NCBI GenBank assembly: GCA_018701395.1 | Contig: JABIWU010000003.1 | Span: forward strand, 1-64,000 | Origin: Phycisphaerae bacterium | GTDB taxonomy: Bacteria; Planctomycetota; Phycisphaerae; Phycisphaerales; SM1A02 | Direction of reading: 5' to 3' | Length of the DNA stretch: 64,000 nucleotides | Shown: piece by piece, positions 1-64,000 of the stretch | How the letters are laid out: each line of letters begins with the position of its first letter | Numbering within the stretch: position 1 is the stretch's first letter | Notes under the pieces: generated by a model | What the model saw: only the letters and a program-made list of their open reading frames with translations | Told to the model about the DNA's origin: nothing | The model's database searches: none | Translations under genes and position numbers: made by a program

Positions 1-994
1 TAACAAGTGCAATGAGTGCATCTATTTCTTTTTGCGTGGATTCAATTTTTAAACCGTTGATTATTCCCGCCATAATCATGTTTCCAAGAAGCGGGTCCTC
101 AAGATCGATGTGCAATCGTTTTTGAATTTTTGTTGTAGGTGAAATACCTGATTCCAACAAAATGAGTAAGTATCGCACTTGGTCCAATCTGCTCGGATTA
201 GCCACAATTTCTCTGTCCCAAATTTCAAGTCCAACTGTTTGATCAATTGAAAGAAGGGTATCAAGGGTCCAATACCGTTGAATAGGAGTTAGGACAACTA
301 CGCCATCCTCAAGAAGTGAAACGAGCCAAGGTGTGGCACTGGTGAAATGGTACTGACGAATGAATTGCATCGTTCTCTGTAGCGAGTTGTCTCGGTCGGA
401 AGCGGTTGCACGTCGGAGTTGTTTAGTTGTACGGTCAATGTTGTTTTTGTTTTCAGAAAGTAACGACGCGAACATTGAGACAGAGAGGTCTGTGGAGTTT
501 GAAAGTTCGTTGACCATTTTTAAGTCAAGAGGAGTGTTTTCATCCTCAAGCGCTTGTAAGTCTGTAAGCAACAATAATTTTGGAGTTGCTTCAAGTGGGG
601 GCCACTTTAAGAGAGTCTGCATTTGTTCTTTTTTGATGAGCCCATCAGCTAAGGCTTCGGCGATTAAATATTTTCTTGCAGTTGGAGCAAGCTGTTGAAC
701 AAGCCATGGGTCGATAGATTGTTCTTCACTGAGTTCTGCAATCCCTAGAACGGCGTGTACTTGAACATGCCAATCTGTATGTTGTGTGAATTGAGAAAAG
801 AAAGGCCGAAGGTCTGTATCACGAAGACTTCGAAGGGCCTTAAGGTTGAGTAGGTGTTGTCCGCTTCGTTGGTTACTTGTTGCAGTTTGGAGTTGTTTAA
901 GTGCTGCGTTTGTTCTGTCTGCAGTTGTTGAAGCAAATGCATTCGCCGTGATGGCAATGACTATATTCACAACAACTATGTTCAGTATCCGCAT
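1..994 (-). CDS. Exported alpha-helical protein, HEAT-like, C-terminus outside the window
   Basis: This frame is open from an ATG at 994 to the window edge, giving about 331 residues with no stop. The first 20 or so residues form a hydrophobic signal peptide (begins MRILNIVVVNIVIA), so the protein is probably exported. The rest is rich in short amphipathic helices with Leu-Ala pairs and Asp/Glu turns, which resembles HEAT or armadillo repeats, but no repeat unit matches cleanly. It lies downstream of dnaA on the same strand. No catalytic motif is visible and I do not recognise a family. The start is supported by a -10-like hexamer exactly 6 bases upstream. Confidence 0.7.
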   Translation of the reverse strand, partial: MRILNIVVVNIVIAITANAFASTTADRTNAALKQLQTATSNQRSGQHLLNLKALRSLRDTDLRPFFSQFTQHTDWHVQVHAVLGIAELSEEQSIDPWLVQQLAPTARKYLIAEALADGLIKKEQMQTLLKWPPLEATPKLLLLTDLQALEDENTPLDLKMVNELSNSTDLSVSMFASLLSENKNNIDRTTKQLRRATASDRDNSLQRTMQFIRQYHFTSATPWLVSLLEDGVVVLTPIQRYWTLDTLLSIDQTVGLEIWDREIVANPSRLDQVRYLLILLESGISPTTKIQKRLHIDLEDPLLGNMIMAGIINGLKIESTQKEIDALIALV

Positions 995-1000
995 CGACTG

Positions 1001-1006
1001 ATTGTA
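1001..1006 (-). promoter_or_regulatory. -10 hexamer (TACAAT) for a possibly leaderless mRNA
   Basis: TACAAT on the minus strand is followed by six bases and then the ATG at 994. Transcription would start at or next to the A of the start codon. There is no Shine-Dalgarno. No good -35 is visible. Confidence 0.4.
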
Positions 1007-1128
1007 ACAGTAAAGCGTAGGTTCTACCCCGTTTTTCGAAACAGGAAAGGAACCCGCCACATCCATTTGACGGGTCTTTCCCCTCTCCTCGCCTAATCCC
1101 TGATTCCATCCACGGGATAGTTTCTGCT

Positions 1129-2514
1129 TTATGTTGATTTATTTGCAAGTGACCGAATTGTCCACTTCAATTGGTCAATGAGTTCTCTGAGTTCAAATAC
1201 TTCGTTTTTAACTTTCATATTTGTGTCTTCTTGAGCGAGCCGAGCCGAAATTTTCTTGCATGCTGCAATGACTGTAGAGTGATTGTTTCTACCCATTGCT
1301 GAAGCGAGTTCAGGAAAACTAAGATTAGTTAATTCTCTTCCAAGGTACGAAGTGAGCGATCTCCAGAAAACAATGTTTGCGGTTCTAGATTTGCCTCGTA
1401 ATTCGTGAACGCTAATCCCCGACCTTACACTTGTCGCCTCGAGGATATGTTTGAATTTAATATTGGCAGAATGCGATGGTGTTGACCGCAAAACTTTTTC
1501 CACGATTTCGCTCCCAACACAATCATTCATGTTGTTGAGCAAGAGCGCGGTAGTTGCGTGGAGCATTGTAATTAAACCTTTAAGTTCACGTACAGACCCG
1601 ACCGTTTGACTTGCAAGGCGATTCACGGCACCTGGAGTTAGTTCCATTTGTAGTTTTTGGGTGAGTAATTCGATGATATGCAACCGAGTTTCGCGATCTG
1701 GCTGGGTGATTTCGACAACTAGTCCCGCAACAAAGCGGTTTGCAAGCGCATTATTTAGCTTTTTAATTAATCGCGGTTCCTCATCAGAAGCTAAAACAAG
1801 TCTAGCCCCCCTTAATCCAGCAGCATCAAGTGTGTGGAGCAACTCTTCTTGTGTTTTGATTTTGTTTTTTACAAAGTGCACGTCATCAATTGCGAGCAAA
1901 TCGAGATGTCGATACCTATTTCTGAACCGATCAAATTCGCCGAAGCGAGAACTTTGAATATATTCATTTGTAAATTGTTCTGCAGTAACGTATCGAACTT
2001 TGCTCGATGTAGTTCTCGCAGTATGCTTGCAAATTGCTTGCAGCAAGTGTGTTTTGCCTACGCCATTTCCACCATGAATAAACAGCGGAGAAATGGCATG
2101 ACCGCTTACGTTGGTGATTTGTTTTGATGCAGCGTAGGCAAGTTGATTGCAAGTGCCGACAATAAAATTAGTAAAACTTAACAGTTGATTTTTCCCGCCC
2201 TTTTTTGGGTGGGAAGTTGCTGTATTTGATGCAGGAGTTTGCTGTGAAACTACTTCTTTTTGTTCTTGATTTATCGTGTACGTAATAAGAACTTCTTTTC
2301 CGTACATCGTTTTTGTTACATTTTCAATTGGTGACGAATAATTTTTCTTGATCCAGTCAAGATTAAGTTGCGTTTGGGCTTCTATCACAACGTTGGATGA
2401 TTCGATTGTTATTTTAGTATGAGCCAACCACATGTTGTAAGGTCGCGTGCCAATGGTACCTTCGAGCTTCTCTCTATAGAATTGCTCAGTGGACTTTTTT
2501 GATGGTTGGGACAT
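1129..2514 (-). CDS. dnaA: Chromosomal replication initiator DnaA
   Basis: 461-residue AAA+ initiator that binds DnaA boxes and melts oriC. Visible parts: a small N-terminal domain I (about residues 1-85), a Lys/Ser/Thr-rich linker, Walker A GGNGVGKTHLL near 148-158, Walker B LLAIDD near 206-211, and a C-terminal DNA-binding domain with the signature GRNNHSTVIAACKK close to the end. The ATG giving MSQPSKK is preferred over the in-frame TTG 15 codons upstream, which has no ribosome site. Domain III is somewhat divergent: the usual IDDIQFL stretch reads IDDVHFV. dnaN, gyrB and rpmH, frequent neighbours in other bacteria, are absent. Confidence 0.96.
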   Translation of the reverse strand: MSQPSKKSTEQFYREKLEGTIGTRPYNMWLAHTKITIESSNVVIEAQTQLNLDWIKKNYSSPIENVTKTMYGKEVLITYTINQEQKEVVSQQTPASNTATSHPKKGGKNQLLSFTNFIVGTCNQLAYAASKQITNVSGHAISPLFIHGGNGVGKTHLLQAICKHTARTTSSKVRYVTAEQFTNEYIQSSRFGEFDRFRNRYRHLDLLAIDDVHFVKNKIKTQEELLHTLDAAGLRGARLVLASDEEPRLIKKLNNALANRFVAGLVVEITQPDRETRLHIIELLTQKLQMELTPGAVNRLASQTVGSVRELKGLITMLHATTALLLNNMNDCVGSEIVEKVLRSTPSHSANIKFKHILEATSVRSGISVHELRGKSRTANIVFWRSLTSYLGRELTNLSFPELASAMGRNNHSTVIAACKKISARLAQEDTNMKVKNEVFELRELIDQLKWTIRSLANKST

Positions 2515-2813
2515 TGACAAGAAACCTATCCAATTTGCAATCGGAAGAGAAAGTAACAATTAAATGATTCCGTTCGACTTCCGCCCCCCGATGTTTCCCC
2601 GATTCCCCCGGATTTCCCTGAAGCGGTCTGCTCGTCCGTGTGCAGTCAGCGAAGAATAGCGAAATGTGAAATAAGCGGGACGCTGCTTTTCAATAATCCT
2701 GTTGGTTCTTGTCGCTTGAGGATGCGTAACTCTAGTGATTTCCTTGCTCAACGCTCGTGAAGAAAAAATTTATATTTGTCAAAACGACAATTGTCAACAA
2801 ACTGTGGACAACT
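2515..2813. other. dnaA upstream region, candidate oriC
   Basis: About 300 bases without a convincing gene. It holds the dnaA leader with a G-rich run and an AT-rich end near 2761-2813. There is one good DnaA box, TTGTCCACA, on the minus strand at 2803-2811. A near-box TTGTCAACA lies at 2791-2799, a second TTGTCAA at 2776-2782, and a GACAATTGTC palindrome at 2786-2795. AT-rich sequence continues into the 3' end of the neighbouring acetyltransferase gene. The small box number makes this only a candidate origin. Confidence 0.4.
2584..2618 (-). other. Potential G-quadruplex in the dnaA leader
   Basis: The minus (dnaA sense) strand carries four G-tracts of 3, 5, 4 and 6 bases separated by loops of 6, 4 and 7. 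This satisfies the usual G3+N1-7 rule. It lies 70-104 bases before the dnaA start codon, so it would be in the mRNA leader if the promoter is upstream. Confidence 0.5.
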
Positions 2814-3677
2814 TCATGACAACTTTTTTATCAAAGTTAATCTCTGTTTTATTTTTTTAAAATTCCACTTTTTGTACAATTTTTTTGCAGGTATATTTTC
2901 ACTATCCACTGCAAGTGTGACGCGAGAAAATGGAAGTTCAGAAATTTGGTTTGCAATATGTTGCATACAAGCGTTCCCGAGATTATTTCCACGGGCTATT
3001 GGGGATAATCCGACGTATGCGAGCTCGCTCTGTTTCATTTTTGGAAATGAATTAAGCAAAATAACGCCAATTTTTTTGTTCTCAAGTTCTGCAATAGACC
3101 AGAGTTGCATGCTTGTTGGGTCGGCACCCCTGTGCCCATCGATGATGTCCTGCACAGCGCGAAGGCCGTGTATGTTTGGGCAATCTAGCGAATTGACATA
3201 GGTTTCTTCAAGGATGGTGCCGAGAAGTTCATCGTCTTCTCTGGTTAGGGGCGTGAAGGAGAGTCCGCTTGGTATTTTGATTTGTTTGGCATGCTTTGTT
3301 TGTTCCAAGAAATGGAGGACGGCAAGTTTACTAAAACCAGTTTGGACAAATGCTTGCGTAAGGAGGCAGTCACTTGTCTGGATGACTGTCTGGGCAAGCG
3401 TTACTCGACAACCGTGCGGATGTTGAATTGCTTCATTGAGTAACGCGGTAATTTGGGGTATTTCTTGCTCGCATGCAAGTGGTGAAGCGAGGAGCGTCAC
3501 GGTTGCTCCAGGGTTGTACAAAAGTAGGACGATTAAGTCGGAATTATTCGAATTTCCAAAAAATCGATACGTACCCTCCTGACGAGTTTTTAACGAACTG
3601 AGCATAACTTTGCCACGCTCAGCATTACCAAGCAAGGTCGTTGTTGCATCAAGGTGGCTATTCTTCTCAAGAAGCAT
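2814..3677 (-). CDS. GNAT-family N-acetyltransferase
   Basis: 287 residues. The C-terminal half is a GNAT fold: a beta strand ending ELAYVGLSP followed by the acetyl-CoA pyrophosphate loop RGNNLG (the Q/R-x-x-G-x-G/A motif A), then the VDSENIPAKKLYKKWNF segment typical of motif B. The N-terminal half is degenerate and may be a second, inactive GNAT repeat, as in mycothiol-synthase-like proteins. The substrate cannot be read. I chose the ATG at 3677 (MLLEKNSH) because an AGGA lies upstream. The longer ATG at 3725 would nearly touch the divergent gene and has no ribosome site. Confidence 0.75.
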   Translation of the reverse strand: MLLEKNSHLDATTTLLGNAERGKVMLSSLKTRQEGTYRFFGNSNNSDLIVLLLYNPGATVTLLASPLACEQEIPQITALLNEAIQHPHGCRVTLAQTVIQTSDCLLTQAFVQTGFSKLAVLHFLEQTKHAKQIKIPSGLSFTPLTREDDELLGTILEETYVNSLDCPNIHGLRAVQDIIDGHRGADPTSMQLWSIAELENKKIGVILLNSFPKMKQSELAYVGLSPIARGNNLGNACMQHIANQISELPFSRVTLAVDSENIPAKKLYKKWNFKKIKQRLTLIKKLS

Positions 3678-3728
3678 CACATAATCGTATCCTACTGCTA
3701 GAATATACGCCCTAAGGAGATGCATTAA

Positions 3729-4418
3729 ATGCGATTACTTTTATCAGCTCTAGTACTCATCGTTCTTTCCTCAGTTATTCAAACTGGGCATGGCTATCCT
3801 AAAGCTACAGATAGAGCAGAGCGTTGGCAATTACGCCTCGACACAAATGACCTGAGTTACTATCGCGACAAAAAAACTGGCGAGGGGTACTGGGTTCTTG
3901 TCTATGAAGTTACTAACGAAACGAACAAAGACAGAAATTGGATTCCAAATTTTGAGTTGACGACTGACAGAGGTGAAATTATCTCTGATGGCGAAAATGT
4001 TCCTCGGCATGTTCAAATGGCAATTCTTGATACGTTTGGCGATCCACTTATGGTGGCACAATCGCAAGCGAGCGGTTCACTTCTGCAAGGAGAAGCCTAT
4101 GCGATTCGAAGTTTCGTTGTTTGGAAAGCAGGACCAGAACATATACCTGGCTACGAGCCTCTTCGAGAAATTCAAGTGTTCGCAAGCGGTGTCAGCGGTG
4201 ATACTGCTGAAGTACAGAACCCAATAACTGGCGAGAAGAAAAAATTACGCAGAGTTATCCAATTCTCTTGGTTTGTTAATGGTAACTATGATGCTATTTT
4301 GCTCAAGCCATTGCCTGCTCGCCCAGTGGATGGTGGGACTTCAGTTCGTAGGTTGGATACAAATGAAAAATCGGATATCGGTGGAGATGCCGTAAAAAGA
4401 AAGTGGATTTTTCGTTAA
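3729..4418 (+). CDS. Exported protein of unknown function
   Basis: 229 residues. Residues 1-22 are a signal peptide ending near HGYP. The mature part contains a beta-rich domain with a VYEVTNETN stretch and several Trp/Tyr-rich strands, ending in a basic Lys-Arg tail. It resembles exported planctomycete proteins of no known function that discuss no catalytic residues. A strong AAGGAG sits nine bases before the ATG, which fixes the start. It is divergent from the acetyltransferase gene and is followed by a hairpin and the rpmA promoter. Confidence 0.75.
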   Translation: MRLLLSALVLIVLSSVIQTGHGYPKATDRAERWQLRLDTNDLSYYRDKKTGEGYWVLVYEVTNETNKDRNWIPNFELTTDRGEIISDGENVPRHVQMAILDTFGDPLMVAQSQASGSLLQGEAYAIRSFVVWKAGPEHIPGYEPLREIQVFASGVSGDTAEVQNPITGEKKKLRRVIQFSWFVNGNYDAILLKPLPARPVDGGTSVRRLDTNEKSDIGGDAVKRKWIFR

Positions 4419-4440
4419 ATCAACTGCAAAGGCCCCAGGC

Positions 4441-4464
4441 AAAGGGGTTGAATCAACCCCCTTT
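4441..4464. repeat. Inverted repeat (hairpin) between the exported protein gene and rpmA
   Basis: Arms AAAGGGGTTG and CAACCCCCTTT around a 3-base loop, about 10 pairs with one bulged C. There is no T-run after it, so it is not a classical terminator. The -35 of the rpmA promoter lies inside it, which would suit an operator. Confidence 0.5.
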
Positions 4465-4476
4465 GATTGGTACAAT
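4448..4476 (+). promoter_or_regulatory. Sigma70-type promoter of rpmA
   Basis: TTGAAT at 4448-4453, exactly 17 bases, then TACAAT at 4471-4476. This predicts a start near 4483 and a leader of about 38 bases carrying the AAGGAG of rpmA. Confidence 0.7.
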
Positions 4477-4520
4477 ACGGGGCTCCCGTATGTTGCGGGA
4501 TGTTATTAAGGAGTATTGCT

Positions 4521-4790
4521 GTGGCCCATAAAAAGAGTGGTGGATCAACCAACAACGGACGCGATTCAAACCCGCAATATCGTGGCATTAAGCTGTATAG
4601 CGGAGAAACCGCTAAAGCAGGCTCCATAATCATTCGTCAGTGCGGAACGAAGTTCAAAGCTGGCTACAAGGTAAAACGCGGTAATGATGACACGCTGTTC
4701 GCTCTCGAACCAGGATTGGTTCGATTTCGTGGACGATTCGTTGACATTATTCCAAGCGACGCAGATGTTCCACAGTTCACCGCTGTGTAA
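4521..4790 (+). CDS. rpmA: 50S ribosomal protein L27
   Basis: 89 residues, the usual L27 length. It begins at GTG ([10 protein letters not shown], the canonical N-terminus) with AAGGAG seven bases upstream, so the longer upstream reading is wrong. L27 sits near the peptidyl transferase centre of the large subunit. The body has the family features [11 protein letters not shown] and the beta-barrel with QCGTKFKAG. It precedes obgE, a classic pairing. The usual partner rplU (L21) is missing upstream; instead rpmA has its own promoter. Confidence 0.96.
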
Positions 4791-4821
4791 TTAGCGATCG
4801 CTCCGCAAACCAATTAATCTC

Positions 4822-5820
4822 ATGTTAGTCGATCGAGCCCGAATTTTTGTTCGCAGTGGTAAGGGTGGCGATGGCTGTATGAGTTTTCGTCGGGAAAAAT
4901 ATATTCCAAAAGGTGGGCCAAACGGCGGCGACGGTGGTGATGGCGGGGATGTTATTTTAGTTGGCGATGGTTCCATCGATACGCTATTGTCATTGACACA
5001 CAAGCCACATTACCGTGCTGGACACGGAATTCAAGGTAAAGGCAGCCAGATGCATGGCGCCAACGGGGATGACAAAATTGTCAAGGTTCCTCTTGGAACT
5101 CTTGTTACTGACGAAGATACTGGCGATTTGCTCGCTGATATTTCGGAAGAAGGGCAGGAACTCATCGTTGCAAAAGGCGGAAAAGGCGGTTGGGGAAATG
5201 AACATTTTAAATCCGCTACGAATCAAGCACCAAGAGAAACAACAAATGGTGAGTTAATCGAGGAACATATTCTTCGTCTTGAATTGAAACTGATTGCAGA
5301 TATTGGATTAGTTGGAATGCCCAATGCTGGGAAGTCGACTCTGCTTTCATCGATCTCTGCCGCTCGCCCTAAAGTTGCTGATTATCCATTCACGACATTG
5401 CAACCTCATTTAGGCATTGCTGAACTAGACATAGATAGACGATTGATAATTGCAGATATTCCAGGGCTCATTGAGGGTGCTGCAGATGGTGCAGGTCTTG
5501 GGCATCGATTCTTGAAACATATCGAACGCACAGGCGCGCTTCTTCACTTAGTAGATGTAATGCCAATTGATGGCAGTGACCCAGTTTCAAACTATAGGAC
5601 GATTCGCGATGAGTTAGAACGGTATTCTTCGGAACTAGCTGCGAAAGATGAAATAATCGTGTTGAACAAAATAGATTTACTTTCGTCCGCTGTTAGAGAG
5701 TCAAGTATTGAAACAATTGCAGCGGAACTTCAACTTGATCCTGTTATTACATGCTCTGGTGCGACCCGCGAAGGTATTCGCGATGTTCTTGAGCACTGTT
5801 GGGCATTAGCCAAGATATAA
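4822..5820 (+). CDS. obgE: Obg/CgtA GTPase
   Basis: 332 residues. The Gly-rich N-terminal Obg domain (about 1-158) shows the characteristic GGDGGDGGD runs. The GTPase domain has G1 GMPNAGKST near 164-172, switch/G3 DIPGLIEGA near 212, and G4 NKID near 282. Obg proteins act in late large-subunit assembly and stress control. It lacks the optional C-terminal extension. It follows rpmA by 31 bases in the common rpmA-obgE order and is likely cotranscribed. There is no clear Shine-Dalgarno. Confidence 0.96.
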   Translation: MLVDRARIFVRSGKGGDGCMSFRREKYIPKGGPNGGDGGDGGDVILVGDGSIDTLLSLTHKPHYRAGHGIQGKGSQMHGANGDDKIVKVPLGTLVTDEDTGDLLADISEEGQELIVAKGGKGGWGNEHFKSATNQAPRETTNGELIEEHILRLELKLIADIGLVGMPNAGKSTLLSSISAARPKVADYPFTTLQPHLGIAELDIDRRLIIADIPGLIEGAADGAGLGHRFLKHIERTGALLHLVDVMPIDGSDPVSNYRTIRDELERYSSELAAKDEIIVLNKIDLLSSAVRESSIETIAAELQLDPVITCSGATREGIRDVLEHCWALAKI

Positions 5821-5850
5821 TTAGTTATACTTAACTGGTACAGGAGTATC

Positions 5851-7284
5851 ATGCGTAAAAAAGTTTTAGTTTGGCTATGCTTTATTTTCATTCCGGTAAT
5901 ATTAATTTATGCAGTCTGGATTGTTGTCGCAATAAATCGCTCTGCAACGATTAGCGTTGACTATATTGCAAAAATAAATAAAGCGACAAGTGCTGTGCCA
6001 GAAGAAGAGCGCGCTTGGCCTTTGTACAGAGAAGTTGGGATTGCCTTTAAACAGAACCCAATGCCATCTAGTGTTTTTGTCGACAACGAATTGCCTGAAC
6101 CGACTTGGCCCTCAGAGGAAGGCTGGTCACATTTTGATTCGTGGCTAGAAGCACACAAAAAAAATATAAATACTATTCATATCGCAACAAACAAAACGGG
6201 TTTTGGTTTTTTAGTAAGCGATACAATCAGCGAAACAGATAAAGAACTTTGGCCAGAAAGTTTCTTTGCTCAGTCTGAAAACAAAGCAACTGGCCTTATG
6301 CTGAATGTACGCATGCCACACCTTGGTGTGATGCGGGAAATGGCACGAGCACTCTCTATTGATGCAAAGTCGGCGGCATTTTATAGCGATGCTGATCGTT
6401 GTCTACAAGATATAAGCTCGATGTTGAAACTGGGCACACATACCCGAGAGCATCCATTTCTTATTGCAGATTTAGTCTCATTTTCAATTTACAGTATTGC
6501 ATTTCAAACAATTGGCGACATTCTTGAACACCAACCAAAGTTATTTTCATCAGATCAATTTGCGCTATTAGAAAATCATCTTTCTTCTCTTGATGACCAA
6601 CTCAAAATTCGATTAGAAGGCGAAAGATACTTCATGTTTGATTTTCTTCAGCGGATTTATTCAGATAATGGCAGTGGCGATGGAAGAATTGTTCCACTTG
6701 CAATTGAGATGTTTCAAGCTTTAGCGGATGACGGAAACTTTTTCCTTGGCACTGCCGCTCCTCTCTCGTTTTTTTCCGCGCCTTTTATCCCATTTTCAGA
6801 TATGTTGCATGCTTCTCGCAAAGAGATGCTTGCGGAATATAATAGGCGTGTTGATAAGTTAGAGTCATTAATTGGTATGCCACTATTTGAGATCAAAGAA
6901 AACCCAAGTCTGCTAGCAAATGACCACCAGCCTTCACTCTCAGTATTTGATACGTATTTCCTTGTCAATCTTTTAACGCCAGCGCTTGATAAAGCGATTA
7001 TGCAAGGGGAGATTACTCGATGTAAAAGAGATGCCACTCTTGCAGTTCTATTTGCAGTTCAGATGTATACATCGACTGGCAGATGGCCAGTGGATCTTGC
7101 AAACGCTGAAACAATTGATGTGTGGAGTGGAAATCCTCTTCTTATCAAGTTGCAGGATGGTCGACCCATTATTTACTCCGTTGGTTTCAATCAAGTGGAT
7201 GATGGGGGCATCCACGATAGGCGTGCTCTAAGATGGAGGAATGATTCAAAGAATGATTGGGTGTTTTGGCCAAACCCCGAGTAA
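5851..7284 (+). CDS. Membrane-anchored protein of unknown function
   Basis: 477 residues with one N-terminal membrane segment (about residues 5-27, VLVWLCFIFIPVILIYAVW), so most of it is probably extracytoplasmic. The rest is mainly alpha-helical with many aromatic residues. It ends with a segment (RWPVDLANAE...DDGGIHDRRA) similar in style to pilin-like or DUF1559-type C-termini of planctomycete exported proteins, but no defining motif is seen. CAGGAG lies ten bases before the ATG, and TATACT a little further upstream may be its -10. It follows obgE by 30 bases. Confidence 0.7.
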   Translation: MRKKVLVWLCFIFIPVILIYAVWIVVAINRSATISVDYIAKINKATSAVPEEERAWPLYREVGIAFKQNPMPSSVFVDNELPEPTWPSEEGWSHFDSWLEAHKKNINTIHIATNKTGFGFLVSDTISETDKELWPESFFAQSENKATGLMLNVRMPHLGVMREMARALSIDAKSAAFYSDADRCLQDISSMLKLGTHTREHPFLIADLVSFSIYSIAFQTIGDILEHQPKLFSSDQFALLENHLSSLDDQLKIRLEGERYFMFDFLQRIYSDNGSGDGRIVPLAIEMFQALADDGNFFLGTAAPLSFFSAPFIPFSDMLHASRKEMLAEYNRRVDKLESLIGMPLFEIKENPSLLANDHQPSLSVFDTYFLVNLLTPALDKAIMQGEITRCKRDATLAVLFAVQMYTSTGRWPVDLANAETIDVWSGNPLLIKLQDGRPIIYSVGFNQVDDGGIHDRRALRWRNDSKNDWVFWPNPE

Positions 7285-7294
7285 CATACTTTGT

Positions 7295-7870
7295 ATGCCG
7301 ATTGAACTACAAATGGAAGCGTTGCAAAAGTGGTTTGAACTTGGATCAACCTACGAAAGTTATTTAACAAGTTCTGGCGATCGCGCAATTGTTTGGCGTA
7401 ACGCTAGCGAGCAAGTGCAATTCTCTGAAGAGCAAACAACGATGCTCGCAAGTTTTGTTCGCGAGATGAAAGTTATCGTCATCTCAGGCATAGGGTGTGG
7501 CGATTGCAGTGTTCAATGCCCAATGGTAGCTGCGATTGCAGCAGCTTCTTCACAAATCGATATACGATGGCTAGATAAAGACGATGCAATTGAACTTTCT
7601 AATTCGGTGCAGATTAATTTAGGCAATCGCGTTCCGACAGTTTTGTTTTTGGCAGAAGATTATGCGCTAGTGAGTGTTTTTGGGGATAGGACTCTTTCGA
7701 GGTATCGTGCACTTGCAAAAAGAAAACTCGGCAGTACTTGCGATATTCCTGGCCTTGCAACAGAACAAGAAGAATTTGATGCGACAGTACAAGATTGGCT
7801 GAATGAATTTGAACGGGTGCAACTTTTGTTACGACTTAGCACTCGCCTTCGCCAGAAGCACGGCGATTGA
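7295..7870 (+). CDS. Thioredoxin-like protein
   Basis: 191 residues. A thioredoxin-fold strand VIVISGIGCGDCSVQCP carries a CGDC motif in the place of the CxxC active site. A later NRVPTVLF segment corresponds to the cis-proline loop. It lacks a signal peptide and so is probably cytoplasmic. I chose the ATG at 7295 (MPIELQ); the upstream ATG at 7241 lies inside the preceding gene. Members of this fold reduce disulfides or act as redox sensors; the partner is unknown. Its 3' end overlaps the convergent mutS by 35 bases. Confidence 0.75.
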   Translation: MPIELQMEALQKWFELGSTYESYLTSSGDRAIVWRNASEQVQFSEEQTTMLASFVREMKVIVISGIGCGDCSVQCPMVAAIAAASSQIDIRWLDKDDAIELSNSVQINLGNRVPTVLFLAEDYALVSVFGDRTLSRYRALAKRKLGSTCDIPGLATEQEEFDATVQDWLNEFERVQLLLRLSTRLRQKHGD

Positions 7871-10454
7871 ATTCCCTCAAGAGTTCAAATGCTTCCATCG
7901 GTGACAGCGCATTTATGTCGATGTTTTTAAGTTCTTGAACAAGTGGGCTAGGTAGATATTCAGTAAACAAACTCATTTGCGGCGCTGGCGGTTGATTGGA
8001 ACTATCTGCACTCGCTTGTTGGGTGTGAACGGTTAGAGTTTCAAGTAATTCATTTGCTCGTGCGACGACTTTTTCAGGAACGCCAGCGATTTTTGCAACG
8101 TGAATGCCGTAACTTCGATCTGTTCGACCTTCTTTTATACCATATAAAAAGAGTATGTCATCTTGCCATTCACGAACGGTGACATGCAGGTTTGTAATGG
8201 CGTTGTCGCGATCAGCGAGTGTTGTTAGTTCATGGTAATGCGTTGCAAAGAGCGTCCTGCACCCTCGAGTTGCTAATTGTTCTGCAATTGCCCAAGCAAG
8301 CGAAAGGCCATCGAGTGTACTCGTGCCACGGCCAATTTCATCAAGAATAACCAAGCTTTTTTGCGTGGCATTATTCAAAATGTTTGCTGTCTCAACCATC
8401 TCAACCATAAAGGTTGATTGTCCTGCGTGCAGTTCATCACTTGCACCAACCCTCGTGAAGATGCGATCCACCATTCCAATAGTTGCTGAATCAGCGGGAA
8501 CGAAACTTCCGGTGTGCGCTAGCAAAGTAATTAAAGCAACTTGACGAATGTAGGTGGACTTACCGGCCATATTTGGACCAGTAATAAGGGCAAGTGTTTC
8601 ATCTAGTAGCAAGCAGTCATTTGGTACAAAAGCATCTTGCAACAATCGATCAAGAACAGGGTGTCTGCCATTTTTAATTTCAATGCGTGCATCTTCTACA
8701 AGAATTGGTTTTGTATATCCAAACAATTTTGCAGTGTCAGCAAAACAAGCAAGCGTGTCAATAGCCGCAATCGTATCAGCGTATTCTGCGATAGAAGCGA
8801 GGTGCTCAGCAATCTGCTTGCATAACTGTGCGAATAGTTCTTGTTCCCGCGACACGGCTTGTGACTCTGCGCTTAACACTTTGTGCTCAAACTCTTTCAG
8901 CTCTGGTGTTATGTAACGCTCAGCATTTTTTAGCGTTTGTTTCCTTGTGAACGAGTCAGGAACGCTTTGTGTCTGCGCGTGCGATACTTCGATGTAATAA
9001 CCAAAGACTTTATTGAATCCAACTTTAAGTGTATTGATCCCCGTCGATTCTGTCAGCCCAGCTTGGTATTTTGAAAGCCAAGCGCCCGCGTCGCGTTGCA
9101 ATAATCTTGCTTCATCGAGTTGCGGGTCGAATCCGTCTTGAAAAAGACCACCAACTCGCATGTGCGCGGGAGGTGAATCGATACATTGCATTTGAATCGT
9201 TTTTGCAAGAGGGACAAGGTTGCTCGAAAGTTTCTCTAAAGTACCTTGCAAAAATGAAGTCGATGGCGTGTCGAGGAGGGTGGCGAGTTCGCCGCAAACG
9301 TAAATAGATTTTCCAAGCGCCGCGATATCTCTTGGAGTGACGCGCCCCATTGAAACTCGTCCAGCGATTCGTGCTACGTCTTGGATGCAATCGAGCGTTG
9401 CTTGTGTTTTTCGTAGCAGTTCGCCATCCGCGATAAACTGAGATACGACGTCTTGTCGGCTTTCAATGGTTTTTTTGCATGAAAGTGGCTCGCAAAGCCA
9501 CTGGCGAAGCAAGCGTTTCCCCATCGCTGTGTGGCATCGCTGCATGACCCAGAGCAACGACCCCTCAGTGGCATGCCCTTTCATCGTTTGTTCTATTTCA
9601 AGAGAACGAATAGTCGTAGCATCAAGCGCTACAAAAGAATCATTACGAATAATCATTGGTGGTCGAAGGTGTGACAACGCAGAATCACCAGCTTGAGTTT
9701 GTTTTAGATATGCAAGCAATGCTCCTGCAGGACCAATTCGCGCATCGCGAGGTGTTAAACCAAATCCTTCTACAGTTGTGACATTAAATTGTTTTTCAAG
9801 TTGAGCGTGGCCTTCTTCAAGATGAAATAGCCAAGAAGGTCTTGGAGTTTGCGCAACACCGAAGCGTTTTGCAATTGAAGAAAGTTGTACGTCATCTTCT
9901 TCAACGATTATTTCTGACATGCCTAGCCGTTCGAGTAAATCGCCAAGCCGGTCAATAGGACATTGCAGTAATTCGAATATGCCAGTTGATAATTCGACTA
10001 TCGCAATTGAAACGGTATTGTCAACGCGTTGCATTGCACCAAGCAAGTTTGCTTTAGATTCATCAAGTAAAAATTCATCGACAAGTGTGCCTGGGGTTAC
10101 GACTCTTGTTACGCCACGTTTTACAACGCCTATTGCTTCTGCTGGATTTTCTAATTGCTCGCAAACGGCAACTCGGAAACCCTGTTCAACCATTTTACGA
10201 AGGTATCCTTCGGCGGCGTGGTGAGGTACACCAGCCATGTCCATGCCATTTCCTCGTTGAGTGAGCGTTAGACCGATTGCTTTTGAAACTGTCCGAGCAT
10301 CTTCATCAAACATTTCGTAAAAATCACCCATGCGAAAGAAAAGCACACATTCTGGATGTGCCTCCTTCATGGAACGATACTGTTGCATCGCTGGTGTTGA
10401 CCATGGATTATTCGATGGCTTTCTCGCCTTCTTGCCAGCTTTTACCTGCGTCAT
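7836..10454 (-). CDS. mutS: DNA mismatch repair protein MutS
   Basis: 872 residues, normal for MutS1. The N-terminal mismatch-binding domain has FFRMGDFYEMF, the Phe-x-Glu reader. Connector, lever and clamp domains follow, then the ABC-type ATPase with Walker A TGPNMAGKSTYIRQ and Walker B LVILDEIGRGTS. MutS recognises base mismatches and recruits MutL. No mutL is in the window. The ATG at 10454 is six bases after a TAGAAT hexamer and has no Shine-Dalgarno. Confidence 0.97.
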   Translation of the reverse strand: MTQVKAGKKARKPSNNPWSTPAMQQYRSMKEAHPECVLFFRMGDFYEMFDEDARTVSKAIGLTLTQRGNGMDMAGVPHHAAEGYLRKMVEQGFRVAVCEQLENPAEAIGVVKRGVTRVVTPGTLVDEFLLDESKANLLGAMQRVDNTVSIAIVELSTGIFELLQCPIDRLGDLLERLGMSEIIVEEDDVQLSSIAKRFGVAQTPRPSWLFHLEEGHAQLEKQFNVTTVEGFGLTPRDARIGPAGALLAYLKQTQAGDSALSHLRPPMIIRNDSFVALDATTIRSLEIEQTMKGHATEGSLLWVMQRCHTAMGKRLLRQWLCEPLSCKKTIESRQDVVSQFIADGELLRKTQATLDCIQDVARIAGRVSMGRVTPRDIAALGKSIYVCGELATLLDTPSTSFLQGTLEKLSSNLVPLAKTIQMQCIDSPPAHMRVGGLFQDGFDPQLDEARLLQRDAGAWLSKYQAGLTESTGINTLKVGFNKVFGYYIEVSHAQTQSVPDSFTRKQTLKNAERYITPELKEFEHKVLSAESQAVSREQELFAQLCKQIAEHLASIAEYADTIAAIDTLACFADTAKLFGYTKPILVEDARIEIKNGRHPVLDRLLQDAFVPNDCLLLDETLALITGPNMAGKSTYIRQVALITLLAHTGSFVPADSATIGMVDRIFTRVGASDELHAGQSTFMVEMVETANILNNATQKSLVILDEIGRGTSTLDGLSLAWAIAEQLATRGCRTLFATHYHELTTLADRDNAITNLHVTVREWQDDILFLYGIKEGRTDRSYGIHVAKIAGVPEKVVARANELLETLTVHTQQASADSSNQPPAPQMSLFTEYLPSPLVQELKNIDINALSPMEAFELLREFNRRASGEGEC

Positions 10455-10460
10455 ATCACT

Positions 10461-10488
10461 ATTCTACATATAATTAGCCATTCTTTAA
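10461..10488 (-). promoter_or_regulatory. mutS promoter, probably giving a leaderless mRNA
   Basis: Minus strand: TTAAAG at 10488-10483, a 16-base spacer, TAGAAT at 10466-10461, then six bases to the mutS ATG. A divergent TATAAT at 10469-10474 on the plus strand can serve the ZIP transporter gene, so the two promoters overlap. Confidence 0.55.
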
Positions 10489-10506
10489 TTTGGGCCTCTT
10501 TCCAAC

Positions 10507-11298
10507 ATGTTATTTTTATTTTGTATCTTGATTGTCGTAGCATCGTTACTCGGTGGGTTTGTGCCATTGTTCGTAAAACCAACCCATAAACGGATGCAAT
10601 TAGCAATGAGTTGCATTGGCGGCGTGATGGCCGGAGTAGCTGTTTTGGATCTACTTCCAGAGGCGCTCGAATTTGGTACTACTAAAATGGTAATGCTTTG
10701 GCTACTAGGGGGCTTTTTGGCAATATTTTTACTTGAGCGATTTTTACCATCCCATTGTCACGCCATTGCTGAAGACAACCACACGCAGACCTGTAACCAC
10801 GAACACACGCTAACTTGGGTTGGCACATACGGCGGTTTAACACTGCATAGTGTGCTTGCAGGGGTTGCGCTTGCGGCGGCATGGAGCGCAGGGGGTTTTG
10901 AAATTGCACTCGGCGTTTTTGTAGCGATTGTTCTTCATAAACCCTTCGATGGTTTGACGCTGGTTGCAATGATGCGAATCGCGAAAGTTGGAAAAACAAA
11001 AACGAAAATTGCAAATGTTGTTTTTTCATTTGGAGTTCCAATAGGTGTATTGTTGTTTCAAATCGGAGATGAAGTAAGCCACCAAGCAATTGCAGCGGCA
11101 CTGGCATTTTCTGCGGGTATGTTTCTTTGTATTTCGCTGAGTGACCTTCTCCCAGAACTTCAATTCCATGGGCATGACCGATTTAGTTTGACATTCGCCT
11201 TGATACTAGGATTGAGTATTGCTTGGGGTATTTCTTCATTGCATTCCCATTCAGAACCGCACGAACACACAGATAATTCCGCTATCCTGCAGGAATAA
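10507..11298 (+). CDS. ZIP-family metal transporter
   Basis: 263 residues with about eight hydrophobic segments. Family features are the His-rich loop between segments (HCHAIAEDNHTQTCNHEH), the TM4-type HSVLAGVALAAAW and the TM5-type HKPFDGLTL, whose His and Asp/Glu residues line the metal path in ZIP proteins, and a His-rich tail HSHSEPHEH. ZIP proteins bring Zn, Fe or Mn into the cytoplasm. The metal cannot be decided here. It lies between mutS (divergent) and ileS, 4 bases before the ileS start. Confidence 0.85.
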   Translation: MLFLFCILIVVASLLGGFVPLFVKPTHKRMQLAMSCIGGVMAGVAVLDLLPEALEFGTTKMVMLWLLGGFLAIFLLERFLPSHCHAIAEDNHTQTCNHEHTLTWVGTYGGLTLHSVLAGVALAAAWSAGGFEIALGVFVAIVLHKPFDGLTLVAMMRIAKVGKTKTKIANVVFSFGVPIGVLLFQIGDEVSHQAIAAALAFSAGMFLCISLSDLLPELQFHGHDRFSLTFALILGLSIAWGISSLHSHSEPHEHTDNSAILQE

Positions 11299-11302
11299 TA
11301 AT

Positions 11303-14059
11303 ATGACACAGACAACACCAAATTACAAAAAAACGCTAAGCCTCCCCAAAACAGCATTTCCGATGCGAGGCAATTTAGCGCAAAACGAACCGCAATCCGT
11401 AAAGCGTTGGGAAAAGGAAAAGTTATACGATTCCATTCAAGCATCGCGAGTTGATGCCGAGCGATTTATATTTCATGATGGCCCGCCGTATGCAAACGGT
11501 TCTATTCACGTTGGCCACGTACTGAATAAAGTTCTAAAAGACATCGTTGTCCGAACTCAGGTGATGTCTGGAAAAAATTGCCCGTATACACCGGGTTGGG
11601 ATTGCCATGGTTTGCCAATAGAGCATAGAGTCATGACAAATTTGGTTGAATCGGGAAAAATAGAAAAACTAAAAACGCTTGAAGATGACGCAAGGCGAAT
11701 CGCAATTCGAAGAGAGTGCAAGAAGTACGCTCAAAAATTTGTTAAATCGCAAACTGTTCAGATGAAAAGTTTATTAACATTGGCGGATTATGATGATCCT
11801 TATCTAACAATGCATCCAAAGTATGAGTCTTCTGTTCTTGAAGTCTTTGCGGACCTTGTTGAAACAGGTCTCGTCTATCGGCAATTAAAACCAGTGCATT
11901 GGTCAATTGCAAATGAAACCGCACTTGCCGAAGCAGAACTGGAATATTATGACAGAGAAGACCCGTCAATCTATGTTCTTTTTGATGCTGTAGACAAAGA
12001 CGCTGTGGCAAACGCTTTTGGTGTTTCGCTTGACCAAACACCATCCTTCCTCATCTGGACAACAACGCCTTGGACGCTTGTTGCAAATATGGCGATTACA
12101 GTCTCGCCTCGTTTTGAATACGCACTTGTTCGTCTTGGTGACCGTGTAACAATAATTGCTAGTGAATTACTTGAAAAAGTAGCGGGTATTACAAACACAA
12201 TTCCAGAAGTTATAGGGGTAGTTAAAGGCGACTCTCTCGTTGGTTTGAACTATGACCACGTATACTGCGACCGAACTTGCCCAATTATAAGTGGTGATCA
12301 TGTTACCCTTGAAGACGGAACCGGCTTAGTTCACACTGCTCCTGGGCATGGCACAGATGACTATATTGTTGGGCTAGCGAATGATTTGGAAATCTATTGC
12401 CCAGTAAAAGCAGACGGAGTTTATGATGAAACGGTTCCTGCATTTTTATCTGGGTTGTCCGTTTGGGATGCAAACGAAGTGGTAGTGGATAAATTAAATG
12501 AAACGAATCATCTTTACTTTATGTCGATGTATTCGCATAGTTATCCGCACGATTGGCGAAGCAAGACACCTGTCATTTTCCGTTCGACTGAACAATGGTT
12601 TGTTGCTGTAGATGGCGAACTTGAATCAGGAAAAACATTAAGAGCGATGGCCCTTGATGCGACTGAAAATGATATTTCCTTTGTTCCTGCATGGGGACAA
12701 AATCGAATGCGGGGAATGCTAGATTCAAGGCCTGATTGGTGTCTTTCAAGACAGCGAGCATGGGGTTTGCCGATCCCCGCATTTGTCCAGAGCGATGGTT
12801 CTGTTTTACTTACCTCTGACACTGTACGGGCAATCGCAAAAATATTCGAAGAACACGGATCAGATGCTTGGTTCGCACAACCACCTGAAGTGCTGCTTGT
12901 GCATTGGGAAAATCCTGATGGCATTGATCTTTCTTCACTTGAAAAAATGCACGACATTTTCGATGTTTGGTTTGAATCAGGTACATCTTGGTACGCGGTC
13001 ATGCAAGCGAGATCTCAGGGATACCCAATTGATTTGTATTTAGAAGGCAGTGATCAACATCGTGGTTGGTTTCAATTGTCGATGTTGCCAGCACTTGCAA
13101 CAACAGGTGTTTCGCCATTTAAGACAGTGCTAACACACGGTTTCATGGTTGCCAAAGATGGCAAAAAAATGAGCAAGAGTGGCGGGAACGCATTGAGTGT
13201 TGAGGAACTTCTCAAAGATTTCGGCGCCGATGTCTGCCGTTGGTGGGTTGGCTCACTTGCTTATGAAAACGATGTCAAAGTTGACATGTCGTTTTTTGAA
13301 ATCGCCGCTGAGAGTTATCGTAAAGTACGAAATACATTGCGTTTTTTGCTTGGCAATGTCGGCGTTGTTGCAGATGTTGAAATTTCATCAACATCAATAG
13401 ATGGCTGGGCTCTTGGTGAACTAACGAAGATGGAAACAAAAGTCATTTCCTCTTTACATCGATATGAATTCCGAGTTGCACAACAAGCGTTGTACGATTT
13501 TTGTAACGACACACTCTCGTCTATCTACTTAGCAACAGTGAAAGACCGATTGTATTGTGACGCGGATAATTCTGATAGACGATTGCAAACTGCTGCAACA
13601 ATGCGAATCATCTCGGACACGCTTATTCGATTACTTGCACCTTTTATGCCTCACACTGCAGACGAAGCATGGCGAGCATTACAAGGCGAAGAGGCAGGAA
13701 GCGTGCACGTGCAGCAGTTCGCAGCCACTTCATATCCTCTTGATTCAAACTGGGCAGATGTTCTTGCTGTTCGAGATAAAGCATTAAAAGCTCTTGAAGA
13801 AGCGAAGGGCACTGGCATTGAAAATTCACTTGATGCTGGCTTAGTTGTTCCTGCATCTCTTACAAACATCGACAGTTGCGACCTTGCGGATCTTTGCGGC
13901 GTTTCACGCGTCAAATTCGAGGGCGATAACGTTCTAGTTGAAGATTTACGCGAAGAACCACGGTGTGACCGTTCTTGGAAGCGTGATGGCACCGTCAAAC
14001 TACGATCTGATGGTGGAATGTTGAGCGATCGTGATGCGAAAGCTGTTGGTGTCGAGTAA
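11303..14059 (+). CDS. ileS: Isoleucyl-tRNA synthetase
   Basis: 918 residues. Class I synthetase with the HIGH-type motif GSIHVGHVLNK near residue 66, the CP1 editing domain in the middle (includes TWTTTPWTL), the GWFQLSMLPAL segment, KMSKS as GKKMSKSGG near 621, and an anticodon-binding alpha bundle. It charges tRNA-Ile and edits valine. The start is the ATG after GCAGGAATAATAAT; a longer in-frame reading into the ZIP gene is not credible. Odd point: the C-terminal zinc knuckle keeps its outline (RCDRSWK ... LSDRDAKAV) but only one of the four usual cysteines remains. Confidence 0.97.
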   Translation: MTQTTPNYKKTLSLPKTAFPMRGNLAQNEPQSVKRWEKEKLYDSIQASRVDAERFIFHDGPPYANGSIHVGHVLNKVLKDIVVRTQVMSGKNCPYTPGWDCHGLPIEHRVMTNLVESGKIEKLKTLEDDARRIAIRRECKKYAQKFVKSQTVQMKSLLTLADYDDPYLTMHPKYESSVLEVFADLVETGLVYRQLKPVHWSIANETALAEAELEYYDREDPSIYVLFDAVDKDAVANAFGVSLDQTPSFLIWTTTPWTLVANMAITVSPRFEYALVRLGDRVTIIASELLEKVAGITNTIPEVIGVVKGDSLVGLNYDHVYCDRTCPIISGDHVTLEDGTGLVHTAPGHGTDDYIVGLANDLEIYCPVKADGVYDETVPAFLSGLSVWDANEVVVDKLNETNHLYFMSMYSHSYPHDWRSKTPVIFRSTEQWFVAVDGELESGKTLRAMALDATENDISFVPAWGQNRMRGMLDSRPDWCLSRQRAWGLPIPAFVQSDGSVLLTSDTVRAIAKIFEEHGSDAWFAQPPEVLLVHWENPDGIDLSSLEKMHDIFDVWFESGTSWYAVMQARSQGYPIDLYLEGSDQHRGWFQLSMLPALATTGVSPFKTVLTHGFMVAKDGKKMSKSGGNALSVEELLKDFGADVCRWWVGSLAYENDVKVDMSFFEIAAESYRKVRNTLRFLLGNVGVVADVEISSTSIDGWALGELTKMETKVISSLHRYEFRVAQQALYDFCNDTLSSIYLATVKDRLYCDADNSDRRLQTAATMRIISDTLIRLLAPFMPHTADEAWRALQGEEAGSVHVQQFAATSYPLDSNWADVLAVRDKALKALEEAKGTGIENSLDAGLVVPASLTNIDSCDLADLCGVSRVKFEGDNVLVEDLREEPRCDRSWKRDGTVKLRSDGGMLSDRDAKAVGVE

Positions 14060-14070
14060 ACTTCCCACCT

Positions 14071-14427
14071 ATGATAGAATTTTTACCTCAAATATCGTTC
14101 GAAGAATTTGCAAAACTTGATTTGCGAGTAGTGACTGTAATCAAAGCTGAATTGCACCCAGATGCCGACCGGCTTTTAAAATTGCAAATAGATGATGGTA
14201 CCCCCGAAGGCCGCCAAATTTGTGCTGGTATGAAAGCATGGTATGCACCAGAAGAACTTGAGGGAACGCAAGTTGTAATTGTTGCAAATCTTGAACCACG
14301 AAAAATTCGCGGCGAACTCAGTGAAGGCATGGTCGTTGCTGCAACTCGCAGAAATGGCGAAGACGCAGAAGACGTAGCCGTTCTTCGATGCGATCGCGAG
14401 ATGCCAGCGGGTTCAAAAGTCAGTTAA
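14071..14427 (+). CDS. Stand-alone tRNA-binding domain protein (MetRS beta / CsaA type)
   Basis: 118 residues, an OB-fold EMAPII-like domain: FEEFAKLDLRVVTV at the start, HPDADRLLKLQID, and LEPRKIRGELSEGMVVAA are its standard landmarks. The same domain ends many methionyl-tRNA synthetases and also occurs alone as MetRS beta or CsaA. It could act in trans on a synthetase. It lies 11 bases after ileS, so it is probably in the same transcript. Confidence 0.88.
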   Translation: MIEFLPQISFEEFAKLDLRVVTVIKAELHPDADRLLKLQIDDGTPEGRQICAGMKAWYAPEELEGTQVVIVANLEPRKIRGELSEGMVVAATRRNGEDAEDVAVLRCDREMPAGSKVS

Positions 14428-14431
14428 GTTA

Positions 14432-16345
14432 TTAGTTAACTTCAGTAGTGGTTTCATCTTGATCGTCGCCGCCTCGTGGTCCACGCTCAAAGTTATGCCG
14501 CTGAGCAAGTCGCTCAAATGAGAATACATCGCTAATTCCTGTAATACCACCAAGTTCATCATACGCAAGCATTGTTTGAAGAATCGCAGAAGTGCCAGTT
14601 GTAAAGTCAGTGGCAAGTTCTTTTGATGCTGGAGTTGTACTTGTGATACGAACGAGCACGAGTGCCATATTTTCGTTTGATGGAACAATGAAAATTTGCT
14701 TTTCAATAGGCAGGGATGCAACAGGAGTATCCATCGGTAAGCCAGTCGAGCGGTTAGTAATCGTTCGAATTGTTTCACTATCTACTTGTTCAAGTGATGG
14801 AATTGTTGAAACCATATCGGAAATTTGTTGTCCAACGGCAAGTCGTTGAATAACAGTTTGTGCCATTAGAGGGCGGGCTGTTGTTGGGTCAAGTATTGCT
14901 GGGACACCTGTGTCTACCATGGATACCGAACGCGCTTGGTTAACTGCAGTGTTGTACTTGATAGATGCAGCGAGCAAACCATCTTCTCGAGCAAGTTGTT
15001 CGATAAGGTCTGTTTCCGCTTGAAGTGCTTCCCAGCGAGCAATACGGCCGAGGTCGTATGAAACAGCATCTTTAACTTCATTTACAGAATGGGGCCTTCT
15101 CGTTGGATCGGTGTCTGTAAGTCGAAAGACGACTAAATCGCCATCTGCAGTTTCATACATTGAACTGGAAACACCTTGTTGAATTCGGTAAACCCCTTCG
15201 CTACCAAACTCTTTTGCTGAAGAAACAAGTGATTGTAGATTTACGGGAATGCCACCTTGGTTGACTACTTGCATCGAGCCAATGATTGGGATTGTTCCAG
15301 CATCCGCTGTTGAAACCCAAGTTGCATTCGCCCCATACTCTGGAAGAGTAATATCGAATTCGTTTTGGATTGATATTGCGAGTTGTTCAAGGTTTAGTTT
15401 TGATTGCTCCCAATCTTCAGGCAGTAAAACGTAACCGTTCAATTCGTTAAGACCACGTCTTGGATTGCGGAGTTGTTCTGAAGTGCTACGAGAAATTGCA
15501 GAGCGTTTTATTGCTGTAAGTTGCTCTAAGTATGCATCTGCGACTTCAGTTGGGATAGTTTCAGTGGAGTCAATCGAAGGGAAGTTCGGATTACTCTCAT
15601 TGCGACGCCAGAATTTTCGCTGTTCTCGTGATGAAAATTCAACGCTTTTTCGAGATGCTTCTGTAATTGAGTCCGTTGGAATTTTTAGCCATTCGATTTT
15701 AAAACGGTCTGGTAATTTATAACCAAATCCGTGTTCGCCTTCGCCATTTGGACTGTCGGCCCATGCTTCGAATTGTTCTTCCATTGCTTCGTCTGAAAAC
15801 GAACCGTTGTCTTCAGGAGTTGCAGGAATAACGACAGTTTCAATCTCAACTGTTGAAAGTAAATCGTTTGCAGCATTTTGAAGTCGTACATCTGAAAAAC
15901 GACCAGCGAATTGATACATCCTTGCAAGACGTTGGACACCTTGCATGTGCGCTAGTGCCTCAAGGACTTGTCGTGGACGTGCGCCAGCATTGCCAGCAAT
16001 GTTGAAAAGTGTTGTGTCATCAATCGCGATAGATTGAATTGGTGGTGTAAGACCAGCAAGGTCAGCTTCTCGTGTTAGAAGGTACCAGTGAGATGGTGAA
16101 TCAAGTTTGCCAACACCTGGAATCGAGGAGCCAAGGCGGTCAATTATTTGTGATTCGCCAAGTATTTTTTGCCACTCTTCGTAGCCGACTACTTCGCCAT
16201 CCCCAACGGTTGCTTGTGTAGTTCCAGCGTAACCTGCTTCTTGAGCAAGTTGTTGAATGACATTAGGTGCAAGGAATGCAATTAACAGCAAAGTGCCGCC
16301 AAAGCCTAGAATCCAGACGCTGTACTTGCGGAGGAACTTAAACAT
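14432..16345 (-). CDS. PpiD/SurA-like membrane-anchored periplasmic chaperone
   Basis: 637 residues. A short cytoplasmic start (MFKFLRKYSVW) is followed by one membrane segment (about 12-33). A helical SurA-N-like region containing VGDGEVVGYEEWQKIL comes next, then a long mixed domain. This is the layout of PpiD: inner-membrane anchor, chaperone domain, parvulin domain. I cannot locate the catalytic parvulin signature, so isomerase activity is doubtful. A GGTGT..AAGGACACC segment precedes the start. It is downstream of rpsD, 54 bases away. Confidence 0.7.
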   Translation of the reverse strand: MFKFLRKYSVWILGFGGTLLLIAFLAPNVIQQLAQEAGYAGTTQATVGDGEVVGYEEWQKILGESQIIDRLGSSIPGVGKLDSPSHWYLLTREADLAGLTPPIQSIAIDDTTLFNIAGNAGARPRQVLEALAHMQGVQRLARMYQFAGRFSDVRLQNAANDLLSTVEIETVVIPATPEDNGSFSDEAMEEQFEAWADSPNGEGEHGFGYKLPDRFKIEWLKIPTDSITEASRKSVEFSSREQRKFWRRNESNPNFPSIDSTETIPTEVADAYLEQLTAIKRSAISRSTSEQLRNPRRGLNELNGYVLLPEDWEQSKLNLEQLAISIQNEFDITLPEYGANATWVSTADAGTIPIIGSMQVVNQGGIPVNLQSLVSSAKEFGSEGVYRIQQGVSSSMYETADGDLVVFRLTDTDPTRRPHSVNEVKDAVSYDLGRIARWEALQAETDLIEQLAREDGLLAASIKYNTAVNQARSVSMVDTGVPAILDPTTARPLMAQTVIQRLAVGQQISDMVSTIPSLEQVDSETIRTITNRSTGLPMDTPVASLPIEKQIFIVPSNENMALVLVRITSTTPASKELATDFTTGTSAILQTMLAYDELGGITGISDVFSFERLAQRHNFERGPRGGDDQDETTTEVN

Positions 16346-16366
16346 AAGGTGGTGTCCTTGCCCATT

Positions 16367-16383
16367 GGTGGTACATGACCACC
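16367..16383. other. Small hairpin between rpsD and the chaperone gene
   Basis: GGTGGT-ACATG-ACCACC, six perfect pairs with a 5-base loop. No T-run follows on either strand. It may be an RNA-processing or attenuation element separating two genes with different expression needs. Confidence 0.35.
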
Positions 16384-16399
16384 GTATGGGGGTTATTGA

Positions 16400-16999
16400 T
16401 TAACGGTAAAATTCAACAATTAGGTTTGTGTTCACATCAAACGGAATTTGATCAGGCGTTGGTTGTGTAACAACGGAGCATGTCAATTCAGATGGATTCA
16501 TGCTGAGCCAATCGGAAACGATATGACCTGCGAGCGTTTCCATGTTTGTGCGAGCAAGGTCGTGAATCTTCGGTTTCAAAGAGATAACGTCGTTTGCAGA
16601 AACGGCGAAGCTTGGTCGGTCAACTTTTTTGCCATTTACAAGAACATGACCGTGTACAACCATTTGGCGTGCTGCCCAGATTGTGCGGACAAACCCTGCG
16701 CGACGAAGCACGTTGTCAAGTCGTTGCTCTAAAAGTTGGAGCAGCACTTCGCCGGTGTTGCCGCGAAGTCGACTTGCTTGTGCAATGTAACGACGGAATT
16801 GTTTTTCAAGAATGTTGTAGTGGTAACGTAACTTCTGTTTTTCTACAAGTCGAACACCATAATCTTTAAGCCGACGACCGCGAAAGCCGTGTGGTCCTGG
16901 AGGAGTAAGCTGGCGCTTAGCAGTGTGCTTTGGGATATCCGCAATTGGAACACCAACGCGACGAGAGAGTTTGACTTTTGGTCCAAGATAACGAGCCAT
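16400..16999 (-). CDS. rpsD: 30S ribosomal protein S4
   Basis: 199 residues, the standard size. It begins MARYLGPKVKLSRRVG and carries the S4 RNA-binding domain (LEQRLDNVLRRAGF ... ARQMVVHGHVLVNGKKVDRPS). S4 is a primary 16S rRNA binder and nucleates assembly of the small-subunit body. It stands alone, away from the rpsM-rpsK-rpoA cluster where it is often found. No strong Shine-Dalgarno precedes the ATG. Confidence 0.97.
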   Translation of the reverse strand: MARYLGPKVKLSRRVGVPIADIPKHTAKRQLTPPGPHGFRGRRLKDYGVRLVEKQKLRYHYNILEKQFRRYIAQASRLRGNTGEVLLQLLEQRLDNVLRRAGFVRTIWAARQMVVHGHVLVNGKKVDRPSFAVSANDVISLKPKIHDLARTNMETLAGHIVSDWLSMNPSELTCSVVTQPTPDQIPFDVNTNLIVEFYR

Positions 17000-17293
17000 A
17001 CAAATTACCGATTCTGAAAAACGTCACCCAGAGCAGCGATCGACCATCGATTGCAAACCCTAAAGTGGGTGTGGAACGGCGAATTAGACCACAAAAACAC
17101 TGATTTCGCAACCCATATGGTGGTAGTTCGTGGCATTTCTCTTGTACGTCCGATAATCTGCCTGCGGGATTCTGCTCTGATTTGGTACTCAGCATTCGCA
17201 TTTAATCGTAAAGAGGGTATCTACGTAGTTCATTATCTTCTCGAGGAGTTTGTTGTAGCAGTTATTGAGGGTGTAAGACACATCTTCAACGTT
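17000..17293. other. Intergenic region upstream of rpsD, no gene seen
   Basis: About 390 bases separate rpsD from the small plus-strand gene at 17394. I see no tRNA, no good hairpin and no convincing gene. A short plus-strand reading at 17051-17308 lacks a ribosome site and has an unlikely composition. The minus strand must hold the rpsD promoter and leader. An S4 autoregulatory leader is possible but I cannot recognise one. Confidence 0.4.
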
Positions 17294-17294
17294 A

Positions 17295-17323
17295 TTGGAT
17301 GTACATAAGGTATGTAGTAGATT
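17295..17323 (+). promoter_or_regulatory. Promoter of the small gene at 17394
   Basis: TTGGAT at 17295-17300, a 17-base spacer, and TAGATT at 17318-17323. This predicts a start near 17330, about 64 bases before the chosen ATG. Confidence 0.5.
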
Positions 17324-17393
17324 CGAGTCTCAAGCGTTGTACGTATGAGTGCCGATAGAAATTGGCGGGACACCAGAAGAAAAGGTAGTACAC

Positions 17394-17654
17394 ATGCTAG
17401 AAACAACAGTTGATTATTGGACATGCATTGAATTGGCAGAAGCGCTTGAGCAAACTATGCGGAATGACCTTTGGCCTACCGCCGACAGGATTGCAGAAAC
17501 GGCATCTCGTATTTCGAACAAACCTGAAGAACTTGTATCAGCGTTAGCAAAATATAATATTCAAAAAGCGGCGATTGACGCTGCAGATGGCGTAGCAAAC
17601 ACGACTGTTACGACTATCTCTCCAGATACAACCCAGTTTTCAAAAGCGGGTTAA
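17394..17654 (+). CDS. Small acidic protein of unknown function
   Basis: 86 residues, largely helical, with a DYWTCIELAEALEQTM start and a Thr-rich tail. No membrane segment, signal or known motif is visible. The ATG at 17394 has AAAGGT eight bases upstream; an upstream GTG at 17349 in the same frame has no ribosome site. A fitting promoter lies upstream. The gene is convergent with purF, 141 bases away. I do not recognise it. Confidence 0.55.
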   Translation: MLETTVDYWTCIELAEALEQTMRNDLWPTADRIAETASRISNKPEELVSALAKYNIQKAAIDAADGVANTTVTTISPDTTQFSKAG

Positions 17655-17795
17655 ATTTGTCTTTTTGTTTCTTGTAGCACAGTACGAGAGTCGAACAATA
17701 CCATCTACAATTTTGCTTCCTGCTCCGCTAGTAATGTTAATTGTGGAGTTTGCAAAGAAGAACAGAGAATCTGGAATGAGCATTGATGCTGAACT

Positions 17796-19697
17796 TTAAT
17801 ACGCACGTTTCTCTTCATCGCCAGAATGCCAATTAATAAATGCTCGATTGACGACAGCATTTCCGCCTGGTGTTGGGTAATTTCCAGTGAAATACCAATC
17901 GCCGGTGTACTCCGGCATGGCTGCGAGAAGTCCGTCAACATCTTGGTATATCACGTCAAGTTTCCCGTTCCAATCCAGATCTTTTGGATGAACGAGTTCT
18001 GCAATTTTCGTAGAAATTTCTTTCAATGAAAATTGCTCGTACAAAGCCTTAACCTGATTTTGTATTTGAAGAACTGGAAGTTGCTCTTGCTCTTGGCATT
18101 TCGCGGCAATTTCATCTAATAGCGCAGCATTCCCCGCTTCATTCGTTAGTGTAACGGCAGCTTCAAAAGCAATGAACTTACCAATTTGGCTCATGTCAAT
18201 TCCATAACAATCAGGGTACATGATTGGTGGCGCAGAACTGACGATGACAATGCGTTTTGGGTTCAGCTGGGACAAACTTGTAATGATAGATTCACGAAGT
18301 GTTGTTCCGCGAACAATCGAATCGTCCATAACTACTAATGTGCCATCTTTTTCTAAAAGCCCACGAGTGATGTCGTAAATATGCGAAACGAGATCTCGTC
18401 GAGCAGCATCATGCGTAATAAATGTGCGTAATCGCTGATCTTTATGCGCAATTAGTTCTGCTTTCACTCGCGTGTTATTTAATTTGGATAAGTCGTTTCG
18501 TGTTACAGAGCCATCTTGAATTTTGTCCCAGATCAAGTCAGCCTCAGTGCACCGAAGAGCACCACCGACTGCTTCAAGTAGCCCTAGGAAACATGTTTCA
18601 GCGGTATTTGGGACGTAACTAAAAAGGGCATTGTCTAAATCTTTGCCAAGGACACGCATAATTCGGGGTGCGAGATTTGCTCCAAGTCGCTTGCGTTGTT
18701 TGTAGATTAAAGGATCGTTACCTCGACTGAAATAAATGCGTTCGAATGAGCATTGTCTTAGTTCAAGTGGCGTTGTAAATTCAGTAGTATTAATAGTACC
18801 GTCTCGTTTGATAACAACTATGTGGCCAGGAGGAATTTGTTGAATTTCGTCGGGGTCAACATCGAATACATTTGCAAGTGCACCCCGTTCTGAGGCACAT
18901 GCAACGACGTCATCATTTATGTACATGAAAGCAGGGCGAATTCCGGCAGGGTCACGGCAAATGAAGGCGTCGCCGTTTCCAATAATTGAAGCGAACACAT
19001 ATCCGCCATCCCAATATTGCGCAGCTTTTTTTAACATTCTTCCAAGGTCGAGTTCTTGTGAAACTTTTACAGCAAGTTTTCTTCCTTCAAGATTGCTATG
19101 TTTCTTAATGAGCCGTTCATGCTCGTCATTAAGGAAGTGGCTGATTTTTTCAAGAATGACCTGGGTGTCGTTGTCGCCAACTGGATCAAGGCCATACTCA
19201 ACGAGTTTAGCAAACAACTCGTTTGAATTGGTCATATTAAAATTGCCTGCAAGCGCAATGTTACGACTAGCAATATTACTTTTGCGGACAAAGGGGTGAC
19301 ACATTGCCATTGAATTTCCAGAGTGTGTTCCGTAGCGCAAGTGCCCAAGGTATGTCTCGCCGAGGAAGCGGCAAGTTTGCTTTGCATTTAACTCTGTTTC
19401 AGCGGTTATTGCGTTGCTTAATCTTTCAGTGTCTTCTGTAATGGCATCAAAGATTCGTTCGATAGCATTGTGCTTGTCAGAACGAACTCTAAGTAAAAAT
19501 GGATCGCCTGCGGGCATATCAAACTTAACTACACCAAGTCCAGCGCCATCTTGCCCACGGTTGTATTGTTTTTGCATGAGCAGATAAGTTTTTCGGAGTC
19601 CCCATGCAGCGTCACCGTACTGCTCTTGGTAGTAGTGCAGTGGCTTTCTAAGCCGTACAAAGGCAAGGCCGCATTCGTGGGTTAGTCGGTCACTCAT
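17796..19697 (-). CDS. purF: Amidophosphoribosyltransferase, long PurF-like form
   Basis: 633 residues. A class II glutamine amidotransferase domain begins at Cys9 (MSDRLTHEC), so an 8-residue propeptide would be removed to expose the nucleophile. LGHLRYGTHSG and NRGQDGAG are amidotransferase landmarks. The phosphoribosyltransferase part has the PRPP loop VVMDDSIVRGTTL near 455-467. PurF makes phosphoribosylamine, the first step of purine synthesis. At 633 residues it matches the long form I know from Bacteroidetes rather than the 450-510 residue classical enzyme. It follows ahcY by 41 bases and is probably cotranscribed with it. The start at MSDR is chosen because the mature Cys must be near the N-terminus. 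Confidence 0.88.
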   Translation of the reverse strand: MSDRLTHECGLAFVRLRKPLHYYQEQYGDAAWGLRKTYLLMQKQYNRGQDGAGLGVVKFDMPAGDPFLLRVRSDKHNAIERIFDAITEDTERLSNAITAETELNAKQTCRFLGETYLGHLRYGTHSGNSMAMCHPFVRKSNIASRNIALAGNFNMTNSNELFAKLVEYGLDPVGDNDTQVILEKISHFLNDEHERLIKKHSNLEGRKLAVKVSQELDLGRMLKKAAQYWDGGYVFASIIGNGDAFICRDPAGIRPAFMYINDDVVACASERGALANVFDVDPDEIQQIPPGHIVVIKRDGTINTTEFTTPLELRQCSFERIYFSRGNDPLIYKQRKRLGANLAPRIMRVLGKDLDNALFSYVPNTAETCFLGLLEAVGGALRCTEADLIWDKIQDGSVTRNDLSKLNNTRVKAELIAHKDQRLRTFITHDAARRDLVSHIYDITRGLLEKDGTLVVMDDSIVRGTTLRESIITSLSQLNPKRIVIVSSAPPIMYPDCYGIDMSQIGKFIAFEAAVTLTNEAGNAALLDEIAAKCQEQEQLPVLQIQNQVKALYEQFSLKEISTKIAELVHPKDLDWNGKLDVIYQDVDGLLAAMPEYTGDWYFTGNYPTPGGNAVVNRAFINWHSGDEEKRAY

Positions 19698-19738
19698 TCG
19701 AAGTGCAAATGATACAAGCAAACATTCGTACTAGGTGA

Positions 19739-21238
19739 TTAATACCGGTAATGCTCTGCTTTGTAAGGACCTTCAACTGGTACATCGATATACGAAGCTT
19801 GCTCAGGTGTGAGTTTCGTTAACTTTACACCGAGTTGATCAAGGTGCAATCGAGCAACCATTTCGTCAAGTTTCTTCGACAAAGTGTACACCTTATGTTC
19901 GTAACTACTGTAGTTGGAGTGTAATTCCATCTGTGCGAGTACTTGATTTGTAAATGAGTTGCTCATCACAAAACTTGGGTGTCCTGTTGCACAACCAAGG
20001 TTTAGAAGACGGCCTTCTGCAAGCACAATAATGGAGTGCCCATCGTTAAATTTCCATTCATCAACTTGTGGTTTAATGTTGATTTTTTCAATGCCATCAA
20101 GGTTCTCAAGTCCAGCCATGTCAATTTCATTGTCAAAGTGACCAATGTTGCCAACGATCGCGTTGTGTTTCATTCTCGTCATATGGTTAGCGGTTATAAC
20201 GTTGAAATTGCCTGTAGTAGTTACAAAGACATCAACATCGCCGACGACCTCTTCGAGTCGGACCACCTCGTATCCTTCCATCGCTGCTTGAAGCGCACAG
20301 ATTGGATCGATTTCACTTACTAACACCCGGCAGCCCTGCCCCTTGAGTGCTTGGCAACACCCCTTGCCAACGTCTCCATATCCAGCAACGAGTGCAACTT
20401 TGCCTGCAAGCATAACATCCGTTGCTCGCATAATGCCGTCAACACAAGAGTGCCGGCAACCGTACAGGTTGTCAAATTTACTTTTTGTAACAGAGTCGTT
20501 TACATTTATAACAGGGAATAACAAGGTGTTGTTGTTTGCCATTTGGTACATTCGGTGGATACCAGTTGTTGTTTCCTCGCTAACACCGTTAATTTCAACT
20601 GCGTATTGTTCCCAAAACTTTGCATTGCAAGCTTGTACATCGGCGAGTAAGTCGAGAATAATTCTTTCGTCATCGCTGTCAGCAGTATCCCTGCATGGCA
20701 CAGTTCCTGATTTGTTAAATTCAACACCTTTATGAATGACGAGCGTTGCATCACCACCATCGTCAAGAATGAGGTTTGGAGTTTTTCCTTCACCCCAATG
20801 CAGAGCTTGGAACGTGCACCACCAATATTCTTCGAGGGTTTCGCCTTTCCACGCAAATACTGGAATACCTTGTGGGTTGTCAAAAGTACCGTTTGGTCCA
20901 ACAGCAACAGCAGCAGCAGCATGGTTTTGAGTTGAGAAAATATTACAACTTGCCCAACGAACCTCAGCGCCAAGGGCGACGAGTGTCTCAATAAGGACAG
21001 CGGTTTGAATTGTCATATGCAATGAGCCAGTAATTCGTGCGCCAGTTAATGGTTTTGATTCGCCGTACTGCTGGCGAAGTGCCATTAATCCAGGCATTTC
21101 ATGTTCAGCAATATCGATTTCTTTGCGACCAAAGGCGACAGTCTCTGCTGAAAGATCAGCAACTTTAAAGTCGCACGGAGCGAAAAGGTCTAGGTTTGTG
21201 TTGAGAAATGTTGACATGGTTGGTGCTTCTGTTGACAC
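19739..21238 (-). CDS. ahcY: S-adenosylhomocysteine hydrolase
   Basis: 499 residues. It converts S-adenosylhomocysteine to adenosine and homocysteine, with tightly bound NAD. Substrate-domain landmarks are [20 protein letters not shown] and [15 protein letters not shown]; the NAD fold has [11 protein letters not shown]; the C-terminus ends with PYKAEHYRY, the family tail that reaches the partner subunit. I chose the GTG at 21238 because AGGAG sits eight bases before it. An ATG at 21217 lacks a ribosome site, and longer readings run through the operator. It has the 40-residue insert typical of many bacterial forms. Confidence 0.95.
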
Positions 21239-21284
21239 TGTGCCTTCTCCTGTATTGGCGTTTTTGCGAATTGATTCATCCATA

Positions 21285-21315
21285 TATCCGGATTGTCGGA
21301 TAAAGTCGCATTGTA
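21285..21315 (-). promoter_or_regulatory. ahcY promoter with operator-like palindrome
   Basis: A TACAAT -10 on the minus strand (21315-21310) is followed by an 18-base perfect palindrome, TATCCG-N6-CGGATA, at 21285-21302. The palindrome begins at the predicted transcription start. That placement suits a repressor. ahcY is controlled in other bacteria by ArsR-type SahR repressors, but I cannot say this site belongs to one. Confidence 0.55.
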
Positions 21316-21402
21316 GCGGAGAATGCTTTTTTGGAGTGCGAAATCCTCTGATTTTAGGTATCATAGAGTGCTTCAAATGCACTTTTACTTAAGGAAAGAC
21401 CA

Positions 21403-21801
21403 GTGGCTGACACATTCCCTTGCAAAATCGTAACTCCCACCCAAGAATGCTTCGATGGCGAAGCAACATATGTTTCATTTCCTTCATGGGATGGGCAATA
21501 TGGCATGATGAAGGGGCTCGCTCCACTTCTGTCAACGCTCGCCCCAGGCACACTTCGAATTGACACAGCAAATGGTTCAAACTTGTACCTCATCGAAGGC
21601 GGATTCGCTCACGTTGATGGCAACGGATTATCACTTGTAACAGAAGGCGCAATTCCTGTAGATGAATTAAATCTTGAAGAAGCAAAAGCAGAGCTCGCTG
21701 AGGCAAATGCTCGTGTGACTTCCGGCGGCAAAGATCAAGTTGCAGTTGAACGTGCTCAAAAAATCGCAACCGCAAAAGTAGCTCTTGCTAGTAAGTCATG
21801 A
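21403..21801 (+). CDS. atpC: ATP synthase epsilon chain (F1)
   Basis: 132 residues starting at GTG (V-ADTFPCKIVTP) with AAGGAAAG upstream. The N-terminal beta-sandwich shows SFPSWDGQYGMMKGLAPLLS, which matches the family VPGxxGxxGILPGHAPL block, and LYLIEGGFAHVDGN. A two-helix C-terminal part follows (ELNLEEAKAELAEA). Epsilon links the rotor to F1 and inhibits reverse ATP hydrolysis. None of the other atp genes is next to it: ahcY is divergent upstream and scpB overlaps downstream. Confidence 0.92.
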   Translation: MADTFPCKIVTPTQECFDGEATYVSFPSWDGQYGMMKGLAPLLSTLAPGTLRIDTANGSNLYLIEGGFAHVDGNGLSLVTEGAIPVDELNLEEAKAELAEANARVTSGGKDQVAVERAQKIATAKVALASKS

Positions 21802-22487
21802 CCAGGCACGAGAGTTTGGAAAATTCAAAAAATTTAGAAACACCCTGCGCAACGCTACCGCTTGAACAACGCATTGAAGCGTTGCTATTTGCTAGCGAGA
21901 GATCGCTTTCAGAAACAAAAATTAAAACAGTGCTCGGTTATGAAGATGAAGATGCAACAAAGAAAATCAAAGAAGCAATTGATGCATTAAACAGTTCATA
22001 CGATTCTAATTCAAGGGCATTTAAAATCGAACGAATAGCTGGCGGTTTCAGAGTAATGACTCGCGAGGAACTTGCTCCGCTTGTTTCTCGATTGCATGCT
22101 GAACGCCAACAGCAAAAACTATCTCAAGCAGCACTTGAAACACTCTCTATTCTTGCATATAGACAACCAGTAATGCGTGCAGAAATCGAAGTAATTCGTG
22201 GCGTCGCTTGCGGGGAAGTTCTTCGTGGATTGATGGATCGTCGTCTCGTAAAAATTGTTGGTCGTGCTGAAGAACTCGGAAGACCAATGCTTTACGGCAC
22301 GACCAAAGAATTTCTCAATATATTTGGGCTTGCAAATTTAAAAGATTTGCCAGATGTGCAAGGGCTTGTGCGAGAGCCTTCTTGGAAACCAGCCAAGCGG
22401 GTTGAAGAAACCGAAAGCAACGACGAATCTCCCGAATCCCCCGAATCCCCCGAATCCCCAGAAGTGGCTGAACAAACCGCTGAATAA
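21798..22487 (+). CDS. scpB: Segregation and condensation protein B
   Basis: 229 residues. Two winged-helix domains with LEQRIEALLFASERSLSETKI at the start, and LSQAALETLSILAYRQPVMRAEIEVIRG, the best-conserved ScpB block. ScpB joins ScpA and SMC in the bacterial condensin. Its start overlaps the atpC stop (ATGA). The C-terminus is a low-complexity tail of repeated Glu-Ser-Pro units encoded by a 9-base tandem repeat. scpA is not adjacent. Confidence 0.92.
   Translation: MTRHESLENSKNLETPCATLPLEQRIEALLFASERSLSETKIKTVLGYEDEDATKKIKEAIDALNSSYDSNSRAFKIERIAGGFRVMTREELAPLVSRLHAERQQQKLSQAALETLSILAYRQPVMRAEIEVIRGVACGEVLRGLMDRRLVKIVGRAEELGRPMLYGTTKEFLNIFGLANLKDLPDVQGLVREPSWKPAKRVEETESNDESPESPESPESPEVAEQTAE
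22425..22459 (+). repeat. 9-base tandem repeat in scpB, G-quadruplex motif on the opposite strand
   Basis: Four units of GAATCCCCC or a one-base variant encode four Glu-Ser-Pro triplets. On the minus strand this gives G-tracts of 4, 5, 5 and 3 separated by identical ATTC loops at 22431-22459, a canonical quadruplex pattern. Unit number could vary between strains by slippage without breaking the frame. Confidence 0.8.
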
Positions 22488-22515
22488 AGTTCGATACTAG
22501 CGTACTATTTGGGGG

Positions 22516-23652
22516 ATGCAAAAGCACACAAAATCAATACATCCAACAATAGTTTTTGTTGTGTTACTTATGTTAGTCGCACCTTCTGCATTTTTTCAAG
22601 GCAAAAATTTACCGATGTGGCTTTTTGGAGCAATGGTTATAACGATGGTTATGACTTTTGTTTGGACTAAAATTGTATTGAAGGGGATTTCTGTTCGACG
22701 CATTATTCTCGAGCCAGCGAAAGTTGGCGAGCCCTATGTTGTACGGTACGAAGTTAAAAATACATCAAAGTGGATCGCTGGTTTTAGTTTATGGATTGAG
22801 GAACAACAAACGAAAGATTCGACTTGGCAGAGGCACTTTAGAAAAGCACGAGGTTGGATAATGGAAGTTGGTTCAGGCGAAACTGTCCATGGAGAGGCAA
22901 TCTTCTGGCCGACAAGCAGGGGGGAAGCAACCTTTAAATTCATCCGAATAACAACAAGTTTCCCATTTGGAATGGTGCGCTCTTCAAAATTATTTCATCA
23001 AGATGTTGTTGTGCTAGTTAAACCAGAAGTAAAGGTACTACGACCCTCTGTTTTGAATGCAATAGTTTCAAGTGGCCCTCTCGGGCAACGAAGTAATCGA
23101 CGAGGTCGAGGCGGTGATGATTTTTTTGGGTTGCGTGAACTAGTAGGCGGCGATCGTTTGGGCGACATTGCTTGGAAAGCATCTGCTAGACGTGGCGAAT
23201 TAGTCTGTATTCAACGATCTAGACCAGCATTGCCTAGAGTTCGAATTGTCCTCGATTTGACAACGCCCACCTCAGCGCTGAATTGGGAAAGCGACGTAAG
23301 GAAACTAGAAGAAGACGCGATTTCATTATGCGCATCTTTAGTGGTTGAAGCAGTTCGGCAAGAGCAAGAGGTTGCCTTGTCAGTTTTAGGTTTTTCGATT
23401 CAAGGTGTAGATAGTTTCCACAGCAGTCAAAGGCATGTGAGTCGTCTTTTGTCTTCTTTAGCGAGAATACAATTAGACAATACGCGCGAGCCAATTCAAT
23501 TGCGCGCGCTTGCAAGCATGAAACAATCTGGACTAGTTGTTATCCGTCCAGACCGATCTGAACCAATTCGTTCTATTAAAGATGCGTGGTATTTTACAGC
23601 CCCGCAATTTAAGGAATTGCAACGTAGTGCAGAGAGGAGCGAGTCGGCATGA
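22516..23652 (+). CDS. DUF58 domain membrane protein
   Basis: 378 residues. Two N-terminal membrane segments (about 10-28 and 33-52) are followed by a beta-rich domain and the DUF58 block GDRLGDIAWKASARRGELVCIQ, with a vWA-like part behind it. DUF58 proteins typically travel with a MoxR AAA+ ATPase and a transglutaminase. Here the transglutaminase gene overlaps its stop, but no moxR is present. The exact role is unknown; a part in assembly or maturation of envelope proteins is often proposed. Confidence 0.88.
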   Translation: MQKHTKSIHPTIVFVVLLMLVAPSAFFQGKNLPMWLFGAMVITMVMTFVWTKIVLKGISVRRIILEPAKVGEPYVVRYEVKNTSKWIAGFSLWIEEQQTKDSTWQRHFRKARGWIMEVGSGETVHGEAIFWPTSRGEATFKFIRITTSFPFGMVRSSKLFHQDVVVLVKPEVKVLRPSVLNAIVSSGPLGQRSNRRGRGGDDFFGLRELVGGDRLGDIAWKASARRGELVCIQRSRPALPRVRIVLDLTTPTSALNWESDVRKLEEDAISLCASLVVEAVRQEQEVALSVLGFSIQGVDSFHSSQRHVSRLLSSLARIQLDNTREPIQLRALASMKQSGLVVIRPDRSEPIRSIKDAWYFTAPQFKELQRSAERSESA

Positions 23653-25853
23653 AGTTACTGCATTCCTATAGCGCCTTGCGTTTCGCTCTTGTACTCATTG
23701 CAATACTTGCGCAATGTGTTGCTCTTTCCAATTTTCCCTTGCTTGTAATTGCGGGCACTCTATCTGCATTGAGTTGGTATGTAACAGAAGGTCCAAGAGG
23801 CAATTCTATTCCTCCATGGGTTGCTCGTCTACTTGTTCTTGTCGCTCTTCTATATGCGATGCTTGATGCAATCGGACCGGTAGAGAGACTTCCGCTTGTA
23901 CTTGGACAGTTCGTAGTTTGGTTGACGGTAATAAAGTTGTACGGAAAGCGAACTGTTGAAAACGAAGCCCAACTTTTATTGCTTGGCTTATTACTTATGA
24001 CTGTTGGCGCGTTGTATGCGACAGATTTTTTATTCGGAGCAATGCTTGTGCTTTGGTCTGGGTTTGCTGTATGGGTTTTGTTGTTATATCAATTACATCA
24101 CGGCATCGAAAAAATGCGCGAAGAACGGTTTTTGGCTGTACCCGCGGGGCATCCAACACCTTGGACTAGACCAGTTACAGGATTACAAGTTCGTAAAGCA
24201 TTTCGGTCAATGGCCTCGCTATTTTTAGTGGTTGGCTTGCTTGGTTCATTCTTATTTTTTGTTTTTACTCCAAGAGAAAAATTCGATGTCATTCATTCAT
24301 TTTCAGCAACATCAGAAAATGCACTTGAGCGTATGCCTTTAAGCCCAGGCGTTGACGATTCGGAAAGTAATCGTCAGGTAATGACAATTTATCTCGAGGA
24401 TATGTCAGGCAATTCTGTGCGAATGCCAAAGGGTTTACGTTTGCGTGGATCTGTGCTTGATGCGTATAAAGGTCGCGGTGTTTGGGCTTCGGGATCTCAC
24501 CTTAAGTCAACGGTAGAAACGGCAGAAGGCGAATTTGCCCCCTTAACAATGGTTGGTGATGGAAGTGCCAACCTAGTTATGACTGTAGTATTTCAATACC
24601 CTTCATCGCAACTATATACTTTGTATAGGCCAGTCGGAATAGAAACAACTCCTCCTTCTCGCTTAACGCAAAATCTAGCGAATACGACGATTAAACTCGC
24701 GCTCGGAGCCGATCCATTGCAGCGATACCAACTTGAAGTTGATTTTACTGCAATAATTTCTTCGCCGTTATCCGATCGAAGGTACAGATATTACAACGAA
24801 CAAGTGCACGCTTTGGCGCTTTCGTTGTTGCAGAAGAACGCCATTGAATTTAATGAAGGTGCAATCACCCCGGCTGAAAGTGAACGGATAGCAAAAGTAT
24901 TTGAGAATTATTTACGATCTCAAGAGTTCACGTACTCGCTGGATGCTACTTTTTTTACGCCTAAAGAACGAATCGAAATGGAGTTGGATAACGATCCAAT
25001 TGCTTCTTTTATTTTAAAGCACAAACGCGGGCACTGCGAATATTTTGCAGCGGCGATGGCAGCAATGTGCGACACCGTGGATCTTCCCGCGCGGGTCGTG
25101 ACGGGGTACTACGTTGATCGTTGGGATGAAGTAAGTAACTCATATATTGTTTTTCAACGAGATGCACACGCGTGGGTTGAAGTTGAAGTAGAGCCGATGG
25201 CATGGGTTACGTATGACCCAACACCTTCCTCGCAAGATGCTCCAACATGGCAGCAAGAAATGACTTTCATGCAGAGAGTTCGTTTTGAATGGCAACAGTG
25301 GGAGTTAGCATGGCAATCAAGCGTGATAAGCTACGATTCATTAGCGCAAAAGAAATTGATTGGTTTTCTAGACCCATTTTGGCGATCGCATGTTGACACT
25401 TTGACTGGAACTTTCAAAACATTGTATGCAAGCGTCGTTAAATGGTTTGATATTGGCGCTGGCGGTAGAGTTTGGATAGACCTTGTGATGGGCGCATCTG
25501 TTCTTGCAGGATTTATTATTTTATTAGTACGATGGCGTAGTCGAAGAATAAGAAATGTCCTGACATTGTCAAAGAAATTGGATGAACAAGTACCAGTAGC
25601 AAGCGTTGCGTTTTTTGCAACATTGCAGCAGGTACTTCTGAAACATGGGTCAAGGCGACCAAAGTACGTCCCAGCACAAACATGGATTGAAAGTTTAGGA
25701 CTTGAAGAGCAAGCATTAGAATTAGCGACGTCGTTAACCAAATTGTATTATCAAATTCGTTTCGGCGATTACCGTCCATCGCGGACAAAACGATTGGAAC
25801 TAATGCAATCTGTTCGAAAATTTGAATCTCTAATACAGAAGGGTAATATATGA
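23649..25853 (+). CDS. TgpA-like transmembrane transglutaminase
   Basis: 734 residues. The N-terminal DUF3488-type membrane domain has several segments up to about residue 215. A periplasmic transglutaminase core follows with Cys near 463 (RGHCEYFAAA), His near 507 (DAHAWVEV) and Asp near 522 (YDPTP). One more membrane segment lies near 614-635, with a cytoplasmic tail. All three catalytic residues are present. It overlaps the DUF58 gene start to stop (ATGA). The substrate is unknown; a Pseudomonas relative, TgpA, is essential. Confidence 0.88.
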   Translation: MKLLHSYSALRFALVLIAILAQCVALSNFPLLVIAGTLSALSWYVTEGPRGNSIPPWVARLLVLVALLYAMLDAIGPVERLPLVLGQFVVWLTVIKLYGKRTVENEAQLLLLGLLLMTVGALYATDFLFGAMLVLWSGFAVWVLLLYQLHHGIEKMREERFLAVPAGHPTPWTRPVTGLQVRKAFRSMASLFLVVGLLGSFLFFVFTPREKFDVIHSFSATSENALERMPLSPGVDDSESNRQVMTIYLEDMSGNSVRMPKGLRLRGSVLDAYKGRGVWASGSHLKSTVETAEGEFAPLTMVGDGSANLVMTVVFQYPSSQLYTLYRPVGIETTPPSRLTQNLANTTIKLALGADPLQRYQLEVDFTAIISSPLSDRRYRYYNEQVHALALSLLQKNAIEFNEGAITPAESERIAKVFENYLRSQEFTYSLDATFFTPKERIEMELDNDPIASFILKHKRGHCEYFAAAMAAMCDTVDLPARVVTGYYVDRWDEVSNSYIVFQRDAHAWVEVEVEPMAWVTYDPTPSSQDAPTWQQEMTFMQRVRFEWQQWELAWQSSVISYDSLAQKKLIGFLDPFWRSHVDTLTGTFKTLYASVVKWFDIGAGGRVWIDLVMGASVLAGFIILLVRWRSRRIRNVLTLSKKLDEQVPVASVAFFATLQQVLLKHGSRRPKYVPAQTWIESLGLEEQALELATSLTKLYYQIRFGDYRPSRTKRLELMQSVRKFESLIQKGNI

Positions 25854-26524
25854 ACGACTGGCTACCAATGGATTCAGAACAATCGGCACTTCAAACGAAA
25901 ACAATTTTAGAGTTGCTTGGCAATGAACCGCTAAACGTTATAGATGTTGGTTGTGGAGATGGCAGACTACTAATTCCAATGGCAGTTGCAGGCCATACTG
26001 TAATTGGAATAGATTGTGATCCAGGTGCGATTAGTTCGGCTGCAGCTCATTGTGCAGATACGAATGTAGATGCTGAACTTATTGACGGAAGTTTATTTGA
26101 TGTACTTCCACTTTCTCAACCAGTTGATGCCATCGTATGTTGTGGTCAGACTTTTATGCTTTTGCACGATGTGGACGAAGCGGTTGAAGCATTAAAATTA
26201 TTTAAACAATCACTGCGACCCAACGGGTTCGTGATTTTGGATGATATTCCGGGTGATTTATGGCTAGAAGTTGCCGAGGGAAATTGGGCAAATGGAGTAA
26301 ACAGCGAATCGACGTTGCAATTGGTTTGGGCGAAGAATGATGCTGTATTTGCAATTCGGGAGGGCGATTTGGTAGATGCGGAGGGGTGGGAATTGACTGA
26401 AAAAGATACCCCATTGCGTTTATGGACAATGGGAGCGCTTCGTTTAGCAGCGCAACTTGCTGAATTATCGGCACCCGTTGTACCGGTTGCAGGGGCAATT
26501 CTGGTCATGCGGGCTGTGGAGTAA
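25850..26524 (+). CDS. Class I SAM-dependent methyltransferase
   Basis: 224 residues. Motif I is NVIDVGCGDGRLL near 34-46, the acidic end of strand 2 is IGIDCDP, and motif IV-like PVDAIVCCGQTF and motif VI LRPNGFVILDD are recognisable. It overlaps the TgpA-like stop (ATGA), so it is part of that operon. The methyl acceptor cannot be read. The second half differs from the quinone methylases. Confidence 0.82.
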   Translation: MNDWLPMDSEQSALQTKTILELLGNEPLNVIDVGCGDGRLLIPMAVAGHTVIGIDCDPGAISSAAAHCADTNVDAELIDGSLFDVLPLSQPVDAIVCCGQTFMLLHDVDEAVEALKLFKQSLRPNGFVILDDIPGDLWLEVAEGNWANGVNSESTLQLVWAKNDAVFAIREGDLVDAEGWELTEKDTPLRLWTMGALRLAAQLAELSAPVVPVAGAILVMRAVE

Positions 26525-26620
26525 TCGAAAACAGACATTTCGAGTCTTCGTATTGTTCTGGAATGACGTGATGACGATTGGTTTAATTCTTCTACCTTTT
26601 TACCTTACGGAGAAATGTTT

Positions 26621-27466
26621 ATGCCAGCTCATCGCTCAAGAACAACTGGATGGCGTCGATGCCTTCAACAATTAGTTGATCACAATGGATCATTACAAAT
26701 CGCACTTGCACCCAACGGTCCAACCGGTCGAGATTTCGTCTGGCGGGCGAAACTAATTTCTTTAAGTGACAATGAAATCATTGTAGAAATGCCAACAGCC
26801 GCGGGGGAACCACTTCCACTTGAAGAGGGCGTTCAATTACTAGGAATAATTGCGATTGGACAAAACAGATGGATGTTTAGAACGAATTGTTTGGGTAGTA
26901 TTTCCTGTCGTTCAAATAGTCGCGATGAAATTGGGCTACGTTTACAAATGCCAAATGCGGTTGAGCGTTGCCAACGTCGACGAGACTATCGAATTACAAC
27001 AGATGTCTTGTCGTTACCTGAAATAACCGCTTGGCCATTGTTGGATCCTCGTTCTATTGTTTTGCCAGAACGAATGTGTCAGTTGAGAATGGAGCGTCAT
27101 AATTCAGACGATAATGAGCCGCGTGCACTTGGTGAAAAAGATGTCATGCCGGATGTTGGTCCATCTTTTACTGCGACGTTAGTAAATTTCGGTGGTGGAG
27201 GCGTTGGTATTCAAGTTCCAGCAGGTCACGCCAGTGGCATAGGTCGTCATCGACTGCATTGGTTACGTTTTCCATTGCCTGGATCCGACTCGCCACCTAT
27301 TTGTGTGACTGCAAAATTAATGCATTGGCATCTCGAAGCAGGTAACTCAACGTATATGGGAATGATGTTTGATTTTTCTTTCAATCCATCTCACAAACGG
27401 TTTGTAACACAACAAATAACTCGAGCAGTTGCAATTCAACAACGCGAACAATTACGAGCAGCGTAA
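26621..27466 (+). CDS. PilZ-like domain protein
   Basis: 281 residues. An N-terminal beta domain of YcgR-N type (about 1-110) is followed by RRRDYR near 117-122, which fits the RxxxR c-di-GMP loop, and by NFGGGGVGI near 188, in the place of the (D/N)xSxxG motif. The Ser of that motif is Gly here, so ligand binding is uncertain. A long insert separates the two motifs. The second ATG (26621) is chosen because ACGGAG then has correct spacing. Its 3' end overlaps pabB by 31 bases. Confidence 0.6.
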   Translation: MPAHRSRTTGWRRCLQQLVDHNGSLQIALAPNGPTGRDFVWRAKLISLSDNEIIVEMPTAAGEPLPLEEGVQLLGIIAIGQNRWMFRTNCLGSISCRSNSRDEIGLRLQMPNAVERCQRRRDYRITTDVLSLPEITAWPLLDPRSIVLPERMCQLRMERHNSDDNEPRALGEKDVMPDVGPSFTATLVNFGGGGVGIQVPAGHASGIGRHRLHWLRFPLPGSDSPPICVTAKLMHWHLEAGNSTYMGMMFDFSFNPSHKRFVTQQITRAVAIQQREQLRAA

Positions 27467-28725
27467 AAATTGCGAAGAATATGTGTTTTGACTTCTGACT
27501 CTGCTAGTTCACTCGCAGGGTCAGATTCTGCAACGATGCCACAGCCCGTGCTGTACTTCATGTTGCCTTGGAATGAAATTGGGTTTTTTGAGCCAACGAA
27601 CATTGCAGTTCGAATTGCAACGTTGAGCATGGTCGAACACCCAACAATTCCAATCGCTCCACAGTAAGGTCCTCTTGGTTCATTTTCAAGTTCGTCAATA
27701 ATTTGCATTGCTCGTATTTTTGGTGCGCCAGTTATTGAACCCGCTGGGAAAGTCGCTTCAAGAATATCACATATTGAAGTTCTATTTCGCAAAAGTCCGT
27801 GAATCTCCCCGACGCATTGCCAGACGGTTGGGTGTTTTTCAATCAAACGAGCTTCCTTGACTTTGATACTTCCAAATTCACAAACTCGACCAAGGTCGTT
27901 CCGCATCAAGTCAACAATCATGTGTAACTCTGCTGCATCTTTTTCAGACTGTAATAATTCTTCTGGCGCAGCATGCTCTGGTCGTGTTCCCTTCATTGGC
28001 CGAGTCATTATTTCTTTTGTTTCGCCGTTTACTTGAAGGAATAGTTCCGGGCTCATCGAAAGTAAATATCTACCAGAATCAGGAAATTCAATCCACGCAC
28101 CAAACCAACCACCAATTTCTCCAAGCATTGACAATGCAAAATGGCGAATGTCTCCATTTGCAGTTGCGTGAAAACGGCGCGTAATATTCGCTTGAAAAAT
28201 ATCCCCATCGTGAATGTAGTCGATGGTTTTTTGAACGGCTTTGATAAACGCAGCATCACCATTTGTGTCAACGAGTGGAGTGCAATCGAGTTCCTTCGTT
28301 TCATGCGCGCGGATTTCAGGTGGTACCAATTCTCCAATGGACCACCATGTATTTGTAGCACTATCATGAACGAGGGCTTTGTCACACCAAATGAGATCCA
28401 CCAGAGGCCAATCTTGTTCAGGGATGTCAGCAATGTTTTTTTCAACGACAAGACCAAATTCATAACCGATGTATCCGATCCAATTTGGAAGTAGTGTAGT
28501 TTCAGTTTGTCTATCTAAGTGATTTCTGAATTCACGCACTGCATCTATACCATCAAGAGTCAAGCGCTTCCCAGTAGCGGGAGCGATGATGCTCCACCGA
28601 GACCATTTTGAATGCGTGCCATTTCCGATGAGAGCGATAATTGGTTCGTCAATTTTCCAAGATGAAGCCACCTCAGTTGGAGTGGCTTTAAGGTGCTCAA
28701 GTAGTTTTGCGTTTTTAGGAAGCAT
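27436..28725 (-). CDS. pabB: Aminodeoxychorismate synthase component I
   Basis: 429 residues. A chorismate-binding enzyme of folate synthesis that converts chorismate to 4-amino-4-deoxychorismate. The TRPMKGTRPE segment near residue 244 holds the Lys of the PIKGT motif, which distinguishes PabB from anthranilate synthase (Ala at this position in TrpE). PAGSITGAPKIRAMQIIDELE and the C-terminal STGCGIVAESDPASELAE are also typical. An upstream GTG at 28770 is possible, but the ATG at 28725 keeps it out of the ppdK promoter. No pabA or pabC is adjacent. Confidence 0.9.
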   Translation of the reverse strand: MLPKNAKLLEHLKATPTEVASSWKIDEPIIALIGNGTHSKWSRWSIIAPATGKRLTLDGIDAVREFRNHLDRQTETTLLPNWIGYIGYEFGLVVEKNIADIPEQDWPLVDLIWCDKALVHDSATNTWWSIGELVPPEIRAHETKELDCTPLVDTNGDAAFIKAVQKTIDYIHDGDIFQANITRRFHATANGDIRHFALSMLGEIGGWFGAWIEFPDSGRYLLSMSPELFLQVNGETKEIMTRPMKGTRPEHAAPEELLQSEKDAAELHMIVDLMRNDLGRVCEFGSIKVKEARLIEKHPTVWQCVGEIHGLLRNRTSICDILEATFPAGSITGAPKIRAMQIIDELENEPRGPYCGAIGIVGCSTMLNVAIRTAMFVGSKNPISFQGNMKYSTGCGIVAESDPASELAESEVKTHILRNFYAARNCSRC

Positions 28726-28728
28726 GAA

Positions 28729-28757
28729 TTGTACGCAGTGTACAGGTCGGGTATCAT
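28729..28757 (+). promoter_or_regulatory. ppdK promoter
   Basis: TTGTAC at 28729-28734, exactly 17 bases, TATCAT at 28752-28757. This predicts a start near 28764 and a leader of about 31 bases containing GGAG. It lies only a few bases from the divergent pabB start. Confidence 0.6.
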
Positions 28758-28794
28758 GCCCGTTCTGCACATTAATATTGGAGACGCAAAAATT

Positions 28795-31491
28795 ATGGCT
28801 ACTGCAACTGTTCGCCGACGTAAAACAATCAAGAAATCAAAACCCCGTGCGACTAAACGTCAAAAAATGACGTACAGTTGGGGCGCAAGTAAGACTGAGG
28901 GAAACGCTACATATAAAGAACTTTTGGGTGGCAAAGGTGCAAATCTTGCTGAAATGACAAAAATCGGCTTGCCAGTACCTCCTGGTTTTACTATTCCAAC
29001 AACGGTTTGTGCAGCGTATTACAAAGGGGGCGGTAAAATGCCTAAAGGCCTCGATGAAGCGACACTTAAAGCTATTGGACTTATTGAAAAAGAAACAGGC
29101 AAAAAATTTGGTTCCAAGACAGATCCACTTCTAGTTTCCGTTCGTTCAGGCGCGGCAGTTTCAATGCCGGGCATGATGGACACTGTTTTGAACTTGGGTT
29201 TAACAGATGACGCGGTTCGTGGCATGATTGAATTAACAGGAAATGCTCGATTTGGTTGGGATGCTTATCGCCGTCTAATTAATATGTTTGGCGATGTTGT
29301 GATGGGGATGAACCATGAAGATTTTGAACATGAATTTTCAATTGTAAAAAAGAAATATCGAGTTGTCCTTGACACCGAACTTTCAGATGAAGGTCTTGAA
29401 GAAGTTTGTGTTCGGTATAAAAAAGTATATAAAAAATATGTTGGATCAGATTTTCCGCAAGACCCTTACAAGCAACTGTCACTCGCTGTAGAAGCTGTAT
29501 TTAAATCATGGAATGCTGACCGAGCAAAGAGTTACCGACAAATTGAAGGCATTGTCGGTTTGCAAGGCACCGCTGTTAATGTGCAAGCAATGGTGTTTGG
29601 TAATATGGGTAGAGATTCTGGGACCGGTGTTGCATTTACACGTAATCCATCCACTGGTGAAGATAAGTTTTTCGGCGAATTTTTAATTGATGCCCAGGGC
29701 GAAGATGTCGTCGCGGGAATTCGAACACCAAAACCAGTTTCGAAAATGAAAAAGTGGAACGATAAGATTTATCGTGAACTTCTTCAAAACAAGAAAATTC
29801 TCGAAAACCATTACAGAGATATTCAGGATATCGAATTTACAATTGAACGCGGGAAACTTTGGATGTTGCAAACTAGGAGCGGTAAACGGACGGCAAGCGC
29901 CGCTGTGAAAATTGCAGTTGCCATGGTAAAGAGTCGTCTCATTACTAAAGACGAAGCGTTGCTACGCATTCCAGCGGGTGACCTTGTTCAACTTCTTCTT
30001 CCAAGTTTTACTTCTAAGAGTAAACAAAAAGTAAAACAACTTGCAAAAGGTTTGCCAGCATCGCCTGGTGCTGCAACTGGCGCACTTGCATTTTCAGCGG
30101 AAGAAGCGGTCGCACGATCAGAAGCAGGCGAAGATGTATTGCTTGTTCGTAAAGAAACATCACCCGAAGACATCGACGGCATGCAACATGCCGTTGGAAT
30201 TTTAACTTCGACTGGTGGCATGACAAGCCATGCAGCAGTTGTTGCTCGCGGTTGGGGTAAATGTTGTGTTGCAGGTGTATCAGCATTGCATATTGATGCT
30301 AAACGCAAAAAAGTAGTTATTGGCAAAAAAACATATGGTCAAAAAGATGTTCTTTCTATTGATGGCGGAACTGGCGAAGTAATGCTAGGTGTTGTTGAAC
30401 GCCATGAGCCAAAACTTAGTGGCGATTTTGAAACTATTATGAAATGGGCAGATAAAAAACGTCGCATGAAAGTTCGAACAAACGCAGACTCGCCAGCAGA
30501 TGCAAAACGCGCTCGTTCTTTTGGGGCAGAAGGAATTGGTCTAACACGAACTGAACATATGTTCTTCGAAGGCGATCGAATTCTCGCGATGCGACAAATG
30601 ATTCTTGCAGAAACAAGAGAAGCACGAGTTGAAGCATTAGATAAATTGATGCCATACCAATGCGACGACTTTGTTGGCATCTTTACTGCGATGAAAGGGT
30701 TTCCAGTTACCGTACGGTTGCTTGACCCTCCATTACATGAATTTTTGCCACACGACACTGCAGGGCAGAAAGAAGTTGCAGACGCACTTGGCGTGAAAGT
30801 CGGCCTTGTAAAGCGACGTGTTGAGCAGTTGCATGAATTCAACCCGATGCTTGGCCACCGCGGTTGTCGATTAGCAGTTACCTATCCGGAAATTCTTGTA
30901 ATGCAAGTAACTGCAATTGTTGAAGCAATGATTATTTGTAAGAAGAAACGAATTGATGCACGTCCAGAAATCATGATTCCACTTGTTGGCGTGCGTGAGG
31001 AACTAACTCAGTTACGCGACTTGGCTGCGAAAACAATTAAAAAAGTAGTTAAGAAGGAACGGTTCAAAGGCAAACTGAATATTCCGATTGGAACAATGAT
31101 TGAAATCCCGCGTGCCGCAATTGTTTCAGATCAAATCGCAGAAGTTGCAGACTTCTTCAGTTTTGGGACAAATGACTTAACGCAGTTGACATACGGTTTT
31201 AGCCGTGATGACATAAATTCCTTCTTGCCGCATTATTTAGATGACAGCATTCTTGTTTGCGATCCATTTCAGACCATCGATTTTGATGGCGTTGGCAAAT
31301 TAATTGAGATGGGCGTGAAGGGTGGCAGAAGCGTCAAGCCAAAATTAAAAATTGGTATCTGTGGCGAGCATGGTGGTGACCCCAAATCAGTAGAATTCTG
31401 TAATGCGGTTGGCTTAGATTATGTAAGTTGTTCGCCGTTTAGAGTTCCAACAGCACGACTGTCTGCTGCGCAAGCTGTTATCAGAGGATAA
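28795..31491 (+). CDS. ppdK: Pyruvate, phosphate dikinase
   Basis: 898 residues. It interconverts pyruvate, ATP and phosphate with PEP, AMP and pyrophosphate. N-terminal ATP-grasp domain (LLGGKGANLAEM ... VSVRSGAAVSMPGMMDT), swivelling phosphohistidine domain with TGGMTSHAAVVARGWG (His near 479), and a PEP/pyruvate barrel ending with GICGEHGGDPKS, whose Cys near 856 is the acid catalyst. A very basic 25-residue N-terminal extension (RRRKTIKKSKPRATKRQK) precedes the usual start. The ATG at 28795 is preferred; GGAG lies about ten bases upstream. Confidence 0.96.
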   Translation: MATATVRRRKTIKKSKPRATKRQKMTYSWGASKTEGNATYKELLGGKGANLAEMTKIGLPVPPGFTIPTTVCAAYYKGGGKMPKGLDEATLKAIGLIEKETGKKFGSKTDPLLVSVRSGAAVSMPGMMDTVLNLGLTDDAVRGMIELTGNARFGWDAYRRLINMFGDVVMGMNHEDFEHEFSIVKKKYRVVLDTELSDEGLEEVCVRYKKVYKKYVGSDFPQDPYKQLSLAVEAVFKSWNADRAKSYRQIEGIVGLQGTAVNVQAMVFGNMGRDSGTGVAFTRNPSTGEDKFFGEFLIDAQGEDVVAGIRTPKPVSKMKKWNDKIYRELLQNKKILENHYRDIQDIEFTIERGKLWMLQTRSGKRTASAAVKIAVAMVKSRLITKDEALLRIPAGDLVQLLLPSFTSKSKQKVKQLAKGLPASPGAATGALAFSAEEAVARSEAGEDVLLVRKETSPEDIDGMQHAVGILTSTGGMTSHAAVVARGWGKCCVAGVSALHIDAKRKKVVIGKKTYGQKDVLSIDGGTGEVMLGVVERHEPKLSGDFETIMKWADKKRRMKVRTNADSPADAKRARSFGAEGIGLTRTEHMFFEGDRILAMRQMILAETREARVEALDKLMPYQCDDFVGIFTAMKGFPVTVRLLDPPLHEFLPHDTAGQKEVADALGVKVGLVKRRVEQLHEFNPMLGHRGCRLAVTYPEILVMQVTAIVEAMIICKKKRIDARPEIMIPLVGVREELTQLRDLAAKTIKKVVKKERFKGKLNIPIGTMIEIPRAAIVSDQIAEVADFFSFGTNDLTQLTYGFSRDDINSFLPHYLDDSILVCDPFQTIDFDGVGKLIEMGVKGGRSVKPKLKIGICGEHGGDPKSVEFCNAVGLDYVSCSPFRVPTARLSAAQAVIRG

Positions 31492-31494
31492 GGG

Positions 31495-31899
31495 ATGCAA
31501 ACGATTTTTTCAAAGATTATAGAAGGTGATATCCCTTGTCACAAAGTCTATGAAGACGAATACGTTTTGGCATTCCTTGATGTATCTCCTCTTAGTAATG
31601 GCCACACGCTTGTTATTCCAAAGCAATGTGTTGCGTCCTTACATGAACTTTCAGATGAATCTGCAGCAGCCCTTGGTATTGCACTTGTGAAAATTTCAAA
31701 GGCGATTCTGAAAGTCACTGGCGCGACTGCATATAATGTATTGCAAAATAACGGCAAAATTGCCCACCAAGCAGTTTTTCATGTGCACTTCCACATTATT
31801 CCAACGAACACTATTGACGATGGGCTTGTGATGGATTGGTCCCCGAAAGAGCTCTCCTGTGGAGAAAAAATAGCGAAAGAAATTCAAGAAGCAATTTGA
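31495..31899 (+). CDS. HIT-family nucleotide hydrolase/transferase
   Basis: 134 residues. The histidine triad HVHFHIIP near 97-104 is complete, and SKIIEGDIPCHKVYED is the usual N-terminal block (HinT/Hit-like). Such enzymes hydrolyse adenosine phosphoramidates or dinucleoside polyphosphates. It begins 3 bases after the ppdK stop and is probably cotranscribed. Confidence 0.93.
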   Translation: MQTIFSKIIEGDIPCHKVYEDEYVLAFLDVSPLSNGHTLVIPKQCVASLHELSDESAAALGIALVKISKAILKVTGATAYNVLQNNGKIAHQAVFHVHFHIIPTNTIDDGLVMDWSPKELSCGEKIAKEIQEAI

Positions 31900-31939
31900 A
31901 TTGAAACTAATCGGACCCCTTCATCGTATCATAGGATAT

Positions 31940-34900
31940 ATGGTGGATGATTATTCAACTCACGAAGACGAACCTGTAGAACGCGAATTTGACCCTAATG
32001 CTATCACGCACGATGCCGATACCGCGGACAATAATTGGCTTGAATCTAATGTTTCACCAAAGGTAGACGAATGGGTTGGAAAAACAATCGGGCAATCTCA
32101 AATTATTCAAATAATCGGTTCCGGAGGAATGGGAAATGTGTATGAAGCAAGGCAAATGCACCCGAACCGTTCGGTCGCGCTCAAAATAGTTAAATCCGCA
32201 GCAGCAACTCCCATAACGTTGCAACGTTTTGAAATGGAAAGTGAAATGTTGGCTCGGTTTCAACATCCAGGCATTGCTCAAGTGTATGACTCTGGACATC
32301 AAATGCAAGGCGACATATTGCTTCCATTTTTTGTAATGGAGTACGTGCTAGGTAGCAGGTCAATTACAGATTATGCAGAAGATGAGCATCTTTCTCGAGA
32401 GGGTCGTTTAGAACTTTTATTGTTGGTTTTCAATGCAGTGCAGTATGGTCACGGCAGAGGTGTCATACATCGTGATTTAAAACCTTCAAACATTTTAATT
32501 ACAACTGCAGGAATGCCAAAAGTAATTGACTTCGGCGTTGCGCTCAGGTCGGACTCTGATGAAATAGAAACAACAATTACATCAACGGGTAGATTTGTCG
32601 GGACTTTGCAGTGGGCGAGTCCAGAACAGTGCGGAGATGATCCACATGATGTGGATATCCGAACGGATGTGTATTCCCTTGGTGTGATTATGTATCAGTT
32701 GATGGTTGGTGAATTGCCCTACTCAATGAAGGGAATACCTTTATATAGGGCACCAATAGTTGTTCGCGAAACAAAACCAGTTCCGCCTCGTTCAATCGAC
32801 CCAACTATTCCAGTTGATGTAGAACAAATTATTGCAAAAGCACTGTGTAAAGATCGTAAGTTACGATATGAGTCTGTAGCCGAGTTAGCTATGGACGTTC
32901 GTAGATTTTTAAGCAACGAACCGATTCACGCAAAGCCACCGTCAAAATTGCGACAGTTGAAATTGTACGCAAAAAGAAATCAGTTGAAATTTAAAGCAGG
33001 AATAGTTGTGTTTTTGGCTTTAATTCTCGGCGTGACAGGTTTGGTGTGGGGTTTGGTCGAGTCAGAAAAAAGATCGAAAGAGTTGCAGAGGTTATATGTA
33101 ACGGCAAAGTCAGCAACGCGGACTGCAGAACGAAGGGCGTACACCGCTACGATTGGGGCAGCGCAAGTAGCAATTGCAAATAATTCATGGTTAATGGCGC
33201 GTCACCACTTAGACTCGACCGATCGTGGGTATCGCGGTTGGGAGTGGAATTACCTTCGTAGATTTGTTGATCATTCCATTGGCGTTTGGCCTGTAGGTGA
33301 TCGACCAAATATATTAGCAACTTCACCAAATGGAGAATCTGTTGCAGTTGCTTTTGAAGGTGTTCGAATTGGCATAATAGACGAGAAGAGAGAAGTTCTT
33401 CGGACAATCCAAATGTCAGATAGAGTAAGCACGCTAGCATTTACCGGGGACGGCGCATTGTTAGTTGTGGGTATGTCCAATGGTGTAATTGCAATTGTTG
33501 ATACTAAAGACAACACCCTCCTTGCTTTTACAGATGAAGTCCCCTCTGTTGAATCGATAGCGCCAACGAACAGCGATTATTTTGCAACCGGTCACAGTGA
33601 TGGTATCGTTAGGATTTGGAAAACTGATGGCACTTTACTCCGCACTATAAATACAGGCAACGGGACTATTCTTTCTATAGCGTACGATAGTACGGGCACA
33701 CAACTTGCGATTGGTAAAACAGATGGAGTTGTTCAAATTTGGAATGAAAGCAGAAGTGAATTTCAAATGCACCAAGAAGCTCACGAAGATGCGGTATATG
33801 ATTTAATTTTTCTAGAGAACGGGAAATTAGTTAGTGTTGGGGGCGACGGCGTCATGGAAGTTTGGGACCCAGACACAAAAAATTTATTAAATAAAATACA
33901 AGTGAATTCAGACGCAATATTTAGTGTTACAGAAGTTGACGGAACTGTTGCAACAGCAGGGCAAGACGGCATCATTCGGATTTGGTCAACGAGCGATTTT
34001 GCTTTGCTAGATGAACTGGTTGGACATGATGACTGGATTTGGTCAATCGAGTCTGTGGGAGACAATCGATTGGCCAGCGTTTCAAGAGACGGCGATATTC
34101 GATGGTGGAGTTCTGAATTGCTAATTTCGTCGACAGCTAGAACTTTAGGAAAGTTGCCTGCATCTGATATTGCATTTGTTTTTGATGCTAAGTTAGCAGT
34201 AGTATCCGAATTTGATTCCGATGTTCAACTCTTAGATTTCGTTACTGGCGAAAGCAAAATATTGCGTTCTGTAACAAATGATGAATTAACTATAGTGAAG
34301 CATGTTCCTACGACTTCAATGTTAGTAACGGGTGATGTGCGAGGAAATGTTCGACTCTGGGACACAGATTTGATGTTGCAAACTTCATTAGTTGGAATTT
34401 GCGATGGGCAAATATCGTCGCTTGCAGTATCTGAGTTTGGCAAATTTATTGCTGCGGGTACACTGAGTGGCGGGATCTATGTCTGGGATATGCAGAGTAA
34501 TCAATTAGTGTTGGATTATGTTGTATCGAACGCCAACGTTCTCTCTATGACATTTGGCAGTAAAGCCAATACTATTTTTGTTTCTACAAGCCGTGATGCA
34601 GTTATAGCACTTGCTATTAAACCCAAGCAAGAATTGTGGCGAAAGGAATCTAGTATAGATGTAATGGTGCTGGAATATTTGTCAAACTCAAATGTGCTTC
34701 TTGCAGCATCTCCAAATAATACCATTGAGCTACTTGATGTTTCTGATGGTAGTGTGTTGCAAACGGCAAACGCAAAAGGCGCGACTCTTCGCGATGTTGC
34801 TGTTTTTCCAGACGAAAATCGTTTTGTGACAGTTCTTACAGATGGAACAGTAAGTGTTTGGGATGCATCGTTTTTATATTTAATCGCTTCATTTTCTTCT

Positions 34901-35029
34901 TCGGAATCGGCGGATTGTATAGGCGTCTCAAGTGATGGTACTATTGTTTCGGTCGGTGGCGGTGGCTCAGAGATTAATTTTATGGATGGTTTGTCACGGA
35001 ATGCCAGACTAATAAAAAGGGAACAATGA
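31940..35029 (+). CDS. Ser/Thr protein kinase fused to a WD40 propeller
   Basis: 1029 residues. Kinase domain about 45-330: Gly loop GSGGMGNVYEA, VALKIVK lysine, VIHRDLKPSNILI catalytic loop, DFGVAL, GTLQWASPEQ. One membrane segment at about 352-374. After a helical stretch ending WEWNYLRR, at least ten WD40-type repeats fill the C-terminus (HSDGIVRIW, GGDGVMEVWD, GQDGIIRIW, DVRGNVRLWD, TDGTVSVWD). All key catalytic residues are present. The propeller is presumably extracytoplasmic and may sense a ligand. This fusion is common in planctomycetes. The ATG at 31940 has AGGA upstream. The stop overlaps nadC (ATGA). Confidence 0.93.
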   Translation: MVDDYSTHEDEPVEREFDPNAITHDADTADNNWLESNVSPKVDEWVGKTIGQSQIIQIIGSGGMGNVYEARQMHPNRSVALKIVKSAAATPITLQRFEMESEMLARFQHPGIAQVYDSGHQMQGDILLPFFVMEYVLGSRSITDYAEDEHLSREGRLELLLLVFNAVQYGHGRGVIHRDLKPSNILITTAGMPKVIDFGVALRSDSDEIETTITSTGRFVGTLQWASPEQCGDDPHDVDIRTDVYSLGVIMYQLMVGELPYSMKGIPLYRAPIVVRETKPVPPRSIDPTIPVDVEQIIAKALCKDRKLRYESVAELAMDVRRFLSNEPIHAKPPSKLRQLKLYAKRNQLKFKAGIVVFLALILGVTGLVWGLVESEKRSKELQRLYVTAKSATRTAERRAYTATIGAAQVAIANNSWLMARHHLDSTDRGYRGWEWNYLRRFVDHSIGVWPVGDRPNILATSPNGESVAVAFEGVRIGIIDEKREVLRTIQMSDRVSTLAFTGDGALLVVGMSNGVIAIVDTKDNTLLAFTDEVPSVESIAPTNSDYFATGHSDGIVRIWKTDGTLLRTINTGNGTILSIAYDSTGTQLAIGKTDGVVQIWNESRSEFQMHQEAHEDAVYDLIFLENGKLVSVGGDGVMEVWDPDTKNLLNKIQVNSDAIFSVTEVDGTVATAGQDGIIRIWSTSDFALLDELVGHDDWIWSIESVGDNRLASVSRDGDIRWWSSELLISSTARTLGKLPASDIAFVFDAKLAVVSEFDSDVQLLDFVTGESKILRSVTNDELTIVKHVPTTSMLVTGDVRGNVRLWDTDLMLQTSLVGICDGQISSLAVSEFGKFIAAGTLSGGIYVWDMQSNQLVLDYVVSNANVLSMTFGSKANTIFVSTSRDAVIALAIKPKQELWRKESSIDVMVLEYLSNSNVLLAASPNNTIELLDVSDGSVLQTANAKGATLRDVAVFPDENRFVTVLTDGTVSVWDASFLYLIASFSSSESADCIGVSSDGTIVSVGGGGSEINFMDGLSRNARLIKREQ

Positions 35030-35901
35030 AAGTAAAGATGGAACATTTGATTTCGACAGAATATATTCGCGACGTAATTTCCAGATGCGTTAAAGAAGAC
35101 GGAGGATTTGGCAATGACGTTACAACTAATTCTGTTTCTAATTCCAATCAGGTTCGCGAGTTCGCAATAAATATTCGAGGCAACGGCACAATCGCAGGGC
35201 TAGAACCAATTTCTCGCGGTGTCGAAAGTTTCGGTGAATTAGAGTTAAAGATGCTCGCCCAAGATGGTGACACAGTTAAAGATGCCAATATCGCAATTGT
35301 AAAAGGTCCTGTGCAAGACATCCTTTTTGCTGAACGAACTATTCTAAATATTTTGGGTCACGCTTCTGGGATAGCGACACAAACGAAATTATTTGTCGAT
35401 GCAGTTGCAGGAACAGATTGTAAAATTTGCGATACGCGCAAGACGACGCCTGGGCTTCGACTTCTAGATAAATATGCAGTTATTTGTGGCGGTGGAACAT
35501 CGCATCGACTTGGTTTGCATGATGCTGCCTTGTATAAAGACAATCACCTCATTGGATTCAATAACTTGGAGAAAGATCTTGGCGACGCAATTCGTCGTGC
35601 GAAAGCAGAGATCAATTTGAAATTTATAGAGGTTGAAGTGGATACACTTAGCCAGTTAGAAAAGGTTCTTGCGTTGCCTGTGGACATTGCTCTTCTTGAC
35701 AATATGTCGATTGAGCAATTGACCAAAGCAGTAAAAATGCGAGACGAAGCCCAAACATCAATGTTGCTTGAAGCATCAGGTGGAGTACATTTAGAAACAG
35801 TTGGTGCTATTTCAAAAACAGGAGTAGACCGCATTTCAATTGGCGGAGTGGTTCATCAAGCAACGTGGATAGATGTTGGTTTGGATGCTTGCGGTGCATA
35901 A
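35026..35901 (+). CDS. nadC: Quinolinate phosphoribosyltransferase
   Basis: 291 residues. It makes nicotinate mononucleotide from quinolinate and PRPP in NAD synthesis. Landmarks: EDGGFGNDVTTNS, AERTILNILGHASGIAT, CDTRKTTPGLRLLDKYAV, GGGTSHRLGLHDAALYKDNH and the Glu/Asp-rich barrel end VDIALLDNM and LLEASGGV. It overlaps the kinase stop by 4 bases and birA overlaps its own 3' end. nadA and nadB are not adjacent. Confidence 0.95.
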   Translation: MKVKMEHLISTEYIRDVISRCVKEDGGFGNDVTTNSVSNSNQVREFAINIRGNGTIAGLEPISRGVESFGELELKMLAQDGDTVKDANIAIVKGPVQDILFAERTILNILGHASGIATQTKLFVDAVAGTDCKICDTRKTTPGLRLLDKYAVICGGGTSHRLGLHDAALYKDNHLIGFNNLEKDLGDAIRRAKAEINLKFIEVEVDTLSQLEKVLALPVDIALLDNMSIEQLTKAVKMRDEAQTSMLLEASGGVHLETVGAISKTGVDRISIGGVVHQATWIDVGLDACGA

Positions 35902-36559
35902 AGGCAAGGTACTTCTTCTAGATGAAGTGAGTTCAACACAAGACGCAGCTATCGAACACGAACTACAAAGTGGTGATGTTTGTGTTTCGTTTAAGCAAAC
36001 TTCTGGGCGGGGTCGGCGAGGAAATTTTTGGGATGGAACAGGCGGCGTTGCGGTTACGGTTGTTCTTGATTCAATTCAACCACACATTCCAATTGCAGTC
36101 GCAGTCACATTAGCAGGGCAGTTAAATAATCTAATTCCACATGCAACAGTTGGAATTAAATGGCCAAACGACTTGTTAGTAAACGGCAAAAAGTTGGCGG
36201 GTATTTTAATTGAACAAAGGCAAGGGCGTTTTTTGGTGGGGATTGGAGTGAACGTTCTTGCGTCTCCTTTGCCGACAAGCACCTCATTGAATGAAATCGG
36301 AGCAGAATCGAATCTCGAAAATGTGGCAGAATTAGTAGCCTCTAGTGTTTTTGATGCATCCGAACTTGATGAAAATACAGCAGTTACAACATGGCGAAAG
36401 AGAGATATTCTCGTGGGAACGATGCAAACGGTTCGCTCTGGCGACAACATAGTTGAGGGCATGGTGCTTCGGATTGACCCTTGCCATAACTTAGTCCTTC
36501 AAACCTCTGTTTCAATTTTAAAGATACCCGCTGCAAGTGCAACTATCGTAACCCCTTGA
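35873..36559 (+). CDS. birA: Biotin--[acetyl-CoA-carboxylase] ligase
   Basis: 228 residues. Landmarks are DEVSSTQDAAIE, TSGRGRRGNFWDGTGG (biotinyl-AMP loop) and IKWPNDLLVNGKKLAGILIE. It attaches biotin to the carboxyl carrier protein of acetyl-CoA carboxylase. The N-terminal HTH domain of bifunctional BirA is absent, so it is a ligase without repressor function. It overlaps nadC by 29 bases with this start, or 17 if the ATG at 35885 is used. Confidence 0.92.
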   Translation: MLVWMLAVHKGKVLLLDEVSSTQDAAIEHELQSGDVCVSFKQTSGRGRRGNFWDGTGGVAVTVVLDSIQPHIPIAVAVTLAGQLNNLIPHATVGIKWPNDLLVNGKKLAGILIEQRQGRFLVGIGVNVLASPLPTSTSLNEIGAESNLENVAELVASSVFDASELDENTAVTTWRKRDILVGTMQTVRSGDNIVEGMVLRIDPCHNLVLQTSVSILKIPAASATIVTP

Positions 36560-36560
36560 C

Positions 36561-36655
36561 ACCACACGAATTAAATAAGCCCTTGGATACTAAATGCTCT
36601 GCAGACAGTTATGTAGCCAAGGGCTAATTAAACGGTTCGCTAGCCATTGTGTGGT
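36561..36655. repeat. Nested inverted repeats between birA and the membrane operon
   Basis: Outer arms ACCACAC (36561-36567) and GTGTGGT (36649-36655), extendable to ten pairs with one bulge. Inner arms AGCCCTTGG (36578-36586) and CCAAGGGCT (36617-36625), extendable by flanking AATT. The 3' outer arm abuts the promoter -10 of the next operon. No T-run follows, so a simple terminator does not explain it. Confidence 0.65.
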
Positions 36656-36660
36656 AGAAT
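36652..36660 (+). promoter_or_regulatory. Extended -10 of the GlmL-like operon
   Basis: TGGTAGAAT, a TGn extended -10, ends nine bases before the ATG at 36670. The mRNA would begin at about 36667, so it would be nearly leaderless. The -10 overlaps the outer inverted-repeat arm. Confidence 0.5.
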
Positions 36661-36669
36661 ATCGGGTCT

Positions 36670-37092
36670 ATGGAATCGGCAAGCCTAGTTGAGATGCAAT
36701 GGAAGGTATGTCCAGCCAAGATCTACCCTCAAAAAGCGTTGTTTGGTTGGGTTTTAATCATAGTTTTAGGTCTCATGATTTCAACTACTAGTATTCTCTT
36801 GGGTATCTGTTTGACAGGAATTCTCATAGCGACACAAGCAACTTTTTTGTTTCATTCGACGTTTACAATTACGAATGAGGGTCTAGTTGCTAAATATCCT
36901 TTTCGCAAAAAACAATATAAGTGGGAGCAGGTACGCAGAGTCGCATTTATGAAGGATGTCTGCTACATGTTTTCAAGGAAAAAACCATCAAATTTGGATG
37001 GCTGGACTGGAATCGCAGTTCTATATGGCGACAATCGAGACATTGTCATTGAGAAAATCAAATCATATCTCAACAAGGATGTGACTGTATGA
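36670..37092 (+). CDS. Small membrane protein with a bacterial PH-like domain
   Basis: 140 residues. Two closely spaced membrane segments (about 24-41 and 45-62) are followed by a small cytoplasmic beta domain with FTITNEGLVAKYPFRKKQYKW and VRRVAF, the pattern of bacterial PH (bPH) domains. First gene of an eight-gene operon that runs to 44229. Its stop overlaps the next start (ATGA). No enzyme motif is present. Confidence 0.7.
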   Translation: MESASLVEMQWKVCPAKIYPQKALFGWVLIIVLGLMISTTSILLGICLTGILIATQATFLFHSTFTITNEGLVAKYPFRKKQYKWEQVRRVAFMKDVCYMFSRKKPSNLDGWTGIAVLYGDNRDIVIEKIKSYLNKDVTV

Positions 37093-37433
37093 AAAAAGGG
37101 TGGTTTAAAAAAGCGTTTCATGTGGATTCAGATGAGTCAATTGAGCCCAATGAAAAGCAAAAAAATGCCCTAGACATGCTCTGTCGGGGTATCATTCGGC
37201 GCGGCTTAACCACTCCCGCCATTATTGGCGTGGAAATGGGGCGACCCTTGAACTTTCTTGGCTCGCAGACAATGCACTTTTTCACTCCGCTCATTTCAGC
37301 GTTTGTGCCAACAGAAAGTTGGAGCGCTGTTGCGGAGTTCTTAGAACACCGTGGTTCGGTTGATTGGATCCGAAACCGCATCGAAGAGTTAGAGAATGAG
37401 ATGGATACAACCAAAGAGAAACCAAAAAAATGA
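37089..37433 (+). CDS. Small soluble protein in the GlmL-like operon
   Basis: 114 residues. A basic start (MKKGWFKKAF) and charged linker, then a helical core with LDMLCRGIIRRGLTTPAIIGVEMGRP, and a Glu/Lys coiled-coil-like tail. No known motif. It overlaps both neighbours start to stop (ATGA at each end), so it is translationally coupled to the ATPase gene and probably a stoichiometric partner. Confidence 0.75.
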   Translation: MKKGWFKKAFHVDSDESIEPNEKQKNALDMLCRGIIRRGLTTPAIIGVEMGRPLNFLGSQTMHFFTPLISAFVPTESWSAVAEFLEHRGSVDWIRNRIEELENEMDTTKEKPKK

Positions 37434-39256
37434 CAATCGATTTAGAAAACATTAGTGTCATCCTTGCAACCGACTGTGGTAGTACAACTACCAAGGCAAT
37501 CCTCATTGAAAAAATTGATGGTCAATACCGTCAAACGTACCGTGGTGAAGCGCCAACAACAGTTGAGAAACCATTTGCGAATGTAACCATTGGTGTTACG
37601 AACGCGGTGACTGAGATCAGCGAGCTTGCCGGTCGTAAATTAACGAATGAAGATGGAACTATTAATCAGCCAGCACAAGGCGATGATGGTTGCGATTTAT
37701 ATATTTCAACTTCTAGTGCGGGCGGTGGTCTTCAAATGATGGTCGCTGGTGTCATTGCAGAAATGACTGCAGCATCTGCAAAACGCGCAGCGCTTGGGGC
37801 AGGCGCGATTGTTATGGATGTAATTTCAACCAATGACAAACGCCGACCTCACGAACAGATTCAAAGAATTCGCGAACTTCGTCCAGACATGATTTTGATT
37901 TCAGGCGGAACTGACGGCGGAACAACAGAAAAAGTAGTTCAACTTGCTGAACTTATTGCTCCCGCAAAACCGCAGCCACGATTTGGCAGTGAATATGAAA
38001 TGCCTATTATTTTTGCAGGCAATAAAATGGCAGCGAGTGAAGTCGAATCAACACTTCAAGAAGATTGGATTGACCTTGCGATTGTTGAAAATCTTCGTCC
38101 AAAACTTGAGCAGGAAAATTTAGGCCCAGCACGTGATAAAATTCATGATGTATTCCTTGAGCACGTTATGGCACACGCTCCCGGCTACGACATGTTAATG
38201 GATTGGTCTGATGCGCCAATTATGCCAACACCAGGGGCTGTTGGCGATATTTTGCAAACAATTGCAAAGAAAGAAAACATTAATGTTGTAGGAGTTGATA
38301 TCGGCGGCGCAACAACTGACGTGTTTAGTGTTTTCGAGGGAACATTTAACAGAACAGTTTCTGCAAACCTTGGAATGAGTTATTCCATCTCAAATGTGTG
38401 TGCAGAAGCAACGATGCCGAACGTTTTGCGTTGGGTGCATTTTGACATGGACGAACGACAACTTCGCAACCGTGTTAAAAATAAAATGATTCGCCCAACA
38501 ACAATTCCGCAATCGCTCGAGTCCCTTATTTTTGAACAAGCAGTTGCTCGCGAAGCACTTCGCCTTGCATACAAACAACATAAAGAATTTGCGACAACCC
38601 TTAAGGGAGTCCAACAGCAACGAACTGTTGGCGATACGTTTAGTCAGCAAACTGGCGGCAATACTATTGTTAACAATATGACATTGAACTTACTCGTTGC
38701 TTCTGGTGGTGTTCTTTCCCATGCGCCTAGTATGAACCAAACAGCGATGATGCTTGTTGATGCGTTTGAACCTGAAGGTTGCACTGATCTTGCGAAAGAC
38801 TCAATCTTTATGATGCCTCACCTTGGCGTGCTTTCCGCAGTACATCCGGAAGCTGCGGCACAAGTCTTTGAACGCGATTGCTTGGTGTACTTGGGTACAT
38901 GCATTGCGGCTAAAGGTTTAGGTAAACTCGGCAAGCCTTGTTTCTCATGGACACTTTCTGGCGATGTCAATGCATCAGGAACTTGCAATTTTGGTGATCT
39001 TGAATGTATCGATATGGCTCCAGATCAAACAGCTACTATTTTGTGCGAACCAGCAAGAGGATTTGACCTTGGTGCTGGTAACGGCAAAAAAGTTTCGCAT
39101 GAAGTTCGTGGCGGAACTGTCGGATTGATTATCGATGGTCGTGGGCGACCCCTTGGCCTTCCGGAAGATAGGCAACAATGCCAAATGTCCATGAAAACAT
39201 GGGTAGAAAACATGGCACTCTATGAGGAGATTGACGTTGCAGTCGCAACGGCTTAA
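37430..39256 (+). CDS. GlmL/MutL-like ASKHA-fold ATPase
   Basis: 608 residues. It opens with the ASKHA phosphate-1 loop ATDCGSTTTKAILIE and has a second phosphate loop GVDIGGATTDVFSVFEG near 286-302. SSAGGGLQMMVAGVI, LISGGTDGGTTEKVV and a C-terminal GRGRPLGLP are visible. This is the family annotated as glutamate mutase L or MutL, thought to reactivate a B12 mutase, but it is about 150 residues longer than clostridial GlmL. No mutase subunit gene is in the window. Its companions here are membrane proteins. Confidence 0.8.
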   Translation: MTIDLENISVILATDCGSTTTKAILIEKIDGQYRQTYRGEAPTTVEKPFANVTIGVTNAVTEISELAGRKLTNEDGTINQPAQGDDGCDLYISTSSAGGGLQMMVAGVIAEMTAASAKRAALGAGAIVMDVISTNDKRRPHEQIQRIRELRPDMILISGGTDGGTTEKVVQLAELIAPAKPQPRFGSEYEMPIIFAGNKMAASEVESTLQEDWIDLAIVENLRPKLEQENLGPARDKIHDVFLEHVMAHAPGYDMLMDWSDAPIMPTPGAVGDILQTIAKKENINVVGVDIGGATTDVFSVFEGTFNRTVSANLGMSYSISNVCAEATMPNVLRWVHFDMDERQLRNRVKNKMIRPTTIPQSLESLIFEQAVAREALRLAYKQHKEFATTLKGVQQQRTVGDTFSQQTGGNTIVNNMTLNLLVASGGVLSHAPSMNQTAMMLVDAFEPEGCTDLAKDSIFMMPHLGVLSAVHPEAAAQVFERDCLVYLGTCIAAKGLGKLGKPCFSWTLSGDVNASGTCNFGDLECIDMAPDQTATILCEPARGFDLGAGNGKKVSHEVRGGTVGLIIDGRGRPLGLPEDRQQCQMSMKTWVENMALYEEIDVAVATA

Positions 39257-39259
39257 AAA

Positions 39260-40381
39260 ATGGCACACGCATACACACCAGGATTGAAAGTCACTAACCG
39301 AATGAAGCACAGCGTCGTTCGGATGTTGCCAATAAAAGGCGATGTAATGGTTAAGGTTGGCGATTCAGTTGTTGCTGATCAAATTGTCGCGGCAACCTAC
39401 ATGCCAGGCGATGTTTACCCACTGAATATGGCAAACCTTCTCGCTGTACCACCCAAAGATGTTTTGTCATTAATGATATGCAAAGAGGGTCAAAAAGTCG
39501 AGAAAGGCGAGGCAGTCGCTGAGACTGCAGGTATCTTCGGCAAGTTTAAGAAAAAATATAATTCGCCATATGCAGGAACTATCGAAACGGTTTCAGATGT
39601 GACAGGACAGGTAATTCTTCGAGGGCCAGATATTCCAGTTGAAGTAAAAGCGTATGTCACTGGAACGGTTACGGATGTAAATCCAGAAATTGGTTGCACG
39701 GTCGAATCGGACGTCGCATTTATTCAAGGCATCTTCGGTATCGGAGGCGAAACCTGTGGCACGATTAAATTCGCAGTCAAGGCAAGCGACGAAATACTCA
39801 CCGCATCTTCAATTACACAAGATATGAAGGGGTGTGTAGTCATCGGTGGAGCTAGAATTACAGATGATTCAATTGAAGAAGCGAGAAAAGTCGGCGCTGT
39901 TGCTCTTGTCGGCGGGGGTATGGATGACCAAGATTTGAAAGAGTTTCTTGGATATGACCTTGGGGTTGCAATTACAGGAAGCGAAAAGAAGGGGATTACT
40001 GTGATTGTTACGGAGGGGTTCGGTGATATTGCCATGGCTAATCGAACGTTCGACTTATTGAAGCGATTTGAAGGTCATGAGGCATCTGTAAATGGTGCAA
40101 CGCAAATTCGAGCCGGTGTTATGCGTCCAGAAATCATTATTCCCATCGATTCTGGCGCCAGCGAAGTGGAAATAGAATACGAGGGTGGGTATCTAGAAAT
40201 CGGTAAATCACTACGAATAATCCGAGATCCGTACTTTGGAATTATCGGGACGGTAAAAGCACTGCCCTCCGAGCCACATGTTTTGGGTTCAGGCTCAAAA
40301 GCCAGAGTTCTTGAAGTAGAACTTAAAACGGGAGAATCGGTTATCGTGCCCAGAGCTAATGTTGAACTTATTGAGGAATAG
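39260..40381 (+). CDS. Barrel-sandwich (lipoyl-like) protein with C-terminal KOW-like barrel
   Basis: 373 residues. The N-terminal half repeats beta-hairpin patterns of biotinyl/lipoyl or RnfC/NqrA-type folds (IKGDVMVKVGDSVVADQIV, KEGQKVEKGEAVAE, SPYAGTIETVSD) but has no MKM biotinylation or DKA lipoylation site. The middle part is alpha/beta with GCVVIGGARI. The C-terminus (IIGTVKALP ... VELKTGESVIVPRANVELIE) resembles a KOW/SH3 barrel. It is soluble and follows the ATPase gene by three bases. Confidence 0.7.
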   Translation: MAHAYTPGLKVTNRMKHSVVRMLPIKGDVMVKVGDSVVADQIVAATYMPGDVYPLNMANLLAVPPKDVLSLMICKEGQKVEKGEAVAETAGIFGKFKKKYNSPYAGTIETVSDVTGQVILRGPDIPVEVKAYVTGTVTDVNPEIGCTVESDVAFIQGIFGIGGETCGTIKFAVKASDEILTASSITQDMKGCVVIGGARITDDSIEEARKVGAVALVGGGMDDQDLKEFLGYDLGVAITGSEKKGITVIVTEGFGDIAMANRTFDLLKRFEGHEASVNGATQIRAGVMRPEIIIPIDSGASEVEIEYEGGYLEIGKSLRIIRDPYFGIIGTVKALPSEPHVLGSGSKARVLEVELKTGESVIVPRANVELIEE

Positions 40382-40397
40382 TACCGAGTAATAATCT

Positions 40398-41717
40398 ATG
40401 AAAAAAAGTCACACGTTCTATATAGGTGTTTTTGTATCACTCGCATACTCGGGTGTTGCATCTGCACTTTCTTTCGAAACGCTCCCCGAACCGCCGATGG
40501 ATTTAGTGGTGATTGATACGCCTGATGATGCAGGCAATTCAGTGGAATTGGATTGGGCACTTTCTGGAACAGATATTTTCAACCCGTTGATTGAAAATGC
40601 TAGCGATACAGATCCGTCCACTATTGTTGCCACGTATTCAATCGAGCGAAAAGTTTCCGATGCAATCGGAAGCGAACTCGACGAGTCAGATTTGAATTGG
40701 CAGAAAGTCTCTGAAGCGGGCGCTGGCGAATCACACTGGACCGACCGAACAGTAGAGCGTGGTTGGACCTATGACTACCGAATTTGTTCAGTCGATAATC
40801 AAGGCGACAGTTCAACTTGGTGCAATGGAGAGCCTGTAACACCAGTTATGCAGATATTTAATATGTCAAAAGCGTGGCTTGCAATATTCATGCTTATTTT
40901 TGGTGGGTTTATCGCTTACTTTATTAATCAGGCGCGAGCAGGAAAACCGTTGTGGGTTCGAAAAATTGCAGGGCTTGAAGCGATTGATGAAGCAGTCGGC
41001 CGCGCAACAGAAATGGGACGTCCTGTTCTGTTCGTTGCGGGCATTCAAGATATCAATGAAATCCAAACGCTAGCTGGTTTGACGGTTTTATCACGCGTGG
41101 CAAAAACAGCAGCAGAGTATGGTGCACAAATAGAAGTACCAACCTGTCGTTCTCTAGTAATGGCTGCTGCTCGGGAAACTGTTGAAGCGGCATACCTTTC
41201 AGCAGGCGCTCCAGATGCATACCAACCAGATAAAATTCACTACTTAACAGATGAACAATTTGCATTTGTTGCAGGTGTAACTGGCTACATGGTTCGCGAA
41301 GAACCAGCCGCATGTATTTACATGGGTGGCTTCTACGCTGAATCACTCATTCTCGCAGAAACAGGTAATCACATCGGCGCGATTCAAGTTGCTGGTACTG
41401 CGATGCCAAGCCAGTTGCCTTTCTTTGTTGCTTCGTGCGATTACACGTTGATTGGTGAAGAATTCTTTGCAGCGTCGGCGTATCTTTCAGGTGACCCACT
41501 GCAAATTGGTTCACTTAAAGGTCAAGATTACGGCAAGTTCTTTAGTGTTTTAATTCTTGTCATTGGCATTTTCTTTGCCTCGATTATCTCGCTCTCGGAT
41601 AGCGAGGATGGGCTTGCAGTCGATTCGCTTAATTACATCAATAACAATATGCTTGGCTCAGAGGGCTTGGGCTCATTTGGCGGGGGAGACACAGACATAG
41701 AGGGAGACGACTCGTGA
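40398..41717 (+). CDS. Membrane protein with exported Fn3-like domain and cytoplasmic alpha/beta domain
   Basis: 439 residues. Signal peptide (about 1-23), an exported Fn3-like beta domain (about 30-155, with WTYDYRICSVDNQGDSS), a membrane segment near 160-178, a cytoplasmic alpha/beta domain (EMGRPVLFVAGI, CIYMGGFYAESLILAE), then a second membrane segment near 381-399 and a Gly/Asp tail. I recall similar cytoplasmic parts labelled DUF6754, but this is memory, not a search. It overlaps the next gene (GTGA). Confidence 0.72.
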   Translation: MKKSHTFYIGVFVSLAYSGVASALSFETLPEPPMDLVVIDTPDDAGNSVELDWALSGTDIFNPLIENASDTDPSTIVATYSIERKVSDAIGSELDESDLNWQKVSEAGAGESHWTDRTVERGWTYDYRICSVDNQGDSSTWCNGEPVTPVMQIFNMSKAWLAIFMLIFGGFIAYFINQARAGKPLWVRKIAGLEAIDEAVGRATEMGRPVLFVAGIQDINEIQTLAGLTVLSRVAKTAAEYGAQIEVPTCRSLVMAAARETVEAAYLSAGAPDAYQPDKIHYLTDEQFAFVAGVTGYMVREEPAACIYMGGFYAESLILAETGNHIGAIQVAGTAMPSQLPFFVASCDYTLIGEEFFAASAYLSGDPLQIGSLKGQDYGKFFSVLILVIGIFFASIISLSDSEDGLAVDSLNYINNNMLGSEGLGSFGGGDTDIEGDDS

Positions 41718-42409
41718 AAAGAACAGTCCCATTAATAATTGCAATTGTTGCTGGCTTTGTCCTGCTGATTGCAAACTTCATCCCTTTTGCTGAGGACTGG
41801 GGTTTAACTGCTCAGGAATGGTTTAACATTCTTGCAGTTGGCGCAATGATTTTAGGTGGGGGAAACCTTGTCAAACTGCATCTCATGAAAATTTCTGGTC
41901 AACGGAAGGGTTGGGGTTACTCAGTCGTGACCATTGGTTGTTTCGTTGGCACACTTATTTTTGGTTTATTCAAGATAGGCGTGCATCCAAATGAAATCTA
42001 TCCAAATGTTGGATGGTCAGGGTACTACCTTGAAGGTGGCTCGGGCTTGTGGTGGATTTATCAACACATGATTGTTCCACTTACATCGATGATGTTTGCA
42101 ATGTTGGCCTTCTACGTTGCCACAGCGGCATTCCGAGCGTTTCGCGCAAAAAACACAGAGGCAACCTTGTTGCTTGTCACAGCGGGCGTCGTTCTGCTTG
42201 GTCAAACCTATGCGGGCGTTTGGCTCTTCGAGGGCTGGTTACCAGAATCTATGCAATGGCTTCGTTTTGACCACTTAACTGAATGGGTTATGAATATTCC
42301 AAACACGGGAGGTACACGGGCAATAACGATTGGTATCGCACTTGGCGTTGTTGCAACCTCCCTTCGAATTCTTCTGGGCGTTGACCGCTCCTATCTGGGG
42401 CAAGATTAA
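41714..42409 (+). CDS. Polytopic membrane protein of the GlmL-like operon
   Basis: 231 residues beginning at GTG, with about six hydrophobic segments. Loops contain conserved-looking Trp and Gly (GWSGYYLEGGSGLWWIYQH, MQWLRFDHLTEWV). No transporter or enzyme signature. It overlaps the upstream gene by four bases and is followed at three bases by the next one. Confidence 0.72.
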   Translation: MKRTVPLIIAIVAGFVLLIANFIPFAEDWGLTAQEWFNILAVGAMILGGGNLVKLHLMKISGQRKGWGYSVVTIGCFVGTLIFGLFKIGVHPNEIYPNVGWSGYYLEGGSGLWWIYQHMIVPLTSMMFAMLAFYVATAAFRAFRAKNTEATLLLVTAGVVLLGQTYAGVWLFEGWLPESMQWLRFDHLTEWVMNIPNTGGTRAITIGIALGVVATSLRILLGVDRSYLGQD

Positions 42410-42412
42410 ACC

Positions 42413-43264
42413 ATGTTAAAAATACTCCAAAATATAGACCGTCGTTGGGTTTTTCTCTTTATGTTGTTAGCAGTCGCAATTCCGATTCTTGCAAAAACTG
42501 TTTTTCCTGTAAATATATCACCGCAAACAATGATGGTCTTCAATGCAATTGAAGATTTGCCAGATGGATCAAGGATTCTACTCTCGTATGATTTTGACCC
42601 TGCATCGCAAGGCGAACTTCTTCCGATGGCGCAAGCGTTTACTCGGCATTGTTCCATCAAAGGACACAAACAATATTACATGGCGCTTTGGCCACTGGGT
42701 TCACCGATGGTTGACTTGAGCATTGACACGATTGAATCTGAATATCCGAACTTGGTGTATGGTGAAGATTACGTGAAGTTCGATTACAAAACTGGTGGCG
42801 AAGCAGTTATCCGAATGATTACGCAAGACTTACGCGGTATGTACGAATTAGATTCAAAAGGTGTTTCACTTGACAACATTCCAATGACAAAGAATATTAA
42901 AAATATTCAAGACATGGATTTAATCATCAATGTAAGTGCAGGCGACCCAGGCACGAAACAATGGGTCCAATTCGCTGCAACGCCGTTTGGAATAACCACA
43001 GTTTCTGGTTGTACTGGAGTACAAGCACCTCAAATGTACCCGTACATTCCAGATCAACTTGCTGGTGTTCTTGGCGCGATTAAAGCAGCGGCAGAATACG
43101 AAGCAGCAATCGATGAAGTATATCCATCAATTGCAAGCAACCCAAAGGCACAAGAAGCCAAACGAAGAATGGGACCGCAGTTGGTGGCTCATGGTTTGAT
43201 GGTTTGTTTAATTATTCTTGGCAACATAATTTTCTTTGTTAGCCGAAAGCGAGGTTTAGCGTAA
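42413..43264 (+). CDS. Bitopic membrane protein of the GlmL-like operon
   Basis: 283 residues. An N-terminal membrane segment (about 12-30) and a C-terminal one (about 257-276) enclose a roughly 220-residue alpha/beta domain with LLSYDFDPASQGELLPMAQAF and MDLIINVSAGDPGTKQWVQF. The domain is probably extracytoplasmic if the N-terminus is inside. No known catalytic motif. Its stop shares a base with the next start (TAATG). Confidence 0.72.
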   Translation: MLKILQNIDRRWVFLFMLLAVAIPILAKTVFPVNISPQTMMVFNAIEDLPDGSRILLSYDFDPASQGELLPMAQAFTRHCSIKGHKQYYMALWPLGSPMVDLSIDTIESEYPNLVYGEDYVKFDYKTGGEAVIRMITQDLRGMYELDSKGVSLDNIPMTKNIKNIQDMDLIINVSAGDPGTKQWVQFAATPFGITTVSGCTGVQAPQMYPYIPDQLAGVLGAIKAAAEYEAAIDEVYPSIASNPKAQEAKRRMGPQLVAHGLMVCLIILGNIIFFVSRKRGLA

Positions 43265-44229
43265 TGGATAAATCATCAGAAGCATCCAAAAATTCAAACA
43301 CCTTAATTTGGGGTATCATTTTTATTATTGGCGCAATATTGCTTGTGTGGAGTATGTCTACTTCAAGAACAGGCCAAGTCTGGGTTACACCAGAACAGCA
43401 TGCTTTTACTGCAGGCGCTGATGGTAAGTACAGCGCAACAGATACTCCATCTTCTGAAGATATTGCATGGGTAACGTACAACGTTGTTCCAGATAGTGAA
43501 CTAACTCAAGAAGTAATTGATAGTGGCAGTGCAACTTTAAGTTGGTCAAGAACAATTGGTTTGTGGTTAGCAGCAATCTTCACGCTGTTTATTCTGTCGT
43601 TCTTGGTCGGTGATAATCCAGCATACAAATTTGCAGAAGCAATGGTCGTTGGGACTTCTGCCGGCTATGTCATGGTTATTGGAATATGGGATGTTTTTGT
43701 ACCACTCTTGCTGGGTAAATTGGCTCCTGGATTTGTGCAAACAGCATTTCTTCCAGGCATGGATGCATCAGCAGGAACGCAGCTTCTCTATATTATTCCA
43801 GCAATATTAATCATCATGTTGTTGTTCCAATTGATGCCAAGCGGAGGCTGGATTAGCCGATGGCCAATCGCATTCTTTATTGGTATTACTGCGGGCTACC
43901 GAATGATTGGGTATGTTGAAGCAGATCTTGTTGCTCAAATTAAAGCTGCGATTGTCCCACTATGGGTTACTGGCGAAAATGGTTTTGTTTTCTGGCCGTC
44001 TTTTAACGCAGTTATACTGACTGTAGCAACACTCAGCGCGATGATTTACTTCTTCTTCTCGGTCGAGCACAAGGGACTTCTCGGAAAGACTGCTCGAGTT
44101 GGTATTTGGTTCTTAATGATTACGTTTGGCGCTTCATTTGGGTACACCGTGATGGGTCGTATTGCACTCTTGGCAGCACGATTGGAATTCTTGTTCGGAG
44201 ATTGGCTCCACTTCATCCCAAGCAGTTAA
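43264..44229 (+). CDS. Polytopic membrane protein, last gene of the GlmL-like operon
   Basis: 321 residues with about eight hydrophobic segments. After the first (about 15-31) comes a 70-residue soluble stretch (VWVTPEQHAFTAG...), then seven more segments with Gly-rich and Trp-rich loops. No transporter signature is recognised. A strong terminator begins 27 bases after the stop, which marks the end of the operon. Confidence 0.72.
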   Translation: MDKSSEASKNSNTLIWGIIFIIGAILLVWSMSTSRTGQVWVTPEQHAFTAGADGKYSATDTPSSEDIAWVTYNVVPDSELTQEVIDSGSATLSWSRTIGLWLAAIFTLFILSFLVGDNPAYKFAEAMVVGTSAGYVMVIGIWDVFVPLLLGKLAPGFVQTAFLPGMDASAGTQLLYIIPAILIIMLLFQLMPSGGWISRWPIAFFIGITAGYRMIGYVEADLVAQIKAAIVPLWVTGENGFVFWPSFNAVILTVATLSAMIYFFFSVEHKGLLGKTARVGIWFLMITFGASFGYTVMGRIALLAARLEFLFGDWLHFIPSS

Positions 44230-44255
44230 TTTTTTATGGTTTAAAAGCACTTTTT

Positions 44256-44286
44256 AAGAGAGCACGGCAAGCCGTGCTCTCTTTTT
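44256..44286 (+). terminator. Rho-independent terminator of the GlmL-like operon
   Basis: AAGAGAGCACGG and CCGTGCTCTCTT pair over 12 bases around a CAAG loop and are followed by a T-run. It separates the membrane operon from the rpmF-fab operon. Confidence 0.9.
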
Positions 44287-44350
44287 GCTTGTGTATGGGG
44301 TTAGAATCGTAGTATGCAATGGCCCAGCGCTAGCGTGGGAATCTTAATTT

Positions 44351-44359
44351 TGCTATAAT
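44351..44359 (+). promoter_or_regulatory. Extended -10 promoter of the rpmF-fab operon
   Basis: TGCTATAAT is a perfect TGn extended -10. It predicts a start near 44366 and a leader of about 53 bases before rpmF. The -35 is weak, as expected for this promoter type. Confidence 0.6.
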
Positions 44360-44418
44360 TCCGCATTCATTCCATGGCTTTTTGTTAGCCCCATTTTTGT
44401 TGAAGAAGGTATAGATCG

Positions 44419-44598
44419 ATGCTCCCAAAACTACGAACATCCCCAGCACGAAAGCGTAAACGTCGCTCGCACCACGCGCTTAATAGCTCAAACTTGGCTT
44501 TGTGCCCAAACTGTGGAAACAACCGCTTGCCGCACCGGTCTTGCCCAAGTTGCGGCTATGTACGCCCTGGTCTTCAAGTAAAAGCTACAAAGGCGTAA
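44419..44598 (+). CDS. rpmF: 50S ribosomal protein L32
   Basis: 59 residues, too short for a 60-residue cut-off. It reads MLPKLRTSPARKRKRR, then HHALNSSNLALCPNCGNN and HRSCPSCGYV, which is the L32 pattern with two CxxC pairs (CPNC and CPSC) forming a zinc site. The usual VPKR N-terminus is changed to LPKL. GAAGAAGGT precedes the ATG. It heads the classic rpmF-plsX-fabH order, joining ribosome and lipid synthesis in one operon. Confidence 0.95.
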   Translation: MLPKLRTSPARKRKRRSHHALNSSNLALCPNCGNNRLPHRSCPSCGYVRPGLQVKATKA

Positions 44599-44604
44599 CT
44601 TTTA

Positions 44605-45624
44605 ATGCGAATTGGCGTTGATGTGATGGGGGGCGATCTCGCACCGTACCCTATTCTAGAGGGAGCCCTTGCTGCTACTTCAAAACTAGAATCAGACGAC
44701 GTTGTTGTCCTCTACGGGGACGAAGATATTATTTACGAGGGAATTGCTAACACAACCCTTGGCCACGCAAAGGTTGAGGTTGTAGCAACTACAGAATCAA
44801 TTTCAATGGATGAAAGTCCAGTCGACGCTGTCCGAGGTAAACAAGACAGTTCACTTGTGGTGATGTGCAAAGCAGCATCTCGCAAAGCAGAGAACCCACT
44901 TGATGCAGTAATTTCTGCTGGCAATACTGGCGCATTTGTCGCAGGTAGCCAAATGTATTTACGAAGACTTGACGGTGTTCATCGTCCTGGAATTGCAGCA
45001 GCAGTTCCTACATTTGCAGGAACAGTTGCCTTCATCGATGTTGGCGCAAATATTGAACCAAAACCAGTACATCTTGCCCAGTATGGCGTGATGGGAAAAG
45101 TATACGCAAAGCGGATTCTTGGAATCGATAATCCACGCGTCGCCTTGATGAATGTCGGCGGCGAGGAACAAAAAGGCACAAGTAATCTTAAGCTTGTTCG
45201 AGATATGCTACGCGCTGCACCAGATATTAATTTTGTTGGGTATATCGAAGGGCGAACGCTTTTTGATGGTGGTGCTGATGTTGTTATTACAGACGGAATC
45301 GTTGGTAATGTAAGCATCAAACTTGCGGAAGGTCTTGCGACGGGTTTGCTTACAAAGATAGCGCGTGATGTTGCTGCAGCGGATCCAAAACTTGCTGAAG
45401 CATTTAAGCCAATCATGCAAAAGTTTTATTCCGATTACGATTATCACGAATATGGTGGCGCTCCTTTGTTGGGCGTTAACGGCATCAGCATGATTTGTCA
45501 CGGTAGTTCAGAAGCACGAACAATCACAAACGCAATTATTCGGGTGAAGCAATTTTCAACAGCGGGCGTGAACAAACATATTACAGAGCAACTTGCATCC
45601 ATTGAAGAATTGAGCATCGCATGA
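44605..45624 (+). CDS. plsX: Phosphate acyltransferase PlsX
   Basis: 339 residues. It makes acyl-phosphate from acyl-ACP, the first step of the PlsX/PlsY phospholipid route. The start MRIGVDVMGGDLAPYP, the SMDESPVDAVRGKQDSS block, ISAGNTGAF, DVGANIEPKP and NVGGEEQKGT are typical. It lies seven bases after rpmF and overlaps fabH by four. Confidence 0.96.
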   Translation: MRIGVDVMGGDLAPYPILEGALAATSKLESDDVVVLYGDEDIIYEGIANTTLGHAKVEVVATTESISMDESPVDAVRGKQDSSLVVMCKAASRKAENPLDAVISAGNTGAFVAGSQMYLRRLDGVHRPGIAAAVPTFAGTVAFIDVGANIEPKPVHLAQYGVMGKVYAKRILGIDNPRVALMNVGGEEQKGTSNLKLVRDMLRAAPDINFVGYIEGRTLFDGGADVVITDGIVGNVSIKLAEGLATGLLTKIARDVAAADPKLAEAFKPIMQKFYSDYDYHEYGGAPLLGVNGISMICHGSSEARTITNAIIRVKQFSTAGVNKHITEQLASIEELSIA

Positions 45625-46616
45625 CAAGCACTATGCCTTGCGGGGTTCGTATACTAGGTACTGGCTCGTGCGTTCCGGACGATATACTTGGCAATGAAGA
45701 ATTGGCAAAAAGATTTGATGTCGACGTTGCCTGGATTGAGCAAAGAACGGGCATTGTTGAGAGACGTTTATGTAGCGAGGGCGAGGGTACGTTTGAGTTG
45801 CAAACTCGTGCGTTAAAAAAAGCGCTTAAAGATGCAGGGATTAAAGGCTCAGACCTATCGTTAATTATTTGTGCTTCGGTCACATCAGAAATGACTTGTC
45901 CATCCAATGCTTGCAGACTGTCCGCAGAAGTTAATGCAGCACCTGCAGGCGCCTTCGATATTATTGCTGCGTGTTCAGGTTTTGTGTATGCAATGAATCT
46001 TGCCGACAGTTTAATACGTAGTGGTACGCAGCACACAATCGCAGTTGTTGGTTGCGATGCAATGAGTAAACTGACGGACTCCCTTGACCGCGGAACATCC
46101 ATTTTGTTCGGCGATGCAGCGGGGGCTGTTATTCTGCAAAAATGCGACGACCCAGAGATTGGATGTTTTTACCAAACCATGAACGCCAACGGCGAACCGT
46201 GGCCGGCACTTTATATTCCATCATGCGAAGAGGAAGTTGTTGAAGGAGATACTGCGACAACGACCTATGGCAAATTAAGAATGCGTGGAAAAGAAGTTTA
46301 TAAATTTGCAGTAACAACCTTTCAACAAATTGCAGAAACGCTTTTAGAAGAAACCGGATTAACGCCTAAAGATGTTAGCCAATTCATTTGTCACCAATCG
46401 AACATGCGAATTATTGAATCCGCACAGGCCAAACTAGGATTGCCTGACGAAAAAGTATATAAAAATATCAGTCATTTTGGTAATAGTTCAGCAGGCGCCG
46501 CAGCGCTTTGCTTCGATCAACTATGGCAAGATGGAAAAATTAATCGCGGCGATGTTATTGTCCTTCTCGCTTTCGGTGGCGGACTTACATGGGCCAGTAG
46601 CGCTTGGAGAATTTGA
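45621..46616 (+). CDS. fabH: Beta-ketoacyl-ACP synthase III
   Basis: 331 residues. It condenses acetyl-CoA with malonyl-ACP to start fatty-acid synthesis. Catalytic Cys near 117 (IAACSGFVYA), His near 257 (FICHQSNMRI) and Asn near 287 (FGNSSAG) are all present. It begins within the plsX stop (ATGA) and fabD follows by one base. Confidence 0.96.
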   Translation: MTSTMPCGVRILGTGSCVPDDILGNEELAKRFDVDVAWIEQRTGIVERRLCSEGEGTFELQTRALKKALKDAGIKGSDLSLIICASVTSEMTCPSNACRLSAEVNAAPAGAFDIIAACSGFVYAMNLADSLIRSGTQHTIAVVGCDAMSKLTDSLDRGTSILFGDAAGAVILQKCDDPEIGCFYQTMNANGEPWPALYIPSCEEEVVEGDTATTTYGKLRMRGKEVYKFAVTTFQQIAETLLEETGLTPKDVSQFICHQSNMRIIESAQAKLGLPDEKVYKNISHFGNSSAGAAALCFDQLWQDGKINRGDVIVLLAFGGGLTWASSAWRI

Positions 46617-46617
46617 A

Positions 46618-47538
46618 ATGGCTGATTCGCTTGTATTATTATGTCCAGGGCAAGGTGCGCAAAAAGCAGGAATGGGAAAGGCGTGGTTTGATGCTTCGCC
46701 TGCTGCACAGGCAATCTTTGAAGAAGCAGATGTAATTCTTGGTGGCACGTTAGGTCTTCCACTGAGTGAAATTTGTTTCAATGATCCAAATGGCGAAATT
46801 AACAAAACAAATATTAGCCAACCCGCAATTTATACTTGCTCAGTGGCATCATGGCATGGACTTCGTGAACAGGGGCTAGAAGGCGAAGTAGTTGCAACTG
46901 CTGGGCTGTCTCTTGGCGAGTACACAGCACTTCATCTTGCTGGTGTATTCTCATTTGAAGAGGGATTACGCCTTGTTGCAGAGCGCGGACAACGAATGCA
47001 AACTGCAGCAGAAGCAGAAATAAGCACGATGATTGCAGTAATGGGCGACGATGAAATTGCACTTGCGTTATGTAATGAGGCAAAAGAAGGCGATGAAATT
47101 CTCGTTGCTGCTAACTTTAATGCCCCAGGGCAAACAGTTTTAAGTGGTTCAGTTGCGGCTTGTGATCGAGTGGCAACGTTAGCGGAATCTAAAGGTGTGC
47201 GTGCGACCCCACTCTCGGTTGCTGGTGCGTTTCACTCACCTTTTATGGCATCGGCTGCTGAAGGTATGCGCATTGCACTCTCAGAGGTGGCACTACAACC
47301 ACCAAAAATAGATGTTTGGTCAAATGTTACCGCGGAATTACACGATTCCTCAACAATTGCAGATTGTCTTGTAAAACAAATTACAGACTCTGTTCGTTGG
47401 TCTCAATCCTGCAGCGCAATGGCAAAAAGGTATGATAGTTGCAGTTGGCATGAACTCGCCCCAAGCGGAGTGTTGCGAGGGCTCATGCGAAGAATTACTC
47501 GAGAAGTGAAAGTTGAAGCACACAATGAACCTCATTAA
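46618..47538 (+). CDS. fabD: Malonyl-CoA:ACP transacylase
   Basis: 306 residues from MADSLVLLCPGQGAQ, the standard family start; a longer reading would run into fabH. Active Ser near 98 in GLSLGEYTAL and His near 206 in AGAFHSPFM are present. It loads malonyl groups onto ACP. The 3' end overlaps the next gene by 14 bases. Confidence 0.95.
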   Translation: MADSLVLLCPGQGAQKAGMGKAWFDASPAAQAIFEEADVILGGTLGLPLSEICFNDPNGEINKTNISQPAIYTCSVASWHGLREQGLEGEVVATAGLSLGEYTALHLAGVFSFEEGLRLVAERGQRMQTAAEAEISTMIAVMGDDEIALALCNEAKEGDEILVAANFNAPGQTVLSGSVAACDRVATLAESKGVRATPLSVAGAFHSPFMASAAEGMRIALSEVALQPPKIDVWSNVTAELHDSSTIADCLVKQITDSVRWSQSCSAMAKRYDSCSWHELAPSGVLRGLMRRITREVKVEAHNEPH

Positions 47539-48241
47539 TAAAAGTATTTTGACAACCCTTTTGTCCAGCAGCGTATTATTTAGCCTAGGTTGTGGCGGCG
47601 AGGAAGAAGTTGTCGAAGCGCCAAAAACGATTAAAACAGTTGTAAAAAAACCGAAACCAAAAACAACTGTTCAATTGATGGATGAATTATCAATTGATAA
47701 CAGAATATTCGTTGATGAATTGGAAGCGCCTCGAGAGGAAAAATCTCGAATTGCGCTGTTGCAATTTTTTGATGCCATGTTGAAGAGCGATGTGGCTTCG
47801 CTTAAAAATTCAATTTCAATGGGTGATCGAATCGAATTAGAAGCAATGATTAATGCAGGATTGTCTGAGTATATGAACACAGTTACACGGCTTGATTTGA
47901 AAATTGGATTAGATCCCTCTGGCTCTGATTGTGTTATGGGTGTGTTTGAAATAGGTATGGATTACCAAGTGCAACTTTGGGGATTTCAATTTGATGGGCA
48001 AAAAAGCACCTTCACATCTATGCCAACGCAGCCAAATTTAGTGGATACGCTCAGTGGAAACTGGATTACAAGTTACTTTGCTCTTATTGATAAACAAACG
48101 CAAATTGCCTTGCAGCCGGATGCAGGTTCGTCGTATATTCTTGCTGGCGAAACGGATAAGGAAACTAATTCAGGTTCGCAAGATGACGGACCAAGTGGCC
48201 CCCCTTCACGTCCTGGCGGTCCTGCGACCCCTGGTCACTAA
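47525..48241 (+). CDS. Putative lipoprotein inside the fab operon
   Basis: 238 residues. A signal segment ends with LFSLGCGG, a lipobox with Ser rather than Leu at -3, so lipidation is likely but not certain. The mature protein starts acidic (GGEEEVVEAPK), then Lys-rich, then a folded helical/beta domain, and ends in a Gly-Pro-Ser tail. No family is recognised. It sits between fabD and fabG, where other genomes usually have nothing or acpP, so it may link envelope and lipid supply. Confidence 0.72.
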   Translation: MNLINKSILTTLLSSSVLFSLGCGGEEEVVEAPKTIKTVVKKPKPKTTVQLMDELSIDNRIFVDELEAPREEKSRIALLQFFDAMLKSDVASLKNSISMGDRIELEAMINAGLSEYMNTVTRLDLKIGLDPSGSDCVMGVFEIGMDYQVQLWGFQFDGQKSTFTSMPTQPNLVDTLSGNWITSYFALIDKQTQIALQPDAGSSYILAGETDKETNSGSQDDGPSGPPSRPGGPATPGH

Positions 48242-48279
48242 AAGTAGTACTGATTACACACAGTATCGGAGTCAAAGTT

Positions 48280-49035
48280 ATTACTAATACAAATTCTAAA
48301 AGCGAATCGCGGGTTGCGATTGTAACTGGTGCAAGCCGAGGAATTGGCCGAGCCATTGCTATGAAATTGGCAAGCGATGGTTTTATTCTCGCTTTAATTG
48401 CTCGAAATAAAGAAGCACTTGAAGAAGTGCAGGCAGAAATAGAAGGCAACGGTGGACAAGCAAGTTCACACGTTTGCGACCTTGGCGATTTCTCTTTGTT
48501 CGCCGCTACCATTGAGTCAATAGCTGAGCAGTACGGTCGATTGGACGTTCTCGTGAATAATGCTGGAATGACTCGTGATGGTTTATTGCTTCGTATGTCC
48601 GAAGAAGATTTTGATTCCGTTATTGACGTGAACCTTAAGGCGACGTTCATCGGGTGCAAGACTGCAGCTAGACCAATGATGCGCGGTCGCTGGGGACGGA
48701 TGATTAATTTGACCTCCGTTACTGGCTTGAACGGGAACGCTGGGCAAGCAAATTACGCTGCCGCTAAAGCAGGGATTGTCGGATTGACTAAAACAATCGC
48801 GAAAGAGTTTGGTTCCAAAGGAATTACAGCAAACGCAATTGCGCCAGGATTTATCGAAACAGATATGACCGCGGTGTTAAGCGAGGATATTCGCAATGGG
48901 GTTGAGGCCTCCGTGCCCCTTAGAAGGTATGGACAGCCTGAAGAAATTGCTTCGGCGGTTTCATTCTTGGCTTCTGAAGGTGGTGGCTATATGACGGGGC
49001 AAGTCCTCGTTGTGGATGGTGGATTAACTTGTTGA
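48280..49035 (+). CDS. fabG: 3-oxoacyl-ACP reductase, apparent ATT start
   Basis: 251 residues with this start. Short-chain dehydrogenase: cofactor loop TGASRGIG, NNAG motif, catalytic Ser (NLTSVTG), Tyr-x-x-x-Lys (YAAAK), C-terminal MTGQVLVVDGGL. It reduces 3-oxoacyl-ACP with NADPH. The open frame runs from 48187 to the stop and has no ATG, GTG or TTG before the cofactor loop. ATT at 48280 has GGAG eight bases upstream and gives a normal N-terminus (12 residues before the first strand). The first ATG, at 48361, would remove the whole cofactor loop. Confidence 0.9.
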   Translation: MTNTNSKSESRVAIVTGASRGIGRAIAMKLASDGFILALIARNKEALEEVQAEIEGNGGQASSHVCDLGDFSLFAATIESIAEQYGRLDVLVNNAGMTRDGLLLRMSEEDFDSVIDVNLKATFIGCKTAARPMMRGRWGRMINLTSVTGLNGNAGQANYAAAKAGIVGLTKTIAKEFGSKGITANAIAPGFIETDMTAVLSEDIRNGVEASVPLRRYGQPEEIASAVSFLASEGGGYMTGQVLVVDGGLTC

Positions 49036-49089
49036 TGTAAATGCAATTGCCTCTAGTTGGCTCTTGTGACCCAATGAGCGTGAAGTCCG

Positions 49090-49098
49090 TGATATAAT
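49090..49098 (+). promoter_or_regulatory. Extended -10 promoter of acpP
   Basis: TGATATAAT combines a TGn element with a perfect TATAAT in the 106-base gap between fabG and acpP. It would give acpP-fabF an extra start near 49105, fitting the high demand for acyl carrier protein. Confidence 0.6.
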
Positions 49099-49141
49099 GA
49101 GTACCACCGTGATAGTCGCGGTTTTTAAAGGAGTACAGACG

Positions 49142-49390
49142 ATGACCCGTGCAGAAATTGAAGCTAAAGTAATCGATATTGTTTCAACACAACTTGGTGT
49201 TGATAAATCAGAAGTGAAACTAGAATCAAGTTTCGCGAATGACTTAAATGCTGACAGTTTAGATACTGTTGAGCTAGTAATGGAACTTGAAGATGCGTTT
49301 TCAACTGATATTCCAGATGAGAAAGCAGAACAAATTCAAACAGTAGGAAGCGCTGTCAATTTTATCGCAGAAGCTTCTGGCGCTGAATAA
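49142..49390 (+). CDS. acpP: Acyl carrier protein
   Basis: 82 residues, acidic and helical. Ser39 in [15 protein letters not shown] is the phosphopantetheine site. AAAGGAG lies eight bases before the ATG at 49142, which fixes the start against a longer in-frame reading. It is followed by fabF at 15 bases. It carries acyl chains for the FabD, FabG, FabH and FabF enzymes of this operon. Confidence 0.97.
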
Positions 49391-49405
49391 CTTAAGGTTT
49401 ATTAC

Positions 49406-50662
49406 ATGTCCTTATTTTCTCAGCGGCGCGTTGTCATTACCGGTCTTGGTGCTATTTCAAACCTTGGTCATGATGTGGCTTCGACATGGAGCGGTTTACT
49501 AGAAGGCCGGTCTGGTATTGGTCCTATTACTGCTTTTGAACAAGATGAGCGTTGGTCTTCTCGCATCGCTGGTGAAGTGCGCGACTGGGATGCTGCCGAT
49601 AAACTTGAACGAGCAGAAATAAAGAAAACGGACCGTTTCGCTCAGTTAGGAATTTGGGCTTCGATTGAAGCAATGGAACATTCGGGACTTGCATGGCAAG
49701 AAGGTGATGCAAGTCGCCGAGGTGTTGTTATTGGATCTGGTGTTGGCGGCATTCAAACGATTGAACATTTTTCAAGTATTCTTGCTGAAAGAGGCCCAAA
49801 GCGCCTTAGTCCATTCACCGTCCCGAAATTAATGGTCAATGCTGCAGCGGGAAATGTCTCAATTCGGTTTAACTTGCGAGGCGTTAATTCAGCCCCAGCA
49901 ACTGCATGCGCAACTGGCGGGCACGCGTTAGCAGAAGCTTGCATGTTTATCGCTTTGGATCAAGCAGACTTTATCTTGGCTGGTGGCGCTGAAAGCGCTG
50001 TTTCACCCGTCTGTGTCAGCTCTTTTTCTGCAATGAAAGCGCTCTCCACTCGTAACGATGAGCCAATGTTTGCTTCAAGACCATTCGATCGCGATCGCGA
50101 TGGTTTTGTTCTATCCGAGGGTGCTGCGGTACTTGCTGTAGAAGAATTGGAACACGCAAAAGCACGTGGCGCAAACATTCTTGCTGAAATAATCGGCTTT
50201 GGAATTACAGGTGATGCGGGGCATATCGCAGCACCTGATGCGGCGGGTTCTGGAGCAAAAGCAGCTATGACAGCTGCTCTGCGAACAGCAAACATTCCTT
50301 TAGAATCAATCGATTACATCAACGCACATGGGACTTCAACCCCACTTGGAGATGCTGCGGAAGTGTATGCAGTGAAATCCCTTTTCGGCGACCATGCGTA
50401 CAAGTTGGCTATGAGTTCTACGAAATCATGTACCGGGCATACCCTTGGTGCAGCGGGTGGGATTGAATCCATTGCAGTTGTAAAAGCAATCTGCGAAGGT
50501 GTTATGCCACCAACCATAAACTTAGATAATCCTGACGAAGGATTTGATTTAAACTTTGTTGCAAACACGCCGCAAGAACGAAAAATTCGCGTTGCGTTAA
50601 ATAACTCTTTTGGTTTCGGTGGGCACAACGTTTCGCTTGCTATTGCAGCTTTCGATGGTTAA
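49406..50662 (+). CDS. fabF: Beta-ketoacyl-ACP synthase II
   Basis: 418 residues. Condensing enzyme for chain elongation. Active Cys near 168 (PATACATGG), His near 308 (NAHGTSTPLGD) and His near 345 (KSCTGHTLGAAGG), plus the SFGFGGHN end block, are all present. It closes the fab operon and is convergent with the PagL-like gene, with no strong terminator between them. Confidence 0.96.
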   Translation: MSLFSQRRVVITGLGAISNLGHDVASTWSGLLEGRSGIGPITAFEQDERWSSRIAGEVRDWDAADKLERAEIKKTDRFAQLGIWASIEAMEHSGLAWQEGDASRRGVVIGSGVGGIQTIEHFSSILAERGPKRLSPFTVPKLMVNAAAGNVSIRFNLRGVNSAPATACATGGHALAEACMFIALDQADFILAGGAESAVSPVCVSSFSAMKALSTRNDEPMFASRPFDRDRDGFVLSEGAAVLAVEELEHAKARGANILAEIIGFGITGDAGHIAAPDAAGSGAKAAMTAALRTANIPLESIDYINAHGTSTPLGDAAEVYAVKSLFGDHAYKLAMSSTKSCTGHTLGAAGGIESIAVVKAICEGVMPPTINLDNPDEGFDLNFVANTPQERKIRVALNNSFGFGGHNVSLAIAAFDG

Positions 50663-50702
50663 ATTAAAATAATTCGAGGGCTAGTTGAAGGGCGGTCGGC
50701 GG

Positions 50703-51335
50703 TTAAAACGGGAAGGAAATGCCCGTCCAAATCATAATGCTGTCACGACCTGGGTTGTTTGAATAGGTATTTGCATTTGAAATATGATGCCACTTCACGC
50801 CGATTAGCCAACGGTTGTTATTGCCAATGTCAAACGAAAAACCAACGCCTGCTTGCGGCGTGAAATTAAACCTTGAACCATCGCTTGGTACATTTTCGGA
50901 TGTGCGAAGAAGTCCAGCACCGCCTTCTAAAAACATTGACCAAGATTCTTTAGCAATGAAATGCCATCGTAGTTGTAATGTGAAATTAAGACCCCTTGCG
51001 TCTTCGTTTACTTGATCAACGTCCATAATAAAAAGACCAAGGTCGAGACTCAAATTGTCATCAACAAAGTACTCATACTCAACGCCAAGAATTTTTAGTG
51101 TATTGTTTGAATCTTTAATGTCTTCTGCAAAGCCGCCAGAGAAACCCCATCGCCATGTACCTTCTTTACCCCATGTAGTTGGAAGCGGGTCTATTTCGGT
51201 CGCTTGCATTTCTTCAGGCTGTGAAGCTTGCATCGTTATCGTGTTTTCGAGAGAAAGCGAGGATTGTGCGATAATGTCAATCCGTTGATACTCTGCTGTT
51301 GTTGCGCAAAGCGCGAGTGTAAATGCTTGAATCAT
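50703..51335 (-). CDS. PagL-like outer-membrane acyloxyacyl hydrolase (lipid A deacylase type)
   Basis: 210 residues. A short signal segment, then alternating aromatic beta strands of an outer-membrane barrel ending in Phe. His184-x-Ser186 in WHHISNANT fits the catalytic HxS of PagL, and Asp198 lies 12 residues after the Ser, where PagL has its third catalytic residue as Glu. PagL removes an acyl chain from lipid A. The Glu-to-Asp change leaves activity open. The start codon is two bases after the 3' end of tRNA-Glu. Confidence 0.65.
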   Translation of the reverse strand: MIQAFTLALCATTAEYQRIDIIAQSSLSLENTITMQASQPEEMQATEIDPLPTTWGKEGTWRWGFSGGFAEDIKDSNNTLKILGVEYEYFVDDNLSLDLGLFIMDVDQVNEDARGLNFTLQLRWHFIAKESWSMFLEGGAGLLRTSENVPSDGSRFNFTPQAGVGFSFDIGNNNRWLIGVKWHHISNANTYSNNPGRDSIMIWTGISFPF

Positions 51336-51337
51336 AA

Positions 51338-51411
51338 TGATCCCAAGGGGATTCGAACCCCTGTTCCCAGGATGAAAACCTGGTGTCCTGACCTGGCTAG
51401 ACGATGGGACC
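51338..51411 (-). tRNA. tRNA-Glu (anticodon TTC)
   Basis: 74 bases on the minus strand. The acceptor stem GGTCCCA/TGGGATC closes with one G-T pair. The anticodon stem CAGG/CCTG carries the loop TTTTCAT, giving anticodon TTC. The T arm is CAGGG-GTTCGAATC-CCCTG with the expected TTCGA. CCA is not encoded. It reads GAA and GAG codons and supplies Glu-tRNA for translation and possibly haem synthesis. Confidence 0.95.
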
Positions 51412-51468
51412 TACGGCGAGGAATCATACCGCACTCACGACTTTGCTGCAGAGTGTATCCTTCAGAAA

Positions 51469-52194
51469 ATGCTTACTCTTTCACTGATTATTGTTCTACA
51501 TGCGACTTTTAGCTCTGGGATTCCTCTACTGAGCGAAAATGACCAAATTAGACTCTCCACGGCGGTTGATGGGCAAGATTCCCGTGGAGAATCTTTTGCA
51601 GCTATCTTGGAGCACGTCAGCGAATGGAAGCACCCAATTGAAGCCGAGTTTAAGGAAATACCGGTGTCTGCCTTATTGTCGCAACCCGAGGAGTACCGAG
51701 GCGTCCTCGTTGGGTTCCAAGGCACTCTTGAGCAAAATAGCCCTCAGACTCAACCCTGGGAAGGTGTGCATGAGTGGTTTGTCAGAGACCAGAGTGGGTC
51801 GTTGCTCTGCATTTATGTTGTTGGCTCAAACCAAATTTCAGTGGGGGATTCGGTTTCTGGAATTGCTCTATTTTATAAAACGATGTCAATGGAGGGCCGT
51901 GACTCACAAGTCAGAATGTACCCTACGTTTGTGACCTCGCCACTTGCAATTGATTTACTTGCTTCAAGCAACGCCATTCCGACACCGCTTTTGCTTTTGC
52001 CAGTTCTGTTAATTGCATCCATCATCGTATTTATTCTTGCACGACTGGGTAAACGAAAACGGCAGATTCGTCATAGGGTTCCTATTCAAACGGACGATGT
52101 TGTAGATGCAATGATTAATTATGCTAGCGACTTGCCAGATAACGCTTCACAAGCACTTGCAAAAATGTTTGAGCAATCTGAAGGTGATGTATGA
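51469..52194 (+). CDS. Membrane-anchored protein of unknown function
   Basis: 241 residues. A signal peptide (about 1-17), then an extracytoplasmic beta-rich domain with a conserved-looking core (PEEYRGVLVGFQGTLEQN ... WFVRDQSGSLLCIYVVG) that resembles an OB-fold, one membrane segment near 164-183, and a short basic then acidic cytoplasmic tail. No known family. It overlaps aroB by four bases. Confidence 0.7.
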   Translation: MLTLSLIIVLHATFSSGIPLLSENDQIRLSTAVDGQDSRGESFAAILEHVSEWKHPIEAEFKEIPVSALLSQPEEYRGVLVGFQGTLEQNSPQTQPWEGVHEWFVRDQSGSLLCIYVVGSNQISVGDSVSGIALFYKTMSMEGRDSQVRMYPTFVTSPLAIDLLASSNAIPTPLLLLPVLLIASIIVFILARLGKRKRQIRHRVPIQTDDVVDAMINYASDLPDNASQALAKMFEQSEGDV

Positions 52195-53297
52195 ACACCG
52201 TTACAACTTCACTTGGCGACAATTCATACGACATTCATATAGGTTGCAATATTCTTCAAGAATTAGGGGCTATCGCAACATCGGTAGCGCCCGCTACAAA
52301 GCACTTTTTTGTTGTAGATAAAAATGTAGAACAAACACACGCGAAAGAAGCGATGCAAGCATTCGGCGGACAGTGTGAAATGGTTTCGCTTGATGCTATT
52401 GAGTCGAACAAAACAATGGCGAGCGTCGAGTCAATCTGGTCATCGATGCTTGATGCAGGATGCGATCGGCATTCAGAACTAATAGCAATCGGTGGTGGTC
52501 TAACGGGGGATGTTGGTGGTTTCGCAGCGGCAACATATATGCGTGGTTTGCAGTTAATTCAAGTGCCAACATCATTATTAGCGATGGTTGATGCGTCAAT
52601 TGGAGGTAAAACAGGCGTGAATCTACCCATTCGTTCTGAAGATGGAACGTCTATTTTGGGTAAAAATTTAGCGGGGTCTTTTTGGCAACCAAAGGTTGTT
52701 GTTGCTGATGTCATGACACTTCAAACGCTTGACGATAGGCAACTTCGCTGCGGTCTCGCTGAATGCATTAAACATGCAATACTCGGTCATCAATCGATGA
52801 TGGATTTTATTTTAGAGAATACATCTGCGATTCTTGATCGTGATAGCGATGTGCTCGTTGAGTTAGTTACCAAAAGCGCATCAATAAAAGCAAAAGTGGT
52901 TTCGCAAGATGAACGAGAACATGGTGGCAGAGCCCTCTTGAATTTAGGGCATACATTCGCCCACGCAATTGAACCCATGCGTGAATTAGATTTATACCAC
53001 GGTGAAGCAGTTTCAATTGGACTCGTTGCTGCAGTTACTTGCGCAGAAGCGATGGGGCTGGTGGATGCTGAACGGGTCGATCAAATTCGCCACGTACTCA
53101 CTATGGCCGGATTGCCTGTTAGTTTGCCTTTGCCAGTTTCAATTGAATCCGTACTGCGATTAATGCAAATTGACAAAAAGAATAAAGATTCAAATATCAG
53201 ACTTGTGCTCCCAACGAACTCTGGCGCTGAAATGTATACCGAAATTGACGAGACAGCACTTGTGCTCGCGTGGACTTCAGTTGGTGCATCCGCATAA
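52191..53297 (+). CDS. aroB: 3-dehydroquinate synthase
   Basis: 368 residues. Second step of the shikimate pathway, NAD- and metal-dependent. Landmarks: IAIGGGLTGDVGGFAAATYMRGL, VPTSLLAMVDASIGGKTGVNLP, and NLGHTFAHAIE with metal-binding His. It starts inside the stop of the preceding membrane protein gene (ATGA). Confidence 0.96.
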   Translation: MNTVTTSLGDNSYDIHIGCNILQELGAIATSVAPATKHFFVVDKNVEQTHAKEAMQAFGGQCEMVSLDAIESNKTMASVESIWSSMLDAGCDRHSELIAIGGGLTGDVGGFAAATYMRGLQLIQVPTSLLAMVDASIGGKTGVNLPIRSEDGTSILGKNLAGSFWQPKVVVADVMTLQTLDDRQLRCGLAECIKHAILGHQSMMDFILENTSAILDRDSDVLVELVTKSASIKAKVVSQDEREHGGRALLNLGHTFAHAIEPMRELDLYHGEAVSIGLVAAVTCAEAMGLVDAERVDQIRHVLTMAGLPVSLPLPVSIESVLRLMQIDKKNKDSNIRLVLPTNSGAEMYTEIDETALVLAWTSVGASA

Positions 53298-53416
53298 TTA
53301 GATAATTCAATGTAAAAATAATGGGCGACAAAATGGAAGATTGACGGCTCAAGAAAAAGAGCGTTCGGTTCCGATAAAGAAATGTTGCTTCTTTTTTGAA
53401 GCCGGAGAGGATTTTT

Positions 53417-54337
53417 GTGCGCACATTTTCAATTGTTAACCAAAAAGGGGGTTGTGGCAAGACGACAACATCAATAAACGTTGCAGCAGTGTACGCTCGG
53501 CGTGGAAAACGAACGTTACTCGTAGACATGGACCCCCAATCACACTGTGCGGCTGGTTTGGGCGTTCCTGAGGAACAAATAGAAAAACACATTGGTGATG
53601 CAATGGTTGCAACACATAATGATTCCCTTCAAAAAGATGATTATCTTTGGGAAATTACTCGAAACTTCCATCTCGCGCCAAGCACAATGATGTTGTCAGC
53701 CCTTGAAGCGCCAGGGGGTGCATTGCAAACAATGCCAGATCGTGACCGACGATTGGAAAGTTTGCTTGCGCTTTGGGCGAACGATTTTGACATTTGCGTC
53801 ATTGATTGTCCGCCAAATATTGGTTTATTAACCTATAACTCATTACGCGCGGCATCAGAAGCACTTATTCCGGTAGAAACTGGGTATTTTTCTATTCGAG
53901 GTGCACGTAGGCAACGAAAAGCCGTTGATGCTTTGATTGCAAGAATTGGAAAACCCCTGCCTTGTAGAATTATTCCATCAATTCACCGCCCAACACCGCT
54001 TGCTAGAAAATTATTACATTCTTTACAAGAGTCATTTGCTCCTGAAGTTTCCCCCACGGTGATTCGAGATCACGAAACACTTCGCGAAGCAGTAAGTTTT
54101 GGACAATCAGTCCTTGATTTTGCTCCTGGGTGTGAAGCAGAAAAAGATTTTGAAGCACTGGTTACATGGTTAGAAGAAAAATATTCTCCACCAATGCCAG
54201 AAGTTGAGGTGATTAGTGCAACCGGCGGTCGAGCAGCCGAATTAGCCCGAAGAGTGGCAACACTTAAGTTAAATGTAGAGCATGAAAAAGAATCTCCAAT
54301 TATTGGGCGCATTTCTCCAGAGGTTGATTTTGAATGA
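53417..54337 (+). CDS. ParA/MinD-family ATPase
   Basis: 306 residues starting at GTG (V-RTFSIVNQKGGCGK). The deviant Walker A KGGCGKTTT has the signature Lys at position 10, and DMDPQ plus VIDCPP are switch motifs. The DNA-partition or cell-pole positioning function of this family is ATP-driven. GGAGAGG lies just before the GTG. The usual parB is missing; a protein of unknown function overlaps instead. Its tail (about 255-306) is extra and may bind that partner. Confidence 0.88.
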   Translation: MRTFSIVNQKGGCGKTTTSINVAAVYARRGKRTLLVDMDPQSHCAAGLGVPEEQIEKHIGDAMVATHNDSLQKDDYLWEITRNFHLAPSTMMLSALEAPGGALQTMPDRDRRLESLLALWANDFDICVIDCPPNIGLLTYNSLRAASEALIPVETGYFSIRGARRQRKAVDALIARIGKPLPCRIIPSIHRPTPLARKLLHSLQESFAPEVSPTVIRDHETLREAVSFGQSVLDFAPGCEAEKDFEALVTWLEEKYSPPMPEVEVISATGGRAAELARRVATLKLNVEHEKESPIIGRISPEVDFE

Positions 54338-55563
54338 CACCACCAAGCTCAGAACATTATGCTGAACTCGCTGCTTTATTCACAACTGTTCCGGAAGAGT
54401 CAATAAAGCCATCAATTGAATTGTTATTGCCCGCGCATCTGCCTGTGCAAGGTGGTCTATGGCTAGTTCCTTATGCAGGTAGAGAAGCAGCGGGTGGAAC
54501 CGCAATCCTTGTGCGAATGCACGAGGACACCTTAGATGTTGCGGCAATTGGAACGGGGAATATTGAATTAAATGGATGCGTCTCAATGGAAGATGTGCTT
54601 GCCCGTACTTCTAGTTCAGCAGTGCATTGGATTATTCAACCACCAGCGGACGCTGACCCAACTTCGTTACTTCATTGTGATGCAGACAGCGTAACATTAC
54701 TCTCTGGTGCAGATCAAGCAGCAGTCGTTGGCGCTTACAGATTATTAAAGGGTTTAATTACAAGCGCTGGTTCCAAGAAGGAAGTGCCAACAATGCGTTT
54801 GGTTGTTGTTGGTGCAGAAGAACGTTCGGCATCTGATGCTGCGAGTCGAATTGTCCAAACGGCACAATTGCAATTGAATGTCAAGTTAGACGTAGGTCCT
54901 GCGCTTCCTGCAATGGGAAGCACAAGTAAAGTAATTTCCCAAGTTAGTTTCTCGCGAGGAAGTAATGTTGTTGATTTGATGGGAAAAATTCGAAGCGCAA
55001 ACAGCGATCAAGATATGCTCGAAACTACTGACAGAATTGAGAAGCCATTCGTTTTCGATGAACCAGTTGTTTCATTTGTTGACACAATTGATGCAGTGCC
55101 GAATGAAAAACATGAAACCGATTCAGTCTCTAAAACTACACCTGAGCCGATCGCAACACCTATAGAAGAACAACCAAGTGTTGAAACTGCTGCGCAGGCA
55201 TCAGCAATAAAATCTGAGTACGCGTCTTACATTGACGGATTGCTTGCAATAGCACCGAGATGCCCCGAGCATAATCATGTTGAACTTGCAGTTGACATGG
55301 ATGGCCGTTTACACGTGCTTGCTGATGCAGATGATTTGCGAGATGTTGCAATAGTTAGCGCATGGATAGTTCGACATGGTTCACTTTTGGCAATGGCTTG
55401 TGGTGGGTTGAAACTTGCAGAAGGCGTTACTCCTGTTCAGCATATTTTCACCGACGATGCAGTCGCAGTTGCAGATTTACACGGGACGGATGTTCGGATG
55501 CACCTTCTAGCAGAAGTGCAAGTCAAGGGTGCAACGGGTATTTTTTGTACGCCGCTTAATTAA
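54334..55563 (+). CDS. Unknown partner of the ParA-like ATPase
   Basis: 409 residues. Two folded parts are joined by a linker rich in Glu, Pro and Thr (about 230-290). Part one contains MRLVVVGAEERSASDAASRIV, part two VELAVDMDGRLHVLADADDLRDVAIVSAWIVRHG. No DNA-binding, membrane or enzyme motif is visible. Start overlaps the ATPase stop (ATGA), so the two are coupled and likely work together. Its stop lies in a TTAATTAA shared with the convergent dipeptidase gene. Confidence 0.72.
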   Translation: MTPPSSEHYAELAALFTTVPEESIKPSIELLLPAHLPVQGGLWLVPYAGREAAGGTAILVRMHEDTLDVAAIGTGNIELNGCVSMEDVLARTSSSAVHWIIQPPADADPTSLLHCDADSVTLLSGADQAAVVGAYRLLKGLITSAGSKKEVPTMRLVVVGAEERSASDAASRIVQTAQLQLNVKLDVGPALPAMGSTSKVISQVSFSRGSNVVDLMGKIRSANSDQDMLETTDRIEKPFVFDEPVVSFVDTIDAVPNEKHETDSVSKTTPEPIATPIEEQPSVETAAQASAIKSEYASYIDGLLAIAPRCPEHNHVELAVDMDGRLHVLADADDLRDVAIVSAWIVRHGSLLAMACGGLKLAEGVTPVQHIFTDDAVAVADLHGTDVRMHLLAEVQVKGATGIFCTPLN

Positions 55564-56521
55564 GAACGCGAATCCATGCACCGTGAGCAAAAGAAGCAAG
55601 CTCTTCATTACTAAAGCCAGCATCTAACAGCGCATCGGCTAAATTGCAAATTTGATTTGGGTGCTTAAGATTAATGGGTAAATATGCAGTGGAGAACCCG
55701 CCGTCGAAGTCGCTTCCAAGTGCAACTTGCGTTCGATTACCAGCCAATTCGCAGTAGTGCATGATGTGTTCGACGCAATCATCAATTGTTGCATCGGTAT
55801 TGTTCTTGTCAAACGTTTTTGATAAAAATTGAGTGCAAAGATTCAGCCCAATTACTCCACCTCTTCGAAATATCTCTTTTGCTTGTTCATCAGTGAGGTG
55901 TCGTTGCGATTTGTTATTCAGCACCACTCTGCTGTTGGAATGACTTGCAATGATTTTACCTTTAGCGTTAGAACATAAGTCGTCGAATGCGTAGTCAGAA
56001 AGATGAGAGGCATCGTGAACAATTGCATGTTCGTCTAAAGAGGCAACGAGTTCTTTGCCTTCATCAGTAATGCCAGTATCGCAATCGTTTCCTCCGGCGT
56101 AGCGAGTCCCGCTTGACCATGTTAAGCCAACGATCCGAAGACCTTGTTCTGCCCACCACCGTACATCTTCAGGAGACCGAATTGGATCCGCACCTTCCAT
56201 GAGTAGTAGCATCGATAGTGAATCCCTGCATTTGCAACCCTCGTGTTGGATAGAAAGTAATCCCTTTGATTCTATGTTTTTATATAACGCTAATTGCTTT
56301 GCTCCAGCGGCAAAAGCAGCATCGCGATTTGAGGAATTTCCATACCCACAATAATCGTTTGCTTGTGAGGTGTAGATAGTTCCAAAAAAAGTAGAAATAG
56401 AGCTCTTGGCAAGGTCTGGAATAGAAATGCAAGTTTTTTCAGTTTCTTTGCAAGGTTCAAAAATGTTTCTACCGCACATAGCAACGTAGGCAAGGTCAAT
56501 ATGTCCATCTATCCAGTGCAT
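55556..56521 (-). CDS. Membrane dipeptidase (renal dipeptidase, M19)
   Basis: 321 residues. Metal ligands of the family are in place: His7 and Asp9 in DGHIDLAY, Glu in QHEGC, His in VHDASHLSD and SHSNSR, and Asp in ALGSDFDGGF. It hydrolyses dipeptides including D-amino-acid forms. It has no signal peptide, so a cytoplasmic role such as recycling is likely. A TATGAT hexamer ends 8 bases before the ATG and there is no Shine-Dalgarno. Confidence 0.9.
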   Translation of the reverse strand: MHWIDGHIDLAYVAMCGRNIFEPCKETEKTCISIPDLAKSSISTFFGTIYTSQANDYCGYGNSSNRDAAFAAGAKQLALYKNIESKGLLSIQHEGCKCRDSLSMLLLMEGADPIRSPEDVRWWAEQGLRIVGLTWSSGTRYAGGNDCDTGITDEGKELVASLDEHAIVHDASHLSDYAFDDLCSNAKGKIIASHSNSRVVLNNKSQRHLTDEQAKEIFRRGGVIGLNLCTQFLSKTFDKNNTDATIDDCVEHIMHYCELAGNRTQVALGSDFDGGFSTAYLPINLKHPNQICNLADALLDAGFSNEELASFAHGAWIRVLN

Positions 56522-56575
56522 TTTGTCTCATCATAGTCTAATGGGGTATTCATATTCACTAAGGGTGGGTATCCT

Positions 56576-57052
56576 GTGCTTGTTGTGGAATGCGAAGAAG
56601 TAAAGGTTGAAATAGGAATGCCGGCGAAGTCCGAATGCGCTCGCCGGTTGCATGCACTTGGAGTCTCAATCGCTTCGCTTGCTCTTTTGAGTATCGCTTT
56701 ATTGGTAACGCCTTCAGCAGATGGAATCGGGACGCATACGCAACTTGGTTTACCAGTGTGTGGATGGATTCTCGCTGCAGATTTGCCGTGTCCAACATGC
56801 GGAATGACAACAGCCTGGAGCCACACCATTCGAGGCGAATTGCCGTCAGCTTTCATTGCGCAACCGTTGGGTATGCTTCTGGCTATCGCAACAATTTTTG
56901 TTGCTATAGGTGGATTGATAACTGCTATGACAGGTTACTCATTCAAAGCATTTCTATATATTTATACTCCGTCAAAAGTATTTATTATTGTCGGAGCCCT
57001 TACGCTAGCTTCTTGGGGTTTTAAAATTTTCCTACATCGAGGTGTATTATGA
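56576..57052 (+). CDS. DUF2752 membrane protein
   Basis: 158 residues from a GTG with AAGGGTGG upstream; an ATG at 56618 is an alternative. Three to four membrane segments and the family hallmark CPTCGMTTA (Cys-Pro-x-Cys-Gly) in the first loop. Function unknown; the two Cys could bind metal or form a disulfide. It overlaps the lipoprotein gene downstream (ATGA). Confidence 0.85.
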   Translation: MLVVECEEVKVEIGMPAKSECARRLHALGVSIASLALLSIALLVTPSADGIGTHTQLGLPVCGWILAADLPCPTCGMTTAWSHTIRGELPSAFIAQPLGMLLAIATIFVAIGGLITAMTGYSFKAFLYIYTPSKVFIIVGALTLASWGFKIFLHRGVL

Positions 57053-57723
57053 ATCGAATTATTGTTTTAGTTGTGCCACTTATAGCTTCTCTCGTTATTG
57101 GTGGCTGTTCAGTCTTTGCATTCATCGGCGCTGGTAAGCAGGCGATGGAAGATCAAATGTTGATAGAAAAGCCAGCACAGTTTTCACTCGAAGGCAAATC
57201 AGTCGCGGTTGTTATTGATACAGATTTATCGGTGCATTACGAACATCCTGGTATTTCAAATGTAATTGCTGAAGGAATTTCAGGCAGGATTGCAATGTAT
57301 GCCGATGGCGTAAGTGTTTTACATCCAAGAGTTGTTGCGCAGTGGCAATTTGAAACTCCGCAATGGTCTGCAATGCCTACAACTGATATTGCAAGGACAT
57401 TAAATGTCGATGTTGTTATTTATATCGATCTGCATAATTATTCACTTACGCCTCCTGGTAATCAATGGCTTTGGGATGGATATTGTTCTGCATCAATTGG
57501 TATTATTGAAGCAACTAGTTATGAGGAAGATGGCTTTCTAGATATGTATGAAATTCAGGCTTCGTTCCCTCGAAAAATTAAGCACTTGACTCGCGAAGAA
57601 TCTGACGAAGCAACTATTGAACGCGGTCTATTGGCGGAATTCATAAAGCAAACTGCTTGGTTGTTTTATTTGCACACAGAACCAAAACACCCAGACCGTT
57701 ATCGACCGGAATTGGACGCATGA
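57049..57723 (+). CDS. Lipoprotein, first of a related pair
   Basis: 224 residues. Signal peptide and lipobox VIGG-C at about residue 21, so the mature protein is anchored by lipid. The body is alpha/beta with VAVVIDTDLS, IAEGISGRIAMYAD and the strand VVIYIDLHNYSL. The next gene encodes a protein with the same order of elements. No enzyme motif is recognised. Both stop and start overlap its neighbours. Confidence 0.8.
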   Translation: MNRIIVLVVPLIASLVIGGCSVFAFIGAGKQAMEDQMLIEKPAQFSLEGKSVAVVIDTDLSVHYEHPGISNVIAEGISGRIAMYADGVSVLHPRVVAQWQFETPQWSAMPTTDIARTLNVDVVIYIDLHNYSLTPPGNQWLWDGYCSASIGIIEATSYEEDGFLDMYEIQASFPRKIKHLTREESDEATIERGLLAEFIKQTAWLFYLHTEPKHPDRYRPELDA

Positions 57724-58370
57724 AACTACTTGCATTACTCTCATTACTATTCGTTTTTTGCTCCGCCGCCACCTCATGCAATATTGCATCTGTTGTTACA
57801 TACGTAGCATCTCCTGATCCATCGAAAGAAGCAGTTTTCGTTTTGCCTAATGTTGCTACGGTTGTATTTGTAGACGACAGAAAAAATGTGATGCACCCAA
57901 CGCGATTGCGAAGAGTTGTTGCAGAGCGAATTACAAAAGACTTATTAGAAAAAGACATATTGACGACAATGATTTCTCCTCGGGACATTTTGCGTGTTAG
58001 TTCGTCGAGCGACCGATATGGCGAACCAGTGCCTATGGATCAACTTGGCAAATCAGTTGATGCATCTGTTTTGATTTATGTTGAGATTGTTGGATTTTCA
58101 TTAACAAGCGATGGTCAAACGGCAAAGCCCGTGGCAAACTGCAGTGTGAAAGTAATTGACGTACGAAATAGACAACGGTTGTTTCCACTAGACGATATGC
58201 CGTATTTTGTGCGAGCAAATGTGACAAATATTGCGCCAAGTCGACTTTCTGGTTCTGGCGAAGTGCGTAAATTGTCTGAAGAACTCGCAGAGACTCTTGG
58301 AGATGAAGTTGCGAAACTATTCTATGAACACATAACAGGTCGTCTGGGTGAAAATCTAAAAAGGCAATAG
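57720..58370 (+). CDS. Lipoprotein, second of a related pair
   Basis: 216 residues from MKLLALLSLLF; a longer in-frame reading overlaps the upstream gene. The lipobox is ATS-C near residue 20. The body matches the preceding lipoprotein in plan: ATVVFVDDRKNV, VAERITKDLLEKD, SVLIYVEIVGFSLTSDG. The pair probably arose by tandem duplication and later divergence. It starts within the preceding stop (ATGA) and ends three bases before the next gene. Confidence 0.8.
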   Translation: MKLLALLSLLFVFCSAATSCNIASVVTYVASPDPSKEAVFVLPNVATVVFVDDRKNVMHPTRLRRVVAERITKDLLEKDILTTMISPRDILRVSSSSDRYGEPVPMDQLGKSVDASVLIYVEIVGFSLTSDGQTAKPVANCSVKVIDVRNRQRLFPLDDMPYFVRANVTNIAPSRLSGSGEVRKLSEELAETLGDEVAKLFYEHITGRLGENLKRQ

Positions 58371-58373
58371 ACG

Positions 58374-59447
58374 ATGCAAACTCTGCATGTCATAACTCCA
58401 AGCGACCCGTCCACATCAGATTGTTTTGTTGGATTGATGCGCTTAGCGCAACGGCAAATCGGCGGTGAGCATAAAACAATTGTTATCGGAGACCAAGTTG
58501 AGGCAGAGGCGTTGCGACAGAGGGGAATCCAAATGCTTGGTTCGCTTGGCGGTATTAAAAACAAATCAAACACGCTGAGTCGTCGCCTAGGTCGTCTTTT
58601 AGACACTGTATGCATTTCAGCGAAAAGTACTTGTATTGGTTGGGGTTGGCATTCTGCTTCAGTATTGAGCACGCTGCAAATAAATGCAGAAACAACTGCC
58701 TATGTCGACGAAGTAGATGATTGTATTTCGTTCAAAAATAATACTACTGGAATTATTCCAACGAATTGGAATGTGTCACAACGATTGTTGGCAATGGGCA
58801 TAGACGAAACAGTGCTCGCAGAACCAATCGTTGGAGTAGCACCAAAAAGTGTTGTTGTTGATAGTAAGACGGTGTTAGAACTAGTTGGTATTCCTGTTGA
58901 TTGTTGCATCGTTGCTATTGTTGGCGACGCTTCTTCTTGCGAAGAGTTGTTGACTGTTGCCATGCAAATAAAATCGACAGGTCTTGCAATTTGTTTTGTA
59001 CTCCCTCCGAACTATCAACATCGAGCAATTGTAATGTTGGCAGCAACGGAGAAGGGGGTAGCAGATGTATTTAGGTGCACACCGCCGGAGTTACGAACGG
59101 CAGATATTATTTCAGCAGCAAGTTGTATTTGGGCACCATCGGTCGCGGAATTCGCGACATCGTGCGCGGTGCTTGACGTTGTAGATGCTGCTTGGGATGG
59201 CATTCCTATTCTCGCCGGAACGAACCATCCAATAGCATCAATTCCAACTGTTGGGAAATTGATTGCATGTGCTGGTTCTTACAATGCAATTTGCAGTTGG
59301 ATTATTGGCGTTGTAAAAAATGAAAAAACAATTACAAAGAAAAGCGCAGAAACAACGATGGCGATCAGATCAATAGCATCCCCGTCTAGATTTATTGAAG
59401 GTCTTTTACTTCGAACAACTTCACCGCGTTCGTGTACGCGTTGCTGA
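58374..59447 (+). CDS. Glycosyltransferase-like protein, GT-B fold suspected
   Basis: 357 residues. MQTLHVITPSDPSTSDCFVGLMRLAQ at the start looks like a GT-B N-domain, and a later WDGIPILAGTNHP resembles the E/D-x-x-x-P nucleotide-sugar end of GT4 enzymes. Other landmarks are weak, so the assignment is tentative. No membrane segment. Its 3' end overlaps the flavin reductase gene by 27 bases on the other strand. Confidence 0.5.
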   Translation: MQTLHVITPSDPSTSDCFVGLMRLAQRQIGGEHKTIVIGDQVEAEALRQRGIQMLGSLGGIKNKSNTLSRRLGRLLDTVCISAKSTCIGWGWHSASVLSTLQINAETTAYVDEVDDCISFKNNTTGIIPTNWNVSQRLLAMGIDETVLAEPIVGVAPKSVVVDSKTVLELVGIPVDCCIVAIVGDASSCEELLTVAMQIKSTGLAICFVLPPNYQHRAIVMLAATEKGVADVFRCTPPELRTADIISAASCIWAPSVAEFATSCAVLDVVDAAWDGIPILAGTNHPIASIPTVGKLIACAGSYNAICSWIIGVVKNEKTITKKSAETTMAIRSIASPSRFIEGLLLRTTSPRSCTRC

Positions 59448-59969
59448 TTTACTTGAAGTAGCACGTGCAACTCGTTTGTCATACGTTGGAGGCGTAACTA
59501 AATTTCGGTGGCTTTTTTGTAATGAAGATTCGGCGTAACAAGAAACCACGCGTCCAAGATATAATCTGCAATCTGCTTCGGGCGATAGGTGCCCCTCAAG
59601 TTTGCAATCGAACCAAAGTTTAGATTCCGGCAAAATTGGCATTCCAGTTTCTGCTGTAATTGTGGTAAGTGCTAAAAATGGATCTTCATCTCGTTCATGA
59701 TCACGGTTGAATAATCTCATCGCTCTTCGATCATTAGGCGGTACAAGGCAGAGCGCAAATGCACGAGCATCACGGAGCATTGGTTCAATTTGTTGCCCCT
59801 TGGGAATGGCTACGATGAGCATTGGCGGCTCAGTACTGCACTGTTGAACCCAATTAGTCAGTATGCCGTCACGAAATTTGTCGTGTGTGCATGTTAAAAC
59901 AAAGGTTGCAGAAGGCAATAGCTGCAGGACCTTGTGGATTAGTTGTGGATGGGCAGTTTCTTCAGCCAT
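59421..59969 (-). CDS. Flavin reductase-like FMN-binding protein
   Basis: 182 residues. A split-barrel FMN-binding domain: PSATFVLTCTHDKFRDGILTNWVQQCSTEPPMLIV is the usual first block, and AFALCLVPPND and GRVVSCYAE are typical later strands. It may supply reduced flavin or act as a diflavin-independent reductase. It stands alone, with a divergent gap to mraZ. Confidence 0.82.
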   Translation of the reverse strand: MAEETAHPQLIHKVLQLLPSATFVLTCTHDKFRDGILTNWVQQCSTEPPMLIVAIPKGQQIEPMLRDARAFALCLVPPNDRRAMRLFNRDHERDEDPFLALTTITAETGMPILPESKLWFDCKLEGHLSPEADCRLYLGRVVSCYAESSLQKSHRNLVTPPTYDKRVARATSSKSATRTRTR

Positions 59970-60088
59970 TTTATTTAGCGAACTTAAAAAATGTCGGAAC
60001 TACTTGTTCCTACAGTACTTAAGATGCCACAAAACAAGTTAAGTGCAACGTCCGAGAACTAGCAATTTCAACTTTTTTTAACAAAGTG

Positions 60089-60120
60089 TTGCAAAATGGG
60101 GAAAGTTGGGGTACTGTGGG
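60089..60120 (+). promoter_or_regulatory. mraZ promoter with three TGGG operator repeats
   Basis: TGGG occurs at 60097, 60107 and 60117, a strict 10-base period, so the repeats lie on one face of the helix. The first two are in the 17-base spacer between TTGCAA (60089-60094) and TACTGT (60112-60117) and the third follows. MraZ of other bacteria binds such TGGGN repeats in its own promoter and represses it. Confidence 0.8.
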
Positions 60121-60153
60121 GGCGATTGGTAATGAAGAACCCAAAAGCACACC

Positions 60154-60615
60154 ATGTTAATTGTAGGCGAAACAGCACGATCTATCGACGAAAAACAGCG
60201 AATCTCTATACCAAAAGAGATGCGAGAGTTTTTTGCAATGGAGAATGGGCCAAGTATTGTCTATGCAACACCAGGAGCAAATGGCTCAATTTGGTTATAT
60301 CCAAAAGCGGCGTTCGAATCCAGAGCGAACGTGATGGAAAACTCGCTACTGTCCAACGAGGACGAAATGGAACTCGAGCAAATACTGTTCTCTCAAACGA
60401 CACGTCTCGAGATCGACAAGTCGGGCAGAATTCGATTGCCCGAAGTATTACTCTCCTTCGTTGGAATAGATGCACAAGCAATACTGTTAGGAGTTCGGGA
60501 CCATCTCGAAGTGGTCAACCCAAAAAATTGGGAAGTGCAGAAACGAGAGGGATTACCAAAACTGAAAGAAATAATGGCTCGAATCAGAAACAAAAAAGAG
60601 GAAAAACCCTGCTGA
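60154..60615 (+). CDS. mraZ: Transcriptional regulator MraZ
   Basis: 153 residues. Two SpoVT/AbrB-like swapped-hairpin units: SIDEKQRISIPKEMREFF near 10-27 with SIWLYPKAAFE, and LEIDKSGRIRLPEVLLSFV near 85-103. These are the two DXXXR-type MraZ repeats. It controls the division and cell-wall cluster in other bacteria. Here the next gene is not rsmH/mraW; a hairpin-rich non-coding stretch follows. Its operator lies directly upstream. Confidence 0.92.
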   Translation: MLIVGETARSIDEKQRISIPKEMREFFAMENGPSIVYATPGANGSIWLYPKAAFESRANVMENSLLSNEDEMELEQILFSQTTRLEIDKSGRIRLPEVLLSFVGIDAQAILLGVRDHLEVVNPKNWEVQKREGLPKLKEIMARIRNKKEEKPC

Positions 60616-60647
60616 TGGCTTCGAGGCAACACATTTTGATTTCTAAC

Positions 60648-60918
60648 GCTGAGCAAGGACGCTCGGCTCGCAAGGGGGAGGGCGTCAGGGACGATGCAAC
60701 CACCTTGCATGAAATATACGCAGTAAATACTGCATAAAGTGAGTCAAGGATGACTCGCAAACGAGAAAGTGCCAGCACGGACGCACGGCACTAATCAACC
60801 CTGGTTCTCGACTCAAGACCGAGTCGAGAACTATTCCTCAAGTCGGTCGAGCGAAATGCTCGACTACCTTCCCCTTTGACCCTCGGCATGACCCACCACA
60901 TGCCGCGGGTCATTTTTT
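60648..60918 (+). ncRNA. Candidate CsrA-binding structured RNA
   Basis: About 270 bases with a chain of hairpins on the plus strand. Three show GGA in a hexaloop: AAGGAC on a 7-pair stem (60648-60667), AAGGAT on a 7-pair stem (60739-60758) and ACGGAC in a larger hairpin (60768-60792). AAGGAT matches the ARGGAU of the CsrA SELEX consensus. Other stems are ATGCAA/TTGCAT (60694-60710), GCAGT/ACTGC (60720-60733), an 11-pair stem with loop AAGACC (60804-60831) and GTCGAGC/GCTCGAC (60846-60864), then a strong terminator. csrA lies immediately beyond, on the opposite strand. It may be a CsrB-like sponge or the mraZ 3' leader; the 5' end is not defined. Confidence 0.55.
60877..60918 (+). terminator. 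Rho-independent terminator
   Basis: TGACCC-T-CGGCATG and CATGCCG-C-GGGTCA pair over 14 positions with one mismatch around an 8-base loop, followed by six T. It ends transcripts coming from mraZ and the candidate RNA, facing the 3' end of csrA. Confidence 0.9.
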
Positions 60919-60923
60919 ATGCA

Positions 60924-61142
60924 CTATTTGTTTGAAGCTGGGCGAATTTTACCAGCAATTGCAGGGCCATTATTGGTAATTTCTTCAGCAACTTCATGCC
61001 GATGAACAGGGACCTCTCTTGGGAAATCGAATGCAATTCGAACTCGGTCGCCTTTGATTGAGGCAATGCGAACAACTCCTAGTGGATTTGCTGGATCCCC
61101 TATAACAACCTCTTCCCCTTCTCTTCTTGTAATCACGAGCAT
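60924..61142 (-). CDS. csrA: Carbon storage regulator CsrA
   Basis: 72 residues. MLVITRREGEEVVIGD start, IKGDRVRIAFDFP centre and VPVHRHEVAEEI are the CsrA core; the VHR segment holds the RNA-contacting Arg. CsrA binds GGA motifs in mRNA leaders to repress or stabilise them. An AGGAGG eight bases before the ATG is itself preceded by ACA, so the Shine-Dalgarno could be a CsrA site for autorepression. No flagellar gene is near. Confidence 0.95.
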   Translation of the reverse strand: MLVITRREGEEVVIGDPANPLGVVRIASIKGDRVRIAFDFPREVPVHRHEVAEEITNNGPAIAGKIRPASNK

Positions 61143-61196
61143 AACGCGAACCTCCTGTCGCCACTTCCAGTTAGAAATATCGCGCAGCCTGCGCGA
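61143..61196 (-). promoter_or_regulatory. csrA leader with hairpin and GGA motifs
   Basis: The leader carries the palindromic hairpin TCGCGCAG-G-CTGCGCGA at 61180-61196, then a GGAAG near 61168 and the Shine-Dalgarno ACAGGAGG. Two GGA motifs about 17 bases apart at a ribosome site are typical of CsrA-repressed leaders. Confidence 0.45.
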
Positions 61197-61319
61197 ACCA
61201 CCATTTGCTATGGTAGCAAAAAACTAGCAAAAAGAGGTGCCTAAAATTGGAGAATTTTCTTCCCTGCCCATTCATAACCTACTTACTGGCAATATGTTGC
61301 ATTATTGAACGCGTAGGTG

Positions 61320-61577
61320 TTATTCCACAGCCTCAACGGATGTAACTACACTAATTCGATCTTTCAGCGTCGTTTCAATGGTTGTTTGAAGTGTCATGCC
61401 AAGAGAAGGGCAACCAATGCAGGCACCCAAGAAGCGAATTGAGACGACGCCAGAGGCATCAACACCGACAAGTTCGATGTCTCCTCCATCAGCTTGAATT
61501 GCTGGCCTAATTAACTCAATGACAGCATTCACTTCATCGAAAATAGGGGAATTGGATTTTGTGTCTTCGTTCGTCAT
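61320..61577 (-). CDS. NifU C-terminal domain (Nfu-type) Fe-S scaffold
   Basis: 85 residues, a single NifU-C domain. IRPAIQADGGDIELVGVD and FLGACIGCPSLGMTLQ, with the CxxC pair (CIGC) that binds a bridging Fe-S cluster, are clear. It donates clusters to client apoproteins. TATTAT ends eight bases before the ATG and there is no Shine-Dalgarno. It is divergent from the next gene with only 56 bases between them. Confidence 0.93.
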   Translation of the reverse strand: MTNEDTKSNSPIFDEVNAVIELIRPAIQADGGDIELVGVDASGVVSIRFLGACIGCPSLGMTLQTTIETTLKDRISVVTSVEAVE

Positions 61578-61621
61578 CTTGCTAAATAATACGCTGAAGT
61601 CGTTTCCTCTGCTAGCGGTTG

Positions 61622-61627
61622 TACACT
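61622..61627 (+). promoter_or_regulatory. -10 hexamer (TACACT) of the exported protein gene
   Basis: TACACT followed by six bases and the ATG at 61634. Transcription would begin at the start codon. The divergent nfu gene has the same arrangement with TATTAT at 61586-61591 (minus strand). Confidence 0.4.
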
Positions 61628-61633
61628 GTAAAC

Positions 61634-63052
61634 ATGATTCGATTAATGCTTATTACTATTTATGTTTCTTTACTACTGTTTAACTGTGGAGGACAGACGA
61701 TTCACAGTCCCAGCGCAACGCTCAAGGAGACAGGTCGTCCATCGAGTGTGCATATAGAAGCAATGGCGATGCTTGACGTAAATGTTGGAAAGGCCGATAC
61801 AAACTACCAAGCCATATTGCAGCGAATGCTTTGGGTTCCCGGTTACACCAATGAAGCGAGGTTAGAGGCATTAGCACGTCTTTGGTTTATCGATAGAGAA
61901 GGGACTGTCCGAATAATTCGTCAACGACTTGCTCGTTTGGATAACCCGACTTGGTTGAAAGCGCTCTGCCAGTGGATTGCAGATGAAGATGTAAAAGAGT
62001 TGGATGAGGCGCTCATCAGTTCATGGGCGAATAAATCTTTCTTAATGCAAACAGACGACGAGCGTCCAGAGTATTTGGCGTTAGTTCGAATGTACGATGA
62101 AACGGTAATTGCAGATTTGATTTTTGATTCTATGCTCCAAGAGAAAAAAGCATGGAAACAAAGTTATCGAACTCGTTGTTGGGAATTGCTTCACCGTCTA
62201 TCGCAACGCGACCGTTTAATTGCACTGTTGGAAGATTCGACATTTGACGAAGATGATTTGTTTTTCATTGACTTACAAAAAGCAAAAATTGAATTAGGCA
62301 TAGTTCCATTATGCCGTGAAGAAATATTATGGATTCGTGAATTGTCAAAACCTGAGTACAGTTCATTTTGGGGAGAAGCAGTAGAAGCACTCAACGAACT
62401 CGACATAGATCGACGGTCAGAAATAGAAATGCGAGATATTCCGGTAGCAGTTTCGTTAAAACGGCACGGCGGGGAAGGTGCATTTTCAAGATCAGTTCCA
62501 GTGATGCTACGCGAGATAGCTACGCAAACCGATAACCAGAAGCATTACACTGAAACAATGGGCGGTGGTCAATATGTCCCTGGAAGTGAACGGTTAAAAA
62601 CGTACAGAGACAAATTAACGTGGGGCGATGCGGTTGCGCTTGAGATGGTGCTCGCAGCTCTCGATGTACCTCAAGTACGCGAGCATCTTTTTGATTATGC
62701 AATACGAGATAATCTGGACGTAACGACTGAATACGGTGGAGTACTTGCCTTAGATAAAAAGGGCAGGTTCGAAGTACTTGAATTTAAGCCGAAGGTTCGG
62801 CATCATGACCGTAGATTTAATGCATCGCAAGAAATGTTTGACGCAGCATACACCGCGCTATTTCATTTTCATTTTCACGCACAGAAACTGAGGAATGGTG
62901 ACCACGCAGGTCCAGGCGCTGGCGATAAAAATTATGCAGATAACACTCGTGCAAATTGCCTTGTATTTACATTTGTTGATGAAGACACTTTAAACGTTGA
63001 TTTCTACAGGCACGGTGGAATTGTGATTGATTTAGGCACGATATCTAAATAA
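61634..63052 (+). CDS. Exported protein of unknown function, possible lipoprotein
   Basis: 472 residues from MIRLMLITIYV. A hydrophobic signal ends with LLLFN-CGG; the Asn before Cys makes lipidation uncertain. The N-terminal half is helical and HEAT-like with LARLWFIDREGTVRIIRQRLARLDNP, the C-terminal part is charged and has a His-rich FHFHFHAQK segment that might bind metal. No family recognised. Its stop overlaps the next start (TAATG). Confidence 0.72.
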   Translation: MIRLMLITIYVSLLLFNCGGQTIHSPSATLKETGRPSSVHIEAMAMLDVNVGKADTNYQAILQRMLWVPGYTNEARLEALARLWFIDREGTVRIIRQRLARLDNPTWLKALCQWIADEDVKELDEALISSWANKSFLMQTDDERPEYLALVRMYDETVIADLIFDSMLQEKKAWKQSYRTRCWELLHRLSQRDRLIALLEDSTFDEDDLFFIDLQKAKIELGIVPLCREEILWIRELSKPEYSSFWGEAVEALNELDIDRRSEIEMRDIPVAVSLKRHGGEGAFSRSVPVMLREIATQTDNQKHYTETMGGGQYVPGSERLKTYRDKLTWGDAVALEMVLAALDVPQVREHLFDYAIRDNLDVTTEYGGVLALDKKGRFEVLEFKPKVRHHDRRFNASQEMFDAAYTALFHFHFHAQKLRNGDHAGPGAGDKNYADNTRANCLVFTFVDEDTLNVDFYRHGGIVIDLGTISK

Positions 63053-64000
63053 TGATTCGGCCAATTTCATTATTTTTAGTTCTTATGCTCGCTTTAGCTG
63101 GCAGAAAAACTGCAGATGAAATGCAACTGAGTGAACTTGGCCTTCTCATTTGTTTATGTATTGTGCCATTGTGTGCAATTGTCGCGATGCGATTCGAAAA
63201 ATATACAAAAGTTGTTCAGTTGTATGCGACTTTAATACTTTTGCTTAGCCTGTATTTAGCGATTGAAAACTTCGGCTGGAAAGTTTTCCTAGAAAAACAA
63301 TTTGGTACTAATGAACTTTTGATTGGTTCTTTGGTACTACTGCCGACAATACTGTGGTTACTTATTCTTTGGTGGATTTCATCCCCAATTACAAATAGAC
63401 TTTCGTGGGTATCGCATCGTCTTCGATTAGACGTACTGCTCCTTTTGATTCCAGTGTTTTTGTTATTTTTAGTTGAAGAAATCGCAACTGCACTACACTT
63501 TGGCGAAGATGTACGAAGTGTTATGGAATTAGGAGCTTTGTTGTTATTGCTTGCCTACATGCCATTTATTATGACGTTTATTCTTTCAGCAAAACAAATG
63601 GAAAATTATTCCTTGCGAACCGCGATAATGGAGGTGGCAGCACGTGCGCGCATCCGAAATTCAAAAGTATTTGTTTGGAATACACATAATCGAATCATGA
63701 ACGCGTTTGCGACAGGACTTATATTACAACCAAAACTTTTAGTTTTGACAGATAAGTTAATTGCTCGATTAACACCAAGGGAACTATTAGCAGTCACCGC
63801 GCATGAATACGCCCATCATAAATATTGGCACACAACCTTTCTTGTCCTAACTGCTTTTGTTTCTATGAGAGTGATGAGTATTGTATTTCCGCTTCTTGGT
63901 GCATCTAATTCAGGCAATTCGGAACAAGTTGCACAGTTAGTCTTAACTATCCTTGCAATTATTCTCGTCTCGCGACAATTTGAACGCCAAGCAGACGCAT
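63052..64000 (+). CDS. M48-family membrane metalloprotease, C-terminus outside the window
   Basis: About 316 residues are in the window. Five or six N-terminal membrane segments precede the zinc motif HEYAH near residue 250 (AVTAHEYAHHKYWH). The third ligand region FERQADA, the ExxxD of M48 proteases, is at the very end. It is probably an inner-membrane protease for protein quality control. It overlaps the upstream exported-protein gene and is likely cotranscribed. Confidence 0.85.
   Translation, partial: MIRPISLFLVLMLALAGRKTADEMQLSELGLLICLCIVPLCAIVAMRFEKYTKVVQLYATLILLLSLYLAIENFGWKVFLEKQFGTNELLIGSLVLLPTILWLLILWWISSPITNRLSWVSHRLRLDVLLLLIPVFLLFLVEEIATALHFGEDVRSVMELGALLLLLAYMPFIMTFILSAKQMENYSLRTAIMEVAARARIRNSKVFVWNTHNRIMNAFATGLILQPKLLVLTDKLIARLTPRELLAVTAHEYAHHKYWHTTFLVLTAFVSMRVMSIVFPLLGASNSGNSEQVAQLVLTILAIILVSRQFERQADA

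Follow-up and report, generated by a model that had tools for sequence, protein, structure and literature searches.

An eight-gene planctomycete operon pairing a MutL-family predicted ATPase with membrane proteins

Eight genes of a marine Phycisphaerales genome, here called p1 to p8, form an operon whose arrangement exceeds chance and whose gene order recurs in dozens of genomes. They probably encode one dedicated, previously uncharacterised membrane machine that would be driven or gated by ATP. The original prediction likewise read the set as a membrane complex that an ATPase powers or regulates, and gene linkage, the co-occurrence of dispersed parts and natural p3–p4 fusions lend this reading support. 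No function appears to have been assigned to the system and no described system matched it; DUF6754, the family of p5, was named in no open-access full-text paper searched, and the main text of the anammox and Planctopirus papers gave no match. The system is large and strongly conserved, and both the streamlined marine genomes of 1.9 Mb and the anammox bacteria sampled retain it.

Operon layout, gene order and modules

The eight open reading frames span positions 36670–44229 of the window, i.e., the whole stretch of 64,000 nucleotides that was analysed, and all lie on the + strand, as had been predicted. The host genome measures 1.94 Mb at 97.7% completeness, and the named genomes closest to it are MAGs of marine Phycisphaerales. 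From p1 through p8, the junctions are −4, −4, +3, +16, −4, +3 and −1 bases. The counts given earlier are off by one: there are four overlaps and three gaps (3, 16 and 3 bases) instead of five and two. A −10 element and a strong terminator had been proposed as the boundaries of the set, and both withstood closer analysis. The extended −10 (TGG-TAGAAT, with TAGAAT at 36655–36660, + strand) lies 10 bases upstream of the p1 ATG and reads TGGTAGAAT; TGGTAGAAT also stands 5′ of p1 in three other loci (L002, L004, L041), and TGATAGAAT takes its place in L007. No clear −35 accompanies the extended −10 ahead of p1, and a generic sigma-70 promoter scan across the operon region gave matches at chance numbers only. 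The operon transcript is nearly leaderless. At the other end, a rho-independent terminator with a 12 bp stem (44256–44283, + strand) has a minimum free energy of −24.8 kcal/mol across the 56 nt folded (z −4.0), and none of the shuffles was as good. Upstream of the operon are nadC and birA, the latter immediately adjacent, and downstream are rpmF, plsX, fabH and fabD. Flanking genes (nadC-birA, rpmF-plsX-fabH-fabD, nuo, threonine synthase) differ by lineage and were not used as functional clues.

The domain guesses of the original prediction hold for p1 (PH-like), p3 (GlmL/MutL), p4 (barrel-sandwich/KOW) and p5 (Fn3). The first gene, p1 (36670–37092, + strand), encodes 140 aa with a hydrophobic N-terminal region and a bacterial-PH-like domain, whose match to bPH_6 is weak here (E 0.0015) and above the Pfam cut-off in a relative (L030, 1e-05). 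It is the least conserved member of the operon and is frequently missing. The product of p2 (37089–37433, + strand; 114 aa) is soluble and without a Pfam family.

Gene order was counted in 158 fetched planctomycete loci with labelled genes, some of which share a genome, so that the counts are not all independent. The order is well conserved in other genomes: p1 is followed by p2 in 61/61 cases, p3 by p4 in 108/108, p4 by p5 in 64/65, p5 by p6 in 76/80, p6 by p7 in 73/73 and p7 by p8 in 70/71. The full order p1 to p8 occurs in 24 loci and p2 to p8 in 15, and only one locus of the 158 has genes on mixed strands. On this basis, the operon appears to be composed of two modules, A (p2-p3-p4) and B (p5-p6-p7-p8), with p2 mostly attached to the former and in some genomes to the latter (p2 precedes p3 104 times and p5 seven times). 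Neither module is broken up in rearranged loci, for instance 1-2-5-6-7-8-3-4, and four loci (L110, L115, L130 and L152) carry module B twice in tandem beside a single module A. As a block, p5 to p8 move, duplicate and are inherited, and the two modules nearly always share a genome.

Co-occurrence was scored with Fisher tests in a sample of 294 planctomycete genomes, and every tested pair of operon genes gave p<1e-48, a value that overstates independence because the genomes are related and the sample is phylogenetically structured. Counted as both present, first only, second only and neither, the figures are 69/11/1/213 for p3 and p4, 70/10/6/208 for p3 and p5, and 76/0/1/217 for p5 and p7. MutL exceeds its cut-off in 80 genomes and DUF6754 in 76, with both in 70, and p3, p4, p5 and p7 are found together in 67/294. 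In one genome (G313) the genes are dispersed yet retained, with p5 at 3.53 Mb, p3 at 2.01 Mb and p7 at 0.44 Mb; in another (G249), p3 and p5 are both kept at a distance of ~2.9 Mb. Frequent dispersal of whole modules or of individual genes, again without their loss, is seen in family f32 and in family f50, whose tested genomes are anammox bacteria as judged by hydrazine synthase. In G125, the homologues of p5 to p8 lie near 528–533 kb and those of p3 and p4 near 1.054–1.058 Mb. That scattered genes persist speaks more for functional dependence than for simple inheritance of a single operon. In five genomes, all drafts of 76–95% completeness, module B occurs but neither p3 nor p4 does, and one genome (G188) has module A without module B. 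A single scan of genome contigs, in a survey that covered Planctomycetota, found matches to the operon genes in planctomycetes only, and the plasmids and viral contigs searched contained no copies of the system.

The MutL-family protein p3 and the B12 mutases

The third gene (37430–39256, + strand) encodes a predicted ASKHA ATPase of 608 aa, which matches MutL (PF13941) over the whole profile (1.2e-129, positions 1–450/450). Its nucleotide motifs are intact: D15-C-G-S-T-T-T for phosphate-1, D290-I-G-G-A-T-T-D for phosphate-2 and S425-G-G for adenosine. In 102 sequences, D15CGSTTTK, D290IGGATTD and S425GG are at least 95% conserved, and with a mean column identity of 76% p3 is the most conserved part of the set.

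GlmL (MutL) is known from the glutamate mutase cluster, where it is thought to act as a reactivase. With GlmL/MutL (PF13941; NF040745, TIGR01319), p3 shares the ASKHA fold and the MutL domain, but it has a C-terminal extension of ~120 aa that GlmL lacks, its partners are membrane proteins, and its genome is without glutamate mutase. Three NCBIfam models of GlmL type, NF040745, TIGR01319 and NF040744, were scored against p3, and none of the cut-offs was reached: 240 vs 475 bits for the GlmL equivalog, 176 vs 204 bits for the GlmL family model and 214.5 vs 600 bits for Or-4 (NF040744). The Or-4 protein of ornithine degradation likewise has the MutL domain in common with p3, whereas the operon has no ornithine aminomutase genes. 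Identity to p3 is at least 52% in main-line orthologues, ~44% in the second copies of two loci (L127 and L139) and 25–29% in the MutL proteins of G230 and of the genomes with glutamate mutase E (GlmE). Judged by these scores and identities, p3 is a member of a MutL subfamily distinct from the GlmL of glutamate mutase.

The MutL label that Pfam gives to p3 nevertheless invites the explanation that it reactivates, as GlmL would, a B12 mutase whose gene lies elsewhere, with the membrane genes as bystanders. The presence of a methylmalonyl-CoA mutase gene in the host genome would fit this explanation, and it also means that the absence of a B12 mutase is true of the operon, which contains no mutase gene, but not of the genome. 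However, the host genome lacks GlmE (PF06368), and the five of the 294 planctomycete genomes that have it all carry MutL and never DUF6754. Methylmalonyl-CoA mutase occurs in 199/294 genomes and is mildly anti-associated with MutL (odds ratio 0.54, p 0.025), being absent from 29 of the 70 genomes that combine MutL with DUF6754. Of the two outcomes named in advance as refuting the original prediction, a co-occurring B12 mutase elsewhere and an unconserved gene order, neither was observed, and the membrane genes track p3 even if dispersed. The B12 reactivase is refuted as far as genomics can refute it, and its probability is considered negligible. The label "glutamate mutase L" on these ATPases misleads metabolic reconstruction: among the 80 MutL-bearing planctomycete genomes of the sample, 70 have DUF6754 and only five have mutase subunit E.

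The adaptor candidate p4 and its union with p3

The protein encoded by p4 (39260–40381, + strand; 373 aa) is predicted to comprise a barrel-sandwich hybrid domain of the RnfC/NqrA-N/biotinyl-like type, a central domain and a C-terminal KOW-like part. A scan of 25 relatives gave matches to Biotin_lipoyl in 25/25, RnfC_N in 14/25 (best 2.5e-05), KOW in 7/25 and NQRA_N in 5/25, and the barrel-sandwich/KOW assignment therefore stands, with p4 itself scoring 17.8 vs a cut-off of 25.6 bits for RnfC_N. In the p4 alignment, no cysteine is conserved and no lysine is invariant or near-invariant; p4 is therefore no biotinyl carrier and probably no Fe-S protein either. A role as a biotinyl/lipoyl carrier was rejected for lack of a conserved modifiable lysine, despite birA just upstream.

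These matches, along with the several polytopic partners, could be taken to indicate an Rnf/Nqr-like, redox-driven ion pump in which p4 is the RnfC/NqrA-like peripheral subunit. What p4 appears to share with RnfC/NqrA is the barrel-sandwich hybrid domain. It differs from them in the absence of conserved cysteines, the KOW-like C-terminal part and the ASKHA partner, an ATPase by motif, and neither p6 nor p8 matches an Rnf/Nqr subunit family. Such a pump is very unlikely.

Natural fusions of p3 and p4 were found in three loci (L163, L164 and L165), comprising two ORFs in G204 (824 and 835 aa) and one in G159 whose frame is disrupted. In the fusion ORFs, MutL comes first and the p4 domains follow, with p4 starting roughly at the place of the p3 C-terminal extension. 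This Rosetta-stone evidence points to p3 and p4 acting as a single unit. At the level of sequence, p4 is accordingly grouped with p3, which refines the earlier description.

The membrane proteins and the proposed machine

Hydropathy analysis found membrane segments in p1, p5, p6, p7 and p8, and their topology was predicted from hydropathy and charge. The product of p5 (40398–41717, + strand; 439 aa) has a signal-like N-terminus, followed by a predicted arrangement of exoplasmic Fn3 (27–151), TM (~159–179), cytosolic DUF6754 (~186–376) and a second TM (~381–399), the charge distribution placing DUF6754 in the cytosol and Fn3 outside. It is a full member of DUF6754 (PF20539; 1.7e-119, 398 vs a gathering score of 27 bits), a Pfam entry that gives no function. 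In the p5 model, the Fn3 part is confident (Z 12.9, rmsd 2.1, 99 residues) and the DUF6754 part has low confidence. Two polytopic proteins are predicted, p6 (41714–42409, + strand; 231 aa, GTG start) with ~6 TMs and p8 (43264–44229, + strand; 321 aa) with ~8 TMs, the latter best conserved in its C-terminal part. Between them, p7 (42413–43264, + strand; 283 aa) carries a Rossmann-like alpha/beta domain (~34–240) flanked by two TMs; by the charge rule, this domain is probably exoplasmic. The AlphaFold model of p7 (pLDDT 86.4, pTM 0.86) had no Foldseek match below E 0.001; its best PDB match was a CODH epsilon-type subunit (VIA Z 9.0, rmsd 3.4, 145 residues), followed by TON_0340, RecJ and dehydrogenases. 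These matches are generic and therefore indicate only the common Rossmann-like arrangement. No significant Pfam family was found for p2, p6, p7 or p8, and a PDB profile search yielded no relatives of solved structure for p3 to p8. The soluble domains of p5 and p7 both consist of helix-strand repeats in the same order, each between two TMs; homology between them is not claimed because a profile comparison gave nothing.

In the mechanism proposed here, p3 would bind and hydrolyse ATP, and its lobes would open and close. As an adaptor, p4, with p2, may pass this movement on to DUF6754, the cytosolic domain of p5, and thereby drive or gate the membrane core formed by p5 to p8, with p3 and p4 as the cytosolic motor unit. 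The work done could lie in transport, or else in maturing or remodelling the membrane complex. A single motor unit could serve at least two membrane cores. The proposed machine would resemble the PilM-PilN-PilO-PilP and GspL assemblies, in which an ASKHA/actin-like cytosolic protein works with membrane proteins, but PilM is FtsA-like and not MutL-like, and p6 and p8 are polytopic.

The linkage of p3 and p4 with p5 to p8 is also what the genes of a metabolic pathway would show. Alternatively, p3 could be an ATP-dependent enzyme similar to the ASKHA relatives hydantoinase and oxoprolinase, activating a small molecule, which p5 to p8 would then bind, convert or translocate. Its high conservation is what is expected of catalytic subunits, acidic residues conserved in p5 and p7 might form active sites, and a Hydantoinase_A match at the phosphate-2 motif exceeds the Pfam cut-off (5.8e-06). 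This match, however, covers only ~40 residues at a motif shared among ASKHA proteins, no biosynthetic enzymes travel with the set, and p4 is without obvious catalytic residues, which leaves the enzyme as an unlikely alternative to the motor. Even less probable is that p3–p4 acts strictly like GlmL/DdrA, as a chaperone or reactivase that swaps a cofactor in its client p5 to p8, or resets this complex, instead of powering it. The nearest named family of p3 is indeed GlmL, and one p3–p4 serves several copies of p5 to p8. On the other hand, profile scans recognised no cofactor-binding family in p5 to p8, and a housekeeping chaperone would not need gene linkage this tight and near-stoichiometric.

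No ASKHA protein is known to power transport, which weighs against the motor. If the motor reading is true, they gain a role in powering membrane complexes that is not established for the MutL branch. A further, more tentative possibility is that the operon represents a class of membrane machine not described before. Its four-subunit core would be powered by an ASKHA (actin/Hsp70-fold) ATPase through a barrel-sandwich adaptor, one motor could serve several cores, and whole planctomycete families as well as anammox bacteria would have it as a fixed trait. The two modules and the p3–p4 fusions make pull-down and knockout tests straightforward.

The exoplasmic parts of the proposed machine, namely Fn3 of p5 and its replacements, the inserts of p6 and the Rossmann-like domain of p7, may recognise a substrate or an envelope partner; such recognition would agree with a core that is conserved and an outer face that varies. 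The predicted exoplasmic loop 3 of p6 takes whole inserted domains in relatives, including an FHA-like insert (L150) and one of 588 residues (L161), both in the predicted exoplasmic loop. Elsewhere, p7 carries HEAT repeats (L137) and p5 has an extension of 848 aa (L144).

The MutL/DUF6754 system in anammox genomes

Hydrazine synthase alpha was present in 4/4 genomes tested from family f50 (G203, G249, G125 and G288), which, judged by this marker sequence, are anammox bacteria. The MutL/DUF6754 system was likewise detected in 4/4 of them. Among the sampled f50 genomes, nearly all contain both MutL and DUF6754, and the system is as a rule arranged at two separate sites.

Variation in the ATPase pair and the membrane proteins

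The MutL-type ATPase p3 and the barrel-sandwich protein p4 occur as natural fusions at L163:3275-5749, L164:5310-7817 and L165:233-2808, the last copy appearing frame-disrupted. A second, more divergent p3-p4 pair, with ~44% identity to the window p3, lies at L127:6391-9332 and L139:2001-5017, in genomes that also carry the main set.

In some relatives, the membrane proteins p5, p6 and p7 carry whole additional domains within their predicted exoplasmic parts. The p6 protein of L150 (4594-5853) bears an FHA-like extra domain and that of L161 (4181-6592) a long, helical-looking insert, p7 of L137 (4075-6006) contains HEAT repeats, and p5 of L144 (2-3325) has a long, beta-rich-looking extension.

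Upstream sequence and neighboring genes

An inverted repeat, AGCCCTTGG...CCAAGGGCT, is located between birA and p1 (window 36578-36627). In more distant Phycisphaerales (L010, L012, L013, L021, L042), a TAAGCT motif recurs 5' of p1 where the window's genus has TAGAAT; it is possibly a lineage-specific -10 element.

Directly upstream of nadC-birA, the window encodes a large PknB-like Ser/Thr kinase (31901-35029), and similar kinase genes are repeatedly found near the operon in other loci. Several Planctomycetaceae MAGs (L024, L027, L032, L048) carry GTPase-like genes directly 3' of the operon. In L048 and L134, nuo genes of complex I lie 5' of it, together with a TatD-like gene.

Follow-up and report, generated by a model that had tools for sequence, protein, structure and literature searches.

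A candidate CsrA-sequestering RNA element downstream of mraZ in Phycisphaerae

The mraZ-csrA2 gap and its RNA element

The window, by which we mean the whole 64-kb stretch of DNA that was analyzed, is part of a 1.9-Mb Phycisphaerales genome (Planctomycetota) that encodes two csrA genes. The second of these, csrA2, is convergent with mraZ, and 308 nt separate the two stop codons. Aligned to solved CsrA, the CsrA2 protein retains the residue matching E. coli R44 and has I in place of L4. The + strand of the gap folds into a chain of hairpins (folding energy -127 kcal/mol, z = -9.7), and the ORF listing of the gap contains no long ORF, ruling out a protein-coding reading of the array. The element comprises four GGA hexaloop hairpins, three GGA-free hairpins and a terminator that ends at 60918; the hexaloops run in the order AAGGAC, AGGGAC, AAGGAT, ACGGAC and form two pairs. 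An earlier note had described a chain of hairpins with a strong terminator between mraZ and csrA, which held, and three GGA hexaloops (AAGGAC, AAGGAT and ACGGAC), all of which are present, but its count was wrong, as AGGGAC makes four. The features are as follows.

60097-60121, + strand: three TGGGG direct repeats with a 10-nt period, 5' of mraZ; MraZ-box-like operator
60154-60615, + strand: mraZ, 153 aa (Pfam PF02381, E 2.9e-16); probable co-transcribed gene 5' of the array
60648-60667, + strand: hairpin 1, hexaloop AAGGAC at 60655-60660; predicted CsrA site, loop ANGGAN in 10/10 congeners
60670-60708, + strand: hairpin 2 on an outer helix, hexaloop AGGGAC at 60687-60692, in GCGTC-AGGGAC-GATGC; predicted CsrA site
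60720-60733, + strand: hairpin 3, GCAGT/ACTGC, without GGA, between the two GGA pairs; covarying helix 5
60739-60758, + strand: hairpin 4, hexaloop AAGGAT at 60746-60751; predicted CsrA site
60768-60792, + strand: hairpin 5, with an internal loop, hexaloop ACGGAC at 60777-60782; predicted CsrA site, covarying helix 7
60802-60833, + strand: hairpin 6, 13 bp, without GGA, structural; covarying helix 8
60833-60842, + strand: conserved ATTCCTCAAG, mostly single-stranded (congener alignment)
60845-60865, + strand: hairpin 7, without GGA; covarying helix 9
60867-60874, + strand: conserved C-rich single strand CCTTCCCC; CTTCC motif in relatives
60877-60918, + strand: intrinsic terminator, stem-loop 60877-60912 and U-run 60913-60918, with the conserved loop CCCACCAC at 60892-60899
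60924-61142, - strand: csrA2, 72 aa, divergent CsrA paralogue (PF02599, E 7e-16); convergent neighbor and proposed target

Three conserved single strands, ATTCCTCAAG, CCTTCCC and the CCCACCAC terminator loop, contain no GGA. The CTTCC motif lies roughly 19-25 nt 5' of CCCAC in 24/40 convergent loci, and it is possible that the C-rich strands are base-pairing seeds for Shine-Dalgarno sequences, although such pairing is untested. A terminator was detected 3' of the array in 33 of 50 csrA-adjacent loci and went undetected in the other 17. The terminator loop CCCACC is retained in many genera although the stem sequence varies.

Repeats of TGGG with a period of about 10 nt precede mraZ in 29/30 relatives checked, as a triple in the window's own genus and in a two-repeat form in most other genera of its family. 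The triple pattern has only two matches in the window's genome, one 5' of mraZ and one on C19; the latter overlaps a reading frame that has no apparent connection. The TGGGG repeats 5' of mraZ resemble MraZ boxes and are putatively assigned as such; our literature search on MraZ-box identity returned nothing. In the genus, the array starts about 12-38 nt past the mraZ stop. No promoter-like or sigma-70-like consensus site was found on the + strand from mraZ to hairpin 1, which is a weak test. Because MraZ-box-like repeats lie upstream and no promoter-like site intervenes, we infer a single transcript that carries mraZ and the array. In the absence of expression data, this co-transcription is likely rather than established; no + strand promoter signal favors the mraZ-independent transcript raised in the earlier note.

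Conservation, hexaloop counts and distribution

The whole element could be aligned across ten congeners, for which RNAalifold predicts 74 pairs, 40 of them with both sides changed and pairing kept. In this alignment 95.7% of helix cells are paired, and any slid register pairs less than 45%. Two-sided changes occur in 101 cells against 31.7 in shuffles, with a covariation score of 0.48 against 0.27, and none of 500 shuffles reached the observed measures. All four loops read A-N-GGA-N in 10/10 congeners while the stems vary compensatorily. The earlier note had proposed covariation among relatives as a check, and had held that unconserved GGA loops would refute the element; the stems covary and the loops are strongly conserved. 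The distance from GGA to GGA within each pair is likewise constant in all ten congeners, at 32 nt in the first pair and 31 nt in the second, whereas the linker from one pair to the next is 59 or 65. CsrA reportedly bridges sites separated by 10-63 nt (PMC7652899), and two modules that each span a dimer would call for just such a fixed pair spacing and a linker free to vary.

Strict ANGGAN hexaloop hairpins are far more frequent 3' of mraZ than composition predicts. The 90 Phycisphaerales loci examined contain 191, against 1.86 expected from dinucleotide shuffles, and the reverse strand of the same loci contains none. Among hexaloop hairpins with stems of at least 5 Watson-Crick pairs in csrA-adjacent loci, 104/245 are ANGGAN, as compared with 0/206 on the opposite strand. 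The closing pair of the loop in these loci is C-G in 130/139, the sixth loop position is a pyrimidine (C or U) in 121/139, and position 2 is free. The CsrA SELEX ligand (preference RUACARGGAUGU) shows this pattern, as does the ANGGAN hexaloop to which RsmE binds (PMC7652899). Elsewhere in the window, such hairpins number one on the + strand and three on the - strand, all isolated. A chance or compositional origin is rejected by the shuffles and the reverse strand, and also by the regions upstream, the flanks of csrA2 and the mraZ loci from outside the Planctomycetota. The richest array seen, in L110 (genome G065), packs seven such strict hairpins into about 600 nt 3' of mraZ.

A covariance model of hairpins 1-5 matches all 13 genomes of the genus (E < 1e-32) and scores weakly, mostly at the equivalent position, in other genera of the family; in the window's genome it finds a single match and no second copy. 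No match to the element was found in the plasmid collection searched. Beyond the order, 40 loci from the rest of class Phycisphaerae contain 54 ANGGAN hairpins against 1.8 expected, with none on the reverse strand. Counts are at background in 40 loci of planctomycetes from other classes (5 hairpins against 2.7 expected) and in 36 non-planctomycete mraZ loci (1 and 2 hairpins on the two strands). Array size varies from 0 to 7 per locus, and several csrA-bearing loci have no hairpins after mraZ (f4, f7 and some of f8 and f11).

The position beside csrA, emphasized in the earlier note, held only in part. Adjacency of csrA to the array is a trait of the window's family; in other families the hairpins follow mraZ and csrA lies elsewhere, and in five loci checked from other orders the gene 3' of the array is rsmH of the dcw (division) cluster. 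Where csrA2 sits apart from mraZ in Phycisphaerales, its flanks contain almost no hexaloop hairpins, so we reject the view that the element belongs to csrA and conclude that it tracks mraZ.

The presence of csrA and of the array coincide in part. In family f16, csrA was undetected in 6/6 genomes (G110, G119, G127, G139, G145 and G151) and hexaloop arrays follow mraZ in 0/6. Among csrA-bearing Phycisphaerae outside the order, 40/53 have hairpins (Fisher p 0.003 against csrA-less genomes), a test that reflects mainly one clade and not many independent events. An exception is G117, which has hexaloop hairpins and in which csrA was not found (the genome is 87% complete). The sequences themselves show the loops, the covarying stems, the fixed spacing, the terminator, conservation throughout the class and, in one family, the absence of array and csrA together.

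CsrA paralogues, FliW and known CsrA-binding RNAs

The gene fliW adjoins csrA1. Genomes of the window's family that lack csrA1 also lack FliW and retain csrA2 and the array, which suggests that CsrA1 with FliW serves flagella and that CsrA2 acts with the RNA. The pairing of CsrA2 with the array is not exclusive, because nearly all genomes of family f5 have csrA1 alone and some hairpins are still present there. In two genera, flagellin genes adjoin fliW-csrA1 and have their Shine-Dalgarno sequence inside an AGGGAG or AAGGAG hexaloop:

L133, 874-900, - strand: flagellin Shine-Dalgarno hexaloop hairpin, predicted hag-type CsrA target in Planctomycetota
L134, 883-910, - strand: flagellin Shine-Dalgarno hexaloop hairpin, predicted as for L133

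We infer from their sequence that these hexaloops are an in-lineage example of the same type of CsrA site. The fliW-csrA1 gap of the window's genome (L001, 1690-1720, - strand) holds an AGGGAA hexaloop hairpin, a possible site of csrA1 autoregulation.

With the CsrB/CsrC and RsmX/Y/Z/W RNAs of Gammaproteobacteria (Rfam clan CL00106) the element shares repeated GGA in hairpin loops and an intrinsic terminator. Those RNAs are stand-alone and controlled by GacA/UvrY, whereas the element in the window is linked to mraZ, has four sites with fixed pair geometry, lies in a different phylum and occurs together with FliW. CsrB has about 18 CsrA sites. The element has no Rfam match at gathering score or at E up to 10. 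A locus from another family, L162, aligns with the full length of the Rfam CsrB model (positions 1-356; E 2e-7) at 37.1 bits, below the gathering score of 71, so that neither it nor the window's element meets the score for membership of the clan. Hairpins of the GTCGCAGGATGCGAC type recur in the mraZ-rsmH gap of L162 and L163 and share their CAGGAUG core with E. coli CsrB.

Two predicted, unvalidated CsrA-binding RNAs are described outside Gammaproteobacteria, TwoAYGGAY and Bacillaceae-1 (PMC4333381); they come from Clostridia and from Bacillales/Lactobacillales, unlike the Phycisphaerae array. TwoAYGGAY (RF01731) matched none of the loci searched, and the sole match to Bacillaceae-1 (RF01690) was on the reverse strand of L162 (E 0.08). 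The hag leader of Bacillus subtilis, acting with FliW-CsrA, has its likeness in the window's lineage in fliW-csrA1 and the flagellin Shine-Dalgarno in an ANGGAG hexaloop, but it is a cis target with a protein antagonist, whereas the element carries several sites on one RNA and adjoins the gene of a second CsrA. The flagellin mRNA of Campylobacter jejuni (PMC4894983) is comparable as a coding transcript tied to CsrA activity; in the window the sites instead form a dedicated, covarying, terminator-ended array past the stop codon.

Proposed function, alternatives and significance

The element has the sequence features expected of a CsrA-sequestering small RNA: multiple ANGGAN loops, a non-coding sequence with a terminator, and a genome that encodes a CsrA with RNA-binding residues. 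It does not meet the criterion for a cis CsrA site of mraZ, which would overlap or flank the ribosome-binding site, since its sites lie past the stop at 60615 and before the terminator. CsrA binding, titration, co-transcription and the identity of the CsrA bound are all inferred. That CsrA binds the array is, in our judgment, very likely even without binding data; that the element is a CsrA-sequestering RNA with titration as its main role is likely, in the absence of data on transcript, stoichiometry or binding. The CsrA-sponge reading put forward in the earlier note is supported, with binding and titration still inferred and without experiment.

We propose an RNA of about 270 nt with two modules, each of two ANGGAN hexaloops 31-32 nt apart. 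One CsrA dimer could bridge each module, giving a capacity of about two dimers per molecule. The array would be the 3' part of the mraZ transcript, which would begin at a promoter with MraZ-box-like repeats and end at the intrinsic terminator, and RNA output would follow MraZ autoregulation. More RNA would draw CsrA, most plausibly the neighboring CsrA2, off its target mRNAs. There is no cis target 3' of the array here, as the next gene is convergent. Strong titration would need high abundance, because four sites are few compared with CsrB and a mraZ 3' UTR may not be abundant.

One alternative, less likely but possible, is an independent small RNA gene transcribed from a promoter that lies within the end of mraZ; it overlaps the titration reading and differs in the promoter alone. 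In its favor, a T-rich GATTTCTA-like stretch lies 5' of hairpin 1 in several congeners. Against it, no sigma-70-like site occurs on the + strand, and a weak helix (helix 1) may join the GATTTCTA-like stretch to GAGAA 3' of hairpin 4, which would place the stretch inside the transcript.

It is less likely that the hairpins are simply the mraZ 3' UTR, where CsrA would stabilize or destabilize the mraZ message without titration; an extension to other orders, in which CsrA binding affects read-through into rsmH, is similarly improbable. This view gains from the array always following mraZ, near the stop and with no + strand promoter-like site between, and from rsmH of the dcw cluster coming next in other orders. 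However, up to seven sites per locus (L110) and an invariant pair spacing in the genus exceed the usual need of a cis switch, normal cis sites overlap the ribosome-binding site whereas those of the array lie between stop and terminator, and L162 resembles a whole CsrB. An effect on mRNA stability of sites past the mraZ stop is possible and is not excluded. A third view, that the hairpins are recognized by some protein other than CsrA or serve an unrelated structural purpose (protection of the mraZ 3' end, for example), could appeal to the lack of direct binding data and to the 3/7 hairpins without GGA, but is very unlikely given that the loop consensus, C-G closing pair, loop size of 6 and pair spacing fit CsrA/RsmE preferences, that f16 lacks both csrA and the hairpins, and that there is a partial Rfam CsrB match.

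Beyond the titration reading, a bolder one can be framed: a class-wide Csr circuit in which the 3' UTR of an MraZ-autoregulated mraZ message is a CsrA trap. Cell-division control would be tied to CsrA2, flagellar CsrA1 would be handled separately by FliW, and the conserved C-rich single strands (CCTTCCC and the CCCACCAC terminator loop) would give the RNA a second function in base-pairing with mRNAs. We consider this reading possible but less likely than not.

CsrA-trapping small RNAs had been identified only in Gammaproteobacteria, plus two unvalidated predictions from Firmicutes (PMC4333381, 2014), in agreement with the premise of the earlier note that titrating RNAs are mostly gammaproteobacterial. 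We found no description of a CsrA-trapping RNA from Phycisphaerae or Planctomycetota in the open-access literature searched. By inference, the element probably represents a CsrA-titrating RNA in a phylum without apparent earlier description of one, CsrB-like in its working and below the Rfam CsrB score. Gammaproteobacteria lack FliW, whose occurrence is anti-correlated with that of BarA-UvrY, and whether FliW and small RNAs act jointly on CsrA is undetermined in any species (PMC7652899, a 2020 review). With FliW, the array and two CsrA paralogues together in Phycisphaerae, the question of joint action becomes directly testable. The array is also suggestive of a connection between MraZ, an ancient division-cluster regulator, and the global post-transcriptional regulator CsrA.
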